The notes under the pieces: generated by a model | Databases searched by the model: none | What the model was told of the DNA's origin: nothing | What the model saw: only the letters and a program-made list of their open reading frames with translations | Program-made: the position numbers and the translations under genes | Source of the DNA: Desulfosarcina alkanivorans | GTDB lineage: Bacteria > Desulfobacterota > Desulfobacteria > Desulfobacterales > Desulfosarcinaceae | Direction of reading: 5' to 3' | Assembly: GCF_009688945.1 (NCBI RefSeq) | Contig: NZ_AP021874.1 | Span: forward strand, 1,550,001-1,614,000 | DNA length: 64,000 nucleotides | Part shown: in pieces, positions 1 through 64,000 of the stretch | How positions within the stretch are numbered: position 1 is the stretch's first letter | Layout: every line of letters starts with the position of its first letter

Positions 1-1
1 C

Positions 2-535
2 AACCTCATGGCCCTGTCCGGTCGACCGGACGTGATCGACCGGGCGCGCTACGAACTGGGATGGCTGCATGTGGACCAGGGCCGCTGGAAGGATGCCGGC
101 CAGGTCTTTGAACGAATCACCCCCGGCAACCGGGACCGCTTCCAGGTGGCCGGGTTGACCCGGGACCTGGCCCTGAGCGACGCGATCCCGGTGAAAAACC
201 CCACAACCGCCGGCGTGCTCTCGATCATCCCCGGCGGCGGGCAATTGTACTGCAACCGATACCAGGATGCCCTGACCGCCTTCCTGATCAACGCCGGCCT
301 GATCTGGGCGGCCTGGGAGGCTTTTGACGACGAGCAATACGCCCTTGGCAGCGTGATCAGTTTCGTGGAGTTCGGCTTTTATACCGGCAACATATACGGG
401 GCCGTCTCCAGCGCGCACAAGTACAATCGAGACCGGATCGCCGAATTTCGTGAGCGCCTGAGCCGCCGCCAGGTCTCCTTTTCCCTGGCACCGGCACCCG
501 ACGGTGCCGCCGCGTGCCTGACCGTCGACTTTTAA
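2..535 (+). CDS. TPR-like membrane protein, 5' end outside window
   Basis: The reading frame is open to the left edge of the window, so the true start lies upstream and only the C-terminal ~177 residues are visible. The first ~45 residues look like the end of a TPR-type helical region. They are followed by a motif around PGGGQLYCNRYQDAL that resembles the TM2/DUF5683-like signature, then two hydrophobic segments (about residues 90-105 and 110-130 of the visible part). This suggests an inner-membrane protein with a soluble N-terminal repeat domain. The stop lies 4 bases before the next gene, so the two are probably co-transcribed. Function unknown. Confidence 0.75.
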   Translation, partial: NLMALSGRPDVIDRARYELGWLHVDQGRWKDAGQVFERITPGNRDRFQVAGLTRDLALSDAIPVKNPTTAGVLSIIPGGGQLYCNRYQDALTAFLINAGLIWAAWEAFDDEQYALGSVISFVEFGFYTGNIYGAVSSAHKYNRDRIAEFRERLSRRQVSFSLAPAPDGAAACLTVDF

Positions 536-539
536 TCCC

Positions 540-1541
540 ATGCCCGCACCCGATTCATCCTCGAAAGACCTGACCCAAAAAATACTGCGGCTTGTGCTGC
601 TGACAGGGCTTTTCATGGCTATGGCCGGTATCGGGGCCTACCTGGCCCTGACCCTGATCATCAAGGGCGCGGACACCGTGGTCGTCCCCGACCTGGTGGG
701 CAAGGATGTGCTTTACGGGCTCGAAATCCTTTCGGACCTGGGGCTCAATACCCGCGTCAAAGGAACGGCCTACCATGACCAGGTGCCCAAAAACCATGTG
801 ATCGACCAGGATCCGGATCCCGGTGCCGCCATCAAACGGGGGCGTGACGTCAGGATACGGGTTTCCCGCGGTCCCCAGACCATCGTCATGCCCAATCTGA
901 CCGGCCTTTCCCGCCAGCAGGGCGAAATCCTGCTGGCCGAAAACGGCCTGTGCCAGGGGGCGGTCGCCGTCATGGCCAGCTTCCGGCACACCGCCGGCCG
1001 GGTGATCTCCCAAACCCCGCAGCCCGGTACAACCGTTTCCCGCCACACCTGCGCCGACCTGATGGTCAGCCGGGGACCGCCCTCCCCGGCTTTTCCCATG
1101 GTGGACCTGGCCGGTTTTACCCTGGAGGCAGCCATTCGCCGACTGGAACAACTGCAGCTGACGGTGGGTAAAATCCTGGCTGTCCGCAGGGCCGGCCCGC
1201 AGTTGGATACGGTCGTGGACCAGCTGCCGCTTGCCGGATATCGCGTCATCCCGGGCAGTCCGGTGGACCTGACGGTCAACCGGTCCGTCGACGGCAGGCA
1301 TTCCGGCGATCCGGGAAAAGCCGATCAGGTGGAACTGTTCCGGTTCTCCCTGGAAAACGGATTTTTAAAAAAACGCGTGCGGGTCAAAATGATCCAGGCC
1401 CGGTATTCGCTGGACCTGCTGGATGATTTTATGTCGCCGGGCCAAGAAATCTGGCTTTTGGTTCCCAAAAATGGTAATCCCACGGTACTTGTCTATGTGG
1501 ATGACCAGTTGATGGAAACCCGGATAATGAGCGCCCGCTGA
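540..1541 (+). CDS. PASTA-domain membrane protein
   Basis: A protein of 333 residues with one N-terminal transmembrane segment (about residues 16-40) and three PASTA repeats, roughly at residues 47-111, 114-180 and 184-252. Each repeat opens with a P(D/N)L(V/T)G-type motif and ends with a VRVSRG-like strand. PASTA domains bind peptidoglycan fragments or muropeptides in other bacteria, usually attached to Ser/Thr kinases or penicillin-binding proteins. Here there is no kinase or transpeptidase domain, and the remaining ~80 C-terminal residues are unrecognised. The topology implies a short cytoplasmic tail with the repeats in the periplasm. A role in sensing or anchoring to the cell wall is inference. 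It lies 4 bases after the preceding gene and 68 bases before rpe. Confidence 0.85.
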   Translation: MPAPDSSSKDLTQKILRLVLLTGLFMAMAGIGAYLALTLIIKGADTVVVPDLVGKDVLYGLEILSDLGLNTRVKGTAYHDQVPKNHVIDQDPDPGAAIKRGRDVRIRVSRGPQTIVMPNLTGLSRQQGEILLAENGLCQGAVAVMASFRHTAGRVISQTPQPGTTVSRHTCADLMVSRGPPSPAFPMVDLAGFTLEAAIRRLEQLQLTVGKILAVRRAGPQLDTVVDQLPLAGYRVIPGSPVDLTVNRSVDGRHSGDPGKADQVELFRFSLENGFLKKRVRVKMIQARYSLDLLDDFMSPGQEIWLLVPKNGNPTVLVYVDDQLMETRIMSAR

Positions 1542-1609
1542 ACGACCCGGGTTACACCGGAATACATTCCGAGCCCCTCGGATTTCCTGAACATGAAAAT
1601 GAGGTAAAA

Positions 1610-2260
1610 ATGAAAGCTATTGCACCGTCGATTTTATCGGCAGACTTTTCCAGGCTGGGAGACGAAATTCAGGCCGTGGAAGCCGCCGGCGCCGACTGGA
1701 TCCATGTGGATGTCATGGACGGCCGCTTCGTTCCCAATATCACCATGGGACCGCTGGTGGTCGAGGCGGTTCGACGATCCACCCGTCTGACCATCGACAT
1801 CCACCTGATGATCGAATCTCCGGAAAACTATATCGCAGCGTTTGCCGATGCCGGTGCCGACTATATCGCCGTCCACCAGGAGGCCTGCACCCACCTGCAC
1901 CGCACGGTCCAGCTGATCCGCGAACGCGGCGCCAGGCCCGGTGTGGCCCTGAACCCCGCGACGCCCGTGGAAAGCCTGGAGTGGGTATTGGAAGACCTCG
2001 ATTTTGTCCTGGTCATGAGCGTCAACCCCGGTTTCGGTGGCCAGCAATTCATTCCCTCGGCCCTGGACAAGATCGCCCGCCTCAAATCGATGATCCGTGA
2101 ACGGGGACTGCCCACCCTGATCCAGATCGACGGCGGCGTAAATGCCGGCACCATCGGCCGTATCTCGCAATCCGGCGTGGATGTGTTCGTGGCCGGCAGC
2201 GCCATATTCGGCAGTGACGACTACGCCGGCACCATTTCCGAACTCAAAGCCAAATGGTAA
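1610..2260 (+). CDS. rpe: Ribulose-phosphate 3-epimerase
   Basis: Interconverts ribulose 5-phosphate and xylulose 5-phosphate in the pentose phosphate pathway. The 216-residue length is normal for the family. Visible signatures of the TIM-barrel epimerase are the N-terminal APSILSADF, the metal/substrate motif [22 protein letters not shown] near residue 140, and the phosphate-binding DGGVN and VAGSAIFG segments. A GAGG ribosome site lies 5 bases before the ATG. The stop is close to the start of aroQ, which suggests translational coupling. Confidence 0.96.
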
Positions 2261-2271
2261 CGGAGGCAATC

Positions 2272-2724
2272 GTGGCTGACAGCCGGCAGAACCGACATAT
2301 TTTCGTGGTCCACGGCCCCAACCTGAACATGCTGGGCCAGCGCGAACCCGACCATTACGGTCACCGGACCCTGGCCGACATCGACCGTGCCATCGCGTCG
2401 AAAGCCACCGAACTGGCCCTTCAGGTGTCGACGTTTCAGTCCAACCACGAGGGAGAAATCGTCGACGCCCTCCAGGGCGCCGTCGGCCGGGCGCAGGGGC
2501 TGATCATCAATCCTGCCGCTTACACCCACACCAGCGTGGCCATCCGGGATGCGGTCCTGATGCTGGATGTCCCCACGATCGAGGTGCATCTGTCCAACAT
2601 TCACAAACGGGAATCGTTCCGGCACCGGTCCTTCATCGCCGACATCGCCACCGGACAGATCACCGGCCTGGGGGCATCGGGATACCTGTTTGCCCTGGAG
2701 GCCCTGGCCCGGATGATCGCCTGA
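2272..2724 (+). CDS. aroQ: 3-dehydroquinate dehydratase, type II
   Basis: Catalyses dehydration of 3-dehydroquinate to 3-dehydroshikimate in the shikimate pathway. The 150-residue product shows the type II signatures: [16 protein letters not shown] with the catalytic Tyr and active-site Arg near the N-terminus, [16 protein letters not shown] in the middle, and [16 protein letters not shown] with the catalytic His. I chose the GTG at 2272 because GGAGG lies 5 bases upstream. The in-frame ATG at 2254 would overlap rpe and has no ribosome site. No other shikimate genes are in the window. Confidence 0.94.
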
Positions 2725-2729
2725 CCCCC

Positions 2730-3908
2730 ATGGCCGCTGATTTTAAACAACAATCGTTGTGGGACGATGCCCCCCCTGCCGCAAAGAATGCGTTTGAGCT
2801 GCAATCGTCGCTTGAGCGGCGGATCCTTCGCGGCCTGATGGCCGAATGGGAAAATGCGCGATGGCTGCTGCCCGATGCGCTTCGGCAGGCGGTCACCAAA
2901 CCGGTTCTTGCCATTCGGGATATGCCGGGCCGGTTGGGCTGCTGGAATCCTGCCAAACGGGAAATCACCCTGGGCCGGGAAATCGTCAGCGGGGGTCGCT
3001 GGGATGATCTCAAGGAGGTGCTGCTCCACGAAATGGCCCACCAGGTGGCCCATGAAGGGCTGGGGGCCGCATCCGAGACCGACCATGGGGACGGATTTCG
3101 GAAGGCCTGCGCCCTGCTGCGGGCCAATCCGGCTGCCTCCGGCACATACCGGTCCCTGCGTGAACGCCTGCACCACGGTGAGGACATGGAGGACCGGGAT
3201 CGCATCGTGGTCAGGATTCACAAGCTCATGGCCCTGGCGGAAAGCAGCAACCCCAACGAGGCGCATGCCGCCATGCGCAAGGCCCACGAACTGATTTCAC
3301 GCCACAACGTACGCCTGATCGGTCAAAAGGGCCCTCAGGAATACCACAGCATGTTCCTGGGTGCGCCCCGTCTGCGCCATTTTCGGGAGTCCTATCACCT
3401 GGCCCACCTGATCCAGAATTTCTACTTCGTCCAGTGCATGTGGATCCAGGCCTGGGTGGTGGAAAAGGAAAAAATGGGACGGGTGCTGGAAATCAGCGGG
3501 ACCCGCAAAAACATCACCATCGCCGAATACGTCCACGATGCCCTCTGCCGCTATATCGACTCGGCCTGGGAGGCGTATCGACGGGGCAAAAGCCTGAACC
3601 GATACCGCAAAACCGATTTTGCCGTCGGCATCATCGAAGGGTTTTCGACCACGTTGCAGCAGGCATCCCCATCGGCCCCCCGCAGGGACGGCGGCGACCT
3701 GCCCGTCTGCATCGAGGACGGCGCCCTGACCCGATACGTCGCCCGGCGGTATCCCCACGTACGGTCCTGCAGAAAAAAAGGAACCGGGCACGACCCCCGG
3801 GTGCTGGCGGACGGAACTGAAAAAGGGAAGCAGTTGGTGATCGCCAGGGGCATCACCCAAAACGACGGATTCAAGGACCGCAGACTGGAATACCACCGGC
3901 AGGAGTAG
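2730..3908 (+). CDS. SprT-like metallopeptidase domain with DUF2786-like region
   Basis: A protein of 392 residues. Residues ~20-150 form a SprT-like domain with the zinc motif HEMAHQVAHE, where two His and the catalytic Glu are present, preceded by a strand reading LGCWNPAKREITL. A helical segment follows around residues 160-190 (KLMALAESSNPNEAHAAMRKAHEL) that matches the DUF2786 pattern, then an uncharacterised domain rich in aromatic residues. SprT/Spartan relatives cleave DNA-protein crosslinks or are of unknown function. The substrate here is unknown. It starts 5 bases after aroQ stops and is probably in the same transcript. Confidence 0.85.
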   Translation: MAADFKQQSLWDDAPPAAKNAFELQSSLERRILRGLMAEWENARWLLPDALRQAVTKPVLAIRDMPGRLGCWNPAKREITLGREIVSGGRWDDLKEVLLHEMAHQVAHEGLGAASETDHGDGFRKACALLRANPAASGTYRSLRERLHHGEDMEDRDRIVVRIHKLMALAESSNPNEAHAAMRKAHELISRHNVRLIGQKGPQEYHSMFLGAPRLRHFRESYHLAHLIQNFYFVQCMWIQAWVVEKEKMGRVLEISGTRKNITIAEYVHDALCRYIDSAWEAYRRGKSLNRYRKTDFAVGIIEGFSTTLQQASPSAPRRDGGDLPVCIEDGALTRYVARRYPHVRSCRKKGTGHDPRVLADGTEKGKQLVIARGITQNDGFKDRRLEYHRQE

Positions 3909-3942
3909 GCCTGCCGATTCGCGGCATCGGAGGAAATATGTG

Positions 3943-4941
3943 ATGGAGACGCTGGCCCCGAAGGAGGAAAAACCCGTTCATGTGGTCACCATCGGCGGCG
4001 GCAGCGGCCAGTATGCCCTGTTGTCCGGCCTGAGAAACCTGGCGGGAATCCGCATCAGTGCCGTCGTCTCCATGATGGACAGCGGCGGCAGCACCGGTCG
4101 GCTCCGCGACGAATTGGGGACCCTGCCTCCCGGCGATATCCTCAAGTGCATCCTGGCCCTGTCCCCCCACCAGGAAACCGCCCGTGCCATCTTCCAGAAA
4201 CGATTCAAGAAGGACCGGCGCCTCAAGGGACACAATGCCGGGAACATGCTCCTGACCATGCTCTCCCGTTACACCGGCAGTTTTCCGGCCGGCGTGCAGG
4301 CACTGGCCGAGATCCTGGATGTCAGGGGAGAAATCCTGCCGGTCACCATCGACCGGGCCACGCTGGTCGCCGAACTGACCGACGGCAGCCGCATTTTCGG
4401 TGAAAGCGCCATCGACACCCCCCGCGGCCACCAGCGTGAAACCATACGCGATGTCTACCTGGTCCCTCACCACAGCGACGCCATCACCGTTTTCCCGCCG
4501 GTGCTGGATGCCATCGCCGATGCGGACTATATCATCCTGGGACCGGGAGACCTGTTTACCAGCATCATCCCCAACCTCATCGTTCCCGGACTCAAGGAAA
4601 AACTGAAAACCGTGTCGGCGCCCATTTATCACGTGGTCAACATCATGACCAAATTCGGTGAGACGAACCATTTCCAGGCCTGCGATTTCATTGCGACGCT
4701 GGAGGGGTTTACCGGGCGGAAGATATCCGGCGCCATCGTCAACAACCGCCGGCCCGATGACCGTCTGCTGGCACTGTATCGACGCCAGAAATCCGATTTT
4801 GTCGATATCGGCCTGCCAACCCCCGGGTGCCCGCTGATCATGGAAGATCTCCTGGAAACCTCCGGTGACGTCATCCGCCACGACCCCCAGAAACTGGCCG
4901 GCCTGATCGCCGGCATCATTTCCGGCGCACACCGCCCATAG
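3943..4941 (+). CDS. yvcK: YvcK/GlmR family gluconeogenesis factor
   Basis: A CofD/YvcK-fold protein of 332 residues, with the N-terminal nucleotide-sugar-binding motif TIGGGSGQYALLSGL, the following MMDSGGSTGRLRDELG segment, and GPGDLFTSIIPNLIVPG in the middle. In Bacillus, YvcK/GlmR binds UDP-GlcNAc and is needed for cell shape on gluconeogenic carbon. The absence of CofD-type features and the presence of the DSGGS motif favour YvcK over 2-phospho-L-lactate transferase. GGAGGA lies 8 bases before this ATG; the GTG one codon upstream is equally possible. It is convergent with ispD, with 169 bases between them and no clear terminator. Confidence 0.9.
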   Translation: METLAPKEEKPVHVVTIGGGSGQYALLSGLRNLAGIRISAVVSMMDSGGSTGRLRDELGTLPPGDILKCILALSPHQETARAIFQKRFKKDRRLKGHNAGNMLLTMLSRYTGSFPAGVQALAEILDVRGEILPVTIDRATLVAELTDGSRIFGESAIDTPRGHQRETIRDVYLVPHHSDAITVFPPVLDAIADADYIILGPGDLFTSIIPNLIVPGLKEKLKTVSAPIYHVVNIMTKFGETNHFQACDFIATLEGFTGRKISGAIVNNRRPDDRLLALYRRQKSDFVDIGLPTPGCPLIMEDLLETSGDVIRHDPQKLAGLIAGIISGAHRP

Positions 4942-5110
4942 CGGTCTTCGGACCTTGCGTCTTGAAGCACGCCCTTCACCACGCGATGGTATATGCGATT
5001 CACTGACGGCCCGCTGTCAGACGTGGTGATCCACGACCGGAATCCATGAAGGGCAAGGGCTGCAGGAATCGAAGAAGCCAACGCGGGCAGGGAGGTTGCT
5101 CAACGGGCGG

Positions 5111-5809
5111 TTATTGGAGGGAGGCGGCCCGCCTGTTGAATATTGCCCGGGCGAGGGTCAGATCGTCCGGTGTCGTGATTTTGATATTCTCCCGGTCGCC
5201 GGGCACCACGGTCACCGCTTCCCCTGCAAATTCAACCACCGAGGCGTCATCGGTGGCGGCAAAGCCGTTCTGGAGAGCCAATTGGTGGGCCCGCCGGATC
5301 AAGCCGATGGAAAAGGTCTGGGGGGTCTGGGCCAGCCAGATCTGCCGACGGTCCAGGGTCTCGCGAATCACGCCGCTTTCATCCACCCGCTTCAGGGTAT
5401 CCGTGGCCGGTATGGCCGGAATGCAGGCACCGGTAAGCCCGACCCCGGCGAGGCAGGCGTCGATGAGAGATGCACCGACAAACGGCCGCACGCCGTCGTG
5501 GATCATGACGATACCGTCGGAATCGCCCAGGGCTGCCAGCCCGTTCAATACCGACGTCTGCCGCCGGGAACCGCCGGCGACGACCTGGACATCGTGCGCC
5601 AGGTTCAACGGCGCCACGATATCGGCACGGCAATGATCCAGGTCCCCGGCAGGCACCACGAGAAGAATCCGGTCCACAGTGGAACAGGCGTCAAAGGCCG
5701 CCAGCGCGTGGGCGACGATGGGCCGGCCGCCCAGGGCGAGATACTGCTTTTTCACCGAGGATTTCATGCGGGAACCGCTCCCGCCGGCAACGATGACCGC
5801 CGATATCAT
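5111..5809 (-). CDS. ispD: 2-C-methyl-D-erythritol 4-phosphate cytidylyltransferase
   Basis: Transfers CMP from CTP to methylerythritol 4-phosphate in the MEP isoprenoid pathway. The 232-residue length is typical. Signatures seen are the N-terminal CTP-binding loop VAGGSGSRMKSSVKKQYL, the VAGGSRRQTSVLNGL segment, the IHDGVRPF motif, and QTPQTF followed by TDDASVVE near the C-terminus. The ATG overlaps the stop of the upstream HPr-domain gene by 4 bases (ATGA), so translation of the two is very likely coupled. No ispF fusion or neighbour is present. Confidence 0.95.
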   Translation of the reverse strand: MISAVIVAGGSGSRMKSSVKKQYLALGGRPIVAHALAAFDACSTVDRILLVVPAGDLDHCRADIVAPLNLAHDVQVVAGGSRRQTSVLNGLAALGDSDGIVMIHDGVRPFVGASLIDACLAGVGLTGACIPAIPATDTLKRVDESGVIRETLDRRQIWLAQTPQTFSIGLIRRAHQLALQNGFAATDDASVVEFAGEAVTVVPGDRENIKITTPDDLTLARAIFNRRAASLQ

Positions 5810-7110
5810 TTCAGGTAGCTCAATTCCCCGGGAAGCGGCACGCCTTTGCCCATGGTGTCTTCCCCGTAATTGACACCGGCCAGGATCTGGATGTCGGCCA
5901 GTGCGCGGATGTCGCCTTCAAAGGTCACCTCGGAGATCTTCTCCTTCTGGATTTTTCCGCCGGCCCACTGGATGTCCAGGACACTGCTGGCGTCGAATCG
6001 GTCTTCACCGACCACCAGTTCCACCTGCCCGCCGAAATGCTGGACGATCTTGGCGACCAGAAGACTGGGCCGGCTGTGGAATCCCAGCTTGACCGGGATC
6101 CCCACGGTAATGGACGACCGTTCGATGTTTTCGTTGAGAATCTCCCGGGCCAGCTTCTTCCCGGAGTTGAGGTAGTGGCAGGCATAGTAAAGCCCGTAGT
6201 TGATGGTGCGATCCATCAGTTTCACCGGGTCCACAAGGGAGGCCAGCTTGTCCTGGACCCGCTTGTAGGTGTTCTTATAGCCGGCTTCATGAAGATGGCG
6301 TTCGTAAAAATGAAGCAGGCGCCCCATCATCTGGAGCAGGTGAAAGACAATCGAGAAATAACTTCTCAGGGATTTTAACTTTCGGTCGCCAAAACGAAAC
6401 CCGCCATGAATCACATAGGTGTCAAAAGAGGACTGCAGGTTATGAACCAGCATTTCGAAACGGCGGATCTGAACCTCGTTTACCTTTTCGGGCACCAGGG
6501 CGGCCATCTCATCGTCATCGTAAGGCTCGTAAAACCCCATGGGATCGAAACTGGCTGCAATGGAAAGGAACTCGCTGGCAATCTTGACGATATTGCGTTT
6601 TTGAACATCTTTGGCGTCATCGTCGATGTCATATTTGAGCATTTCACCGGTTGTGATGCCGGGGAAATCCTCAGGCCCGAAACTGTCTGACGGCATGGCG
6701 ATATTGAGCCGCGACGCCTCGTCGATAATCACGGGCGCCAGGTTCCGCAGGGCATCATTCAAAAAGTTGAGGGTGGCCTCCCCCTGCTCACGAAATACCT
6801 CGATGTCAGGAATATCATAAAAAATAAGCCTGTTCAGGATATGTTTCTGGCAGTATACCCCGAGGCTCAGGTGCCGGATCGTGGCACATAGCTCCCGGTA
6901 CAGGTACCAGTCCTCACTGTTCTTGGCGCCGTGGAAATCAAGAAAGTCCTCCAGTACCTGGGAGGTGCTGATCAGTTTGGAGTACAATTTTTTGGTGAAT
7001 ACGTGATCGGGAGTCTGCTGGTTGGAGATATAAAGGCAGCATTTGAGGTAGTCCGATGAGAAAATTCTGACCTTTTCAGAATAAGAGATTTCACAGAAAG
7101 GGTCGTTCAC
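5806..7110 (-). CDS. Protein with C-terminal HPr-like phosphocarrier domain
   Basis: A protein of 434 residues. The first ~330 residues are helical and unrecognised. Residues ~334-412 match the PTS phosphocarrier HPr fold, with the motif GFHSRPS that keeps the phosphorylatable His (His345) and its neighbouring Arg. Further on, DASSVLDIQ occupies the place of the HPr regulatory-Ser helix. A ~20-residue tail follows. HPr normally relays phosphate between enzyme I and sugar permeases, but no PTS genes are in the window, so a regulatory role is more likely than transport (inference). Start is GTG with CGGAG 8 bases upstream. It overlaps ispD by 4 bases and lies 166 bases downstream of rnpB on the same strand. 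Confidence 0.8.
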   Translation of the reverse strand: MNDPFCEISYSEKVRIFSSDYLKCCLYISNQQTPDHVFTKKLYSKLISTSQVLEDFLDFHGAKNSEDWYLYRELCATIRHLSLGVYCQKHILNRLIFYDIPDIEVFREQGEATLNFLNDALRNLAPVIIDEASRLNIAMPSDSFGPEDFPGITTGEMLKYDIDDDAKDVQKRNIVKIASEFLSIAASFDPMGFYEPYDDDEMAALVPEKVNEVQIRRFEMLVHNLQSSFDTYVIHGGFRFGDRKLKSLRSYFSIVFHLLQMMGRLLHFYERHLHEAGYKNTYKRVQDKLASLVDPVKLMDRTINYGLYYACHYLNSGKKLAREILNENIERSSITVGIPVKLGFHSRPSLLVAKIVQHFGGQVELVVGEDRFDASSVLDIQWAGGKIQKEKISEVTFEGDIRALADIQILAGVNYGEDTMGKGVPLPGELSYLK

Positions 7111-7276
7111 GATACACTCCGTTCCTTTACCGGGTAAAAGATGGTGTCCGGTCGATCATCGCCAGCGGACAATTTGTTTTTCCTGGATTTTCTGGAATAG
7201 CGATTCCCGCCGGCAAATGGCAGAGTCCGGTAGGAGTCAGGGCCGGGAACTGCCATTTTCGGTGGGATGACGAGAT

Positions 7277-7661
<385 letters not shown>

Positions 7662-7663
<2 letters not shown>

Positions 7664-8387
7664 ATTCGCCGTCTCTGTCTTTCCAATAAATAATCCGGTG
7701 GCAATGGGGGCAGAATCGGAGCTGATCAAATCGCTGGAGTTCATTGAACAGCTGCGCCGGAATGTTCATGTGACACCCCATACAGATGGCTCCCTGAACG
7801 GGCACCACCGCCATGCCCCTGACTTTTTTTTTCACATCATCCAGGATGCTGATCATTTTGGGATCCGCCTTGGCACTGATCTCCATCTTCTTGTCGTTCA
7901 ATGTGTCGACGGCCTGCCGTTCGTCCTGCTCCCGCGCCGTGAGCGACTCCTTCTTTTCCCGGCACGACTGAATGAACCCATCCAGTTGGGCTTCTTTTTC
8001 ATTTACCGCCTGTTCGGTGGATTCGATTTTTTCCAGTTGTTCGAGCATGCGGTCCTCAACGCCTGAATTCATCTTTCGCAGATCTTCTATTTCTTTCAGG
8101 ATCGACTGGTACTCTTTATTGGTTTTGACGGCACGCAGCTTCTCGTTGCTTTTAACGATCATTTCCCGATTGGCCTTGGATTCGGATTCCATCTCTCGAT
8201 AGGATTTTCTCAGGTCGTCAAGAAGCTTTTTTTCATCAGCGATCAGCGTCTCGCGTTCACTCGCTTCCTGATCCAGAGAGGTAACCTGGCCACTCAGTGC
8301 GTCGAGTTGCCGCCTGGCTAGAAGAATCTCCCGTTCAACCCCCTGGACTTCGACGAGGATGTTAATCTGTTCTGCAATATTGCTCAT
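7662..8387 (-). CDS. C4-type zinc-ribbon coiled-coil protein
   Basis: A protein of 241 residues. Residues ~5-175 are charged and strongly heptad-like, predicting a long coiled-coil hairpin. The C-terminus carries a zinc ribbon with CMGCHM near residue 202 and CPHCHR near residue 227, giving four Cys ligands. This matches the widespread DUF164 / C4-type zinc-ribbon family, whose role is not established; nucleic-acid binding is often supposed. It is 24 bases downstream of the Nif3-family gene and its stop codon touches rnpB. Confidence 0.88.
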
Positions 8388-8411
8388 GGCAGCCTTTCTC
8401 TTTCTTGCGTT

Positions 8412-9530
8412 TCACAGGTAATGAAATGGGTCCGTTTCCGTGTCGGCGGCTTCCACGGTAGCCGACAGACCCGCGGCCTTCAAGGCGTCCCGGATGTATC
8501 CCGCCAGAACATCGACGATCAGGTGTTCGGAGCCGAAATGACCGATGTCGATGAGCCCGATGCCCGCCTGCTGGGCATCTCTGGCCGTGTGGTACCCCAG
8601 ATCCCCGCTGACATAGGCCTGGGCACCCGAAGCGACGGCCGCAGCCATCAGGCTGGCGCCGCTGCCCGAACACACCGCGACCGTTTCCACCGCCACGTCC
8701 GGCTGGCCGACCACCTTGACCGTCGACAGATTCAACGCGGCTTTCAGCCTGGCGGAAAAGGCTTCCAGTGCAACGGGTGACGGCAGCTGCCCCACCCGCC
8801 CCAACCCGGTCTGGTGGTCCCGGACGGCAAGGGGATAGACATCATGGGCCATGGTTTCATAGGGGTGGACTTTTTTCAACGCATCCACCACTGTGCCCAG
8901 GTTATTTTGCGCAACGATGATTTCGATGCGCGATTCCTTGACTTCCGAAAGGGTGTTGCGTTTTCCAACGGCAGGCGTGGCGTCGCCGTCCGGCCAAAAG
9001 GTACCCACGCCTTCGGACCGGAAGGTACAGCACCGGTATTTGCCGATACGGCCTGCATCCAGCGCAAAAAGGGCGTCAAGCATCGGGCGCACATGAGTCA
9101 GAGGAACAAAGATCACCAGTTTGACCATGTCGACATCGACAGGGCCGCCAAGTGCACGAAGGTTCCCCAGTCCCATCTTAGCGGCGAGGATATCGTTGAC
9201 GCCGCCCGGCACGCTGTCCAGGTTGGTATGGGCGCTGATTATGGCCAGCCGCCGGGATAAGGCCGTTTCAACAATCCGGCCCTGGGGCGTCCCGCAATCA
9301 ATGCGTTGGAGCGGCTTGAAAAACAGCGGGTGATGGGTCACCAATACGTCCACATCGTTCTCACAGGCATCGGCCACCACCTCGGGAAGCGGATCGAGCG
9401 CCGTCCATATCTTTTTGACGGGCCAGGCCGGATTTCCCAGTTGGAGCCCGACATTATCCCATGATTCGGCCAGCCGGGAAGGCGCCAAGCGGTCGAGGAT
9501 CCGGATAATTTGAGCGACGGTACCTGTCAT
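8412..9530 (-). CDS. Nif3-like dinuclear metal centre protein
   Basis: A Nif3/YqfO-family protein of 372 residues, the longer form with an inserted middle domain (about residues 130-230) between the two Nif3 halves. Motifs include SWDNVGLQLG near the N-terminus, the metal-binding VTHHPLFFK, and ISAHTNLDSVPGGVN. A C-terminal segment around GHFGSEHLIV supplies the remaining His/Glu ligands. Family members bind two metal ions; some are linked to GTP cyclohydrolase-like activity, but the physiological role is unsettled. It lies directly downstream of the CAU tRNA and upstream of the zinc-ribbon gene. Confidence 0.92.
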   Translation of the reverse strand: MTGTVAQIIRILDRLAPSRLAESWDNVGLQLGNPAWPVKKIWTALDPLPEVVADACENDVDVLVTHHPLFFKPLQRIDCGTPQGRIVETALSRRLAIISAHTNLDSVPGGVNDILAAKMGLGNLRALGGPVDVDMVKLVIFVPLTHVRPMLDALFALDAGRIGKYRCCTFRSEGVGTFWPDGDATPAVGKRNTLSEVKESRIEIIVAQNNLGTVVDALKKVHPYETMAHDVYPLAVRDHQTGLGRVGQLPSPVALEAFSARLKAALNLSTVKVVGQPDVAVETVAVCSGSGASLMAAAVASGAQAYVSGDLGYHTARDAQQAGIGLIDIGHFGSEHLIVDVLAGYIRDALKAAGLSATVEAADTETDPFHYL

Positions 9531-9692
9531 GCCATGTTCCTTTTAATGGGCAACTGCCCGGCAAAGGGCATAAAAAAAGCGCGGTAGCAGGAATCTCACC
9601 ACGCCGAATCGCCTTATTTCCTCAATCGTGCCGTACCTTGAGGCCTCCGGGCGTTTGGGTTTGACGAACGGCGCCGGAGTTCTTTTTTAAAG

Positions 9693-9765
9693 TGGGCCCA
9701 CCTGGGATCGAACCAGGGACCGACCGGTTATGAGCCGGTGGCTCTGCCAACTGAGCTATGGGCCC
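9693..9765 (-). tRNA. tRNA with CAU anticodon (Met, or Ile2)
   Basis: A 73-nt cloverleaf: 7-bp acceptor stem GGGCCCA/UGGGCCC, D arm with AGCUCAGUUGG, anticodon stem CCGG/CCGG with loop CUCAUAA (anticodon CAU at complement of 9730-9732), T arm with GGUUCGAUCC, discriminator A. CCA is not encoded. CAU occurs in initiator and elongator tRNA-Met and in tRNA-Ile2, whose C34 is modified to lysidine. The paired 1-72 position argues against the initiator type. Sequence alone does not separate elongator Met from Ile2. Confidence 0.95.
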
Positions 9766-9843
9766 GTATCAGGGTGACAGCGATCGTTTTCCTACCGCCG
9801 TCATGATCGTTTGTCAAGCAGATGGACGTCTGTTCGTCTCCTA

Positions 9844-11718
9844 TTAATTGTCGATAAAACTTTTCAACTTCCGGCTGCGGGTCGGATGGCGAAGTTTTCT
9901 CAAGGCTTTGGCCTCGATCTGCCGGATACGCTCACGGGTGACGGTGAAATCCTGCCCGACTTCCTCGAGGGTATGATCCGCCTTCTCGCCGATACCGAAC
10001 CGCATGCGCAGCACCTTTTCCTCACGGGGCGTCAACGTGGCCAGAACCTTTCGGGTCTGTTCGGCCAGGTTCATGCTCACCGCGGCTTCGGACGGCAGCA
10101 TGAATTTCTTGTCTTCGATGAAATCACCCAGATGGCTGTCTTCTTCCTCACCGATAGGGGTTTCCAGGGAAATGGGCTCGCGGGCGATTTTGAGCACCTT
10201 GCGCACCTTGTCGATGGGAATCTCCATCTTTTCGGCAATCTCTTCCGGGCGGGGTTCGCGGCCGAACTCCTGGACCAGGTAACGGGACGTGCGAATCAGT
10301 TTGTTGATGGTCTCGATCATGTGCACCGGTATGCGTATCGTTCGGGCCTGGTCCGCAATGGCCCGGGTGATGGCCTGACGAATCCACCAGGTGGCGTAAG
10401 TACTGAACTTGTATCCCCGGCGATACTCGAACTTGTCCACCGCCTTCATCAGCCCGATGTTGCCTTCCTGTATGAGGTCCAGAAACTGGAGACCACGGTT
10501 GGTGTACTTCTTGGCAATGCTGACAACCAGCCGGAGGTTGGCCCGGATGAGCTCGCTTTTGGCGAATTTGGCCCGCATGCGGCCTTCATCGACACTGGCC
10601 ATGACCCGTTTGAGGTTCCGGTTGTTGGCTTTGAAATCGTTTTCTTTCTCCACCAGCTGCTCGTTCAGGGATTTCATATGGCTGAAAATCCGCCCCAATG
10701 ACGCTTCATCGAGGGTCGACTGCCTGGCAGCCCATTCCATGAACCGGGTTCTGGCACTCATGTGGTCCCGGAATTCCCGGATCGTTGCGCCGAAAGCCTC
10801 GGCAGTGATGGCCACCAGTTTGTTCTGGGCATCGAACCAGTCGATGAGCCGGCGTATGTGCGCTTCAATTCGGTCAATGACCCCGCCTTCCAGTCGCCAG
10901 CTCTTGAGCAGTTCGAAAATTTTATTGTTGCGCCGCATGATGCATCGCCTTATCCGGCGGGCCTCATCGGGGTCCAGCGCTTCAGAAAAAATGCGTTCGC
11001 GGTATTCACGGTTTTCATCATCTATCGTGCGGATCGCCCGGATGGTTTCCAGAAAGTTTCCGATCTGAACCCGTTCATCCACGTATGCATCGCCTTCGTC
11101 CACATCGCGCAATACATGCTTTGGCCGAAGGGCCCCTTTTTCAATCAGGTCCCCGAATTCAAGGATGTATTTGACGCCCAAAGAGGTCTCCAAGAGCGCT
11201 TTGAGGACATTCTGCTCACCTTCTTCTATTTTCTTGGCAATTTCCACCTCGCCTTCGCGACTGAGCAGCGTGACCATGCCCATTTCCCGAAGGTACATTT
11301 TTACAGGGTCGGTCACGGATCCAAAATCCGATACCGACACCGCTTTGTTCAAGGCATCTTTCTTTTCGAGGGCTTTGTCTTTGCCGGTCAGCCCGTCCTG
11401 TTTTTCGATAATTTCGATGTCCATGTCATCGAACATCATCAGGGTATCGTCAATCATCTCAGAGGACATCATCTCGCTGGGAAGGGCCTTGTTGATCTCG
11501 TCATAGGTCAGGGACCCCTGTTCTTTTCCCTTTTCGATGAGGGCCTTGAGCACCTTTTCATCCTTCTTCCTGGCCGCGTTCGCTTCTGTTTCCGATTTTA
11601 CCTCCCGTGCATCGGCGCCACCAGCGACCTCACCACCGGCCTCGACTTTCTTCCGGGCCGATTTCTTCCCAGTCTGGGTGGATGTGCCGTTGCGCTTTTT
11701 ATCGGATTTTTTGGTCAT
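9844..11718 (-). CDS. rpoD: RNA polymerase primary sigma factor RpoD
   Basis: Sigma-70 of 624 residues. After a Lys/Ala-rich N-terminus (region 1.1) come region 1.2 around [13 protein letters not shown], a non-conserved insert, and region 2 with [19 protein letters not shown], the -10-recognising [10 protein letters not shown] helix and region 3. Region 4 has the -35-recognising helix-turn-helix near the C-terminus ([24 protein letters not shown]). I placed the start at the ATG at 11718, which has AGGAGG 9 bases upstream. The longer open frame continues into the dnaG tail without a ribosome site. It follows dnaG by 130 bases as in the classical macromolecular synthesis operon, but no rpsU is present. 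Confidence 0.97.
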
Positions 11719-11848
11719 TCCTTTTGCCTCCTGGAACCAATCAGGATGCCAGTCGTCCATGAATGGCTGCCTGTATCCTGAAGATCGTTTTGTATTCCCA
11801 TGTCCGGCGGCGTCGTTTCGCGGCCGACATATGTCATGGGCAGGGCGG

Positions 11849-13663
11849 TCAATGGGTCGATCCGCTTTGTTTTTCCACCGTTCGCCTGGCCTCATGCTGT
11901 TTTTCACGCAACAATGCGGCCAGGAGGTTAACATCGCCACTTTTTTCAGCGGCTTCGATACGTTTCAACAATGCCTTGTCCCGGCGGCGGATGCTGTCTG
12001 CAAACTGGTTGATCAGGCTCGTACAGCCATCCCTGTCCCAGTGTTCATCGGTTAATGACAGACGCGCGACCACCGCTTTCTTTCCAGGGTCTTCCCACCG
12101 GGACAACAGGCCGGCAATGTCGCCGCCGGCTCGGGCGAAATGGGCAACGATATCTTTGCCGATTTCCGCCAGCGCCGGATCCGTGAAATGATCCATGAGC
12201 CGTCGCCGCTCTATATCGGCGATCATCTCCGGGAACTGAAGCATCATTGCAACCATTTGTCGTTCCAGCCGATAGGTTTCCCCACGAACCGGTGCCGGTG
12301 GGGGCGCATTGTCCCTATCCTGCCGGCCCTTCATCCAACCTGCCCGGGCAGCGGCTGGGGCCGCATGCCGGATCTTTTGCAGAATAACCGTTTCATCCAC
12401 GCCGATTCGCTCTGCCAGGTGCTTGACCCTCAGGGAACGGGCTACCGGATCACCTATGGCATGGATGGCTGGTTTCAATTCATTGACGATGCGAACCTTG
12501 CCGTCGATGGTCAGCCCATGATTCTCGATGGCCGTTTCCATCATAAACGGAATCATTCCCATGGACGCTTCCGCAGCCTTCAAGAAATCATCAGGACCAA
12601 AGGCCATGAGAAACGAATCGGGGTCATGGCCTTTGGGCAAAACCAGAATCCGCGCCGCCAGCAGTCCTTTTTGAAAAACCGCCACGCTGCGCTGAGCCGC
12701 CTTGATGCCCGCCTGGTCCGAATCGTAGACCAAAATGGCCTTGCCCCCCTCCCCCACGAATCCCTTCAGAAGCTGAACGTGCTCGGCCGTCAGGGACGTG
12801 CCAAGGGTTGCCACCGTGTTTTCGATGCCGAACTGGTGCATGGCCAGCAGGTCAAAATACCCTTCAACAACGTGTACGGTCCGGGTTTCCCGGCAGCGCC
12901 GACGGGCCCGGTTCAATCCGTAAAGGGACCGGCTCTTGTTGTATACCGGTGTCTCCGGGCTGTTCAGGTATTTGGGCAGTGAATCGTCCATCACACGTCC
13001 ACCGAACCCCACCGGCTGATTCTGCTCATTGAAAATGGGAAAGATGATTCGGTTCCGAAACCGGTCGTAGTGCCCCACGCCTTCTTTGCGGGGAGCGAAC
13101 AGTCCGGCCTGGAGGGCCATCTGGGGAGGCTTCTTGTGCGACTGGAAATACCGCACCAGATGATCCCAGCCGTCCGGTGCAAACCCCAGCTTGAATTCGT
13201 CGATCGTCTTCCTTGTCATCCCCCTTTTTAAAAGGTATGCCTTCGCCTGTTTGCCACGCGCTTCCGAAAGCAGGCAGTCGTGATAAAAAGACATGGCTCT
13301 GTCGTTAAGCGTTAGTATCGTTTCCCGTTCCGTCAACTTTTTTTTCTCGAGAGGAGACAGATTCCGCGTGGGAAGATCGATCGCGTAGCGTAGAGCAAGA
13401 GCCCTGGCGGCTTCGGGAAAGGTAAGGCCACCTTGTTTCATGAGGAAACTGAACACATTGCCGCCGGCGCCGCATCCAAAGCAGTAAAAAATCTGTTTGT
13501 CCGGACTGACGGTGAAGGAGGGGGTCTTTTCGGCATGAAAAGGGCACAGCCCCACATAGTTACGTCCTGCACGACGCAGAGATACGATCTCCGATACAAT
13601 CTCAACAATATCGGAAGCATTCTTGATCGCTGTAATTTTTTCGTCAGGAATGTACGCCGCCAA
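11849..13663 (-). CDS. dnaG: DNA primase DnaG
   Basis: A primase of 604 residues that makes RNA primers at the replication fork. The CHC2 zinc finger is at residues 40-64 (C40, H43, C61, C64) within [16 protein letters not shown]. The TOPRIM region carries [13 protein letters not shown] and LVYDSDQAG, with the acidic metal ligands. The helicase-interacting C-terminal domain is divergent. The start is taken as TTG at 13663 (reading [10 protein letters not shown]), because GGAGG lies 9 bases upstream and homologues begin this way. A TTG seven codons earlier is the alternative. Confidence 0.95.
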
Positions 13664-13836
13664 GAAAAGCCGCCTCCATTTCAAATGGATTCGGGTTCGA
13701 TCAAGCTCCGGTGGACCTGGGCCATCCTCTACACGAAGACGGTCACGGGCCGGACTGGCGGTGAAAAAAGCGCCTGAACGCCTGGACTGCGCCTGTAGCT
13801 ACCTTGTACATAGGGCCAACCTTTTTTAAATTAATC

Positions 13837-13865
13837 AATCTAATTCCCCGGAGCCATTTTGTCAA
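13837..13865 (-). promoter_or_regulatory. Sigma-70-like promoter for dnaG-rpoD
   Basis: In the 335-base gap between hisB and dnaG, the minus strand shows TTGACA (13860-13865), a 17-base spacer, and TAGATT (13837-13842), a 4/6 match to the -10 consensus. The expected start of transcription near 13830 would leave a ~165-base leader before dnaG. No other feature is visible in this gap. Confidence 0.6.
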
Positions 13866-13998
13866 TATATAGTAGCCACTTTATGGAAAAACACCGGATA
13901 TCCGGATTTGCATTGCGCATTTCCGGTAAAACCGGGTTATCCGATCCAGGCGCAGGGCCCCGCGCAGCGGATTAAAGCCCCATCCCCCGAACGGCAGA

Positions 13999-14586
13999 CT
14001 AAAGGATTCCCTTCGAGGATCGCACGCCGTTACGGTCTGCGTCGACGAGCACCGCCTGCTTGAGTGCACGGCCCACGGATTTGTATACCGCTTCAAGCAC
14101 ATGGTGCTCGTTTGCCCCGTATTTAACGTTGATGTGCAGGTTCATGCCGCCCTTGACGGCAAAGGCCCTGAAAAACTCTTTGGCCAGCCCCGGGTCGAAC
14201 CGTCCTGGAGATTCCAGTGCAGTGGGCACATGGTACACCAGAAATGGCCGGTTGGACAGGTCAATGGCCACTTCCGCCAGCGCATCGTCCATGGGGGTCA
14301 CTGCAAATCCGTATCGGCGGATGCCGAACCGATTGTCCAGGGCAGTGGATACGGCCTCTCCCAGAACCAGCGCCACATCTTCAACGGTGTGGTGGTAATC
14401 CACGTCCAGGTCGCCGTTGGCCAGAACTTCCAGGTCAAATCCGCCATGGACGCAAAACAGGGTCAGCATGTGATCGAAAAACGCGATGCCGGTGTTGATA
14501 TCGGCCGCACCCTGCCCGTCCAGATCCAGTTCAACCCGAATCTGGGTCTCCGATGTTTTTCGTTCGATCCGGCACGTCCGGGTCAT
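13999..14586 (-). CDS. hisB: Imidazoleglycerol-phosphate dehydratase
   Basis: Dehydrates imidazoleglycerol phosphate to imidazoleacetol phosphate in histidine synthesis. The 195-residue length fits the monofunctional enzyme. The manganese-binding motifs are all visible: FFDHMLTLF, DYHHTVEDVA and the C-terminal NEHHVLEA. The ATG at 14586 is preceded by AAGGAG at good spacing, and the open frame upstream of it has no family similarity. No other his genes are nearby. It is transcribed toward dnaG with a separate promoter between them. Confidence 0.95.
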   Translation of the reverse strand: MTRTCRIERKTSETQIRVELDLDGQGAADINTGIAFFDHMLTLFCVHGGFDLEVLANGDLDVDYHHTVEDVALVLGEAVSTALDNRFGIRRYGFAVTPMDDALAEVAIDLSNRPFLVYHVPTALESPGRFDPGLAKEFFRAFAVKGGMNLHINVKYGANEHHVLEAVYKSVGRALKQAVLVDADRNGVRSSKGIL

Positions 14587-14691
14587 GGCGGTTCTCCTTG
14601 GTAAAGATAGGCATTCGTTGGTTTTTGGCTGACCGTGAGGCACATGCCGGCGACAGCGCACAATTTCTTGACCGTCGCTGCACACGCCGGC

Positions 14692-14982
14692 TCAGCGGTC
14701 ATCGCTGGTATCACCCGTGTTGTCAATGAGGATCATCTGCGCTTCCGGGATTTTCTCCTCCTCGGGAATCATTTCTCTGAATCGCTCAAAATCCAGGCGC
14801 CGCTCGATCCTGACCTTGAACCGGGCGTTGTTTTTGATGCTTCGCCGGTCGAAGCCGCTTCTGCGTTGCCGACCGGAACGGACATCCGGCACCGTCGGCC
14901 GTTCGGGGGACAACCGCCGGTCGAATTGTCGCCGGCGACCGCCATAGTCGATAATTCGGGGTTCTTTTATGGATTCGGGCAT
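14692..14982 (-). CDS. Small protein with repeated GRR...DRR motifs
   Basis: A 96-residue frame, very basic in the middle, with three similar stretches: GGRRRQFDRR, GRQRRSGFDRR and RIERRLDFERF. The C-terminus is acidic. I do not recognise a family with a known role, though R-R-x-x-D-R-R motifs recur in delta-proteobacterial proteins that often sit near PilZ or regulatory domains (from memory, not checked). The ATG at 14982 has no clear ribosome site, and the frame continues upstream to 15186, so the start is uncertain. It is 105 bases upstream of hisB on the same strand. Confidence 0.45.
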   Translation of the reverse strand: MPESIKEPRIIDYGGRRRQFDRRLSPERPTVPDVRSGRQRRSGFDRRSIKNNARFKVRIERRLDFERFREMIPEEEKIPEAQMILIDNTGDTSDDR

Positions 14983-15601
14983 GGCTGCAACAGGCGGTCC
15001 TGTTGTCGGCGAGGGACCGACAGGACCCGATAGGGTTGAAATATTCCCTGGTCTATCCACGCATGCAACCCAAGAACGCCCCCGAGAGGCAGAAACGTCT
15101 TGCCGGGATTCCTGCGGGACGTCTGGTTTTACATCAGAGGTGCCCGTGTCTTGCCCCCCCACATCGCGGGACACCCAATCGACCACTTTCGGAAGCCATA
15201 TTACCCTGAAATTTAAATGAAAGCAAGCCTTCGACCCATGGTGGCCAGATTGGCGCCATCACTGGAAACGCCCCAGGAAATAAGAGGCCCTGGTCTGTCG
15301 TCCACGGCAGGGGTCTCCCGGTCGGAAGAAATCTGCGGATGGGCGTCTTCGCGTCAGGAGGCCTTAAAACGGGGAAGCAGGCCCGCATCACTTCCTCACG
15401 TTCAGCCCTTTCAGGTCCGCCCTGAGCCATGATCCGACATTTCCGGATGGACACAAGGGGAAAGGCATGCTTATATTCCGGGTTCAATTTTGATGTTCAT
15501 CCATCGATCAGACGACATCGCGCGTCAGCCTGTCAGCTGGATGAAAACGCCATTCATGCGCCTCGTGCCAAGCACGATCAGCGCTCAGCCAAGGAGAGGT
15601 A
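14983..15601. other. Gene-poor divergent intergenic region
   Basis: This stretch of about 600 bases separates the minus-strand hisB side from the plus-strand YcaO gene and should hold both promoters. Short frames exist on both strands but show no ribosome sites or recognisable protein signatures. AAGGAGAGG at the right end is the ribosome site of the YcaO gene. I see nothing else. Confidence 0.4.
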
Positions 15602-17341
15602 ATGAAGCGTACAGGCCCCATAAAAATGACGGACGCCTTCAAGCAGGCGACCGACGATCAGGATAAAGTTCTGCGGCCCGAAGAGACCGTGGCCAGGGTC
15701 AAACAGCGGATGACGACCATGGATTTGAAAATTCTGGACCGGACCACGCGAATTGACAACGGCCGGCTGGATATCCCTGTCTTCTTCAGCACCTGCGGCC
15801 ATGATGCCCGGGCCGTCATCGGCACCAAGAAGCAAATGGGAAAGGGCGCGACCCCGGCCCAGGCTGAAGCCAGCGCGGTGATGGAGCTGGCCGAACGGTT
15901 TAGTTTTTTCAGCTTCTACCAAAACCACGAGCACACCCGGCTGGGAACCGCCGCGCAGTTTGCCGACAACGCCATCTCCTTTGACCAGATCGCCCGTTCG
16001 GTGCACGACGAATCCGGGGATCTGGAGGTCTCCAGACAGATTTTTGACTCCCTCCCGTTGAGATGGACCGGTGCCTGGAGCCTTACCCGGGAGAAAGAGG
16101 TGATGGTGCCGCTGGACTGGTTTTATGCCATCAACGCCTTCAACGGCCCTTCGGCCGGCAACTGCGTGGAAGAGGCCTTGAGCCAGGGCATCTGTGAAAT
16201 CGTCGAACGCCACGTCTCTTCGGTAATCAGCCGCGGGCAGATTTCCACACCGCTGATCGACCCGGCGTCGTCAACGGACCGGCTGGTCCGGCAGATGCTG
16301 GCCAAGTATGATCAAGCGGGCATCCGGTTAACCATCACCGATTTTACCCTGGATATGGGAATCCCTTCCGTGGGGGTTCTGGCCTACGATCCGGACTCGT
16401 TCCCAGCCAAAAGCGAAATTGTCTGGACGGCCGGCACCACCCCCGGTCCTGAAAAAGCCCTGAGCCGGGCCCTGACCGAAGTCGCCCAGCTGGCCGGCGA
16501 TTTCAATTCCGGCTCCAACTACGTGGCCTCGGGCCTGCCCAAGTTCACCCGGCTGGAAGATGCAGACTATGTGATCAACGCCCCCGGCCCCATCCGTCTG
16601 GCCGACCTGCCCGATATTTCAAACCCGAATATACGCAATGAGGTGGAAGCCTGCGTCCAGGCCCTTTCCCGAAGGGATTTGGAAGTACTGGTGGTCGACA
16701 CCACGCACCCCCAGCTGGCCGTGCCGGCCTTCTACACCATCGTACCGGGCACCCATTTCCGGGAGCGCGCCGCCGGCACCAGTGTGGCCATGTTTGCCGC
16801 CAAACTGACCATGGAACGTTTCGGAACGGATGAGGCCATCGGCAGGTTGTTGGAGATGGAGCGATTGCTGCCCGGCAAATATTTCATCCAGTTCTACCTG
16901 GGCAACTGCCACTTGGAGCGTAACGATCCGGAAACGGCGCTGTCCCATTTTTCCAGGGCATTGGACCTTTCACCGGCAGATCAGGATATTCCCAGCATAT
17001 ACTCTTACATGGGCGTCTGCCACAAGGAAAGGGGCGACTATGCCGAAGCCCTTGCCGTGCTGGCCAAAGGAGAGGCCCTGGATCAGGAAAGAACCGACAT
17101 CTATAACCTCATGGGATTTTGCCACTTCATGCGCAAGGAGCACGAAGCCGCCATCCACAATTTCGAAAAAGTCATCGATCTGGATCCCGGTTCGGCCATC
17201 GATTATGCCAACATCGCCTCCAACTACCGGGACATGGGGAAAAAAGACGAGGCGGTCCGGTATTACCGGCTGGCCCTGGAACTGGATCCGTCCATCGATT
17301 TTGCACGGGACAATCTGAACCGGCTAACCGGTGAAAACTGA
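15602..17341 (+). CDS. YcaO-domain protein with C-terminal TPR repeats
   Basis: A protein of 579 residues. Residues ~60-400 form a YcaO domain. Typical ATP-binding features are visible: the helix EASAVMELAERFSFF near residue 90, then the motif around NCVEEALSQGICEIVERH near residue 185, and a later acidic helix EKALSRALTEVAQLAGDF. Residues ~410-579 hold about four TPR units with canonical spacing (YLGNCHLERNDPETALSHF, YSYMGVCHKERGDYAEAL, YNLMGFCHFMRKEHEAAI, YANIASNYRDMGKKDEAV). YcaO enzymes phosphorylate backbone amides to form azolines or thioamides. No TfuA, precursor peptide or dehydrogenase is nearby, so the substrate is unknown. AAGGAG precedes the ATG. Confidence 0.88.
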   Translation: MKRTGPIKMTDAFKQATDDQDKVLRPEETVARVKQRMTTMDLKILDRTTRIDNGRLDIPVFFSTCGHDARAVIGTKKQMGKGATPAQAEASAVMELAERFSFFSFYQNHEHTRLGTAAQFADNAISFDQIARSVHDESGDLEVSRQIFDSLPLRWTGAWSLTREKEVMVPLDWFYAINAFNGPSAGNCVEEALSQGICEIVERHVSSVISRGQISTPLIDPASSTDRLVRQMLAKYDQAGIRLTITDFTLDMGIPSVGVLAYDPDSFPAKSEIVWTAGTTPGPEKALSRALTEVAQLAGDFNSGSNYVASGLPKFTRLEDADYVINAPGPIRLADLPDISNPNIRNEVEACVQALSRRDLEVLVVDTTHPQLAVPAFYTIVPGTHFRERAAGTSVAMFAAKLTMERFGTDEAIGRLLEMERLLPGKYFIQFYLGNCHLERNDPETALSHFSRALDLSPADQDIPSIYSYMGVCHKERGDYAEALAVLAKGEALDQERTDIYNLMGFCHFMRKEHEAAIHNFEKVIDLDPGSAIDYANIASNYRDMGKKDEAVRYYRLALELDPSIDFARDNLNRLTGEN

Positions 17342-17396
17342 CGACGGAGGACCGACGTCCGAAATCTGACCGCCTTCGGCTGATCGCCGGTTTCCG
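17341..17396 (+). repeat. Degenerate 7-bp-period repeat after the YcaO stop codon
   Basis: Starting in the stop codon of the YcaO gene, eight consecutive heptamers can be read: ACGACGG, AGGACCG, ACGTCCG, AAATCTG, ACCGCCT, TCGGCTG, ATCGCCG, GTTTCCG. All have C at position 5, seven have G at position 7, and six have A at position 1. The same ANNNCNG pattern occurs after ilvD, leuA and copA. Confidence 0.5.
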
Positions 17397-17512
17397 GACG
17401 ATTATGTTCACTCGGCAACGTGATCTTTTCTCATAGGCGCCTTGCCATATTTAATTTGCCACCTTAACTTAAACCGCAAGTAAAACCCGCATGAACATGA
17501 AAGGAGGCAGCT

Positions 17513-17719
17513 ATGACCAAAGCAACACTGACCGTCCCCAATATTTCCTGTGGCCACTGCGTGTCGGCCATCGAAAACGAACTGACCGAAATGGAAGGCG
17601 TCAACTCGGTCAAGGCGGACGCGGAGGATAAAACCGTCACCGTCCAATGGGACGCCCCGACAACCCTTGAGCGTATCCGCGCCGCCCTGACCGAAATCAA
17701 TTACCCGGCCCGGACATGA
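17513..17719 (+). CDS. CopZ-like copper chaperone
   Basis: A protein of 68 residues made of a single heavy-metal-associated (HMA) domain with beta-alpha-beta-beta-alpha-beta spacing. The metal motif is SCGHC (Cys13, Cys16), in place of the common MxCxxC. AAGGAGG lies 6 bases before the ATG. The stop overlaps the start of the Cu-ATPase gene by 4 bases (ATGA), so the two products are coupled. By family knowledge, it binds Cu(I) in the cytoplasm and hands it to the ATPase. Confidence 0.92.
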
Positions 17720-20169
17720 GCCGCCAGACCGTCATTCTTCCCATTACGGGGATGACCTGCGCCAACTGCGCCATGAACATCTCCCGCGGCCTCAAAAAAC
17801 TCCCCGGCGTCAGCGAGGCCAATGTCAACGTTGCCACCGAGCAGGCATCGGTGGTCGTCGATCCCGATTCTGCCTCCACGGGTGATTTGATCCGGCAGGT
17901 CGAAAAAATGGGTTTCGCGGTCACCTCGGCCCGCATCGATTTTCCAGTCACCGGAATGACCTGCGCCAATTGCGCCATGAACCTGGAGCGCGCTTTAGGG
18001 AGAAAAGTGCCCGGAGTGGTTGCCGCCGCCGTCAACTTTGCCGCGGAACGGGCAACGGTCGACTATCTGCCTTCCATGGCAACCCCTGACGATTTGGCAG
18101 CCGCAGTCGCAAAGGCTGGATTCGGGGCCCTGATCGATGCCGATGGGGCCCCCGAAGACGCGGAAGCCCGGGCCAGACAGCGGGAAATTCGTGAACAGAC
18201 ACGCAAATTCCGGATCGGCATCGCTTTTGCCCTGCCCTTGTTTGTAATCAGCATGGCCAGGGATTTTGGCCTCACCGGACCGTGGAGCCACCAGCCGTGG
18301 ATGAACTGGCTTTTCCTGTGCTTGGCCACACCGGTCCAGTTTTATACCGGCTGGGACTTCTATGTGAGCGGCCTAAAAAGCCTGCGCAACAAAAGCGCGA
18401 ACATGGATGTGCTGGTCGCCATGGGGTCTTCCACCGCCTTTGCCTATTCCCTGGCCGTGCTGCTGCTTCCCGGGTTGGGCGGGCATGTCTACTTCGAGAC
18501 CTCGGCGGTCATTATCACCCTGATTAAAATGGGCAAACTGCTCGAAGCTCGCACCAAGGGAAAAACCGGCAGCGCAATCCGTAAGCTCATGGGGCTGCGC
18601 CCCAAAACCGCCACGGTAATCAGGGATGAAAAGGAATACGAAATCCCCATTGACAAGGTGTGCGTCGGTGATGCCCTGCTGGTCCGACCCGGCGAACGCA
18701 TCCCCGTAGACGGCCAGGTGACCGATGGCGCCTCGTCCGTGGACGAATCCATGCTCACCGGTGAACCGATCCCGGTTGACAAAAAAGCCGGTGACACGGT
18801 GGCTGCCGGAACCATCAACGGCCAGGGGATCATCGGCTTCAGGGCCACCCGGGTGGGTCGGGAAACCGCCCTGGCCCAGATTATCCGCCTGGTGCAGGAG
18901 GCCCAGGGCAGCAAGGCCCCCATCCAGGCTCTGGCCGATCGGGTCGCCGCCGTGTTCGTCCCGGCCATCATCCTGATTGCCGTTCTGGTTTTCATCGTCT
19001 GGTGGGTCGCCGCCGGCGACTTTGTGACCGCCATGATCCGGATGGTTGCCGTCCTGGTCATCGCCTGCCCCTGCGCCCTCGGTCTGGCCACCCCGACCGC
19101 TATCATGGCCGGCACCGGCAAGGGTGCCGAACGGGGCATGCTCTTCAAAAACAGCCGTGCGCTGGAGGAAGCCACCCGGTTGACCACTGTCGTTCTGGAC
19201 AAAACCGGCACCGTCACCGAAGGCAAACCGGTGGTCACCGACCTGGTCCCCGATACGGACGGCGGCGTAACAAGCGAGGAGCTCATGGTGCTGGCAGCGT
19301 CTGTGGAAAAAGGATCGGAGCACCCCCTGGGTCGGGCCATCGTCCAAAAAGCAAAGGAATCCGGTCTGACGCTGGTGGCGCCGAAGGCATTCCAGGCCCA
19401 TGGCGGTCACGGGGTGACGGGTCAGGTCAAGGGGCGCGCCATCAGGGTCGGCAAGCCCCACTGGTTTGACGGGCCTTCCGGAATGATCTCCAGAGAACTG
19501 GCCGGAAGAATCGTGGATTTTCAGTCCCAGGGGAAAACCGTCATGGTGGCCGGTGAAGCGGATCGTCTGCTGGGGTTGATCTGCGTGTCCGATCAAATCA
19601 AGGCCGACTCCCCGTCGGCCATAGCCGGGCTGAAACGGATGGGCCTGGAAACCGTGATGCTCACCGGAGACAACCGCCAGGCGGCCGAAACCATTGGCCG
19701 CCAGGCCGGTGTGGATCACGTGGAGGCCGAGGTGCGGCCGGAAGACAAAGCGTTGCGGGTCAAAGGACTTCAGGCGACGGGAAAAACCGTGGCCATGGTG
19801 GGAGACGGTATCAACGATGCACCCGCACTGGCCCAGGCCGACGTGGGGTTCGCCATCGGCACGGGCACCGACGTGGCCATCGAAACGGCGGAGGTGATCC
19901 TGTCGGCGGGGTCGCTCACCGGGGTTCCTCGGGCCATTGCGCTCAGCCGGGCCACCATGGCGACCATCCGCCAGAACCTCTTCTGGGCCTTCTTCTACAA
20001 CGCCGTCCTGATCCCTGTGGCCGCCGGCGCCCTCTACCCCGTAGAGAGCCTGCCCATGATGCTGCGGCAACTGCACCCCATCCTGGCCGCCCTGGCCATG
20101 GCCTTTTCAAGCATATCGGTGGTGTCCAACAGTCTCAGGCTTTATCGGACAAAAATAGCTGATAGCTGA
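17716..20169 (+). CDS. copA: Copper-exporting P1B-type ATPase
   Basis: An ATPase of 817 residues. Two N-terminal HMA domains carry GMTCANC (Cys15/Cys18 and Cys83/Cys86). Transmembrane helices follow, with the CPC metal-site motif at residues 451-453. The phosphorylated Asp is Asp495 in DKTGTVTEG, the nucleotide domain shows SEHPLG and GHG, and the hinge reads [13 protein letters not shown] plus two CxxC domains point to a P1B-1 Cu(I)/Ag(I) exporter. It is coupled to the CopZ-like chaperone gene. No CsoR/CueR regulator gene is in the window. The last codons lie inside a perfect (ATAGCTG)3 repeat. Confidence 0.94.
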
Positions 20170-20175
20170 TAGCTG
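20155..20175 (+). repeat. Three perfect ATAGCTG heptamers across the copA stop codon
   Basis: Three tandem copies of ATAGCTG run through the last two sense codons and the TGA of copA. The unit has A at position 1, C at position 5 and G at position 7, the same pattern as the degenerate heptamers after the YcaO, ilvD and leuA genes. Confidence 0.7.
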
Positions 20176-20220
20176 CCGACCAGGGCGTTCATGGCGGGGC
20201 AAGGCAGAACTTCTTTTTTT

Positions 20221-21009
20221 CTATGCGCTTCGCGAGAGCAGCTCGTCGGCCAGATCATTGTAGTCGATGGCACCATGGCTGCTGCGGCGGTAGAACACCA
20301 CCGGCCTTCCCACCTCGGCACTTTCGGCAATCGTGGTGTTGTTGCGAATGGCGGTATCGAACACCAGGTCGCGATACCGTTCGTCGGTTTTCAGCCGGTC
20401 CATGACGACATTGGCCACCCGGGTGCGCAGGTCCACCAGGGTGGGAATGATGCCCGATATGAACAGTCCGGGATTGATCTCTTCACGCACCGCATCCACG
20501 GTGTCAAACAATTCGGCGAGGGCACCGAATGCATAGGGGTGGGTCTGACAGGGAACCAGCACCTCCGAAGCAAACGAGAAGACATTGACGGTAAGCAGAG
20601 AAAGGCTGGGTGGGGTATCCATCAAAATAAAATCGTAACGACCGGCAACCGGAGCCAGGGCATCCTTCAGCCGGTTTTCACGACCTTCGGCGTCGACCAG
20701 TTCCACTTCGGCGCCGGAAAGATCCACATGGGAGGGAATCAGGTCCAGCCCCTCCCACCGGCTGGTCACCACCGTCTCCTCAACCGCCTTTCGGCCATTG
20801 TTCATGATCAGGTCGTAAACCGAAGGAAGGTCGTCGTCAGGGACAACGCCCAGCCCTCGGGTGGCATTGGCCTGCGGGTCCATGTCCACCACAAGGACGG
20901 ACTGGTTGGCCAGGGTCAACGCTGCCGCCAGGTTGATCACCGTCACGGTTTTTCCCACGCCACCTTTCTCGTTTGCCACCGCGATTGCTCTGGTTTTCTT
21001 TTGGGCCAT
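20221..21009 (-). CDS. ParA/Soj-family ATPase without a ParB neighbour
   Basis: An ATPase of 262 residues with the deviant Walker A motif KGGVGKT (residues 15-21), the A' motif DMDPQAN and the Walker B region FILMDTPPS. Lengths and motifs fit chromosomal ParA/Soj rather than MinD, since no C-terminal amphipathic helix is obvious. ParA proteins polymerise or form gradients on the nucleoid to place DNA or protein cargo. No ParB gene or parS-like site was found nearby, so the cargo is unknown. GGAGGGGAG precedes the ATG. The dynamin-like gene lies 218 bases upstream on the same strand. Confidence 0.9.
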   Translation of the reverse strand: MAQKKTRAIAVANEKGGVGKTVTVINLAAALTLANQSVLVVDMDPQANATRGLGVVPDDDLPSVYDLIMNNGRKAVEETVVTSRWEGLDLIPSHVDLSGAEVELVDAEGRENRLKDALAPVAGRYDFILMDTPPSLSLLTVNVFSFASEVLVPCQTHPYAFGALAELFDTVDAVREEINPGLFISGIIPTLVDLRTRVANVVMDRLKTDERYRDLVFDTAIRNNTTIAESAEVGRPVVFYRRSSHGAIDYNDLADELLSRSA

Positions 21010-21052
21010 CCCGTCTCCCCTCCGTTGTATTGTTGGTGTTCGTCCAGAAACA

Positions 21053-21160
21053 GGCGAATTTGGCCGAGATCAAGGCGGGCGAAAAATTTTACCGCAGGCA
21101 TATGGTCGATATTCCGAGGATAAAATTTTGAGCGCAACGCAGGTATCGGGCAAATTTGCC
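21053..21160. repeat. Large imperfect inverted repeat between parA and dynamin-like gene
   Basis: The left arm begins GGCGAATTTGGCCGA and later reads AAAAATTTTACCGCAGG. The reverse complement of the right arm begins GGCAAATTTGCCCGA and later reads CAAAATTTTATCCTCGG. The arms meet near 21105. The size (~108 bases), intergenic position and palindromic form suggest a dispersed REP/MITE-like element. No transposase is present and only one copy was seen here. Confidence 0.5.
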
Positions 21161-21227
21161 ATTTATGGATGGGCACCCATTATGGCAGTGACCGGCCACT
21201 GGCCGGCATGGTTGCAAGATGATACCG

Positions 21228-23471
21228 TCAGGCGTCCAGCTGCCGAAGCTCCCTTTTGAGGTGGCCGATCTTCTCCTGGAGAGACCGGGAGGACGCTTTC
21301 ATATGGTCCAGGGACGCAACGACCTTTTCCCTGTCCAGCCGCCGGGCCTGGATCAACGCCACCAGCCGGGACAGGTCGGCACCGTGGTGTTGGAACCGCT
21401 CCAGCAATTGGCGATACAAGGCCTCGGCGGCAGCATCGGCCAGTTTGAGCATGTACTGGAACTTGATGTTTTCCTTGTAGTCTTTCAGATGAAACAAGAT
21501 GGATCGCTCCGTCTCACGCTTCATCCGCTTGACCCCTGACATGAGCGCCAGAAACTGCTCGTGGTGGGCCTTGTCCCCCGATTTCTTAAATGCTTTTCTG
21601 AACAGGTTGACGATCTTGTAAAAACCGAACCGCATGACCGCTTCGGTTTTGATCTGGGTGGAGTAGCGCATGGTGGCCGCCGCCGGCGGCAGCGACAGGC
21701 CGGCCATCTTGCGGATCGCTTCCAGCTCCGCTCCGATGCGAATCGGTGATGCCGCCGGTTGCAGGAAGTGGCTTCCATTGTCCACGGCATCGGCGTACCG
21801 GGCCAGAGCCTCGTCAATCATGCCGCCGTATGGCCCGGCCATCTCATCCAGATAGCCCATGAGTTTCTTTTCCTGCGCCTTGATAAAACGGATGACCTGG
21901 GGATTGACGATTTCGGCCATGTGCGCATCCACCGCCTGCCGGAATTCCTGAAAGACCGTGTACAGGGTGTTGGCAAATCCCGCGCTGACCAGGCTGTCTT
22001 CGTAGCGCTGCATCTCCACCTGATAACTGCGGATAAAACGGACAACCCCGTCGACGACACCATCGGCATGCGCATCGAAGAACCGGTCAATGGCGGTTTT
22101 CAATTCACCTTTGACCTGGCTGACAGCCCCGCCCATGGTGTTTTTGACGGTCACCTTCAGGCGGTCCAGGCGGTCCCGCTGACCGTAGACGCGATCGCCC
22201 AGTTCCCGGGCACCACCGGCGTCGCGGGTCAGCAGGTCCCGATTGAAAGCAATCCAGTTGCCAAGCCCCCCGGCCACAATTTCCAATCGTTCAAGATGGT
22301 TTTTAAGCAGTAACGTGCTGCGCTCCCGGCTGATTTTCTTTTCCAGAAACCGGTGAAAGCGGATCCGCTCTGTTTCAATGAATTCAATCATGTCCGTTTC
22401 GCGGCGCCAATGGTCGAAACGGTCCCGGTCCCTCCGGGACAGATCGGATTCCATCTGGGACATGAGAAAAAACAGGGCCGAATAGGTAAAGGTCTCAGGA
22501 TTCGGGTGGATCAGGCGCAATTCCGCTTCTATTTTTTGAATCCCCCCGGAAAGGTCCGAAAGGGAATCATGCTCACTGAGATCGCAGTTCACCACGAACA
22601 CGACGCTGTCAAGGATTCCCATCTTCCGGATCATGGACAGAAACCGGATATCCGCCTGTCGGAGTCCGGTACGGCTGCTGATGACATAAACCGTAAGATG
22701 GGCCATGGTCAGGTAGTCCTGAATCATGGCCAGGTGCAGCGGGTTGGGCGAGTCGCTGCCCTGGCAGTCGGCAACCTCCACCCCTTGGCCAAGCCCCCCC
22801 GCATCGATTTCCAGCAACACATCTTTCAAATAGACGGCCATGGCATCATCGCCTACGAAATCCCGGTGCAGGGGGAACCGGCCGTTCTCGAAGACGACGG
22901 TGGCGTGGTCGGCCTCGACCAGTTGTTGCACCTGGTCGTACCCCTTGAGATAGGAAGCCATCAGCACGCTGCCGGCACTGCGGGTGTCATTGGCGATCAG
23001 CTGATCGGCCGCCAGGTCCGCCAGCGCCTGATCGAGGATCCGTCGGTCTTTTTCCCGGCGGATGTCAAATGACTGCTCATCGCCTGACTGGAGGTGAGCG
23101 GGCAGCAGCACCGATGCCCCATCGATGTCCCGGTTCACTTCATCCCAGTTTTTCAAGTAGAGGCTGGCCCGCAGTCGGCTGCCGGCTCTCACCCGGGTGA
23201 CGATGGATGTGACCACCCCCGCTCCCCGCTTTAGGTAATCACCTCCGAAGAGCGTATTCACAAAAGTACTTTTTCCTGATTTGATGGCACCGACAACGGC
23301 CACGCGCATCGTCTCTTCGGAGGTCTGCTCGGCAATGGTCCGGCAGGTGACTTTCCAGCGGGAAAGGCCCTCATCGGTCTGCTCGGTAATCTTCTCGGCG
23401 TCATCGAGAAGACGGGCCGTATCGTTGCTGATCCGGGTAAGCTGTTCCTTCAGTGTCTCGTATGATGCCAT
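21228..23471 (-). CDS. Large dynamin-like GTPase
   Basis: A protein of 747 residues. The GTPase domain has the P-loop GAIKSGKST (residues 61-69), a Thr-rich switch after AGVVTSIVTR, a DxxG-type motif in VADCQGSDSPN, and a possible G4 in VVNCDLSEHDSL (a departure from NKxD). The rest is long and helical, as in dynamin stalks, and ends in a coiled-coil-like tail. Bacterial dynamins remodel or tether membranes. Start at ATG 23471 was chosen; a GTG 13 codons upstream is possible, and neither has a strong ribosome site. It lies 218 bases upstream of the orphan parA. Confidence 0.82.
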   Translation of the reverse strand: MASYETLKEQLTRISNDTARLLDDAEKITEQTDEGLSRWKVTCRTIAEQTSEETMRVAVVGAIKSGKSTFVNTLFGGDYLKRGAGVVTSIVTRVRAGSRLRASLYLKNWDEVNRDIDGASVLLPAHLQSGDEQSFDIRREKDRRILDQALADLAADQLIANDTRSAGSVLMASYLKGYDQVQQLVEADHATVVFENGRFPLHRDFVGDDAMAVYLKDVLLEIDAGGLGQGVEVADCQGSDSPNPLHLAMIQDYLTMAHLTVYVISSRTGLRQADIRFLSMIRKMGILDSVVFVVNCDLSEHDSLSDLSGGIQKIEAELRLIHPNPETFTYSALFFLMSQMESDLSRRDRDRFDHWRRETDMIEFIETERIRFHRFLEKKISRERSTLLLKNHLERLEIVAGGLGNWIAFNRDLLTRDAGGARELGDRVYGQRDRLDRLKVTVKNTMGGAVSQVKGELKTAIDRFFDAHADGVVDGVVRFIRSYQVEMQRYEDSLVSAGFANTLYTVFQEFRQAVDAHMAEIVNPQVIRFIKAQEKKLMGYLDEMAGPYGGMIDEALARYADAVDNGSHFLQPAASPIRIGAELEAIRKMAGLSLPPAAATMRYSTQIKTEAVMRFGFYKIVNLFRKAFKKSGDKAHHEQFLALMSGVKRMKRETERSILFHLKDYKENIKFQYMLKLADAAAEALYRQLLERFQHHGADLSRLVALIQARRLDREKVVASLDHMKASSRSLQEKIGHLKRELRQLDA

Positions 23472-23752
23472 GTCGATCGTTGTCTCAAGTTTGGCGATTT
23501 TTCCGATCACGACGATTGCGGGAAAAGACGACCCGGTCGCCCGTGAAGGATCTTCCGGACGCCGGCCATGGTTTTTTACCTTTAAATGGGGCGATTGTCA
23601 AAGCCTTACCCAAGGACGCCCACCGATAACGGCATCCCCCTGAGGAACACAATGGCTTGTAAATCTTATGAGTTAATGATATACAACGATTCGAAATGAG
23701 ACGAGATGGGCGGTTCAAATGCGCCAAATCAAGAATAAGGAACGCCAGACAC

Positions 23753-23920
23753 ATGTCAGAAAAACATCCGGAATGCCCATTATACAACCCGCTGAACTGC
23801 AAGGAGTACTACAATCCCAAACTCTGCGCATTCGTCAGAAAAGACAAGGTTTGTCTGAAAAAGAAAAAACCGAAGCAGAAACCCAAAAAGGACACCACCG
23901 AACAAAAAGGGGCGCAGTAA
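23753..23920 (+). CDS. Small Cys-containing protein with Lys-rich tail
   Basis: A protein of 55 residues. The N-terminal half has four Cys in a spaced pattern (CPLYNPLNCKEYYNPKLCAF, then VCL), which suggests a small metal site or disulfide-bonded knuckle. The C-terminal half is almost entirely Lys, Gln, Pro and Thr (KKKKPKQKPKK). AAGGAA lies ~10 bases before the ATG. An intrinsic terminator begins inside its last codons, supporting a real monocistronic gene. I do not know a function; a nucleic-acid-binding role is only a guess from the basic tail. Confidence 0.65.
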   Translation: MSEKHPECPLYNPLNCKEYYNPKLCAFVRKDKVCLKKKKPKQKPKKDTTEQKGAQ

Positions 23921-23929
23921 CGCCCCTTT
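23906..23929 (+). terminator. Intrinsic terminator overlapping the small Cys protein stop codon
   Basis: The stem AAAGGGGCG pairs with CGCCCCTTT (9 bp) around the loop CAGTAA, which contains the stop codon TAA. The T tract is short (TTT), so termination may be partial. Confidence 0.6.
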
Positions 23930-24060
23930 CCAATTCCTTACCCAGATTTTCCTTCAAATCCCGGCAATCCCTATCCAGCACGGATCGTTCGTACAGGGTC
24001 GTGGAGCATAATCCTACGAGATGATGCGTTTTTACGGCCGAATCCCCTCATGCTTGTCCA

Positions 24061-24627
24061 TCAGGCATGGCCGGCCGTATCGGAAAGCAGCGCAGGGTCG
24101 ATCCCGATTCCCTGCATGGCGGCTTCCCACCGCCTTTCCACTTCCATTTCAAAGGCAATCGATTTTGAATAGGGACCGTTAATCCAGGCATTGCCGCGAA
24201 TCTCGCTCTCCAGTTGACCGGGCCCCCAGCCGGCGCACCCCAGGGCGATGATATATGCGGAAGGTCCGCGCCCCATGGCAATGGCTTCAAGGATATCCAG
24301 CGAGTTGCTCAAGGCAACTTCTCCGTTTACCATCATGCTGCCTTCCCAGGTAAAAGGTGCACCATGGAGAACAAAAATTTCATTCGAATGAACCGGTCCC
24401 CCGATGTGAACAGGAATCTTTTCTGCGTCGACAGCGGCAGTGATCCGCAATTCGTTAAAAATCATCCGCCCATTGATTTCCGGGTGGATGCGGGTGATCA
24501 CGATGCCCATGGCACCTTTCGGATTGTGCTCGGACAGACAGGTGACGCTCTGGTAGAAGTTGGGGTCCCCCAGTCCGGGCATCGCCATGAGGAATTGCCC
24601 TTTCAAGGATTGCCATGTCTGGTCCAT
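24061..24627 (-). CDS. YqgE/AlgH family protein (UPF0301)
   Basis: A protein of 188 residues, the usual family length. Typical signatures are LKGQFLMAMPGLGDPNF near the N-terminus, NPKGAMGIVI, the HIGGPV motif, and ALGCAGWGPGQLESEI. AlgH was named for an effect on alginate synthesis in Pseudomonas, but the biochemical function is unknown. I chose the ATG at 24627 because GGGGGAG lies 9 bases upstream. The 19-codon longer frame has no ribosome site. Confidence 0.92.
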   Translation of the reverse strand: MDQTWQSLKGQFLMAMPGLGDPNFYQSVTCLSEHNPKGAMGIVITRIHPEINGRMIFNELRITAAVDAEKIPVHIGGPVHSNEIFVLHGAPFTWEGSMMVNGEVALSNSLDILEAIAMGRGPSAYIIALGCAGWGPGQLESEIRGNAWINGPYSKSIAFEMEVERRWEAAMQGIGIDPALLSDTAGHA

Positions 24628-24877
24628 GGTGGGAATCTCCCCCGTTTGAATGATTGACGGATTCGTCATTGATTGGGCCAGCAACCGTATTGATCGGGAA
24701 GGCTGGGTGAAAAGTTCAAGCCCACGGTGGGCAAATCAATGGGAGTACGGCGTTCTGATCGATCGCCACAATGGCGGAGATGGCCGCACGAAAAACCGTT
24801 GGATTTTTCACCCGGTGTCATGTTTGCCCCCGTGTCGTCTACTTTAACGGCGTAACGGCGCAAAGGCAACAAAAAGC

Positions 24878-24906
24878 TTGACTTGCCCGAAACGGGCTGT
24901 TAGGGG
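24878..24906 (+). promoter_or_regulatory. Possible promoter of the ilv leader
   Basis: TTGACT (24878-24883), a 17-base spacer, then TAGGGG (24901-24906). The -35 box is good but the -10 is poor. The position is sensible: transcription would start ~25 bases before the leader peptide. The rest of the 310-base gap between yqgE and the leader peptide shows nothing else. Confidence 0.3.
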
Positions 24907-24937
24907 TGTGACAACAATCAAATCGGTATGATAACAA

Positions 24938-25039
24938 ATGAATAGCTGTTTCGCCCTTATTAACCTTATTGGTCTTATTCTTATCCTCGTAGTGGGTATC
25001 CTTATCCGCGACGGGGAAACGGGGGCGATAACGGCCTAA
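24938..25039 (+). CDS. Branched-chain amino-acid leader peptide of the ilv operon
   Basis: A 33-codon frame. Between codons 7 and 23, fourteen of seventeen codons are Leu (6), Ile (6) or Val (2); the segment reads [17 protein letters not shown]. Such a run upstream of ilv genes is the hallmark of an attenuation leader peptide like IlvL or IlvB leader. Stalling of the ribosome at these codons would signal shortage of the end products. The stop codon lies just after hairpin segment 2, as the attenuation model requires. The ATG has no strong ribosome site, a weakness. An in-frame stop two codons upstream rules out an earlier start. Confidence 0.82.
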
Positions 25040-25102
25040 AACAGCCAACACCGGAAAATGCAAAATCCGTTATCCCCAAAGAGGCGATAACGGATTTTTT
25101 TT
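25000..25102 (+). promoter_or_regulatory. Transcription attenuator of the ilv operon
   Basis: Segment 2, GATAACGG (25027-25034, inside the leader peptide), can pair perfectly with segment 3, CCGTTATC (25067-25074), giving an antiterminator. Segment 3 extended (AAAATCCGTTATC, 25062-25074) can instead pair over 13 bp with segment 4 (GATAACGGATTTT, 25086-25098), followed by a run of eight T (25095-25102): a strong intrinsic terminator. Segment 1, CCTTATCCGC (25000-25009), can pair imperfectly with segment 2. The terminator ends 28 bases before ilvD. This geometry fits ribosome-controlled attenuation by charged Leu/Ile/Val tRNAs. Confidence 0.85.
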
Positions 25103-25130
25103 GTTTTTTACAGAAAGGACGCAAAGAGGG

Positions 25131-26798
25131 ATGAAAAGCGACATCGCCAAAAAAGGCATTGAACGGGCACCGCACCGGGCCCTTTTCAAAGCAATCGGCT
25201 ACACGGATGCCGAGATCAAACGACCGCTGATCGGGATTGCCAATGCCTTCAACACCGCGATTCCCGGGCATGTGCACCTGAACACCATCGCCCGGGCGGT
25301 CAAGGCCGGAATCTATATGGCCGGCGGCACACCGGTAGAATTCGGCACCATCGGTGTCTGCGACGGCATCGCCATGAACCATGCCGGCATGAAATACTCA
25401 CTGGCCAGCCGCGAGCTCATCGCCGACTCCATTGAGGTGATGGCCACCGGCCATGCCCTGGACGCCATGGTAATGATCCCCAACTGCGACAAAATCGTTC
25501 CGGGCATGCTCATGGCTGCCGCACGCCTGGACCTGCCCACCATCTTTGTCAGCGGCGGTCCCATGCTGGCCGGTGAACACCCTGAGCAACCCGGCCGTAA
25601 AATCGACCTGATTACCGTTTTTGAAGCCGTCGGCGCTGTCAAAGCCGGTAAGATGGAACCCGGACAGCTGGCGGCCATCGAGGACGCAGCCTGCCCCACT
25701 TGCGGATCCTGTGCGGGCATGTTCACGGCCAATTCCATGAACTGTCTGACCGAAGCAATCGGCATGGGCCTTCCGGGAAATGGCACCATCCCGGCCGTTT
25801 ATGCCGCCCGTGTGCGACTGGCCAAGCAGGCCGGCCTTCAGATCCTGGACCTGTGGAAACGCGGGATCACCGCAAGGCGAATCATGACCCCGGATGCATT
25901 TCACAACGCGCTGACCGTCGACATGGCGCTGGGATGTTCGACCAACACCGTGCTGCACCTGCCGGCCATTGCCGCAGAGGCCGGCGTGCAGCTGGACCTG
26001 AACATGATCAACACGATCAGCGAACGGACGCCTCACATCTGCTCGCTGAGCCCCGGCGGGGCGCACCATATTCAGGACCTGAACCGCGCGGGCGGCATCA
26101 GTGCGGTTCTCAAAATCTTGTCGACGGATAGATTGATCCATTCCGACTGCCTGACGGTAACGGGGGCGACCATCGCCGAAAACACCACTGCTGCCCACCC
26201 TCTTGACACCGACGTGATACGGCCTACGGATGCCCCCTACCACAAGCAGGGCGGCCTGGCCGTGTTGTACGGCAACCTGGCACCGGATGGATGCGTGGTC
26301 AAGCAGTCGGCCGTGCTCCCGGAAATGATGCGCCATGAAGGACCGGCCAGGGTCTTTGACTCGGAAGAGGCGGCGTCCGCCGCCATCATGGAGGGCCGCA
26401 TCAACAGGGGAGATGTCGTCGTCGTGCGCTACGAAGGTCCTAAAGGCGGACCGGGGATGCGCGAAATGCTCACGCCCACCTCGGCGATTGCCGGGATGGA
26501 CCTGGATGCGCACGTGGCCCTGATTACCGACGGCCGTTTTTCCGGTGGCTCCCGGGGAGCGGCCATCGGGCACGTCTCACCTGAAGCGGCCCAGGGCGGC
26601 ACCATTGCCATCGTCAACGAGGGAGACCGCATTGCCATCGACATCCCCTCAAAAAAGGTTTCACTGTTGGTGGCCGATGAGGAGATCAACCAGCGTATGG
26701 CCAAGTGGCGGATGCCGGAGCCGAAGATCCGCCACGGGTACCTGGCCCGCTACGCCCGCCAGGTATCATCGGCCTGTCAGGGAGCAGTGGTCAGATGA
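25131..26798 (+). CDS. ilvD: Dihydroxy-acid dehydratase
   Basis: An enzyme of 555 residues that dehydrates 2,3-dihydroxy-3-methyl acids to 2-oxo acids, the penultimate step for valine and isoleucine. Iron-sulfur cysteines appear in [12 protein letters not shown] and [19 protein letters not shown]. The C-terminal [13 protein letters not shown] motif is also typical. The start at 25131 matches family N-termini ([15 protein letters not shown]); the longer frame starts inside the attenuator terminator. It is the first gene after the attenuator, and a heptamer repeat begins at its stop. Confidence 0.96.
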
Positions 26799-26864
26799 CG
26801 GAGGACAGACGACAGAAGCCGGAAAACAGAGGTCGGATTTCCGATCTCCAACCTCGGACTTCAG
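26795..26864 (+). repeat. Ten degenerate heptamers between ilvD and ilvB
   Basis: From the ilvD stop codon to the ilvB ribosome site, the DNA reads as ten heptamers: ATGACGG, AGGACAG, ACGACAG, AAGCCGG, AAAACAG, AGGTCGG, ATTTCCG, ATCTCCA, ACCTCGG, ACTTCAG. All ten have A at position 1 and C at position 5, and nine have G at position 7. The repeat fills the intergenic space exactly. Confidence 0.6.
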
Positions 26865-26884
26865 TAAAAAGGAGTACGAAACCC

Positions 26885-28570
26885 ATGAAACTCACCGGAG
26901 CGCAGATTTTGATGGAAGTCCTCAAGGAGGAAGGCGTCGATTCCATATTCGGATTTCCCGGTGGCGCCACCATCGACATTCACGACAGCCTCGAAAAAAC
27001 CGACATCCGCCACTACCTGGTGCGCCATGAACAGGGCGCGGTGCATGCCGCCGACGGTTACGCCCGGGTCACCGGCAAGGTCGGCGTCTGTCTGGTCACC
27101 TCCGGTCCTGGCGCCACCAACGCCGTTACCGGAGTGGCCACCGCATACATGGACTCGATCCCCCTGGTGATCATCAGCGGCCAGGTCCCCACCCATCTGA
27201 TCGGCAACGATGCGTTCCAGGAAGTGGATATCGTCGGCATCACCCGGCCCTGCACCAAACACAACTACCTGGTTCCCTCGGTGGAAGAGCTGCCGCGGAT
27301 TCTCAAGGAAGCCTTTCACATCGCCCGATCCGGCCGTCCGGGCCCGGTACTGGTGGACATCCCTAAAAACGTGCAGCAGGCAACCACCGGCTTCAAACCC
27401 AGGCAGCGGGTCAACCTCAAGTCCTACAGCCCTACTTACAAACCCAATGCCAAGCAGCTGCGCAAGGTGGTGGACCTGATCAAGTCCGCCCGGCGGCCGG
27501 TGATTTTTGCCGGTGGCGGCGTAATTCTCTCCAAGGGCGCCCGGGAACTGACCAGACTGGCCCACACCACCCAAATTCCGGTGACCATGTCCCTCATGGG
27601 GTTGGGGGCTTTCCCCGGTTCGGATCCCCTCTCGCTGGGCATGATCGGTATGCATGGCACTTATCGCGCCAACATGAGCACCGCCGAATGCGACCTGCTG
27701 ATCGGAATCGGTGTACGCTTTGACGACCGGGTGACCGGCAAAACCGATTGCTTTGCCGCCCAGGCTGAAATCGTGCACATCGACATCGACCCCACCTCCA
27801 TTCGAAAAAACGTGCCGGTAAGTATCCCTGTGGTGGGAGACTGCAAGAGCAGTCTGGAAGTGATCAACGCCTACCTGGCGGAAGAGGATCCGGACGCGCT
27901 GGTTGCCAATCGCGGCCCCTGGCTGGATCAGATCGACGAATGGAAGCAGAACTACAAGCTGGCCTACGACCAGCAGGAGGAAATCAAGCCCCAGTTCGTG
28001 GTCGAAAAGCTCTATGAACTGACCCGGGGGAAAGCCATCATCACCACGGAAGTGGGGCAAAACCAGATGTGGGCGGCCCAGTATTATCATTTCGACCGGC
28101 CGGGCCACTTTGTCACCTCCGGCGGACTGGGCACCATGGGTTTCGGCCTGCCGGCAGCCATCGGCGCCCAGGTGGCCTTTCCCGATGCCCTGGTTGTGGA
28201 TGTGGCCGGAGACGGCAGCATTCAGATGAATATCCAGGAAATGGCCACGGCCATGCAATACAGCCTGCCGGTCAAGGTGGTGATCCTGAACAACTGCTAC
28301 CTGGGCATGGTCCGCCAATGGCAGGAATTGTTCTACGACAAACGCTATGCCTGCACCTGTATGGATCACGCACCCGACTTCGTCAAACTGGCGGAGGCCT
28401 TCGGGGCGGTTGGACTGCGGGCCACCCGGCCGGACGAAGTGGAAGATGTTCTGCACCGGGGCCTTGAAACCCCCGGCCCGGTGATCATGGATTTCAGGGT
28501 GACCAGGGAAGAGTGCGTCTACCCGATGGTTCCGGCCGGTGCCCCCATTACGGAAATGCTGCTGGTTTAG
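26885..28570 (+). CDS. ilvB: Acetolactate synthase, large (catalytic) subunit
   Basis: A TPP- and FAD-dependent enzyme of 561 residues that makes acetolactate (valine/leucine) or acetohydroxybutyrate (isoleucine). Signatures seen are the N-terminal GFPGGATIDIHD, the catalytic Glu in VRHEQGAVHAADGYAR, TSGPGATNAVTG, the TPP/metal motif with GDGSIQMNIQEMATA, and the following NNCYLGMVRQWQ. I chose the ATG at 26885 because AAAAGGAG precedes it and it matches the family start; the longer frame lies within the heptamer repeat. It is followed closely by ilvN. Confidence 0.96.
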   Translation: MKLTGAQILMEVLKEEGVDSIFGFPGGATIDIHDSLEKTDIRHYLVRHEQGAVHAADGYARVTGKVGVCLVTSGPGATNAVTGVATAYMDSIPLVIISGQVPTHLIGNDAFQEVDIVGITRPCTKHNYLVPSVEELPRILKEAFHIARSGRPGPVLVDIPKNVQQATTGFKPRQRVNLKSYSPTYKPNAKQLRKVVDLIKSARRPVIFAGGGVILSKGARELTRLAHTTQIPVTMSLMGLGAFPGSDPLSLGMIGMHGTYRANMSTAECDLLIGIGVRFDDRVTGKTDCFAAQAEIVHIDIDPTSIRKNVPVSIPVVGDCKSSLEVINAYLAEEDPDALVANRGPWLDQIDEWKQNYKLAYDQQEEIKPQFVVEKLYELTRGKAIITTEVGQNQMWAAQYYHFDRPGHFVTSGGLGTMGFGLPAAIGAQVAFPDALVVDVAGDGSIQMNIQEMATAMQYSLPVKVVILNNCYLGMVRQWQELFYDKRYACTCMDHAPDFVKLAEAFGAVGLRATRPDEVEDVLHRGLETPGPVIMDFRVTREECVYPMVPAGAPITEMLLV

Positions 28571-28586
28571 GATTGGGAAGAATACA

Positions 28587-29075
28587 ATGACGGAAGAAAA
28601 ACACATTTTAACCATGCTGGTGGACAATGAACCCGGGGTGCTGTCCCGCATCGTCGGATTGTTCAGCGGCCGTGGATTCAATATCGAGAGCCTCTGCGTG
28701 GCTGAGACCATCGACCCCCGGGTATCACGGATCACCATCGTCACCAAAGCCAATGAACCGCTCGTCGAACAGATCGAAAAGCAGCTTCGAAAACTCATCA
28801 ATGTGATCAAGCTCAGGGACCTTACCGGGTCCGGATCGGTTCAACGGGAGATGGCACTGATCTGTGTGCGGGCCAAGCCTGAAAACCGTGACGAGATTCT
28901 GCGGATGGTGGATATTTTCAGGTGCAAGGTTGTTGACGTGGGCCCCGAGTATTACATTATCGAGGCCACCGGGACCGCGGACAAGATGAAGGCCCTGGTC
29001 GACCTGCTCAAACCCATGGGAATCAAGAAAATCGCCCGGACAGGCACCATCGCCCTGTTCAGAGAGCCTCGCTGA
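28587..29075 (+). CDS. ilvN: Acetolactate synthase, small (regulatory) subunit
   Basis: A protein of 162 residues with an N-terminal ACT domain (LVDNEPGVLSRIVGLFSGRGFNIESL, about residues 8-33 plus following strands) and a C-terminal ALSS domain around residues 85-160. In the family this subunit activates IlvB and binds valine for feedback inhibition. GGGAAG lies 8 bases before the ATG, which is 17 bases after the ilvB stop. Confidence 0.95.
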   Translation: MTEEKHILTMLVDNEPGVLSRIVGLFSGRGFNIESLCVAETIDPRVSRITIVTKANEPLVEQIEKQLRKLINVIKLRDLTGSGSVQREMALICVRAKPENRDEILRMVDIFRCKVVDVGPEYYIIEATGTADKMKALVDLLKPMGIKKIARTGTIALFREPR

Positions 29076-29183
29076 ACCGTCGACACCTCATGCCGCCGGG
29101 GCATGAACCGTCGACCAAACCAACCGATCCGGCAGGCATCCGATGTCAGCCGGGCGTAAAAAAAAACAATCAAGGAGTACCAG

Positions 29184-30236
29184 ATGGCGAATATCGACTT
29201 TGGCGGAACGATCGAAGAAGTGGTCACATCAGAGGAATTTACCCTCCAGCAGGCGCGTGAGGTGCTGAAAAAAGAGACGGTCGCCGTGCTCGGCTACGGC
29301 GTGCAGGGTCCGGGACAGGCGCTGAACATGCGAGACAACGGTATTGCCGTGATCGTGGGCCAGCGGGAGGGCACCGCGTCGTGGGACAAGGCTGTCGCCG
29401 ACGGGTTCGTCCCCGGGGAAACCCTTTTGCCCATCGAAGAAGCCGCCAAAAAGGCCACGGTCATCCAATACCTGCTCTCAGACGCCGGCCAGGTCGCCAT
29501 GTGGCCCACCATCAAAAGCTGCCTGGACGAAGGGGATGCCCTCTACTTTTCCCACGGCTTCGGCATCGTGTACCGGGATCAGACCGGAATCGTTCCCCCG
29601 GAAAACGTGGACGTAATCCTGGCGGCGCCCAAGGGGTCCGGCACCACCGTGCGCACCAATTTTTTAGATGGCAGCGGCATCAACTCCAGCTTTGCCGTGC
29701 ATCAGGACTATACCGGGCGGGCCAGGGAACGCACCCTCGCCCTGGGCATCGCCATCGGCTCCGGCTACCTGTTCCCCACCACCTTTGAAAAAGAGGTCCA
29801 CAGTGATCTCACCGGCGAGCGCGGTGTACTCATGGGCTGTCTGGCGGGTGTCATGGAAGCCCAGTACAAGGTGTTGCGCAAGAACGGCCACAGCCCCAGC
29901 GAAGCCTTCAACGAGACGGTCGAAGAACTGACCCAGAGCCTGATCCGCCTGGTGGCCCAAAACGGCATGGACTGGATGTACGCCAACTGCAGCACCACCG
30001 CCCAGCGTGGCGCCCTGGACTGGGCCCCCCGCTTCCGGGATGCCGTGGCACCGGTGTTCGAACAGCTTTACCAAAGCGTGGTCACCGGTGAAGAGACCCG
30101 GCGAACCCTGGATTGCAACAGTGCCCCGGACTATCGGGAGCGGCTGGACGCGGAGCTCAAGACCATCCACGATTCTGAAATGTGGCGGGCCGGTGCCGCG
30201 GTACGCGCCCTTCGACCTGAAAACAGGCGCAAATAA
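29184..30236 (+). CDS. ilvC: Ketol-acid reductoisomerase
   Basis: Converts acetolactate or acetohydroxybutyrate to the dihydroxy acids by alkyl migration and NAD(P)H reduction. The 350-residue length fits the class I enzyme. The Rossmann motif VLGYGVQGPGQALNMRDNG is near residue 34. The metal-binding helices are around EVHSDLTGERGVLMG and the later NCSTTAQRGALDW segment. AAGGAG precedes the ATG. The loop after the second strand (VGQREGTASW) carries Arg and Ser-like residues, which usually indicate NADPH preference (inference). Confidence 0.95.
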   Translation: MANIDFGGTIEEVVTSEEFTLQQAREVLKKETVAVLGYGVQGPGQALNMRDNGIAVIVGQREGTASWDKAVADGFVPGETLLPIEEAAKKATVIQYLLSDAGQVAMWPTIKSCLDEGDALYFSHGFGIVYRDQTGIVPPENVDVILAAPKGSGTTVRTNFLDGSGINSSFAVHQDYTGRARERTLALGIAIGSGYLFPTTFEKEVHSDLTGERGVLMGCLAGVMEAQYKVLRKNGHSPSEAFNETVEELTQSLIRLVAQNGMDWMYANCSTTAQRGALDWAPRFRDAVAPVFEQLYQSVVTGEETRRTLDCNSAPDYRERLDAELKTIHDSEMWRAGAAVRALRPENRRK

Positions 30237-30302
30237 AGGTTTCGGGGTCCGGACAGCACCTTACCCGGACCCCGGGTCCGCAGCAGTGTCAGGAGCAACA
30301 TC

Positions 30303-31970
30303 ATGGAACCGATCCTTATCTATGACACCACCTTGAGAGATGGCACCCAGGGAGAGAACGTCACTTTCACGGCCGACGAAAAGCTGAAAATCGCCATGCG
30401 GCTGGACGACATCGGCATCCATTACATCGAGGGCGGATGGCCCGGATCCAATCCCAGAGACATCCGTTTTTTCGATCTGGCCAAGCGGGAGCAGTTTAAA
30501 ACGGCCCGCATCACGGCCTTCGGGTCCACCAGAAAGCCGGGCATCGAAGCCGCCGACGATCCCAACCTGACGGCGATCATTCAAAGCGACACGCCAACGG
30601 CGGCGATATTCGGCAAAAGCTGGCCCCTTCACGTGCAGGCGATCATGGACAACACCCTTGAGGAAAACCTGGCCATGATCGCTGACAGCGTGGCCTTTCT
30701 CAAAAGCAGGGATCGGGAAGTGATTTACGACGCCGAGCACTTCTTCGACGGATTCAAGGATTCCCCGGACTATGCACTGGACACCCTGGTGGCAGCCTTC
30801 GACGCCGGCGCTGATTTTCTGGTTCTGTGCGACACCAACGGCGGCACCCTGCCCCACGAGGTGGAAGGAATCAGCCGGTCAGTCCTGGAGAGACTCAACA
30901 CCCGGGTGGGAGATGGAAGGCCGGTGAAGCTGGGCATCCATACCCACAACGACTGCGGCATGGCGGCGGCCAACGCCTTATCGGCCATCAATTGCGGGGC
31001 CGTCATGGTTCACGGCACCATCAACGGCTACGGAGAACGGTGCGGCAATGCCGACCTGACCACCATCATCCCTGTTCTCAGCGCTAAAATGAACCGTCCC
31101 TGCATCCCCGGAGAAAAATTGAGCGGCCTGAAAAGCCTCTCCCGGTATGTGAGCGAAACGGCCAACATTGTGCCGCTGAATGCCCGCCCTTTCGTGGGGC
31201 ACAGCGCCTTCGCCCACAAAGGCGGCATCCACGTGAGCGCCATCATGAAAGAATCCCGGGCCTACGAACACATGAACCCGGAAACCGTCGGCAATCAGCG
31301 CCGGGTGCTCATGTCCGACCTGGCCGGCAAGAGCAACGTGGAGTACAAGGCCAGGGAGATGGGGGTGGACCTCGGCGCCAACGGTTTCGACAGCAAGACC
31401 ATCGTGGCGGCCATCAAACAGATGGAAGACGAAGGGTACCAGTTCGACGTGGCCGACGGCTCGTTCCAGATCATGCTGGAAAAATTCACCGAACAGTTCA
31501 AGCCGTTGTTCGACCTGGAATCCTTCCGGGTGACCATCGAAAAGGACAAGGACCTGCCCTGTTCAGCCCATGCCACCATCAAAATATCGGTGGGCGACAA
31601 TCACGAGATCACCGCCGCAGAAGGCCTGGGTCCGGTAAGCGCCCTCGACAATGCCCTGAGAAAAGCACTGGGCAATTTCTACCCGGACCTGGACAGCATG
31701 CAGTTGGTCGACTTCAAGGTCAGGGTGGTGGATGGCCGGGATGGGACGGAAGCCAAGGTCCGTGTCTTTATTGAATCCCGGGATCAGGACCAGATCTGGA
31801 GCACCATCGGCGTCTCCGAAGACATCATCGAAGCCAGCTGGCATGCCCTGGCCGACAGTTTCCAGTTCAAACTGGCCAAAGAAGCCAGACAGGCAGGCAA
31901 ATTGCCGAAACCCGGCAGCGCCGTTGCCAGGAATTTAAAACTGGGATGGTCCATGTCGTGCATCGCGTGA
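30303..31970 (+). CDS. cimA: (R)-citramalate synthase
   Basis: A protein of 555 residues. The N-terminal TIM-barrel opens with IYDTTLRDGTQGENVTFT and carries the metal ligands in the HTHNDCGMAAANAL segment. The C-terminal LeuA-type regulatory dimer domain begins around residue 420. The TQGE variant of the DGEQ motif, the overall length and the ilv operon context point to citramalate synthase rather than isopropylmalate or homocitrate synthase. It condenses pyruvate with acetyl-CoA to start a threonine-independent route to isoleucine, known for example in Geobacter. No ilvA is present in the window, which fits. Confidence 0.9.
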   Translation: MEPILIYDTTLRDGTQGENVTFTADEKLKIAMRLDDIGIHYIEGGWPGSNPRDIRFFDLAKREQFKTARITAFGSTRKPGIEAADDPNLTAIIQSDTPTAAIFGKSWPLHVQAIMDNTLEENLAMIADSVAFLKSRDREVIYDAEHFFDGFKDSPDYALDTLVAAFDAGADFLVLCDTNGGTLPHEVEGISRSVLERLNTRVGDGRPVKLGIHTHNDCGMAAANALSAINCGAVMVHGTINGYGERCGNADLTTIIPVLSAKMNRPCIPGEKLSGLKSLSRYVSETANIVPLNARPFVGHSAFAHKGGIHVSAIMKESRAYEHMNPETVGNQRRVLMSDLAGKSNVEYKAREMGVDLGANGFDSKTIVAAIKQMEDEGYQFDVADGSFQIMLEKFTEQFKPLFDLESFRVTIEKDKDLPCSAHATIKISVGDNHEITAAEGLGPVSALDNALRKALGNFYPDLDSMQLVDFKVRVVDGRDGTEAKVRVFIESRDQDQIWSTIGVSEDIIEASWHALADSFQFKLAKEARQAGKLPKPGSAVARNLKLGWSMSCIA

Positions 31971-32033
31971 CCGTTGACCAACCCTTATGACGAGGAATGA
32001 CGGAATAATGAAACCCACCAAGGAAGGTACTGA

Positions 32034-32069
32034 CGCCGCGGGAAAGGCAGACCGCCATCACCCGCGGCG
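32034..32069 (+). promoter_or_regulatory. Stable hairpin in the cimA-leuA spacer
   Basis: CGCCGCGGG (32034-32042) pairs with CCCGCGGCG (32061-32069) over 9 bp, with a nested GGC/GCC in the loop. It lies in the 255-base gap before leuA. A T-rich stretch follows but only ~20 bases later, so it is not a standard terminator. It lies within a 26-codon frame that starts ATG AAA CCC and has no enrichment of Leu codons. It might be an RNA processing or stability element (inference). Confidence 0.35.
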
Positions 32070-32225
32070 CGCACTCTGCATTGCCTGATTTTCTTTCCTT
32101 TTTGTTTTTCGAGACGCAACCCCGTTCGCCCATTCATGGCAGGACCATGGTTACGGCGATACCCGATGGGATGCCCGATGCCTGGCCACCCGGGCCAGGG
32201 ACATACCACCTGAAGGAGAACAGCA

Positions 32226-33764
32226 ATGACCGAGCACGTTAAAATATTCGACACCACCTTAAGGGACGGCGAACAGAGTCCCGGTGCCAGCATGAATACC
32301 AATGAAAAACTGCGTCTGGCCGTCCAATTGGAGAAACTGGGCGTAGATATTATCGAAGCGGGGTTTCCCGCTGCATCCGAAGGAGACTTCGAAGCCGTTT
32401 CTGAAATTGCCAAACGGTTGAAGTCGACCGAGGTGGCCGGCCTGGCGCGGGCAAACAAGGGCGACATCGACCAGGCCTGGGGGGCCATCCGGCACGCCGA
32501 GAACCCGCGCATTCACACCTTCATCGCCACCTCGGACATCCACCTGGACTACAAGCTGAAAATGTCCCGGGATGAGGTGGTCAACGCAGCCGTGGAGGCC
32601 GTCAAGTATGCCAAAACCTTCACCGACAACGTGGAGTTCTCCGCCGAAGACGGGTCCCGCAGCGATCGGGACTACCTGTGCAAGGTGTTCGGTGCCGCCA
32701 TCGAGGCCGGCGCCACCACGGTCAACCTGCCCGACACGGTGGGCTATGCCGTACCCCAGGAGTTCGAGGAGATGGTCAGGTATGTCATCGCCAACACCCC
32801 GAACATGCACAAGGCCACATTGAGTGTCCACTGCCACAACGACCTGGGGCTGGCCACGGCCAATACCATCGCCGCCATCAATGCCGGTGCCCGGCAGGCC
32901 GAAGTCACCATCAACGGTATCGGCGAACGGGCGGGAAACACCTCCATGGAAGAGGTCATCATGGCCCTGCACACCCGCCAGAACCTCATGCCCTTTGAAA
33001 CGGGCATCCGGACCGAGCACATCTACCCTTCCAGCCGTCTGGTCAGCATGATCACCGGCATCATGGTTCAGCCCAACAAAGCCGTGGTGGGCGCCAATGC
33101 GTTTGCCCATGAAGCCGGCATTCACCAGGACGGAATGCTCAAGAACCCCATGACCTATGAGATCATGAAACCGGAAACCATCGGCCTGAGCCGCAACAAC
33201 CTGGTTCTGGGCAAGCATTCCGGCCGCCATGCCCTTTATGCCCACTTGAAGACGCTGGGCTATGACCTCTCCGAAGACGAACTGAAGACGGTTTTCAAAC
33301 AGTTCAAGGCGCTGGCCGACAAGAAAAAACACGTCATGGACGAAGACCTGGAAGCCCTGGTCACCGAAGGCGTGCTGCGGTCTGCCGAAGTCTTCTCACT
33401 GGAATACCTGCACGTCACCTGCGGCACCACGGTCATGCCCATGGCCAGCGTAAAGCTGTCCATCAACGGTCGGTCCGTCAAAGGCGCCAACTACGGAAAC
33501 GGTCCCATCGACTCGGCATTCAACACCATCGCCCAGTTGACCAATGCCAGCGCCGAACTGCTGCGCTTTACCGTCAGCGCCCTGACCGGCGGCACCGATG
33601 CCCAGGGCGAGGTAACCGTTCGCCTGCGCGAAAACGGCCTGGTGGCCCTGGGCCGCGGTTCCGATCCGGACATCATCACCGCCAGCGCCAAGGCCTACAT
33701 CAACGGGCTGAACCGGCTGGAGTATCTGAAGGCCCACCCGGTCAAGGCGGTGCAGGGGATGTAG
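32226..33764 (+). CDS. leuA: 2-isopropylmalate synthase
   Basis: Condenses acetyl-CoA with 2-oxoisovalerate, the first committed step of leucine synthesis. The 512-residue protein has the catalytic IFDTTLRDGEQSPGASM motif at the N-terminus, metal-binding HCHNDLGLATANTIAAINAGA, the GIGERAGNTSMEEV motif, and a C-terminal LeuA regulatory domain from about residue 380 (leucine feedback site). GAAGGAG precedes the ATG. leuC, leuD and leuB are not in the window, so the pathway is split between loci. Confidence 0.95.
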   Translation: MTEHVKIFDTTLRDGEQSPGASMNTNEKLRLAVQLEKLGVDIIEAGFPAASEGDFEAVSEIAKRLKSTEVAGLARANKGDIDQAWGAIRHAENPRIHTFIATSDIHLDYKLKMSRDEVVNAAVEAVKYAKTFTDNVEFSAEDGSRSDRDYLCKVFGAAIEAGATTVNLPDTVGYAVPQEFEEMVRYVIANTPNMHKATLSVHCHNDLGLATANTIAAINAGARQAEVTINGIGERAGNTSMEEVIMALHTRQNLMPFETGIRTEHIYPSSRLVSMITGIMVQPNKAVVGANAFAHEAGIHQDGMLKNPMTYEIMKPETIGLSRNNLVLGKHSGRHALYAHLKTLGYDLSEDELKTVFKQFKALADKKKHVMDEDLEALVTEGVLRSAEVFSLEYLHVTCGTTVMPMASVKLSINGRSVKGANYGNGPIDSAFNTIAQLTNASAELLRFTVSALTGGTDAQGEVTVRLRENGLVALGRGSDPDIITASAKAYINGLNRLEYLKAHPVKAVQGM

Positions 33765-33811
33765 GTCGGAGGACCGACGACGGAGGTCCGAAGTCGTAAA
33801 ACTGGGAACAG
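33763..33811 (+). repeat. Degenerate 7-bp-period repeat after the leuA stop codon
   Basis: From the leuA stop codon the DNA reads AGGTCGG, AGGACCG, ACGACGG, AGGTCCG, AAGTCGT, AAAACTG, GGAACAG. All seven have C at position 5, and six have A at position 1 and G at position 7. Weaker 7-base periodicity (GATTGGG, GATTGAG) continues a little further. Confidence 0.5.
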
Positions 33812-34065
33812 AGATTCCGGAATTGAGGGATTGGGGATTGAGTCCAATGGTTCACAGTGAACGGAAACGGTAAACCCTTAACCTGAAAATCCGGTATCAT
33901 TCCCAAAATAGTGACTGCGTCCCCTCGCCCCTTTAGGGCAGAGGGACAGGGTGAGGGGGATTAAGGGATTGGAGAAATCCGGAATTAACGGAATCCTCTC
34001 GCCCTTCCTTTCGCTTTTCATTCTGTGCAAGGGATAGGGGCAATTTGTCTCGGATTTGCTGGCTT

Positions 34066-34136
34066 GCGCAGGAGCGGCTTCCAGCCGCAATGAATTGCGG
34101 ATCTGCATTGATCGCGGCGGGAGGCTGCTCCTGCGC
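34066..34136. repeat. REP-like palindromic element
   Basis: GCGCAGGAGC (34066-34075) is the exact reverse complement of GCTCCTGCGC (34127-34136). The pairing continues inward imperfectly for about 20 bases per arm (GGCTTCCAGCCGC against GCGGCGGGAGGCTGC). Size and sequence style resemble REP elements that lie between genes in many genera. Only one copy is seen here. Confidence 0.55.
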
Positions 34137-34168
34137 CGATTATTGTAACCGTTTTCTTATTATCGTAA

Positions 34169-34204
34169 AAAAGGCGGACACCGTGAAAACGGGGTCCGCC
34201 TTTG
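34169..34204. terminator. Bidirectional terminator between leuA and the PEP-CTERM gene
   Basis: The stem AAAGGCGGAC..CCGT pairs with ACGG..GTCCGCCTTT, with the loop GAAA, one mismatch region in the middle, a leading A run and a trailing T run. It serves the plus-strand ilv-leu operon from the left and the minus-strand PEP-CTERM gene from the right. Confidence 0.8.
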
Positions 34205-34237
34205 TTTTTAGGAAAAACCTTTCAGGAGGGTTTTTTC

Positions 34238-34849
34238 CTATTTCTTGAATTTCTTGCGACTCACGCCGGCCAGGCCGATGAGGCCGGTACCCAGCAGCAT
34301 CAGGGTGGCGGGTTCGGGGACGGGGGCGGCAGAGACCAGGACATCTTGACCTTGGTTTTCTGCTATCATCACCAACCCACCGCTATTGGACCAACCTTTT
34401 GAAACAGCAGAATTTGCACTGCTTATCAAAGAGTCCGCTTCAGCTCTGTGATCACCGCTATAGCTGGCGAGATCTCCATTTAAGATCCAGAAGGCATATT
34501 GCAATGCACTCTCGTTGGCGCCATCTAATCCGTTCAATTCCCAATTGTAATACAACCAGGCAATCTGGTTCCCTGTATTCTCCCATCTCGCAGTAACATC
34601 CGTTAATTTTTGTACTACATATGGTGTATTGGTGTAAGTGTTTTCGGTGTATTCAAGACAAAATGTTCCCCATGATTTGCCGCTGCCAACAATATTAAAA
34701 ACCATCTCGCCTGCCCTGGTAACAGGATTCCATGAATCTAATATGATAGAATCACCTTCTTCTACCTGATAAGGGATTGCGACTGCAGTCTGTGCTAATA
34801 TCAAGCACCCCAAGATGGTGCACAATAAAAACCCCAATAATTTCTTCAT
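34238..34849 (-). CDS. Secreted PEP-CTERM sorting-domain protein
   Basis: A protein of 203 residues with a signal peptide (about residues 1-24: MKKLLGFLLC..TAVA) and a C-terminal PEP-CTERM signal: VPEPATLMLLGTG, a hydrophobic stretch, then RKKFKK. The middle is rich in Asn, Ser, Trp and Tyr and looks like a beta-rich surface domain of unknown function. PEP-CTERM proteins are cut by exosortase/EpsH and associate with exopolysaccharide. No exosortase gene is in the window, so it would act in trans. The codon content is AT-richer than the neighbours. AGAGGATGAG precedes the ATG. Confidence 0.88.
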   Translation of the reverse strand: MKKLLGFLLCTILGCLILAQTAVAIPYQVEEGDSIILDSWNPVTRAGEMVFNIVGSGKSWGTFCLEYTENTYTNTPYVVQKLTDVTARWENTGNQIAWLYYNWELNGLDGANESALQYAFWILNGDLASYSGDHRAEADSLISSANSAVSKGWSNSGGLVMIAENQGQDVLVSAAPVPEPATLMLLGTGLIGLAGVSRKKFKK

Positions 34850-35545
34850 ACTCTCATCCTCTTAACTTCGCTTTGTCGATCAATAAGGTATGTGTACAAC
34901 CTAACACTGTCATAGCAACCAGTATGCCAGAAAATAAGGGCATAAAGGGCCGCATCTCCAAGCCAATAATTTATTTCAATATCTACAGCATGTTAATTGT
35001 AAAATTTTTCTGGATAACCACTTAAGCGGCATGGTTTGTGTGAACACGTCGACAACTTTCCAATTAAACTAAGAAAATAAAGTAACAACCTCCAGGCAAT
35101 TAAGAAATTAATAACACAATTCACTTGGCAGAACCGCTTTGTTAAATAGAGACGAGACAAGCTCAGATGGTAAACAGTTATATTGAGGCGGGAGCGCAGT
35201 ACTGTGGTATGAAGGATGATCCCCAATTTTTCCATTTCCGAGTAATACTTTCTATTATTTTCTTTTTCGCGAAATGCCTTCGTACGTTATGGATATAGGG
35301 CAGTTAAGACTTTGAATGAAGAACAGCACCCAACAGGATTATGGCAAGGGCATTAAAAAAGGGCAGGATAATAAATATCATCCTGCCCTTGTAGTTTTTT
35401 GGAGAATGTTATTATATTATGTAAAATTTTTCACAGGGTCGAAAAAGCAACTGAAGATTCAAAGGAACAATTAAGTCAGTTGTCGAAAAGCCACGAGCAA
35501 TTGTTTTGCCTAAACACCTACAGCCTTCATCCTAACCACCAGCAC
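34850..35545. other. AT-rich intergenic region
   Basis: About 700 bases, clearly more AT-rich than the flanks. Two frames of ~80 codons exist (one per strand), but they lack ribosome sites and recognisable features, so I do not call them. It holds the promoter of the PEP-CTERM gene and, at 35359-35390, a terminator. The base composition suggests acquired DNA together with the PEP-CTERM gene (inference). Confidence 0.45.
35359..35390 (-). terminator. Intrinsic terminator, best in minus orientation
   Basis: AAGGGCAGGAT pairs with ATCCTGCCCTT (11 bp, loop ~10). On the minus strand the stem is followed at once by a T run; on the plus strand the T run comes 4 bases later. It lies ~155 bases beyond the stop of the chalcone-isomerase-like gene and probably ends that transcript. 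Confidence 0.65.
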
Positions 35546-36127
35546 CTATAGCCCCAACAACCCCTTCCGGATCTTCTTGTCCGCCTTCTCCCCCACATTA
35601 TAGCGATAGTACATCTGCGCGAAGGTGTTTCCCTCGATGGTGCCTTTGACCTGGCCCTGGTAGGTCAATGTGATGCCTTTGCCCGGAACGTAGACCGACT
35701 CGGACGTCAGTCCCGGCTTCATGTCCGCATCCAGCCAGGAGGCGTATTTGTCGATATCCGCACGGTTGGCATCCACCAGGTCCCTGGGGTTGCCCTTCTC
35801 CATCAGGTCAACGAACCCCTCGCTGATTTTCTTGGCGGTGGCCTTGCTGGTCAGGTAGTGGGTGAGCATGTATTTGACCTGTTCGGATTCGATGACTTCA
35901 TTGGGGTCCTTGGTGGGATTTTCCAGGTAAAGGCCGACGGCATAGACTTTCACGAAACCCAGTTTTTTGAGGTAGGACACCCCGTTCAGCTTGAGGGTTT
36001 TGCCTTCGATGGTCTTTTCGGTGGGAAATTTGACGCCCAGGATCTCCACTTCACCGGCGAAACCGATGCCGGCAACAACGAATACGAACACAACGGCCAT
36101 GGCACATGCAATCAGTCTTCTGCTCAT
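35546..36127 (-). CDS. Secreted chalcone-isomerase-like protein
   Basis: A protein of 193 residues with a signal peptide (about residues 1-24) and a domain of the bacterial chalcone-isomerase-like type. Typical strands are VEILGVKFPTEKTIEGKTLKLNGVSYLKKLGFVKVYAVGLYL, then TLTYQGQVKGTIEG at the end. These bacterial members usually lack the plant catalytic residues and their role is unknown. The location is expected to be periplasmic. It lies upstream of a (CCTTCAA)9 repeat on the other side of which pyrD ends. Confidence 0.85.
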   Translation of the reverse strand: MSRRLIACAMAVVFVFVVAGIGFAGEVEILGVKFPTEKTIEGKTLKLNGVSYLKKLGFVKVYAVGLYLENPTKDPNEVIESEQVKYMLTHYLTSKATAKKISEGFVDLMEKGNPRDLVDANRADIDKYASWLDADMKPGLTSESVYVPGKGITLTYQGQVKGTIEGNTFAQMYYRYNVGEKADKKIRKGLLGL

Positions 36128-36294
36128 CCTCTTCTCCTTTGGTTGTCAGCGACCATCCGATGAGGCGGCCTCCGGATGGCAGGTTCTTGGAAAAATACGG
36201 ATCAGGGTATTGTTGACACTGCAAACATCATTGGGCAATCTATCGGAATTCAGATCAATTGCAATATTTTATTTCAAGGCCGTAAGGATTCCCG

Positions 36295-36357
36295 CCTTCA
36301 ACCTTCAACCTTCAACCTTCAACCTTCAACCTTCAACCTTCAACCTTCAACCTTCAA
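36295..36357. repeat. Tandem heptanucleotide repeat (CCTTCAA)9
   Basis: Nine perfect copies of CCTTCAA, then a partial one. On the minus strand the DNA after the pyrD stop reads TGAGGGC, GGAAGGC, GGCAGGT, TGAAGGT and then perfect TGAAGGT units, so the perfect array grows out of a degenerate 7-bp pattern that begins at the pyrD stop codon. It sits in the spacer upstream of the chalcone-isomerase-like gene. Confidence 0.95.
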
Positions 36358-36374
36358 CCTGCCGCCTTCCGCCC

Positions 36375-37298
36375 TCACCCATCCGTCACCAGTGTCCCGA
36401 TCAACTGTTTTACATCATCGAGGCCTTCATCCCGAAGCCACTTCTGCATGCCGTCGATGATATCCATGGTGCCGCCGGGGTTGACGAAATTGGCCGTTCC
36501 CACCTGGACGGCGGTGGCGCCCACCATCATGAACTCCAATGCATCCGTGGCGTTCATGATGCCGCCAACGCCGACGACGGGAATGCTTACCGCCCGGGAC
36601 GCCTGCCAGACCATGCGCAGGGCAACGGGCTTGATCGCCGGGCCGGAGAGACCGCCGGTGACGTTGGCCAGCCGGGAGCGCCGCGAGGAGAGGTCCACGG
36701 CCATGCCGGTGATGGTGTTGATCAGCGACAGGGCGTCAGCCCCGGCCGCTTCGGCCACCTCAGCCATCAGGGCAATGTCGGTGACGTTGGGAGAAAGCTT
36801 GACCATCAGGTGCTTGGTGGTCTTCTCACGAACGGCGCTGACCACCTCCCGGGCAAGCGCCGGATCCGAGCCGAAGGCCACCCCCCCCTCTTTGACATTG
36901 GGGCAGGAAATGTTCACCTCCAGGCCCTTGACGGCATCGAGGGGTTCCATGCGCTCGGCCAGCCGCGCGTATTCCGCCACGGTTTTTCCATAAATATTGG
37001 CGATGGTGGGCGGGCAAAGGGTCTCTAAAAAAGGCAGTTTTTCCCGGATGAAGGCGTCGATGCCCACATTTTCCAGCCCGATGGCATTGAGCATGCCGCA
37101 ATCGGTCTCGACGATGCGTGGAGGCGGGTTTCCCTTGGAGGGTTCCAGGGAAAGGCCCTTGACGATGATGCCGCCCAGGCGGTTCAGATCGATATAATGG
37201 TCGAACTCCCGGGCATAGCCGAAGGTGCCCGATGCGGTCATTACCGGATTTTGAAGTGTCAGTCCGCCGATATCGACGGTCAGGTCGGGTGAAATCAT
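36375..37298 (-). CDS. pyrD: Dihydroorotate dehydrogenase, class 1B type
   Basis: Oxidises dihydroorotate to orotate in pyrimidine synthesis. A protein of 307 residues with FMN-binding TIM-barrel motifs: NPVMTASGTFGYA, KGLSLEPSKGNPPPR, the catalytic Cys in VNISCPNVKEGG, LSPNVTDI, and VGVGGIMNATDALEFM. A catalytic Cys and the length point to class 1B, which pairs with an electron-transfer subunit PyrK, but no pyrK is in the window. The start at 37298 overlaps the stop of the upstream metallo-hydrolase gene by 4 bases. Confidence 0.94.
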   Translation of the reverse strand: MISPDLTVDIGGLTLQNPVMTASGTFGYAREFDHYIDLNRLGGIIVKGLSLEPSKGNPPPRIVETDCGMLNAIGLENVGIDAFIREKLPFLETLCPPTIANIYGKTVAEYARLAERMEPLDAVKGLEVNISCPNVKEGGVAFGSDPALAREVVSAVREKTTKHLMVKLSPNVTDIALMAEVAEAAGADALSLINTITGMAVDLSSRRSRLANVTGGLSGPAIKPVALRMVWQASRAVSIPVVGVGGIMNATDALEFMMVGATAVQVGTANFVNPGGTMDIIDGMQKWLRDEGLDDVKQLIGTLVTDG

Positions 37299-38239
37299 GT
37301 GGCTGTCTTTGCGTATATGGGGGATTGATCGGGCGTCCGCGAGGCCTGCCATTTTCGAAACACCGTATTGACACGGGCTTCCAGGTTGAGAACATACGCC
37401 GGTTCGGGTTGCCGAAGCCCGGCCTTGCCGTCCCACTCGTAGGCTTTGACCCGCTTCATCACGGCAGGGATATTCCCGGCCTCCGCCTCCAGCAGCGTTG
37501 TCACCATCTTGAAAAACCGGCGGCTCTGGGCGAGAGATTCAGTCATATGGCGACGGGCGTCACTGCCGGTGCAGGCGTATATGTGGCCCAGACACAAGGT
37601 CTCCACATCCAGTTCGGCCAGACGCTCCATGGACTGGTAGTGGACATCGTAATCCACAAGGCAATCGGTGACAATATAGCCGCTCTCATCCGGAGTTCCC
37701 AAGGCTTCGGAAGGCACCAGCAATTTACGACGGGGAATGCTGTAGGAGAGAAAATCCCAGGTATGACCGGGGGTTTCCATGACCCGGACGAAAACATCGG
37801 TTGAAATTTCGAAACGGTCGCCTTCCCCTGCCGTCACGTCTACATGGAAGGGCTCGAAGTCCGTGTTTCCCGGATCGACGCCAAGATCGGCTGCCAGTCC
37901 GGCTGCAAACCGGTTGAGATCGGATATCAGGGAAATGGCATTGGGCCGCCCGAACACACGGGCGGCCTTTTGCGAACAGACCACTTTCATCCGCGGGAAT
38001 CGGGCTTTGAGGTAGGCCACGGCACCGCAATGGTCAAAATGGGAGTGGGTGAGAAAACACCACGCCGGCTGGCGGTTTCCTAAAATCCGCTGAACCTGCC
38101 GGACATATTCGGGCCCCAGAAAAGCCAGCCCGGCATCGAACAGGGCCGGACGGTCGCCATCCACGAGGAAAACGGGCATGGCCCGGTGTCCCACCATGTA
38201 AACGCCGCGGTCGATTTTGCCGATCCGGTCAACAATCAC
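37295..38239 (-). CDS. Metallo-beta-lactamase-fold hydrolase
   Basis: A protein of 314 residues. The zinc motif is THSHFDHCGA (HxHxDH). A downstream ETPGHTWDF supplies another His, and CLGHIYACTG a further one. The 4 metal-ligand clusters fit glyoxalase II / MBL-fold hydrolases. The substrate is unknown. I chose the GTG at 38239 because GGAGG lies 4 bases upstream; the open frame extends 33 codons further without similarity. The gene is translationally coupled to pyrD. Confidence 0.85.
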   Translation of the reverse strand: MIVDRIGKIDRGVYMVGHRAMPVFLVDGDRPALFDAGLAFLGPEYVRQVQRILGNRQPAWCFLTHSHFDHCGAVAYLKARFPRMKVVCSQKAARVFGRPNAISLISDLNRFAAGLAADLGVDPGNTDFEPFHVDVTAGEGDRFEISTDVFVRVMETPGHTWDFLSYSIPRRKLLVPSEALGTPDESGYIVTDCLVDYDVHYQSMERLAELDVETLCLGHIYACTGSDARRHMTESLAQSRRFFKMVTTLLEAEAGNIPAVMKRVKAYEWDGKAGLRQPEPAYVLNLEARVNTVFRKWQASRTPDQSPIYAKTAT

Positions 38240-38607
38240 GTTTCCTCCACGGGCAGCGCATCTTCCATGCTGGTCTTTTCCGGCAGGCAGCCACCAGCGG
38301 GCGCTGAATACGGGGTAATATAGACGAGTCGTGATCATTGATCAACCCGGAGTTTCACCATGGTGGAGACGGTGCGCCTTCCACCGATCCATTATTTATG
38401 TTAAGATTTTGCCGTTGGCTGCGGGTTAAAAAATGGACCAGAGGCCTTGGGTTCCGATCAAAAAGGCCGATATCAGGTTAAACGAAAACCCAAAACCACC
38501 TGACCTGAAACGAGACATCAGGGCGTCATTTCCTGAACAGGGAAATTGGCCGTTTCCGGAATGACGCAACCTGACCACGCAACCTTTACCCCCGACCGGG
38601 AAAACCA
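38240..38607. other. Divergent promoter region
   Basis: This is the spacer between the minus-strand MBL gene and the plus-strand nfeD gene. I see only short inverted repeats (such as TTCCTGAACAGGGAA) and no coding frame of note. Confidence 0.4.
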
Positions 38608-39060
38608 ATGGATATCAGCGTTCAATACTGGCACTGGCTGGTGGTGGGGATGATCCTCATCATGGCAGAAATTTTCGTTCCCAGTTTCACCATCTTCTGG
38701 TTCGGGCTGGGAGGCCTGGTGGTGGCCGGCCTGATGCTGGTCTTTTCCGGCATCAGCTTCACCTGGCAGCTTTTCATCTGGGCCATCGCCTCGTGCGGAT
38801 TCACATTTCTGTGGTTCAAATTTATCCGGCCGAAGATGACCGATCGGACCCGGGCGGGAATCTCCCGTGAAGCCGCCATCGGCGAAACCGGCCAGGTGAT
38901 CAGAAAACCGGAACCCGGAAGGAGGGGGATGGTGCGTTTTTCGACCCCGCTTCTGGGCTCGGAAGAGTGGCCGTTCATTTGTGACTCGCCTGTGGATGTC
39001 GGCGACCGGGTGAGTGTCGTTGATATTTCCGGCAATGCGCTGGTGGTTAAAAACGCATGA
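38608..39060 (+). CDS. NfeD-family membrane protein
   Basis: A protein of 150 residues with about three hydrophobic segments in the first 75 residues (WHWLVVGMILIMAEIFVP, IFWFGLGGLVVAGLMLV, FTWQLFIWAIASCGFTFLWF). They are followed by a soluble OB-fold domain that ends VGDRVSVVDISGNALVV, the classical NfeD C-terminus. NfeD proteins pair with SPFH/stomatin proteins in membrane microdomains, and an SPFH gene follows within 80 bases. This is the short form without the N-terminal protease domain. Confidence 0.92.
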   Translation: MDISVQYWHWLVVGMILIMAEIFVPSFTIFWFGLGGLVVAGLMLVFSGISFTWQLFIWAIASCGFTFLWFKFIRPKMTDRTRAGISREAAIGETGQVIRKPEPGRRGMVRFSTPLLGSEEWPFICDSPVDVGDRVSVVDISGNALVVKNA

Positions 39061-39139
39061 GGGTTAAAGCAGAACCCCATTTCCACGGGGTTGCCAATTC
39101 AACGTTGAGAGGTTGCCTTCAAGGCACAGGGAGGAAAGC

Positions 39140-39991
39140 ATGGAAGGATTGATCATAGTTGCAGTATTTGTCGTGCTGGTGATCGTAACGCTTGTACTGG
39201 GCGTTCGCATTGTGCCCCAGGGCAGCAAGCACGTCGTTCAGCGGCTGGGCAAGTACCAGAAGACATTAGGCCCGGGCCTTAATATCATCATCCCGTACAT
39301 CGACTCGGTGTCCCATAAAGTAACCACCAAGGACATTGTACTGGACATCCCCTCCCAAGAGGTCATCACCCGGGACAATGCGGTAATCATCGCCAATGCC
39401 GTTGCCTACATCAACATCATTTCCCCGGAAAAAGCCGTATACGGCGTTGAGAATTACCAGATCGCCATCCAGAACCTGGTGCAGACCTCCCTGCGCTCCA
39501 TCGTTGGAGAAATGGACCTGGATGACGCGCTTTCCTCCCGTGACCAGATCAAGGCCAAACTCAAGGCCGCCATTTCAGACGACATTGCCGACTGGGGCAT
39601 CACCATGAAAACCGTCGAGATCCAGGACATCAACCCATCGCAGACCATGCAGGCCGCCATGGAAGAACAGGCTGCCGCCGAGCGCCAGCGTCGGGCTGCG
39701 GTCACCCGGGCCGAAGGTGAGAAGGCCGCTGCCGTTCTGGAAGCCGAAGGCCGCCTGGAAGCCTCCAAGCGCGACGCCAAGGCCAAGGTCGTGCTGGCCG
39801 AAGCCAGCCAGCTTGCCATCCAGAAGGTTACCGAGGCCATCGGTGCCAACGAGATCCCCGTGATGTACCTCATCGGCGAGAAGTATGTAGATTCCCTGAA
39901 GAAACTGGCCACGTCAGAAAACGCCAAGGTGGTTCTGATGCCGGCTGAAATTCCGACGGCAATCAGGGGCATTCTGGGCGGGGCCAGATAG
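39140..39991 (+). CDS. SPFH/stomatin-like membrane protein (QmcA/paraslipin type)
   Basis: A protein of 283 residues with one N-terminal transmembrane segment (about residues 2-22) and then an SPFH domain starting RIVPQGSKHVVQRLGKYQKTL. The C-terminal half is a long coiled coil rich in Ala, Glu and Arg (EEQAAAERQRRAAVTRAEGEK). GGGAGG precedes the ATG at 39140. With the upstream NfeD it forms the well-known NfeD-stomatin pair, thought to organise lipid domains and to control membrane proteases. Confidence 0.93.
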   Translation: MEGLIIVAVFVVLVIVTLVLGVRIVPQGSKHVVQRLGKYQKTLGPGLNIIIPYIDSVSHKVTTKDIVLDIPSQEVITRDNAVIIANAVAYINIISPEKAVYGVENYQIAIQNLVQTSLRSIVGEMDLDDALSSRDQIKAKLKAAISDDIADWGITMKTVEIQDINPSQTMQAAMEEQAAAERQRRAAVTRAEGEKAAAVLEAEGRLEASKRDAKAKVVLAEASQLAIQKVTEAIGANEIPVMYLIGEKYVDSLKKLATSENAKVVLMPAEIPTAIRGILGGAR

Positions 39992-40143
39992 ATCGGGCTC
40001 TCGAAATCAACGATCACATTTAATATCCCAAAGGCCTTTTAAACCAAAAGCCCTGAAACCGTTCAGCGCCGCTTTCAGTGAAAACGACATGTGCCCCCAC
40101 AGCAGCACCGCGCAAGCGCCAATTTGGATAAGGACGACGGACC

Positions 40144-41238
40144 ATGAAACTGTTTGGTAAAGCCAACCCCGCCGATGTTGATCCGGCAACGCTGGAAAAA
40201 GAGATCGCCGACACCCGTGAGCGTTTGAACGTATTTTTGGAGAGCATCCGGGCCCTGTTCCTGTTCGTGCGTGAATATACCCTGGACATCACTGAAATCA
40301 ATGCCGACGGATTCAAAAAACAATTGGAAACCCTGCAGGAAAAATTTCAGGCGGATGAGAAAACCAAAACCATAGCGACCCAGTTCGATCGGCAAAAAGG
40401 AAAGATTTTAGACCATATCCAGCGGCAGAAAACCTACATCGGCGAACGCGAAACCGAATTCAGGGAGATCATCGACCTGATGACCGCTGCGATGGGCGGA
40501 CTGGACAACGATAATCGTGATTTTTACAGCAGCATCCGCACCCAGGGCGAACGCTTCGAAGAGATCACCCTGCTGGATGACATCAAGCGGATCAAGAGTG
40601 AACTTGTCCGTGAGGTGGACAACATGCGTACCATGGTCAGGGAAAAGGAAGATCTGGACCAAAAAACCCTTGATGCCCTTTCCAGCCAGGTGGACGTTTT
40701 GAAAAAAGAACTGGACAAGGCCAGGCATACGGCAAGCACCGACGGTCTGACCGGCGTCAACAACCGCAAGGCACTGGATGACCATCTGCGGCGACTGGTC
40801 GAACGCAACACCGTCACCCGGGCACCCTTCTCCCTGCTGATGATGGACCTGGATGATTTCAAGCAGCTTAACGACACATACGGCCATACTGTAGGCGATC
40901 GGATGCTGATGGCCTTTACCGAAAAATGCCGTGCAGCAGTACGAAGCGATGATTTTCTGGCCCGTTACGGTGGGGAGGAGTTCACCCTGATCCTGCCCGG
41001 CGCGTCCCTTCGAAATGCCTCAAAAAAAGCCAAACAGCTCTGCCGGTCCATTGCAGCGGCCAAATATGCCGCAGACGATTCCCCGAGGGCAGAGGTGGTG
41101 ACCGTTACGGTCAGCATCGGCGTCAGCACCTACCGAAAAGGCGACACGGTAAAAAGCCTGGTGGAGCGGGCTGACCAATGTCTCTACAATGCCAAAGCCG
41201 CCGGCAAAAACAGGGTGGTGGCCGAAAACGCATTGTAA
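40144..41238 (+). CDS. Cytoplasmic diguanylate cyclase with coiled-coil N-terminus
   Basis: A protein of 364 residues. Residues ~15-195 are helical and coiled-coil-like without any membrane segment or known sensor domain. The GGDEF domain follows from about residue 200, opening with DGLTGVNNRKALDDHL. The active motif GGEEF is at residues 276-280. RSDD at 267-270, five residues before it, fits the RxxD inhibitory c-di-GMP site. All catalytic features appear intact, so the protein should make c-di-GMP and be product-inhibited. The PilY1/type IV pilus genes 6 kb away are a plausible but unproven target. Confidence 0.92.
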   Translation: MKLFGKANPADVDPATLEKEIADTRERLNVFLESIRALFLFVREYTLDITEINADGFKKQLETLQEKFQADEKTKTIATQFDRQKGKILDHIQRQKTYIGERETEFREIIDLMTAAMGGLDNDNRDFYSSIRTQGERFEEITLLDDIKRIKSELVREVDNMRTMVREKEDLDQKTLDALSSQVDVLKKELDKARHTASTDGLTGVNNRKALDDHLRRLVERNTVTRAPFSLLMMDLDDFKQLNDTYGHTVGDRMLMAFTEKCRAAVRSDDFLARYGGEEFTLILPGASLRNASKKAKQLCRSIAAAKYAADDSPRAEVVTVTVSIGVSTYRKGDTVKSLVERADQCLYNAKAAGKNRVVAENAL

Positions 41239-41337
41239 ACGGAACCTCGACGGCGTCCACCGGCATTTACATTGAACGGTCTTCCCTTATCTTAATGAAG
41301 TTCAATGAGTTTGGTGATAAAAGGAGAATACGGCGGC

Positions 41338-41814
41338 ATGCTCCCATCTCATCCACATTTGCAGCACCTTTCTGCCATCCTGAGCGGGAAGGCTGCCCCG
41401 CATCAGCGGCGCCCCCTGACTGAAAAAAGGCTTCTACCCTTTCTCGATTCCATGGCGTTGGATCGGGTGCACATCAGCAGGACGGATTGGCAGGGCCACA
41501 GGGTTCATGCAATGCTATGCCGTTGGACGGATCTCAGGCCGGCGGTCAGAGCGGTGTTGTCCAGCTATGTCGTCGATAAATGGAATGCAGGAACCGGCCC
41601 CATGGCAGAAATTCCGTCCAGCAGTGACACCGCCGAACCATTGCCGGCTGGAGGACCCGTCATGCCGGTAAAACAGCCCCAACCGGCACCCCCCGGAAAC
41701 ACCGCCGCGACGCTACCGTCCCGCCCCTTTCATACCACAGAACCGGTGTCCCCCCGTGACTGGTTCGACCGATTCACGGACTGGGTGGCCGCCGTGGTTT
41801 CCCTTTTACAATGA
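41338..41814 (+). CDS. Hypothetical protein with Pro-rich linker
   Basis: A 158-residue frame. The first ~75 residues carry an ordered-looking basic part. Residues ~95-135 are rich in Pro, Ala and Ser (a linker), and the end is aromatic and hydrophobic (RDWFDRFTDWVAAVV), like an amphipathic helix. AAAGGAG lies 11 bases before the ATG at 41338; an ATG at 41305 is possible. No family is recognised. The stop lies 19 bases before the next gene. Confidence 0.5.
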   Translation: MLPSHPHLQHLSAILSGKAAPHQRRPLTEKRLLPFLDSMALDRVHISRTDWQGHRVHAMLCRWTDLRPAVRAVLSSYVVDKWNAGTGPMAEIPSSSDTAEPLPAGGPVMPVKQPQPAPPGNTAATLPSRPFHTTEPVSPRDWFDRFTDWVAAVVSLLQ

Positions 41815-41833
41815 TTCAAGGAGGATCGACAAT

Positions 41834-42217
41834 ATGGCCAACCCGACGCAGACGGTTGACAATCTGATGAAAGTGTCCGTGAAGGTCCGGCCCGGGACGA
41901 TATCGTCTGATGACCACCGGGATATTCCCTTTGTATTTATTTACGGGGTCGGCCCGGCGGGTATCACCCCGTTCGAAAAAGCCCTGTTCGGCAAGGGTAT
42001 CGGCGACCGGGTGCAATTCGACATGATGTTTTCCGATTACAGGGAAACCATTGGCCACCTCGAAGCCCCGCTGCGGGAACAAACCGGCATCCGATCCCCT
42101 GCATCGCTTGATGTCACCGTTACCGGAATTGTCCGGGCAACGGACCGTGATGTGGTCAAAGCCATGGCGGCCGGCGGCAGTTGCGGGGATTGCGGCTGCG
42201 GCTGCGGAGGGCATTAG
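41834..42217 (+). CDS. FKBP/SlyD-like protein with Cys-rich metal-binding tail
   Basis: A protein of 127 residues. Residues ~10-105 resemble the FKBP-type peptidyl-prolyl isomerase fold in its SlyD form: VSVKVRPGTISSDD, then PFVFIYGVGPAGITPFEKALFGKGIGDRVQFDMMF, matching the pattern in which a buried Gly-x-x-x-I-x-x-x-E-x-A-L-x-G segment lines the active site. The C-terminus, CGDCGCGCGGH, holds four Cys and one His, and recalls the metal-binding tail of SlyD used in nickel delivery. The FKBP assignment is by pattern only. AAGGAGG precedes the ATG. Confidence 0.7.
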   Translation: MANPTQTVDNLMKVSVKVRPGTISSDDHRDIPFVFIYGVGPAGITPFEKALFGKGIGDRVQFDMMFSDYRETIGHLEAPLREQTGIRSPASLDVTVTGIVRATDRDVVKAMAAGGSCGDCGCGCGGH

Positions 42218-42373
42218 CGCCTTCATATAATGGCCCGGAGGCCGGTCATTGCCGGATGGTCACTTTCTTTATAAGCTTGATTTGTTTATGGGAAACCCTT
42301 ATATCTACTGGTGTTTCTGATGCCATGATCGACTATCTTTCCCGACGTGCCAGTCTGTTGACCGGAGACATCC

Positions 42374-43843
42374 ATGTATCGTGACAACTACATTACCGCC
42401 CTTCGCACCGAACTGCTGGAGATGGTTTCCGAGCAACTGACGCCAGTGGCCATGCGTTACGGATACAGCGAAGTGCCTCTCGAGACCAATATCAAATGGC
42501 GGCCCCAGGTCCTGGTGCTGGGCAACTATTCGTCGGGTAAATCTACCCTGATCAATGAATTGTTGGGAATTGAAATCCAGGGTACCGGACAGGCGCCCAC
42601 CGATGATTCCTTCACGGTTATCACATACGAAGAAAGTGAAAGTGCCGATGGCCCGATCCGGGTCATCGACCAGCGCGACGGCAAGTTTCTGCTCAACGAT
42701 CCCGAATATCCTTTCGAGACCCTGAAGAAACACGGCCAGCGATTCGCATCCCATTTCAAGCTGAAAAAAATCAACTCGCCTTTTCTCAAGAACCTGGCCA
42801 TCATCGATACACCGGGAATGCTGGACAGCATCACCGAACGGGACCGGGGCTATAACTATCAGGATGTTATCGGTGATCTGGCGCAAATTGCCGATCTGGT
42901 GCTGGTGCTTTTCGACCCCCACAAGGCCGGCACCGTCCGCGAAGCCCATACCAGCCTGAGGGACACCCTGCCGGCCAAAACATTCGAAGATCGGGTGCTA
43001 TACGTGCTCAACCGTATCGACGAATGCGCCTCCATGACGGACCTGCTGCGCGTCTACGGCACCCTGTGCTGGAATCTGTCCCAGATTACGGGCCGCAAGG
43101 ACATCCCCATGATCCATCTGACTTACTCACCCGTTGCCGCAGAAAAAAGCGGCCGGTCGGATGACCCCCAGGCCGCTTATCTCCATTATCTGGAAAACCA
43201 GCGGGAAGACCTCAAAAAAGCGGTGCTTCAGGCCCCCTGTCATCGGTTGGACAACCTGGCATCCTTTGTTGAAACCCACGGTGAACGGCTTTGCCACTTC
43301 CTGGAGGGCATGATCAGCTTCCGCAAAAAAGCGCGCCTGTTCCTGGTGAAGTCATTTATCACCGGATTGGCCCTGTCCCTGGTCGGTGGGGCTGCCGGTT
43401 GGATGGGGCTCATGGGGCTGCCGGCATTTGCCGGTCTTGACCCGGTGTTGCAGATCACCGGTGCCGGTTTGTTGGGCACCGTCTTTCTCATTTTCTGGCT
43501 CGCCATGGTGCAAAAATACCTGTATTCGCGGTTTTTGAAAAAATGGCTGCGGCAGTTGGACCGCCTGACCCCGCTTCCCAACCAGACCCGCCGTGACAGT
43601 TGGGCGTCAATCCGGGACCTGCTCTACGTCAACCTGAAAAACACCAGCGGCAGGTATTCCCTGTCCCGGGTGCTGGGCGAACACGCCACCGTCAAACAGA
43701 TCCACGACAGGGGGTCCAGGGAGATTCGTGAAGCCCTGAAGGAACTGGCCGGCATCGGTATGGATGAGGATGCGTGGGAAGAAAATGGCGCCGGACCGGT
43801 TCCCTACTGGGCCAATGCGGATGCGGCCCTGGACGGCCGGTAA
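42374..43843 (+). CDS. Dynamin-like GTPase with transmembrane hairpin
   Basis: A protein of 489 residues. The GTPase domain contains G1 GNYSSGKST (residues 50-58), a switch Thr in GQAPTDDSFT, G3 IIDTPGM and G4 NRID. Two hydrophobic helices at about residues 325-380 (SFITGLALSLVGGAAGWMGLMG and AGLLGTVFLIFWLAMV) look like a membrane hairpin, as in bacterial dynamin-like proteins and mitofusins. The C-terminus is soluble. It is distinct from the larger, membrane-segment-free dynamin-like protein at 21 kb. Confidence 0.85.
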   Translation: MYRDNYITALRTELLEMVSEQLTPVAMRYGYSEVPLETNIKWRPQVLVLGNYSSGKSTLINELLGIEIQGTGQAPTDDSFTVITYEESESADGPIRVIDQRDGKFLLNDPEYPFETLKKHGQRFASHFKLKKINSPFLKNLAIIDTPGMLDSITERDRGYNYQDVIGDLAQIADLVLVLFDPHKAGTVREAHTSLRDTLPAKTFEDRVLYVLNRIDECASMTDLLRVYGTLCWNLSQITGRKDIPMIHLTYSPVAAEKSGRSDDPQAAYLHYLENQREDLKKAVLQAPCHRLDNLASFVETHGERLCHFLEGMISFRKKARLFLVKSFITGLALSLVGGAAGWMGLMGLPAFAGLDPVLQITGAGLLGTVFLIFWLAMVQKYLYSRFLKKWLRQLDRLTPLPNQTRRDSWASIRDLLYVNLKNTSGRYSLSRVLGEHATVKQIHDRGSREIREALKELAGIGMDEDAWEENGAGPVPYWANADAALDGR

Positions 43844-44100
43844 CCTTTGAGCCAGGCCAAAAACCCTGCCCCCTCCAGGCGTTTGTCAGCAAGGGGCTGA
43901 CACGAACCCTTGACGCGCCGATCATCCATAGTATGATTAATGATCGACATCACCGTGAACACGTCCCCATTTCACCGTCATTGGGGGAGCCCCATGGCTG
44001 ACCCAAGCTGCTTTCCGGTCATCCCCGGTCCGCCAGGAGAGAATCACCCCCGGGCACGGACGCCTTCCCCATGACGAATGCACCGACAAGGAGACAAGAA

Positions 44101-45327
44101 ATGAACCACTTCAACCCGGAACAGGCCCTGTCTGAAACCCGCAGAGAGTTTGGTGAACACGGCGGGGTAACCCCGTCCATTTCCCGTTCCTCTACCTTTA
44201 CCGTAATCGATCCGGAGACCATGCCGGAAATTTTCGGTGGCATCCGCGGCCCGCAGCAGGGAGGCTGCTTTCTCTATAGCCGGCATTTCAATCCTACGGT
44301 GGACATTCTGGCGCGTTACCTGGCGGCCATGGAAGGAACCGAATTTGCCGTGTGTACTGCCAGCGGAATGTCGGCCATCTCCTGCGCCCTGCTTCAGCTT
44401 TGCCGGAACGGTGACCACATCGTTTCCAGCGATACGATCTATGGCGGTACCCATGCACTCCTGGAAGATCTGCTGCCCCAGCTCGGCATCACCACCACCT
44501 TTGTGGACCCCACCGATACAGACGCATTTAAAAAGGCTATCACACCGAAAACCCGTGTGCTCTACACAGAAGTCCTCGGCAACCCCACATTGAAAATCGC
44601 CGACATCCGGGCCTTGTCCAAACTGGCCAGAGCAGAGGGGCTTTCCCTGGTCGTGGACAATACCTTCGCGCCCATGATGATTTCCCCGGCACACCTGGGT
44701 GCGGATGTGGTGGTCTATTCCATGACCAAATATATCAACGGAGCCAGCGACCTGGTGGCCGGCGCCATATGCACCACCAAGGCAATGGTTCACCAGTTGA
44801 TGGATCTTCATACGGGCAGGGTCATGCTGCTGGGGCCCACCATGGACCCCCGCATGGCCTATGATATCATTCAGCGCCTGCCCCACCTGGCCCTGCGGAT
44901 GCGCGAACACTCGCGCCGGGCGCTGGCCGTCTGCCGACGGCTTGAGGAACTGGGCGTGGCGGTGGTCTATCCCGGACTGGATTCCTTTGCCCAGCACGAC
45001 CTGGCAACCGGCCTGATCAACAGGGGCTATGGGTACGGCGGCATGTTCACCGTCGACTGCGGCACCCGGGATCGGGCCGACGACCTGCTCGATGAACTGC
45101 AGAACAAAGAGGATTTCGGCTACATTGCCGTATCCCTGGGTTATTTCGACACCCTGATGTCCTGCTCCGGTGCGAGCACCTCGTCGGAAATCAGCCCTGA
45201 CGACCAGAAGAAAATGGGACTGTCTCCCGGATTGGTCCGTCTGTCCATCGGTTACACGGGCAGCCTGGAAAAACGGATCGAACAAATGGAACGGGCCGTC
45301 ACAGCGGTTGGCCTGACCAACAAATAA
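44101..45327 (+). CDS. PLP-dependent Cys/Met metabolism enzyme, methionine gamma-lyase type
   Basis: An enzyme of 408 residues in the cystathionine gamma-synthase / methionine gamma-lyase family. PLP-binding features are YSRHFNPTVDILARYLAAMEG, CTASGMSAISCAL, and the Schiff-base Lys (Lys210) in YSMTKYINGASD. The C-terminus reads LVRLSIGYTG. Family members eliminate or replace the gamma substituent of Met, cystathionine or homoserine esters, and the exact substrate cannot be read from sequence. AAGGAG lies 9 bases before the ATG. A PNPOx-fold gene follows 19 bases after the stop. Confidence 0.88.
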   Translation: MNHFNPEQALSETRREFGEHGGVTPSISRSSTFTVIDPETMPEIFGGIRGPQQGGCFLYSRHFNPTVDILARYLAAMEGTEFAVCTASGMSAISCALLQLCRNGDHIVSSDTIYGGTHALLEDLLPQLGITTTFVDPTDTDAFKKAITPKTRVLYTEVLGNPTLKIADIRALSKLARAEGLSLVVDNTFAPMMISPAHLGADVVVYSMTKYINGASDLVAGAICTTKAMVHQLMDLHTGRVMLLGPTMDPRMAYDIIQRLPHLALRMREHSRRALAVCRRLEELGVAVVYPGLDSFAQHDLATGLINRGYGYGGMFTVDCGTRDRADDLLDELQNKEDFGYIAVSLGYFDTLMSCSGASTSSEISPDDQKKMGLSPGLVRLSIGYTGSLEKRIEQMERAVTAVGLTNK

Positions 45328-45346
45328 GCAGGGACAGGATCTTGTT

Positions 45347-45877
45347 TTGACGGCAGGCGGGAAACCGACATCCGAAGCATGGCGGACAGCGGCGCTGACC
45401 CTGATCCAAAGCGAGTCGACCCTGACGCTGGCCACGGCCGGGCAATCCGGCCCCTGGTCAGCACCGGTCTATTTTGTCTGCCTCGACGGGCGTTTCTTCT
45501 TTTTTTCCTCACCGGAAAGCCGCCATATCCGGCAGGCAACCACTGCAGGAGAAGCATCCGCATCGCTGTTTCACCAGGCGGATACATGGCAGGATCTTCG
45601 CGGCATTCAAATGGCCGGAACCATAGAGCGGATTCGGTCCGTTTCCCTGTCAATGAAAGTCCTCGCCACCTATTTGAAACGATTCCCCTTCACCCGGAGT
45701 TTTTTTCCTGAAAATACGCCTCCGGACCTGGATACTTTTTTCTCGACGTTCAAGGCGCGGCTTTACGCCTTTACGCCTGCGGATATGTATTACGTCGACA
45801 ATCGCTTCGGGTTCGGCAGCCGATATCGAGTCTGCTGGAAGGCAGGCACCCCCGCTATAGGCCGTTGCGGCGATTGA
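45347..45877 (+). CDS. Pyridoxamine 5'-phosphate oxidase-fold flavoprotein
   Basis: A protein of 176 residues with the FMN-binding split-barrel pattern: LTLATAGQSGPWSAPVYFVC, then FFFFSSPESRHIRQA and GIQMAGTIERI. It lacks the C-terminal motif of true PNPOx, so another reduction or binding role is likely. The start appears to be TTG, with a GGAT-type ribosome site at short distance. Its position 19 bases after a PLP enzyme gene is suggestive of a shared cofactor or substrate theme (inference). Confidence 0.72.
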   Translation: MTAGGKPTSEAWRTAALTLIQSESTLTLATAGQSGPWSAPVYFVCLDGRFFFFSSPESRHIRQATTAGEASASLFHQADTWQDLRGIQMAGTIERIRSVSLSMKVLATYLKRFPFTRSFFPENTPPDLDTFFSTFKARLYAFTPADMYYVDNRFGFGSRYRVCWKAGTPAIGRCGD

Positions 45878-46292
45878 CCCGAACAGGACAGTTTCACCCG
45901 TCTGAGCGGACCGTTGTGATTCATGTCAAGGGTTTCTTCACTGCCAAAATCCAATAGATGTGCCGATGTTACCGTTTCGTCAACCGATCTGTTTTTCAAA
46001 AACAAGCCCGCTTCACGTTTTGCGGAGTCCTTTTTCCTCTCTGAAGCAGTCCCTGCCCGATCCCATGGGGAAGTCGGTGAGCAACCGGATGCTGTGAGTT
46101 GTAAGGCTGCCATTATATCTTGACCTCCCCACAGCTGGTTTGATAACAAGCAAATGTTCATTTTTACCGGTCCGCCGCAAACCGCACCAATGTTGGAAAT
46201 AAACGGGTCGATTTTCCGGAAACAGGTTAATATGAACACGACCATGGCGTTTAACCATCCACTCCAACCAACATATGCGAAAGGAGTCAAAA
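45878..46292. other. Intergenic region between PNPOx-like and DsrE-like genes
   Basis: About 415 bases. A 166-codon frame on the minus strand crosses it and runs into the PNPOx gene, but it has no ribosome site or recognisable domain. The AAGGAG of the DsrE-like gene is at the right end. I see nothing else. Confidence 0.4.
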
Positions 46293-46643
46293 ATGCCCAA
46301 TTTTCTGTTCGTGCTCAGCAAGGATGACAACGAAGCCGCCACCCGCTGTTTCCAATTTGCCAAAATCGCCCATTCCAAAGGCCACCACGTGGATATGTTT
46401 TTCATCGATAGCGGTGTCACCTGGGCCGACAAAAACCGGGATCACAGCATAACCACCGCCACCGGAGACTGCCCCGGCGACTACCTGCCCTACCTGGTGG
46501 AAAACGAGGTCAAAACCGGTATCTGCACCCCTTGCGCCAAAAACAGGAATATTGATGAAGCCAGCTTTTATCCCAACATGCAATTGGACGGGGGGCCCCA
46601 CCTGATCGACATGGCGGCTGAAGCCAAGGTGTTCAATTTCTGA
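46293..46643 (+). CDS. DsrE/DsrF-like small protein
   Basis: A protein of 116 residues with the DsrE-like Rossmann-type fold: PNFLFVLSKDDNEAATRCFQFAKIAHSKGHHVDMFFIDSGV. A later loop holds CTPCAKNRNI, giving a CxxC near residue 82. DsrE/TusD relatives carry persulfides in sulfur oxidation, sulfur relay or sulfate-reducer metabolism. The partner subunits DsrF and DsrH are not present, so a complex of the DsrEFH kind is not implied. AAGGAG lies 8 bases before the ATG. Confidence 0.85.
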   Translation: MPNFLFVLSKDDNEAATRCFQFAKIAHSKGHHVDMFFIDSGVTWADKNRDHSITTATGDCPGDYLPYLVENEVKTGICTPCAKNRNIDEASFYPNMQLDGGPHLIDMAAEAKVFNF

Positions 46644-46670
46644 TCATATCAAGAAGAATAGCTTTGGGAC

Positions 46671-46706
46671 GACTGCCGCCCCTGGCTGACAGGTGAGGCG
46701 GCAGTC
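46671..46706. terminator. Strong hairpin between convergent DsrE-like and DUF4124 genes
   Basis: GACTGCCGCC (46671-46680) pairs perfectly with GGCGGCAGTC (46697-46706), with a nested CCTG/CAGG. There is no T run on either side, so it may be a roadblock or Rho-assisted end rather than a classical intrinsic terminator. Confidence 0.5.
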
Positions 46707-46767
46707 CTGACTGGAAAAGGCTGGCTGGCGCCGGCAGAAAAAGAGCCTGCGTCAAGGAAAAAGGACG

Positions 46768-47301
46768 CTATTTTTGATACTGGGCATTAAAGCTTTCTAC
46801 TTTTTTAGTATATTCGGACAGTTGTTCTTCGTACTGGACAATCTTGACGTTCAAGGCGGCAACCTTTTGGCGATAAGCCTCTGTTTCTTCTGAAGTTGCC
46901 CCTTTTTTCGGCGCAGCGGCCTGAAGACGCGTTCGTTCATTCTGAAGCGCCGTATAGTCCTTGTTCAGAACCGTCTGCATTCGATCGAGCTCTTCCTTTT
47001 TTAGAGAGATTTCCTCCTGCCAGGTACCGGCGAAAGACCTGGCGGTGTTCTCCGGCGGGGCCACGGACCCGGATGTATCGATTTTTTTCCGGTTTCCTGC
47101 GGTTTCCCCTGGAAGCGGATGGCTTTGGGTCGATTCGTAGGTTTCAACACGCGGCCGCTGGTCAGGCGGCACGCCGGACAGATCGTCGGTAAATCGCAAT
47201 ACCCCGTTCTGGTCGGTATACCTGTAATATTCACCAAAAACCGGGGTTGCCAACCAGACAACCACCCCTGCCAGCAGTAAATTCCTGGTCCACTTCCACA
47301 T
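46768..47301 (-). CDS. DUF4124 secreted protein with coiled coil
   Basis: A protein of 177 residues. A signal peptide (about residues 1-23) is followed by a DUF4124 segment EYYRYTDQNGVLRFTDD, a Pro/Ser-rich linker, and a coiled coil from residue ~95 to the end (EEISLKKEELDRMQTVL onward). DUF4124 proteins are periplasmic and often sit near pilus or cell-envelope genes; their role is unknown. The ATG at 47301 has AAGGTGAAGAG close upstream; a TTG six codons earlier is possible. It is the last gene of the minor-pilin cluster. Confidence 0.8.
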   Translation of the reverse strand: MWKWTRNLLLAGVVVWLATPVFGEYYRYTDQNGVLRFTDDLSGVPPDQRPRVETYESTQSHPLPGETAGNRKKIDTSGSVAPPENTARSFAGTWQEEISLKKEELDRMQTVLNKDYTALQNERTRLQAAAPKKGATSEETEAYRQKVAALNVKIVQYEEQLSEYTKKVESFNAQYQK

Positions 47302-47315
47302 TCTCTTCACCTTGA

Positions 47316-47675
47316 TCAATGGGGCTCATCGGTAAGTTTGACCAGCGACACAACTTCTCCGGCCGGGTTGAGTTTGGCCCCCACGTGGTCCCACTTTTGG
47401 ATTCCGGAAGCCTTTACGCCGCTTGAAAGGGACAACACACGGTCGCCAATGATGATTCGGTCGCTTTCAACCAGGTTCAATGTCCCGACGACATCAAAAT
47501 AATCCTGGGCGCGGATGTTGGCCTCAGGGGAATTTAATTCCAGGATGGGCGTGATGCTTCTGATCGACACGCCCTTGTCGGCGGCAAGGCAACCGGAAAC
47601 CATCCAGGTGCCCGCAACCACCACGCCGATTAGGCAGAAAGTGACCGTTTTAAGGGTGTTGTATTTGAACGCCAT
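47316..47675 (-). CDS. Small exported protein in the PilY2 position
   Basis: A protein of 119 residues. It has a signal peptide with SGC near residue 28, so a lipoprotein is possible. The mature part looks like a small beta domain (IIIGDRVLSLSSGVKASG, then DHVGAKLNPAGEVVSL). In Pseudomonas the gene after pilY1 is pilY2, a small secreted protein; size and position match, but I cannot show homology. AAAGGAG precedes the ATG. The gene is 46 bases after pilY1. Confidence 0.65.
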   Translation of the reverse strand: MAFKYNTLKTVTFCLIGVVVAGTWMVSGCLAADKGVSIRSITPILELNSPEANIRAQDYFDVVGTLNLVESDRIIIGDRVLSLSSGVKASGIQKWDHVGAKLNPAGEVVSLVKLTDEPH

Positions 47676-47721
47676 TTGACTATCTCCTTTGTTGATTATC
47701 CATCGGGTCACGGCCGCTGCG

Positions 47722-50700
47722 TTACTGCCCGATGACCCGCCAGAAAAACATTCCCGGCAGATTCTGCAAGATCTCCACCTGCTCGATGTTGCCCTCCGCA
47801 TCCTGCCGATAGCCGTCGCCACTGATGATCAGCAGGTCGTACAGGATTTTGGGATCCGGATGCCATTGGGGCGGCACCGGTTCTCCGTCGACGATAATCG
47901 TATCGTTTTTATCGATTTTCCCGTCTCCGTTCACGTCATAGACCGGATCCTTGTAATGACCGCCCGTACAGGCGCTTACCGTATAGGTTCCCGAACTGCC
48001 CCCGGCGGTACACGGCGAGCTCGACGGGATCGTCGACATCAAAATCGCGGCGCCTTTAGTCAAGGTGGGCTGAAGCAGCATCCGTTCACCGCTCTCCGGA
48101 AGGTCAATATGCCACCCCATGTGAAGGCCTTCACCATCCATGCCTTCGAAAGGATTGAACCACTGTGGTTGATGGTCGGTCAGTACGCCCCACTCCGTGT
48201 CCTTGTATTCGAACTCCTGTTCCAGCAAGGTGATCCCGGTGTCCATATTGGACAACGACCGGTCCGCGTTAAACGTTCCCAGGTACTTGGATTCGGCCAC
48301 ATCGGCCCCTTCCTCGGCCTCCCATATCAGGCCCCAGTCCCAGATGCCGTAAAATGACTGGGTGGTGGTATCGGTAAAATCGGCGACATTCAGATATTGG
48401 CCGGTCCCGAAAATCACCATCAAGCCGCGGCCTTCCTCGAGCAGCACACAATCCAGCATCACTTCCGGTGCGGCGGTGATGGGTTGAATCTGGCCGCTGG
48501 GGTTTTTCACTGTTATCAGCGGTTTGGGATCGTCGTCGCCATCCTGGTAGGAAAACTTCCAGTCCGTTACATCTTCGCCACGCAGGTCGAGTTTCCACAT
48601 ATTGCCCTTCAAATCCCCGGCAAATGCATAGTCCAAGTACCCATCCAACTGGACATCAACCAGGGCCGGCGTGGAAAGGCCGTTACACCCCCCCACCCCG
48701 GTGTCGAATTTTTTGACCAGGCTTCCCGTGAGCGCATCAAGCACGTATAGGACGGCGTTTCCGGAGCCGTCATTGTCGTACCCGTTGCCGAAAACCACGA
48801 CGTGGCCGGCCGCTTTCGTCTTTACGATAAACGCCTTGCTGAAAGAGTAGCCCATGTCGGTGTCGGTAAATTCCCACAGGACATCGGCGGCGTCCATTTC
48901 ATCGGGCTGGGTCACATCCAGGGCAAAATAGCCCTTGCCGCCCTTGCCCAGTCCGCAGACCAGCACATCCTGGGTGTTCACTTTGGCAACGACCGCGGTG
49001 TTGTCCACATAATACTTGTGGCTGTACCCCGGGTCGGCCAGATTGCCGAGATGATCGTATACCAGGCCGGGCACATAGGCGAACAATTCCGTGCCGTCGC
49101 TGCTGTTGAAGGCGTGCAGCATCCCGTCGTTGGCCCCGATATAAACCACGTTCTTGAAATAGGTGGGTGCGGAATGCACGATATCCCCGATGGGATGGGT
49201 TCGATTGCGCAGGGAACCGCCCTCGGAAACGCTGTTGGAGGTGTCGCCCCGGATAAAATCAACGATCTGGGCAGCCGTGGCACCCGTGGGCTCAGCATCT
49301 GTCAGGGCAGTCTTCTGGCTGTCGGTCAGGTTGTCAACATGGAAAACAATGCCCGTGCTGCCGTTATGGGAAAGGATCGTGCGATCGCCCCAATCGGGCA
49401 TCTGGTCGCTGGCGCGCCATACCGGATCTCCGATGGCCCCGGTGGTCACGTTCAGCGGCAGGGCCGACACTTCGCCGTACCAGTTGGCGGTATTATAGGT
49501 TCCCTGGTAGATCACCGAGCCCACGCTGAGCTGGATGGAGTTGGTGGCCAGGGCCGCCGACGCCCCCAACCGGCTTTCAATGTTCTTTTTCAGCGCCTGG
49601 AGCGCCTCGTTAAGCTCGGCCGTGTTGCCGGCGGAGAGATAAACGCCACGCCCGTTGATGGCGGCATGGAACATGTCGTCGATTTTTTTGGAATCCGAGT
49701 CGGGGCTCGGCCAGCTGTCCGGGCAGGTGCCCAGGGGGCAATCCTTGTAAAGGTCGATGTCCAAGGTACCGGTGACCCCGAAGGCCAGGGTGTAGGTCAC
49801 CATGTGCTGATGACCTGCCGGGTCCTCCGATGTGATGGGCACATCGTCATCAAGGGGGTCGTTGAGGTCGGTCTCAAAGTAGTGCATGGCCACATCCGCC
49901 AGGGTATCGCTGGAATCGTCCCCGAAAGGGTCACCGTCAAAATCGGTATTGTTGTTGCCATCCGCATTGCTCACCCCGGGAGAAGTCGTGCCGTTATAAT
50001 ACCCGTCGGAGAAAATAATGGTGAAGGCCTGCTGGCAGGTCCCGCCCTTGTCCTCGTTGAAAAACGGATAGGTCGCACTGCTGGTGTAGCTGGGGAAAGA
50101 GGTGGTCGGCTTCATATAATCCCCCTGAAAAAACCGGCCGGCTCGTTTAAGCCCGTCCCTCAACGGTGTTCCACCACTGCTGTAGAGCTCATACAATTCA
50201 TCCAGCAGCGTGTCGGATTCATCGGTGAAGGTGCCATCCAGATTCACCCGAACCGGTCGGACACGCTGCTGGGTCATATTCCCATTGAGGGAAAAAATGC
50301 CGATGAAGACCCCGTCCATGGAGTCGATCACATTGGCGATGGCGTTTTTGGCCGTCAGTTCCCGGCGCCGGTAAAACGAATACCAGTTGGCGAAATTCTG
50401 GATTTCTTCATCGTAGGACCGGTCGTTTCTCATTTCGTCCAGGGCGGTAATTTCATCATCATGATCACCGGCCCTTAACCGTGTCAGTTTTTCTGCGGTG
50501 ACCACTTCCCGGATGGCCGTGGAATCGTCCAAGGCGACCCGGTAGTATTCAATACTGCCATCGATCAGGTTGACCAGATAGGTCCCGGTGTCGTTTTGCA
50601 CGTAATAGTGGCGCCGCATGATATCGCTAACCGCAGGCCGAGCGGGAACGAATTTCACGGCATCGGCAAAAAGCTGATAATTTGAGTTGTTATTATCGAT

Positions 50701-51651
50701 TCCGTATTGCGAGTCGCCATAGTCGGTTGTTTCCTCAAATCTGACAATTCCGGTACCCGATGAAAAACTCACACTCGAGGCGATCGGTGCCCAGTAATCG
50801 GTATACAGATCAGGATCCTGATGCTGGTCGAGGCTGGCGTCATCTAATTTGCCCGAACCGACGGAACCATCGACGGAGCCATCATAGGTTGAATAGGTGA
50901 CAGTTTGGCGCAGGTAGTAGGTGCGATCGTAAGTCCCATTCCACGGCAATCTGGCATATACGTCGTATTCAGTTTCCGAATCCAGGCTATCAGCTGTCCA
51001 AGTGGCCGAATAGGTTGCGTTGCCACCGATATTCAACAAAAAATTTGATCCATAGTCAGATGTCGAAAACGTATAGTCATTCCAGACGCCGGTTGAGTCA
51101 AAGCCGGGATCCGTGTTGTCCACCACCACGCCGGAGTTCTCCATCGGATGCCAAACCGCGTTCATGTTCAACGTGTTCCCGCTGACCACGGGGTTGGACC
51201 GGGGATTGTCGACATCGGCATCATCGAGATTCGGCCAGGGGGTGTATTCGGTGGCCGGGTCGTAGTACATCCCGTTGTAGCCCGACCACTGGGACATCCA
51301 CATCATTCTTTTGGTGGTGTTGTTTTCCAGAACCGAACTGTACCAGAAGCCGGTATAGGCATGATCGCCCGGGTTGGGGAAAATGTAATATTCCTCGTCA
51401 AACACCCCATGGGTTTCGGACGGCGGGCACATCATGCTCCAGTCCATGCTGCCGGAATCATCGATGACAAACATGATCATGCCCGGGGCCGGCTGCTCCA
51501 TGGATTCCAGGGGAACATCCGCAAGGTCCATGCATGACGCCGCATCGGCTGCCCGGTATCCGCCTGACAGTGCAACCAGGCAGGCCCCCGCCAGGGCCGC
51601 CATGATCAGTTTGAATGCATATGTCTTCCTGCAAGTCATAGATGTTTTCAT
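47722..51651 (-). CDS. pilY1: Type IV pilus assembly/adhesion protein PilY1
   Basis: A protein of 1309 residues. A signal peptide ends near residue 36. A von Willebrand A-like domain follows with the MIDAS motif DDSGS (residues 64-68). Residues ~175-336 look like a golvesin-type beta domain (VVVDNTDPGFDSTGVW to FADAVKFV). The vWA part resumes with the PilY1-typical IQNFANWYSFYRRRELTAKNAI. The C-terminal ~600 residues form the PilY1 beta-propeller (HSAPTYFKNVVYIGANDGML). An EF-hand-like DVNGDGKIDKND is at 1239-1250. It is located at the pilus tip or outer surface by family knowledge. It is the fifth gene of the minor-pilin cluster. ATG 51651 was chosen because the signal peptide begins there. 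Confidence 0.93.
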   Translation of the reverse strand: MKTSMTCRKTYAFKLIMAALAGACLVALSGGYRAADAASCMDLADVPLESMEQPAPGMIMFVIDDSGSMDWSMMCPPSETHGVFDEEYYIFPNPGDHAYTGFWYSSVLENNTTKRMMWMSQWSGYNGMYYDPATEYTPWPNLDDADVDNPRSNPVVSGNTLNMNAVWHPMENSGVVVDNTDPGFDSTGVWNDYTFSTSDYGSNFLLNIGGNATYSATWTADSLDSETEYDVYARLPWNGTYDRTYYLRQTVTYSTYDGSVDGSVGSGKLDDASLDQHQDPDLYTDYWAPIASSVSFSSGTGIVRFEETTDYGDSQYGIDNNNSNYQLFADAVKFVPARPAVSDIMRRHYYVQNDTGTYLVNLIDGSIEYYRVALDDSTAIREVVTAEKLTRLRAGDHDDEITALDEMRNDRSYDEEIQNFANWYSFYRRRELTAKNAIANVIDSMDGVFIGIFSLNGNMTQQRVRPVRVNLDGTFTDESDTLLDELYELYSSGGTPLRDGLKRAGRFFQGDYMKPTTSFPSYTSSATYPFFNEDKGGTCQQAFTIIFSDGYYNGTTSPGVSNADGNNNTDFDGDPFGDDSSDTLADVAMHYFETDLNDPLDDDVPITSEDPAGHQHMVTYTLAFGVTGTLDIDLYKDCPLGTCPDSWPSPDSDSKKIDDMFHAAINGRGVYLSAGNTAELNEALQALKKNIESRLGASAALATNSIQLSVGSVIYQGTYNTANWYGEVSALPLNVTTGAIGDPVWRASDQMPDWGDRTILSHNGSTGIVFHVDNLTDSQKTALTDAEPTGATAAQIVDFIRGDTSNSVSEGGSLRNRTHPIGDIVHSAPTYFKNVVYIGANDGMLHAFNSSDGTELFAYVPGLVYDHLGNLADPGYSHKYYVDNTAVVAKVNTQDVLVCGLGKGGKGYFALDVTQPDEMDAADVLWEFTDTDMGYSFSKAFIVKTKAAGHVVVFGNGYDNDGSGNAVLYVLDALTGSLVKKFDTGVGGCNGLSTPALVDVQLDGYLDYAFAGDLKGNMWKLDLRGEDVTDWKFSYQDGDDDPKPLITVKNPSGQIQPITAAPEVMLDCVLLEEGRGLMVIFGTGQYLNVADFTDTTTQSFYGIWDWGLIWEAEEGADVAESKYLGTFNADRSLSNMDTGITLLEQEFEYKDTEWGVLTDHQPQWFNPFEGMDGEGLHMGWHIDLPESGERMLLQPTLTKGAAILMSTIPSSSPCTAGGSSGTYTVSACTGGHYKDPVYDVNGDGKIDKNDTIIVDGEPVPPQWHPDPKILYDLLIISGDGYRQDAEGNIEQVEILQNLPGMFFWRVIGQ

Positions 51652-51734
51652 ACCTGTCCTGCCTTTCGATATTCGGTTGGTCGGGCGGCCCATTGTACCT
51701 GCCTGCAATCAACGGGTGCCGCCGAACGAAAATG

Positions 51735-52391
51735 CTACCACATTCTTTTCACGCCGATTTCCATGCGCATCAAACCGTTTCCGTTTCCATCGCCCCCCGC
51801 ATCCAGGGAGACATATTCTCCTAAAATCCGGCCTTGGTGCCACACAGGCTTTCCCATTGACATGCTTTCGCTGCCGCTGGTGCCCAGATCCACAACCTCC
51901 CACCCCACGACGGCATACCGCAGGTTGTCATTCAGGTCTTCGCCCCGGTCGGCGAGGATCGGCAGAGAGTCCGCGACGTTTGAATTGGCTGCATTCAGAC
52001 ACCGTTGGGTGAACGTACTTTCGTACCAGATGGTATTGATGAACTCTTCGGGGTCACCGACGCTCGGAGGGTCATTGTTTACGTCGTTGATCCAAACCGA
52101 CAGCGCCGGGGTGAAATTGTCCGGATCGTTATCGGGGATCTGCAGAAATTCCTGCAGCCCCCTCATGAGGGACGAGTCCAAAAGGCTGGCATTCTGCTTG
52201 TAGATGCCCACATTGCGGATGATAGAATTTTCTGTGATCACCGTGTTGGAAGCCACGATTCCAATCACCGTCATGATGGCCAGCACCATCAGGACCAGGA
52301 CCATCACGGAACCGTTCTCGTTGCTCAACAGGCGATTTGTCACACCGTTTCCGGGCCGGCCAATTTTCAGTTTTCTTCTCGGTATTCGCAT
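51735..52391 (-). CDS. PilX-like minor pilin component
   Basis: A protein of 218 residues. A charged N-terminus is followed by a hydrophobic helix (VMVLVLMVLAIMTVIGIVA, about residues 29-47) with the GSVMVLVLMVLAIMT pattern of the PilX N-terminal domain. The following ASNTVITENSIIRNVGIYKQNA also fits PilX. It lacks the Glu at +5 of ordinary pilins, as do other tip minor pilins. In homologous systems PilX, PilW, PilV and FimU/FimT prime pilus assembly with PilY1. AGAGG precedes the ATG. Confidence 0.82.
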   Translation of the reverse strand: MRIPRRKLKIGRPGNGVTNRLLSNENGSVMVLVLMVLAIMTVIGIVASNTVITENSIIRNVGIYKQNASLLDSSLMRGLQEFLQIPDNDPDNFTPALSVWINDVNNDPPSVGDPEEFINTIWYESTFTQRCLNAANSNVADSLPILADRGEDLNDNLRYAVVGWEVVDLGTSGSESMSMGKPVWHQGRILGEYVSLDAGGDGNGNGLMRMEIGVKRMW

Positions 52392-52448
52392 TCACAAACC
52401 TCTGGAAAAAAAATTCAAAGCGGATGGCAGTCTCATTCCGGTTGTTAT

Positions 52449-52931
52449 TTACTGGATTCCGGTGGCGGCCCATGTTTTGATAAATTGCACCTCGGCGATG
52501 GTATCGTCAGGTGGATTGCCGCCCAATGGGGTCACTGCAAGGGTAATTCGTTTGCATACCGTGTATGTGCCTGCCGGAACCCCCGCAAGCACCGTTGCGT
52601 TCTGCTGGTTGATGGGATCATCGTCCCAGACCCGCCAGTGCACGGTGTAACGACCACTAAGGTCAACTGCCGTGTGAGTGCCGGCGACCAGATCGGCGGG
52701 ATGATTCACCGGCGGGTCATCCGCATAAAAGGGCATGGCCTTGAGCAGGGCCACCTGCTCATCAGCGATGGTCCAGGCTTCGGTTTTACGGGCGACATCG
52801 CCGGTTGCCATCAGGGATCGGGCCTGGAGCGCGCCCACGGCCAGCAGGCCGATCGAAAAAATGGCGATGGCGATGAGCACTTCAATCAGCGTGAACCCGG
52901 AGTCTTTTTTGGAAAAATGCGTGGGAGCCAT
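52449..52931 (-). CDS. pilV: Type IV pilus minor pilin PilV
   Basis: A protein of 160 residues with a short leader ending KKDSG before the prepilin peptidase site and mature N-terminus FTLIEVLIAIAIFSIGLLAVGALQARS, including Glu at +5. That stretch is characteristic of PilV. The remainder is a small globular head with two Cys-poor beta strands. AAGGAG lies 10 bases before the ATG. It is between pilW and pilX. Confidence 0.88.
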   Translation of the reverse strand: MAPTHFSKKDSGFTLIEVLIAIAIFSIGLLAVGALQARSLMATGDVARKTEAWTIADEQVALLKAMPFYADDPPVNHPADLVAGTHTAVDLSGRYTVHWRVWDDDPINQQNATVLAGVPAGTYTVCKRITLAVTPLGGNPPDDTIAEVQFIKTWAATGIQ

Positions 52932-52959
52932 GTCTGAACCACTCCTTCTCGTCGGGCGG

Positions 52960-53676
52960 TTAGTTGTTCAGGTTGTAACAATTGATCGTGGTGGTCAGCA
53001 GAAGCCGTCTGAACGAATCGTTCTGGGCTGCAAGAATTTCATCCCCCTGCTGGTTCTGGTAAGCCGTGGCATCGGTAAAGGAATGCAGTAATCCACCTGA
53101 CTCACGGCCGGAACGGGCCACCACGGTCAACTGGATGCTGCGGATCTCGTCAACTGCGGCCGTTATATTTCCGTCTTCATCGAGGTAGACAAAATCCAGG
53201 GCATCCACGTTGCGGGCCAGGGGCTGCAATGTCCCGCCGGAACCGTCGGCGGCCGTCCCGGTGGCCCGGCCCAGGTTCTGGCTGCCGGTGCCGTCGGTGT
53301 ACAACGCGTAGCGAACGCGTTCATTGGGGTCATCCGCCGCGCCGTCCGGTTGGAAACTGGCGCCGTCTCCGATGTCCATGACGAAACTGAACTCGCCGGC
53401 GTCGGCGATCAGGACCCCCGCATCAGCCGTTCTTAAGGGGTCGCAACCGGCCGTCTGGATCTCGTGGATCATGATTTCCAGTGCCGCCCGGGCCGTCTGG
53501 TTCATATCCGTCAGGACCTCCTGGGTATTCTTACCGCGCACCTGAAGTTGATAGGCGGAAACCACCGCGGCCATGACAATCGATGCGATGACCATGGCCA
53601 CGAGCAGTTCTATAAGCGTAAACCCTTGATTTCCTTTATGTTTCATAGCCTTTGGGACCTCTTGAATGATGGACAT
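52960..53676 (-). CDS. pilW: Type IV pilus minor pilin PilW
   Basis: A protein of 238 residues. The leader ends KHKGNQG, and the mature sequence begins FTLIELLVAMVIASIVMAAVVSAYQLQVR, with Glu at +5. The body shows the PilW pattern (DMNQTARAALEIMIHEIQTAGCDP). The start was set at 53676, where its ATG shares one base with the stop of the preceding fimT-like gene (TAATG) and AAGGAT lies upstream. An internal ATG ten codons later would give a shorter leader. Confidence 0.86.
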   Translation of the reverse strand: MSIIQEVPKAMKHKGNQGFTLIELLVAMVIASIVMAAVVSAYQLQVRGKNTQEVLTDMNQTARAALEIMIHEIQTAGCDPLRTADAGVLIADAGEFSFVMDIGDGASFQPDGAADDPNERVRYALYTDGTGSQNLGRATGTAADGSGGTLQPLARNVDALDFVYLDEDGNITAAVDEIRSIQLTVVARSGRESGGLLHSFTDATAYQNQQGDEILAAQNDSFRRLLLTTTINCYNLNN

Positions 53677-54119
53677 TACTGAATCCTTGAACTGCCGACG
53701 ATAGAGACGATAATATCCCGGGACAATCCGTTGAAGTGCTGGACGGTCACGGTCAGGTTGTTGGCCATGCCACGGTTGTTAAACGTCAATTGCCCGCCAC
53801 CATTGGCAGTGACCGTAACCCCCCGCGCAAGTCGATGCGTATTCAACGGTCCCAGCACCGGTGATCCGGCCACTATACGCCGGGTCTGGGTATCGAAGGT
53901 GTTGGTTCCGTTAAAAATGACATTCGCCGGCAGATTGGTTTTGATCGCGGCCATGCGCGTACCCTCTATGGCCCCTTTGACTTCACGGACGGCGGCATTG
54001 AAATGCGCGTTATTTCGCCAGGCAATGGCATTGGGTGTCGCGATGGCGACCAAAAGACCGATAATGGCAATGGTCACCATTAATTCCATCAAGGTAAACC
54101 CGGACCGGCGATTCCTCAT
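53676..54119 (-). CDS. fimT: GspH/FimT-type minor pilin
   Basis: A protein of 147 residues. The leader ends RRSG, and the mature sequence begins FTLMELMVTIAIIGLLVAIATPNAIAW, with Glu at +5. The body fits the GspH/FimT family (HFNAAVREVKGAIEGTRMAAIKTNLPANVIF). GGGGGG just upstream of ATG 54119 supports this start; the longer frame has no ribosome site. It is the first gene of the pilus cluster, in the place of fimU/fimT. Confidence 0.85.
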   Translation of the reverse strand: MRNRRSGFTLMELMVTIAIIGLLVAIATPNAIAWRNNAHFNAAVREVKGAIEGTRMAAIKTNLPANVIFNGTNTFDTQTRRIVAGSPVLGPLNTHRLARGVTVTANGGGQLTFNNRGMANNLTVTVQHFNGLSRDIIVSIVGSSRIQ

Positions 54120-54235
54120 CCCCCCCACTTTTTCCCGAAGGATGGAATGCCGCCTGGCTGTTTGGCAGTCATCAAATTTGAAAACGGAATCAGGCTGCAT
54201 CAAAGTTCCCCCATGCTTGGTTTATTCACTATGAA

Positions 54236-54251
54236 AACAATTTTTATGCCA
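54236..54251 (-). promoter_or_regulatory. Possible sigma-54 promoter of the minor-pilin cluster
   Basis: On the minus strand TGGCAT, five bases, then TTGTT fits the -24/-12 pattern TGGCAC-N5-TTGCW except for T in place of C at -12 and at the end of the -24 box. It lies ~117 bases before the fimT-like ATG, in a 304-base AT-rich gap that shows no other feature. Confidence 0.4.
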
Positions 54252-54423
54252 CATTTAAAAGTCCAACGTCACCGGGAGGTACAATTAAGGCTATGCGCTT
54301 TATTTGCAGTATGTTAAAGATTATTTAACTCACGATGGTGATAAGATGTATTGGACTGCAGCCATATCAATTGTTAAATTTTTTTAAGGCATCACCGGGC
54401 AGCTATTAAATTTTTTAAGACTT

Positions 54424-55557
54424 TTATCCATCTGCCTCCGAGAGTCCCTCGGAGATAAAATTGAGAAAGTGTGTTCTATCACCAAACAATCGAATCTCAA
54501 CATCGATCGCTACCAACGCCACAGGCCAGCGCGTCTCGCCTTCAATTTTTACAAAATCCTTGTAAGTGGTGGCCACCACATCCGCATCTGTTTTTCTGGC
54601 CGTTTCGGCGATCCGTTTTAAATCGCCGGAACCATATCGGTGGTGATCTGGAAAGGAAAACGCATGAACGAGCTCGCAGCCAGCCTGTTTCAATGAGTGA
54701 AAAAACTGCCGGTTGTCCGCCAGGCCTGAAAAGGCAACTGTTTTTCTGCCCTTCAAGGCGGACAGATCCATCGGTTCACGGAAAAGGGCCCCATCGCCCG
54801 GCTCGGCCCTTCTGATCACCGGGATATGGTCCGTATAGAAAACGGGCCGAGAGACAGGCAAGGCCCCCCGACCGGAAGGCAGTCCGTCGTCCTGGCAACG
54901 CGTATAAACAATCGCATGCGCCCGCTTCAACGCCGACAGCGGTTCTCTCAACAGTCCCCGTGGAAGCAGACGACCGTTTGCAAACGGAGAGCGGCTGTCC
55001 AGGAGCACCAGGTTGAGATCTCTTTTCAATCGCAGATGCTGAAAGGCATCATCGAGCACGATGACATCCGGTTGAAAACGCTTCACGGCCATCATGCCGG
55101 AATCGAACCGGCGTCTTCCAACGACAACGGGGATTCCCTTCAACAGACCTGCCATCAGGAAAGGTTCATCCCCGGCATTTTCAGGGCCTTGTAAAACGGT
55201 CTCGGCATCACTGACAATGCCACCAGCGTCTTCCATTCGGCCCCGATATCCCCTGCTGATCACAACCACACGAAATCCAAGATCCCTGATGCATTGTGCG
55301 ACCATAATCGTCATGGGCGTCTTTCCCGTTCCGCCGGCGATCAGATTGCCGATAGACACAACCCGGCAGGGCAGGGTTTCGGATGGAAGCACACCTTTTC
55401 GATACAGGAGGGCACGGATGCCCATCACCCCGCCATACAGGATGGAAAGAACCGACAGCGCCGTTTCAAGGGAAAAAAACGGCGCCGGGAGGTTTCCCTT
55501 TGCCGCGGATTCGATGCGGCATCTGAGCCGTTCGAGGTCGTCTTTGAGTCTGTTCAT
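54424..55557 (-). CDS. lpxK: Tetraacyldisaccharide 4'-kinase
   Basis: Phosphorylates the lipid A disaccharide at the 4' position. A protein of 377 residues with an N-terminal membrane-associated helix (FSLETALSVLSILYGGVMGIRALLY), the P-loop IGNLIAGGTGKTPM near residue 68, the conserved SRGYRGR, GDEPFLMA and the active-site DDAFQHLRLKRDLNLVLLD. ATG 55557 matches family N-termini; the longer frame overlaps waaA. It lies 28 bases after waaA. Confidence 0.94.
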   Translation of the reverse strand: MNRLKDDLERLRCRIESAAKGNLPAPFFSLETALSVLSILYGGVMGIRALLYRKGVLPSETLPCRVVSIGNLIAGGTGKTPMTIMVAQCIRDLGFRVVVISRGYRGRMEDAGGIVSDAETVLQGPENAGDEPFLMAGLLKGIPVVVGRRRFDSGMMAVKRFQPDVIVLDDAFQHLRLKRDLNLVLLDSRSPFANGRLLPRGLLREPLSALKRAHAIVYTRCQDDGLPSGRGALPVSRPVFYTDHIPVIRRAEPGDGALFREPMDLSALKGRKTVAFSGLADNRQFFHSLKQAGCELVHAFSFPDHHRYGSGDLKRIAETARKTDADVVATTYKDFVKIEGETRWPVALVAIDVEIRLFGDRTHFLNFISEGLSEADG

Positions 55558-55585
55558 GGATCCGGGTCTATTTTGCCATACGGGG

Positions 55586-56881
55586 TCAGGGGTGGATGTC
55601 ACTTCCGATAACCGCCAAGGTTCGCTCCACGGCGCCCCTGTTTTTGATAAACACGTCTCTGGCCCGCTGCCCGACACGACGATTGGCATCCCGGTTGACC
55701 ATCAGATGCCCTGCCTGTCCGGCAAGTTGATGCGCATCGTCCACACGGATGGCACCGCCTTCGTTTTCGAGGGTTTGACAAATCCAGCGAAAATCGCTGG
55801 TGTGAGGACCGAATAAGATCGGCTTGGCCACCGAGGCGGGCTCCAGGGGATTATGGCCTCCCGCGTCAACCAGGCTTCCCCCGACAAAGGCGACGTCGGC
55901 CAGGGCATAGAGCTGGCGAAGGACTCCAATCCTGTCGATCACCACGACCGCAGAAGGCGAGGGCTGCCTTTCGATCTGCCCCATGGTCCTGGCATCCACA
56001 CCGGAACGCCTGAAGATGCTGCACACGGCAATCGCCCGCCCCGGATCTCTCGGAACGACAATCAGCACCGCATCGATGCCTGTTGCCCGAAGGCTGCGAT
56101 AGGCATCGGACAATACCGCTTCCTCCCCTTGATGGGTGCTGCCGGCCACCCATACCGGCGCACTTTCCGAGAGACACAATCCTTCAGAAAGCCGATTCAG
56201 GTCTTCGGCGGAAACACTGACGGGTGCCTGGTCGAATTTGATATTGCCCACCGTGGCCAGTTTTTTTTCAGAAACGCCGAGTTCAAGAAAACGGAACCGG
56301 TCCGAATCCGTCTGGACACAGATACGCTCGAATAGGGACAGCAGGGGGGACATGAGAAAACCGATGCGTTTATATCCGCGAAACGACCCGTCCGAGAGCC
56401 GGGCGTTTACCAGGTGAACGGGTATTTTGCATCGATTCAGGCTATAGAGGAAATTCGGCCAGATGTCTGTTTCCACGATCACCACCAGCCTTGGGCCAAC
56501 AACCGTCAGCGCCCGTCTCACGGAAAATGGGGTATCATAAGGGAAATGCCTGATCGCGGCCACGTGGGGGGCCATCACACGGGTGGCCATCTCGTAACCG
56601 GTCTGGGTGGACGCCGTAAAGACCAGCCGATGGCCACCAATTTTTTGGGCCAACGCTTTCACCAGCGGTTCTGCCGAGAGTACTTCTCCTACGGAAAGGG
56701 CATGGATCCAGACCGGCCCCCCAGCGTCCCCGGAAGCCGTATCGTTTCGGGGGAGCGCCTCCATGAACAGCCGTTTTAAAAAGGTGCGACGATGCTTTTT
56801 TCTAAACCCCACCACCGGGACCCAGATCGGCCACAACAGTAGAATCGCTACCACCATGACAACGTTGTAGCCGATAATCAT
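55586..56881 (-). CDS. waaA: 3-deoxy-D-manno-octulosonic acid transferase
   Basis: Adds Kdo to lipid IVA. A protein of 431 residues with an N-terminal membrane anchor (residues ~2-22) and GT-B fold. Motifs visible are WIHALSVGEVLSAEPL, FTASTQTGYEMA, VIVETDIWPNFL, NARLSDGSFRGY, GNIKFD and the C-terminal GGHNPLEPASVAKPILFGPH. GAGGA precedes ATG 56881. It follows lptG by 47 bases. Whether one or two Kdo residues are added is not evident from sequence. Confidence 0.94.
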   Translation of the reverse strand: MIIGYNVVMVVAILLLWPIWVPVVGFRKKHRRTFLKRLFMEALPRNDTASGDAGGPVWIHALSVGEVLSAEPLVKALAQKIGGHRLVFTASTQTGYEMATRVMAPHVAAIRHFPYDTPFSVRRALTVVGPRLVVIVETDIWPNFLYSLNRCKIPVHLVNARLSDGSFRGYKRIGFLMSPLLSLFERICVQTDSDRFRFLELGVSEKKLATVGNIKFDQAPVSVSAEDLNRLSEGLCLSESAPVWVAGSTHQGEEAVLSDAYRSLRATGIDAVLIVVPRDPGRAIAVCSIFRRSGVDARTMGQIERQPSPSAVVVIDRIGVLRQLYALADVAFVGGSLVDAGGHNPLEPASVAKPILFGPHTSDFRWICQTLENEGGAIRVDDAHQLAGQAGHLMVNRDANRRVGQRARDVFIKNRGAVERTLAVIGSDIHP

Positions 56882-56928
56882 CAAACGTCCTCTATCGCTA
56901 TAAAAACAGTGTGCCGCGCCCTGGCCGG

Positions 56929-58005
56929 TCAATGGGCATTGAGTATTAAAAAACCGGCAACACTGAAAAAAACAATGTTGGCAACCCACGCTGCCACTAC
57001 AGGAGGCATCATTTCAGCATAACCCAGGGAAAGGCAGAAGCTGTTGAAAATCCAGTAAAGAAAGGCGATCCCCAATCCATAGGTGATGCTCACCGGCATC
57101 CCCTCGCGCAACTTGCCGCGAAGGGCGATCCCTGTTCCCAGCACACTGAGAAACAGGCACACAAAGGGCGCGGCAATCTTGCCGTGATAATCCACCCGAA
57201 AGCGAACGGCACCGTACCCTTCCCGCTCCACCTTTTCGATATACCGGCCCAATTCGGCCAACCCCATTTCATCGGATCGTTTGGCGGCCCGGGCCAGATC
57301 ATCGGGATTCAGATCGATCTCGACAGTCAGCGTATCCAGGGACCTCAGTTGGTGACCGCCGTCATTTTCATCAAAGGCCTGTTCGACGACATCCTTAAGG
57401 CGCCACTGCCCGTTTATAAATTCACCGGATTGGGCATCAATCCGATTGATCAGCCTGAATTGGTCATCAAAGGTATGCATTGCAATGCGCGAAATACGTT
57501 TTTTATCGGGCTGATAACTTTTAATGTGGATAATCTGCCGGGAGGCGCGCATCCAGATGTCATTGGTTTTGGAAGCGAAGATATTTTTTTTCTTCACCTC
57601 CTGAAGCCAGATCTGGTTGGCCTTGACCATAAAAACCGGCGCAAGCATTTCGGCAACCACGAACAGCAGACACCCAAAAACAAGGCCGAGTACCAGGGCC
57701 GGTTTCAGCAGCCGGGTTTTACCGATGCCGCAGCTTTTCAAAGCGATGACTTCGTTGTTTTTGCTCATCAGTCCCAGTGCGACAAGGATGGACAATAAAA
57801 ATCCAACGGGCGCAATCTGAACCAAAATAAACGGCAGCTTGTACAGCAGATAGACGACACACCGGCTGGCGGAAACGCCCGCCTCCATGAAATTATCTAT
57901 TTTTTCGATAAAATCGACCGCCAGATAGATACTCAGCACGGCAACCAATACAATGGAGAAGCAGATGAGAATTTCCCGGGTGACGTAGCGGTAGAGAATC
58001 GTCAT
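56929..58005 (-). CDS. lptG: LPS export permease LptG
   Basis: A protein of 358 residues of the YjgP/YjgQ family. Three N-terminal helices (ILICFSIVLVAVLSIYLAVDF onward), a periplasmic beta-jellyroll domain (about residues 125-270) and three C-terminal helices are visible. LptF and LptG form the permease of the LptB2FGC transporter that moves LPS from the inner membrane to the periplasmic bridge. The start overlaps the lptF stop by 4 bases. Assignment of F versus G rests on gene order. lptB, lptA and lptC are not in the window. Confidence 0.9.
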   Translation of the reverse strand: MTILYRYVTREILICFSIVLVAVLSIYLAVDFIEKIDNFMEAGVSASRCVVYLLYKLPFILVQIAPVGFLLSILVALGLMSKNNEVIALKSCGIGKTRLLKPALVLGLVFGCLLFVVAEMLAPVFMVKANQIWLQEVKKKNIFASKTNDIWMRASRQIIHIKSYQPDKKRISRIAMHTFDDQFRLINRIDAQSGEFINGQWRLKDVVEQAFDENDGGHQLRSLDTLTVEIDLNPDDLARAAKRSDEMGLAELGRYIEKVEREGYGAVRFRVDYHGKIAAPFVCLFLSVLGTGIALRGKLREGMPVSITYGLGIAFLYWIFNSFCLSLGYAEMMPPVVAAWVANIVFFSVAGFLILNAH

Positions 58006-59183
58006 TTTTTACCCGCCCATTTTATCGCCCTTGCCACTATCGGGTCCAGCCATCTGAATAACGATGGCTTCTCCCTTGCCGACCGAACCAGGAGATAGGT
58101 GCCGAATCCGCCAAGCGTCAAGTTCGGCACCCACATACCAAGCGCCGGCGGATATTTTCCGTTTTCTCCGAAGGCCGTGCCGATGGACATGAGCAGGTAG
58201 TACAGCAAGAAAAAGAAAAGCCCCAGTCCGATGCCGAACGCCTTCTGGGAATTTTTGGTCTGAACACCAAGCGGCAGGGCCAGCAGCCCCATGGCAATGC
58301 AGGCCACGGGAATGGCAAATTTTTTCTGCAGCTGCAGGGAGGCGCCGAAAAACCGTTCTTTATCCGTTCTTTTGACCTGATGCATATAGGCTTTAAGCTC
58401 GGCGGCGGTCATTTCCTTGGGACCTTTCTCCCCTGTTCCCGGGCTGGTCATGGCGGCTTTTATATCCAATCGGATATCATAGGTCTCAAAATGGATGACA
58501 TGGGAAGAACGATCTTTCATGTCCATCTGGTTGATGGTTCCTTCAAAGAGTCTCAGATGGTAAATCATGTTCTTCGGGTCGCCGACGATCCGCCCTGTTT
58601 TGGCGACCACGGTATTGTTCACTTCCTTGTTCCGGTGGTCTTCGATGAACACGCTGTGCAATTCGCCGTTGTGGGGGTCTATCTTATTGACATAAAGCAT
58701 GATCTTGTCAAAACTGTCGTTGAAGGTACGCGCCTTCAAACCGACATTCAGGTTGGCTGTAGCGACATTGAAAAGCAGTGTTTTGAAGCGGGACGAACCA
58801 TGGGGAACGCCGAAGAGGGTCATGTACCCGGTCAGCAGGGTTCCTATCAGGCTGAATGCCAAAACCGGCGCCAACAGCCGGTATACGCTCACGCCTCCGG
58901 CCTTGAGCGCCATGATTTCGTTATCGCCGGACAACCTCAAAAGGGTCATCAGCACGGCCATCATCACGGACATGGGAATCACATACTGAAGAAAATAGGG
59001 CATCGTATAAACCAGCAGCAGGCAGACCGGTCCGACACCGACTTTATGATTGACGATCATATCGGTGATATCGAGGATTTGTTTCATTAAAAAAATGAAG
59101 GAGAAGAAGGCCAGGTTGATAAAAAATGGCGGCAGCATCTCCAGAAACAGGTATCGGTTGATTATAGAAAATGGATTGTACAA
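58002..59183 (-). CDS. lptF: LPS export permease LptF
   Basis: A protein of 393 residues, same fold as LptG: N-terminal helices around PPFFINLAFFSFIFLMK and VCLLLVYTMPYFLQYVIPMSVMMAVLM, a periplasmic domain, then C-terminal helices (FGIGLGLFFFLLYYLLMSIG). The cytoplasmic coupling helix LRLSGDNEIMALKAGGVSVYRLL is typical. The start is TTG at 59183, with weak ribosome site; the family N-terminus agrees with it. It is the first gene of the lptF-lptG-waaA-lpxK run. Confidence 0.9.
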   Translation of the reverse strand: MYNPFSIINRYLFLEMLPPFFINLAFFSFIFLMKQILDITDMIVNHKVGVGPVCLLLVYTMPYFLQYVIPMSVMMAVLMTLLRLSGDNEIMALKAGGVSVYRLLAPVLAFSLIGTLLTGYMTLFGVPHGSSRFKTLLFNVATANLNVGLKARTFNDSFDKIMLYVNKIDPHNGELHSVFIEDHRNKEVNNTVVAKTGRIVGDPKNMIYHLRLFEGTINQMDMKDRSSHVIHFETYDIRLDIKAAMTSPGTGEKGPKEMTAAELKAYMHQVKRTDKERFFGASLQLQKKFAIPVACIAMGLLALPLGVQTKNSQKAFGIGLGLFFFLLYYLLMSIGTAFGENGKYPPALGMWVPNLTLGGFGTYLLVRSAREKPSLFRWLDPIVARAIKWAGKK

Positions 59184-59225
59184 TTCACGGCCCTATTCAC
59201 GAAAAAAAATTTACCGGAATGGATT

Positions 59226-59360
59226 TCAGATATTGTCGTGTGGGGATGAGGGTTTATCTTTTTCATGCAGGATGGCGTCACTTTCATCGTCCCCATCCGG
59301 TTCAACAGTCTCTTCTTCAGTCTGCCCGTCACCCTCAAGATCGTTGTCGTTTTCTTCCAT
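59226..59360 (-). CDS. Small highly acidic protein
   Basis: A 44-codon frame with AAGGTG 7-8 bases before its ATG. More than a third of the residues are Asp or Glu (MEENDNDLEGDGQTEEE at the start), and there are few hydrophobic ones, so it would be disordered. The stop lies 42 bases before lptF on the same strand. Nothing in the sequence tells its role, and a chance frame cannot be excluded. Confidence 0.4.
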   Translation of the reverse strand: MEENDNDLEGDGQTEEETVEPDGDDESDAILHEKDKPSSPHDNI

Positions 59361-59538
59361 GGAAGCTCACCTTTTCATTTGATGAAGGCGCGTTCACGCC
59401 CCCTGCTCATGGCCAGGGGACGAACCTGAAAATGACCCTCGGCGATTACATGTCCTGCCGGATCCATGCCGATGCCTGCGCCATAAGACAACCCGGAAAA
59501 GTCAATTGCCATTGACTGTCCAAACGGTTAGACGCCCA

Positions 59539-61029
59539 TCATCGCCGGCCGAAAATGGACCCCAGCACACCTCGGATAATCTGTCGGCCGATACTGCTGC
59601 CGATGGAACGCGCCGCACTTTTCATCATGGCTTCTCCGGCGGTCTGCCGGCGGCGACCGCCGGATGAGGACCGTCGCTGTGCCTGCCGTTGTTGTTTCTC
59701 CGCTTCTATTTCTTTAAGACGCCGGCTCTCTGCTGCCCGGGCAGCCTCGGCCCGCTGTTTGAGCATTTCGTAGGCGGACTGCCGATCCAATGAATCGTCA
59801 TAACGGCCTCTTATGGGGGACCGCTGCACGACCGCCGACCGCTCGTCGGCCGAGAGCGGTCCGATGCGGCCTTGCGGCGGTGCGATGAGGGTTTGCCGGA
59901 CCGGTTGGGGCCGGCCGTCATCACCCATTACCGATACCAGAGCTTCTCCGATGCCCAGGGTGGTTACCCTGTCGGCCGTCTTAAACTGTGGGTTGGGAAC
60001 AAACGACGCGGCCACGGCCCGGATGGTTTTCTGGTCTTTGGGCGTGAAGGCCCGCAGGGCATGCTGGACTTTCAGTCCCAGTTGGCCCAGCACGTTATCC
60101 GGCAAGTCCATGGGGTTTTGGGTAATAAAATAGACGCCCACCCCTTTGGACCGGATCAAACGAACCACCTGTTCAATTTTGGCCAGCAGTGTTTTCGGCG
60201 CTCCGGAAAAAAGCAGATGCGCTTCGTCGAAAAAAAGCGCCAGTCTCGGCACGGGCGGATCCCCCGCCTCGGGAAGCTGCTCGAACAATTCGGCCAGCAG
60301 CCATAATAAAAAGGCCGCGTACAGGCGTGGCGCCTGATGGATCAATCGGCTGGCATCGAAGAGACTCACGACGCCGCGGCCGGAAAAATCCGTGTGCATT
60401 AAATCGGCCAGCTGCAGTGCCGGCTCGCCGAAAAAACGCTCGGCCCCCTGCTCTTCCAGCACCAGCAGGCGCCGCTGGATGGCGCCAAGGCTGGCAGCGC
60501 TGATATTGCCGTAATCCGACCGCAGGGACCCGGCATGTTCTCCCATCCAGGCCAGCAGCGCCCGAAGGTCTTTCAGGTCCAGCAATAGCAGCCCCTGATC
60601 GTCGGCCAGATCGAATCCGGCGTAAAGCACCCCGGTCTGAGTGTCGTTAAGTTCAAGCAGATTGGCCAGGAGCAACGGTCCCATTTCCGATATGGTGGTG
60701 CGCACCGGATGGCCGTTTTTCCCATCCATGTCCCAGAACAGGGTGGGACAGGGTTGCTGACGGTAGCCGGGCAGGGGAATGCTTGCCAGCCGTGCCTCTA
60801 TTTTGGGATGGGGTGATCCTGCTGCGGCAATTCCCGACAGGTCGCCCTTTACGTCCACGGCAAATACCGGTGTGCCCATCAGGGAAAAGCCCTCGGCCAG
60901 GGTTTGCAGGGTTACCGTTTTACCGGTACCGGTGGCACCGGCAACCAGGCCGTGTCGATTGCACATGCGGCCGGATTGGCCAACCAGCTGTCCGTTGGCG
61001 CCGCCGATGGTCAATACTGTCTGCTTCAT
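59539..61029 (-). CDS. HerA/FtsK-like ATPase of the DUF853 family (YjgR type)
   Basis: A protein of 496 residues. Walker A GATGTGKT is at residues 31-38 and Walker B LALFFDEAHLLF near 270, followed by VYFITQNP. The C-terminus has a basic, Arg-rich helical tail (KEIEAEKQQRQAQRRSS) and a final hydrophobic segment. The E. coli member YjgR is uncharacterised; the fold belongs to the HerA/FtsK DNA-translocase class. ATG 61029 is preceded by GGAGG. No nuclease gene (NurA) is beside it. Confidence 0.88.
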   Translation of the reverse strand: MKQTVLTIGGANGQLVGQSGRMCNRHGLVAGATGTGKTVTLQTLAEGFSLMGTPVFAVDVKGDLSGIAAAGSPHPKIEARLASIPLPGYRQQPCPTLFWDMDGKNGHPVRTTISEMGPLLLANLLELNDTQTGVLYAGFDLADDQGLLLLDLKDLRALLAWMGEHAGSLRSDYGNISAASLGAIQRRLLVLEEQGAERFFGEPALQLADLMHTDFSGRGVVSLFDASRLIHQAPRLYAAFLLWLLAELFEQLPEAGDPPVPRLALFFDEAHLLFSGAPKTLLAKIEQVVRLIRSKGVGVYFITQNPMDLPDNVLGQLGLKVQHALRAFTPKDQKTIRAVAASFVPNPQFKTADRVTTLGIGEALVSVMGDDGRPQPVRQTLIAPPQGRIGPLSADERSAVVQRSPIRGRYDDSLDRQSAYEMLKQRAEAARAAESRRLKEIEAEKQQRQAQRRSSSGGRRRQTAGEAMMKSAARSIGSSIGRQIIRGVLGSIFGRR

Positions 61030-61163
61030 GGAGGCCTCCGTTTGCATGTCGCACAATTACTCAAATCGGGACGGCATGGAACATACCCGGACATGGCGAT
61101 TTTGAATAAGATTTTTTATCTTACGGCATCCGTCGGAAAAAGAAAATGGAAAAACAGTGACGG

Positions 61164-62720
61164 TCAGCCGGTCAGAAAATGGGCAACCGCAGCGGCCACG
61201 CGCTCACCGTCCACAGCGCAGGAGACGATTCCACCGGCATACCCGGCGCCTTCGCCGCAGGGGAACAGCCCCGGCATCCCGATGTGCTGAAAGGTGGAAG
61301 AATCCCTTGGGATTCTGATCGGGGAGGATGTCCGTGATTCCACCCCCACCACGATCGCATCGTTGGTTATAAACCCTCTCATCTTTCGGTCAAAGGCCTT
61401 AAAACCGGCCTGCAGACGCAGCCGGAGGGAATCGGGCAGCCATTCGTGCAGGGAGGAGGCCACCACACCGGGCGGATAAGAGCATGCCGGCAGGCGGGGG
61501 GAAGAACGATTATTGACAAAATCGGCCAGCCGCTGAGCCGGTGCGACGACACCGCCACCGCCGTTTTTACAGGCGATGTGCTCCAGCGTGCGCTGATAGT
61601 TCAGGCCCGCCAGAGGCCCCGCCGGATCCCGAACAGGAATATCCCCCGGCCTGATTTCCACCACAATACCGGCATTGGCGTATGGAGAATTCCGCCTGGA
61701 GAAAGACATGCCATTGACCACCAGACCGTCACGCCGCGTGGATGCCGGCACGATAAACCCGCCGGGGCACATGCAAAAGCTGTATACCCCGCGTCCATCC
61801 ACCTGCTGCACAAGGTGGTAGGCTGCTGCCGGCAGATAGTCCCCCCGTGCCTGGCCATGGTATTGAATCCGATCGATGAGGCCTTGAGGATGTTCCACCC
61901 GGACCCCCATGGCAAATGATTTGGCATCCAGCGCAATCTTTCGGGCCATCAGCATTTCGTAAACATCCCGGGCGCTGTGGCCGGAAGCCAGAACCACCGC
62001 ACGCCCCTCGATGCGATGCCCGTCTGCCAGGCGCACACCTGTCGCCCGGCCGCCCGATACGGACAAGTCGACCACTTTTTGCCGGAAATGGATTTCACCG
62101 CCATGGGTTTCGATGGTGGTTCGCATGGCGGCGACAATCCCGGGAAGACGATTGGAACCGATGTGGGGATGGGCTTCGCTGAGAATGCGCGGATCGGCGC
62201 CGTGCTGGTGGAACCGATGGAGCACACGGCGGTGATCCCCCCGTTTCCTGGATCGCGTGTAGAGCTTGCCGTCGGAAAAGGTACCCGCACCTCCCTCGCC
62301 ATATGCATAATTGGATTCACCGTCGAGTATTCCCCGCCGATTCAGGGCCGCCACATCCCGACGCCGCTCCTTGACGGGCTTTCCCCGCTCGACGACCACC
62401 GGCCGAAACCCCAATTCGACCAACCGTAAGGCGGCAAACAGGCCTGCCGGGCCGGCGCCCACGATGACCACCGGTGGCGCGGACCGAACATCGCGGTAGC
62501 TAAATTCCGGCAGCCCCTTCGTCGGCAGTTCCCCGGCGGCATAAACCCGGATGCCTAAATTGACACGGATCGTTCGTTTGCGTGCATCGATGGAGCGGCG
62601 GGCAATCACGAACCGGTCAGCATCAATGGGATGCCCCAGCTTTTGGGAAAGAGCGCGTTGGATCGCTTCCGGGTCGGCCGCCATCGGGGGCGGCAGGGTG
62701 AGAGAAACGTTTTCAGGCAT
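61164..62720 (-). CDS. FAD-dependent dehydrogenase (COG2509 type)
   Basis: A protein of ~518 residues. The FAD-binding dinucleotide motif VVIVGAGPAGLFAALRLVELG is near residue 85. Then come the ERGKPVKERRRDV segment, YGEGGAGTFSDGKLYTR, ASGHSARDVYEML and a C-terminal GLFPCGEGAGYAGGIVSCAVDGERVA. The family is widespread but its substrate is unknown. The start is uncertain: ATG 62720 overlaps the terC stop by 8 bases, while an earlier start at 62759 would overlap by 47. Confidence 0.88.
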   Translation of the reverse strand: MPENVSLTLPPPMAADPEAIQRALSQKLGHPIDADRFVIARRSIDARKRTIRVNLGIRVYAAGELPTKGLPEFSYRDVRSAPPVVIVGAGPAGLFAALRLVELGFRPVVVERGKPVKERRRDVAALNRRGILDGESNYAYGEGGAGTFSDGKLYTRSRKRGDHRRVLHRFHQHGADPRILSEAHPHIGSNRLPGIVAAMRTTIETHGGEIHFRQKVVDLSVSGGRATGVRLADGHRIEGRAVVLASGHSARDVYEMLMARKIALDAKSFAMGVRVEHPQGLIDRIQYHGQARGDYLPAAAYHLVQQVDGRGVYSFCMCPGGFIVPASTRRDGLVVNGMSFSRRNSPYANAGIVVEIRPGDIPVRDPAGPLAGLNYQRTLEHIACKNGGGGVVAPAQRLADFVNNRSSPRLPACSYPPGVVASSLHEWLPDSLRLRLQAGFKAFDRKMRGFITNDAIVVGVESRTSSPIRIPRDSSTFQHIGMPGLFPCGEGAGYAGGIVSCAVDGERVAAAVAHFLTG

Positions 62721-63426
62721 CGGTGGTGAGCTCTTTTTTTCTCCGGCGGTTGTGCTCATAGCGCATCTGAAGCATCTCCACCATCAAGGCAAACCCCATG
62801 GGCAGGTAAATGTAGGCCTTGGGAACATGTTTATGCATACCCTCCATAAAGATGGTGACCCCGATGGTAATCAGAAAGGAAAGCGCCAGGATCTTCAAGG
62901 CGGGATGCCGTAGAATAAAATCACCGATGGGGCGGGCAAAAAAGAGGATGCCGACAAAGGAAAGCACCACTGCCGAAACGATGATCCACAGCTGCTGGGT
63001 CAGTCCCACGGCGGTAATCACCGAATCGATGGAAAAAACAATATCCAGCAGAATAATCTGGAGGATGATGGCGCCAAAGGCGCCGGCCCCCTTCTCGCCA
63101 TCCCCATTCTCCTGTTCTCTGAATTCGACGGTGTGATGAATCTCGTGGACGGCTTTGTAAAGCAAGAACATCCCGCCGGCCAGCAGGATCAGGTCCCTGA
63201 CCGAAAAGTCGGCGACGACGGGCCGGGTCAGGCTGGCCAGGGCCACCACCACGAACAACATGACGATCCGGGCCACCATGGCCAGGCTCAGCCCGATGAT
63301 ACGCGCTTTCTGGCGCTGGTTTTCGGGCAATCGGGCCACAAAGATGGCAATCACCAGGACATTGTCCACCCCCAGCACCAGTTCCAACCCGATCAGCAGG
63401 GCCAGCAGGCCCACTGCATCTGCCAT
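62713..63426 (-). CDS. TerC-family integral membrane protein
   Basis: A protein of 237 residues with about seven transmembrane helices. Two helices carry the acidic motif pair typical of the family, LELVLGVDNVLVIA near the N-terminus and LLDIVFSIDSVITAVG in the middle, which are thought to bind a metal ion. TerC/Alx members are linked to tellurite resistance and to manganese export in other bacteria. No ter genes surround it. GGGAGG precedes ATG 63426. It overlaps the FAD dehydrogenase gene. Confidence 0.9.
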   Translation of the reverse strand: MADAVGLLALLIGLELVLGVDNVLVIAIFVARLPENQRQKARIIGLSLAMVARIVMLFVVVALASLTRPVVADFSVRDLILLAGGMFLLYKAVHEIHHTVEFREQENGDGEKGAGAFGAIILQIILLDIVFSIDSVITAVGLTQQLWIIVSAVVLSFVGILFFARPIGDFILRHPALKILALSFLITIGVTIFMEGMHKHVPKAYIYLPMGFALMVEMLQMRYEHNRRRKKELTTDA

Positions 63427-63479
63427 CGGCCACCTCCCTTGGTATCTTGCCGCGACGGGATCGCTAAAAGGCCCGTCGG

Positions 63480-64000
63480 CTATCGGCTTTCCAATATTTC
63501 GAGTACGTCGGCACATTTTTGCGCCGCACGCTTCACGATCGCTTCCGCTTCCCCGACAATCCGGGTTCGGAATTCGTCATCCGTGATGTCGGTCATATTG
63601 ATCATCACGTTTTTGTAGGCGCCCCATATACCGGTCTCCAGCGTCCTGGCACCGACTTCCACATCAGACCGTGATGCCGGGTTGCCATAGCGCGCCACGT
63701 CGCAAAGGGCATCCCAGGCACCGTCCCCCAGCTTCATTGTCGTCAGGGGAATGTCAATGGCTTTCTTTAGCCCGGCCTGCATCTGTTCTGCCCGTGCGGT
63801 CCGTTCGGCATCTGTCCCCCTGGGCAGGCGAAGGGCCGCCATGAAATCCTTGAACGCCGTTGTGTCCGCATCGATCATGGGGATCAATCGGGCCGCGGCA
63901 TCGTGCAACGGCGGAATGCATTTTCTCATCTGTGCGTCCACCGACTCAAACTTTCTGACGCCGTAGGTGAGTTTGCCCACCATGGCCCCCAAACCGGCAC
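63480..64000 (-). CDS. Formiminotransferase-cyclodeaminase family protein, 5' end outside window
   Basis: The C-terminal 172 or so residues are visible; the frame is open to the right edge. The all-helical FTCD C-domain pattern is seen: LGAMVGKLTYG at the start, then DADTTAFKDFMAALRLP, and the repeated VARYGNPASRSDVEVGARTLETG. The family includes formimino-tetrahydrofolate cyclodeaminase and the methenyl-THF cyclohydrolase FchA of one-carbon metabolism. In an organism that may use the Wood-Ljungdahl pathway the FchA role is plausible (inference). Confidence 0.85.
   Translation of the reverse strand, partial: AGLGAMVGKLTYGVRKFESVDAQMRKCIPPLHDAAARLIPMIDADTTAFKDFMAALRLPRGTDAERTARAEQMQAGLKKAIDIPLTTMKLGDGAWDALCDVARYGNPASRSDVEVGARTLETGIWGAYKNVMINMTDITDDEFRTRIVGEAEAIVKRAAQKCADVLEILESR

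Follow-up and report, generated by a model that had tools for sequence, protein, structure and literature searches.

The region upstream of ilvD in Desulfosarcina alkanivorans raises the question of how the genes for branched-chain amino acid synthesis are controlled in this bacterium and its relatives. The window analysed here, that is, the whole stretch of 64,000 nucleotides, spans 1550001-1614000 of a single 7.32-Mb contig from the genus Desulfosarcina, which belongs to the Desulfobacterales, a large and ecologically important order of sulfate reducers. A first-pass annotation of the sequence proposed a leader-peptide attenuator at this place. Our analysis assigns a probability of about 0.93 to the reading of the element as a ribosome-mediated transcription attenuator that responds to branched-chain amino acids. 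Leader-peptide attenuation is very likely how the Desulfobacterales ordinarily control the synthesis of these amino acids.

The leader ORF, as read from the sequence, has 33 codons and ends in TAA. Leu, Ile or Val (L/I/V) occupies positions 7, 8, 10, 11, 13-19 and 21-23, exactly the 14 L/I/V codons that the first-pass annotation had counted among the 17 of codons 7-23. With the L/I/V fraction in the operon's own proteins (0.223) as background, the chance of such a run is p ~2.5e-7, or ~0.03 across all window positions with the terminator and the operon context uncounted. The Shine-Dalgarno match of the leader ORF is weak (-3.0 kcal/mol). A putative promoter (Table 1) combines a -35 box TTGACT (24878-24883), a 17-nt spacer and a poor -10 box TAGGGG (24901-24906) with TGT in front, the start being predicted near 24913. 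A consensus promoter scan did not return this site; TTGACA or TTGACT followed by TGnTA recurs at the same place 5' of the leader in relatives. A leaderless leader mRNA transcribed from a TATGAT box at 24927 was also considered and dropped, the relatives' conserved promoter appearing to lie further upstream. The promoter spacer contains GCCCGAAACGGGC (24886-24898), an inverted-repeat-like sequence and possible operator, whose sequence is not conserved among the relatives seen.

Table 1. Window coordinates of the predicted attenuator and of the genes downstream of it
Feature	Position	Strand	Evidence
Putative promoter	24878..24906	+	Direct reading; weak
Leader peptide ORF	24938..25039	+	Sequence; median of 14 L/I/V codons in relatives
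Segment 1 (predicted partner of segment 2 if ribosome absent)	24945..24958	+	Minimum-energy structure
Candidate pause hairpin within the ORF, between segments 1 and 2	24984..25017	+	Fold; covariation
Segment 2, antiterminator 5' arm, core GATAACGG at 25027-25034	25021..25035	+	2:3 helix
Site of relatives' AUG-NNN-stop; here ACG GCC TAA, leader frame	25031..25039	+	Sequence comparison
Segment 3, common to antiterminator (2:3) and terminator (3:4)	25062..25074	+	Sequence, fold, alignment
Segment 4 and T run (25095-25102), predicted intrinsic terminator	25086..25102	+	Sequence; 3:4 helix
ilvD, first gene of the operon	25131..26798	+	NCBIfam NF002068/TIGR00110
ilvB (as listed; homology from residue 60)	26705..28570	+	NCBIfam
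ilvN (homology from residue 20)	28539..29075	+	NCBIfam
ilvC	29184..30236	+	NCBIfam
cimA (citramalate synthase)	30303..31970	+	TIGR00977
leuA	32226..33764	+	NCBIfam

Between the leader ORF and ilvD lies the predicted terminator, in which a 13-bp stem (AAAATCCGTTATC/GATAACGGATTTT, 25062-25098) and the run of eight T were found as the first-pass annotation had described them. The 5' arm of this stem has an alternative partner, also recognised in that annotation: the copy of GATAACGG at the end of the leader frame faces CCGTTATC at 25067-25074, and a second copy of GATAACGG stands at 25086-25093. Folding of the leader RNA, which had been suggested as a check, gave -61.9 kcal/mol, with z = -4.75 against dinucleotide shuffles and none of 200 shuffles as good. 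Segments 1 and 2 pair in the window's minimum-energy fold; the predicted segment 1 that masks segment 2 in RNA free of ribosomes is the start of the ORF, and not the Leu/Ile codons next to segment 2 alone. The covarying hairpin inside the ORF is a further refinement that the original layout needs. A short leader RNA of ~190 nt, with its 3' end at the T run, is to be expected.

Because of this anatomy, and of the established model for such leaders, we infer that the leader is translated, that ribosomes stall in it and that transcription terminates behind it. RNA polymerase would first make the leader RNA of ~190 nt. When charged Leu, Ile and Val tRNAs are ample, the ribosome would complete the 33-codon leader and occupy segment 2, and the 3:4 terminator would form ahead of ilvD. 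When they are scarce, the ribosome would stall in the L/I/V run 5' of segment 2 and block the 1:2 pairing; the freed segment 2 would then take segment 3 before segment 4 is synthesised, leading to read-through into ilvD-ilvB-ilvN-ilvC-cimA and probably leuA.

The dependence of pairing on ribosome position was modelled thermodynamically for the transcript up to segment 3, with pairing allowed only downstream of the ribosome; this model is crude and ignores kinetics. For the window with no ribosome, the 2:3 probability is 0.00, and termination would therefore be the default. In representatives of the relatives, the 2:3 probability is ~0.92-0.95 while the A site is within the L/I/V run and drops to 0 as soon as segment 2 is covered by the ribosome, which is consistent with the claim that a ribosome over segment 2 permits termination. 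The companion claim, that stalling at codons 7-23 frees segment 2, held only in part for the window: stalls at codons 7-13, 16, 17 and 23 free it in the model, whereas with a stall at codon 14, 15 or any of 18-22 a competing partner, probably CTTATCCGC on our reading of the sequence, stays available, and segment 2 is predicted not to be freed. This dip was not seen when the same model was applied to relatives.

The gene order ilvD-ilvB-ilvN-ilvC-cimA-leuA on the plus strand, given in the first-pass annotation, was confirmed by NCBIfam, as were the identities of the genes. The true start of ilvB is probably near 26882, because its homology begins at residue 60. From ilvD to the end of leuA the plus strand has one terminator-like site, a weak one inside cimA, and a stronger one follows leuA at 34211-34237. 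The attenuator would govern ilvD-ilvB-ilvN-ilvC-cimA as one operon, and its control probably extends to leuA. A 255-nt gap precedes leuA, in which no second attenuator was found and in which leuA may have a promoter of its own. Convergent with the end of the operon is a gene for a PEP-CTERM sorting-domain protein (34238-34849, minus strand). The minus strand of the window also carries RNase P RNA (class A; 7280-7656), a tRNA gene (9693-9765) and a region with a weak match to dynamin-like GTPases (21228-23510).

The arrangement 5' of ilvD recurs in almost every member of the genus and in most genera of the order. A promoter-like TTGACA comes first, followed by an ORF rich in L/I/V codons, then by a segment resembling GGTTGATAATGG, and finally by the terminator CCGTTATCAGCC...GATAACGG. 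A covariance model built from 44 leaders gave matches in 332 of 389 Desulfobacterales genomes, belonging to 135 of 150 genera, and this recurrence is the strongest support for the element. The genome of the window has a single copy; a second, minus-strand match is the same terminator palindrome, and the covariance model search found no further copy in this genome, for example before leuA. Some genomes have two copies (L116 and L117 in G074, L164 and L165 in G108), one of those in G074 preceding ilvB and the other ilvD. Weaker members occur in ~29 genomes from other families of the phylum, and a second covariance model, built from these out-of-order members, recovers a similar set. At 147 loci the first downstream gene, called as the first downstream tblastn match and in some cases from short flanks, is ilvD (94), ilvB (33), cimA (13), leuA (2) or unassigned (5). 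Only one of the 13 loci preceding cimA belongs to the Desulfobacterales, the cimA and leuA contexts otherwise coming from other classes of the phylum. In a set of loci from these classes (L096-L110, L260-L275), a related attenuator stands before cimA, and twice before leuA, and many of the leaders end in ..GLIMT* or similar.

The L/I/V-rich open frame is present in the leaders of every genus examined (82 genera), with a median of 14 L/I/V codons and a minimum of 10. Helix statistics were taken from a structure-blind MAFFT alignment of 44 sequences. In this alignment, the 2:3 helix has standard pairs in 91.3% of cells, with 19 double-change cells versus 7.2 in shuffles, and its pairing drops to 21-61% when the helix is slid; for the 3:4 helix the paired fraction is 98.5%. 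The hairpin inside the ORF reaches 72%, and in 8 of its 10 pairs both partners have changed; its mean z over 82 representatives is -3.9. The comparison of relatives called for by the first-pass annotation thus found the Leu/Ile/Val codons, the antiterminator and the terminator conserved and co-varying across the order. The 1:2 duplex has z = -3.3 when nucleotides are shuffled and only -0.8 when the shuffling is synonymous (82 representatives), and was not retained as an independently selected helix, being weak once the peptide is fixed. A mechanism independent of translation, in which the conserved RNA before ilvD would act as a riboswitch or bind a protein, is highly improbable: the covarying hairpin inside the ORF would suit such an RNA, and some ilv leaders elsewhere are classed as riboswitch candidates (PMC8632094), but the L/I/V-rich frame is kept in all genera examined, the conserved parts are the complementary segments and the terminator with no aptamer-like core, and identity with a known RNA family or riboswitch is ruled out by Rfam, where no family matched at gathering score and chance matches only were returned (E at least 0.6).

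Segment 2 of the relatives carries an addition to this attenuator. Its sequence there is GATAATGG, which contains an AUG that is absent from the perfect complement GATAACGG found in segment 4. Among 132 loci of the order, the leader shares the frame of this AUG at 44, uses another frame at 87 and is in frame 1 once. The 44 in-frame leaders nearly always stop two codons past the AUG. The 87 out-of-frame leaders, two thirds of the loci, end with UGA or UAA inside segment 2, just before the AUG or overlapping it. A two-codon mini-ORF, AUG-NNN-stop, starts in most relatives 2-5 nt after the first base of the leader stop codon. At the out-of-frame loci a stop stands at codon 3 of the AUG frame in 77 of 87 cases, and at each of codons 4-9 in 2-6 of 87; start and stop are both present at 75. 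After clustering at 70% identity the codon-3 stop is found in 48 of 57 loci versus a background of 6.7%, and it is kept in 52 of 60 genera and 33 of 37 families. These counts indicate that the stop is under selection in the AUG frame. Its identity varies between TAA, TGA and TAG, and the middle codon is variable as well (GCN, GTN, ACT, GAA, GAT, TTA and others). Selection of the AUG itself as a start codon is likely, though less certain than that of the stop, because the AUG lies in a paired segment, where a G-U pair could be the reason for keeping its U. The purine-rich run 5' of the mini-ORF has a pairing energy of -6.6 kcal/mol with the anti-SD versus -6.0 for shuffled sequences, and its bases are also pairing partners of segment 3. 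In the window, ACG replaces AUG, so that the start codon is lost and the leader reads through to the TAA as its own stop; by this comparison the window's copy has partly lost the conserved addition. Both start and stop are lost in L147 and L163 (genus g110). Most of the leaders from other classes mentioned above (L096-L110, L260-L275) also have AUG-NNN-stop or GUG-NNN-stop on segment 2.

We tentatively propose, at somewhat less than even odds, that a functional two-codon minigene lies on antiterminator segment 2 in the Desulfobacterales and at a few loci in other classes of the phylum. An arriving ribosome that has finished the leader would reinitiate at AUG-NNN-stop, or a new ribosome would load there, and would dwell on segment 2 during the synthesis of segments 3 and 4, so that termination would be favoured at amino acid sufficiency. 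If this is true, a translation initiation or termination event would serve as a second timer of transcription termination beside codon stalling.

The main competing explanation, doubtful in our view though it deserves to be taken seriously, is that the mini-ORF is a safety device: G-U weakening of segment 2 would create an AUG by chance behind a purine-rich run, and the stop would keep stray ribosomes off the terminator. In its favour, the U of the AUG faces a segment 3 G (a U-G pair in 41 of 44 sequences), and segment 4 has a C against this same G in 43 of 44. The coincidence of start loss with stop loss (Fisher p = 0.0013, from few informative loci that are not independent) is predicted by the safety device too. 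However, a change of this U to C would both abolish the AUG and improve the pairing, yet it is rare; GUG replaces AUG with the stop retained in L148, L101 and L105; and L107 keeps the AUG although its A is unpaired with segment 3.

The stop could also be a relic of recent use, if one-base indels often flip the leader frame between two designs. The coexistence of frames 0 and 2 inside single genera (g3, g13) agrees with such flipping, but families with every sampled member in frame 2 (f34, f11, f29, f16, f45) keep the stop across several genera while exchanging TAA, TGA and TAG, and the bases just after the mini-ORF stop are near random, which makes a relic improbable. It is likewise unlikely that the off-frame stop serves to intercept ribosomes after a -1 slip during stalling at hungry Leu/Ile/Val codons. 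Slipped ribosomes would get to this stop, since, upstream, the frame of the AUG stays open over a median of 19 codons; the AUG and its replacement by GUG are nevertheless left unexplained, frame-0 leaders would require a catch for the opposite slip, and the third frame has no stop conserved at a fixed place in the leaders. The idea of stops in all three frames was rejected on this last observation.

Attenuation was reportedly surveyed by Vitreschak et al. in 2004. The first-pass annotation had remarked that such control was little described in this phylum; in keeping with this, the open literature yielded no description of such an attenuator for the phylum and Rfam no family, and prediction in older surveys (Lopatovskaya et al. 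2010, Vitreschak et al. 2004) is possible. No report of a two-codon minigene inside an attenuator was found in the open literature. By principle the attenuator is ordinary, a new branch of a known kind that is order-wide and, as far as we found, undescribed. If the two-codon ORF works as proposed, it would be a new component for a textbook mechanism and a natural, testable case of a minigene as ribosome timer.

The enterobacterial leader-peptide attenuators of the ilv and leu operons include ilvL, ilvB and leuL of E. coli. The predicted attenuator resembles them in its short ORF with Leu/Ile/Val codons, its predicted 1:2, 2:3 and 3:4 alternatives and its intrinsic terminator before the first gene. 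It differs from them in its unrelated sequence, in the single leader for ilvD-ilvB-ilvN-ilvC-cimA and probably leuA, in the hairpin nested between segments 1 and 2 and, in relatives, in the two-codon ORF on segment 2. The uORF attenuator of Corynebacterium ilvBNC, the ilvB-II motif, likewise combines a uORF rich in branched-chain amino acid codons with alternative terminator and antiterminator structures, and the available portions of its descriptions mention no AUG-NNN-stop (PMC10272879, PMC11857589); it belongs to another phylum, has another operon order and is confined to the genus Corynebacterium (PMC11109978). Two-codon minigenes are known from the bacterial leaders of LEE1 ler, axe-txe mg2 and B. 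subtilis ycbK, where an AUG-sense-stop acts in cis on expression, through the translation of the next gene or mRNA stability (PMC8708949); the mini-ORF of the relatives, in contrast, occupies the antiterminator arm in a transcription attenuator and is found repeatedly through the order. Finally, a leader stop adjoining a new start codon is shared with reinitiation at leader genes (PMC4833913), with the difference that the start there is that of the structural gene, whereas here it opens a two-codon ORF far 5' of the gene.
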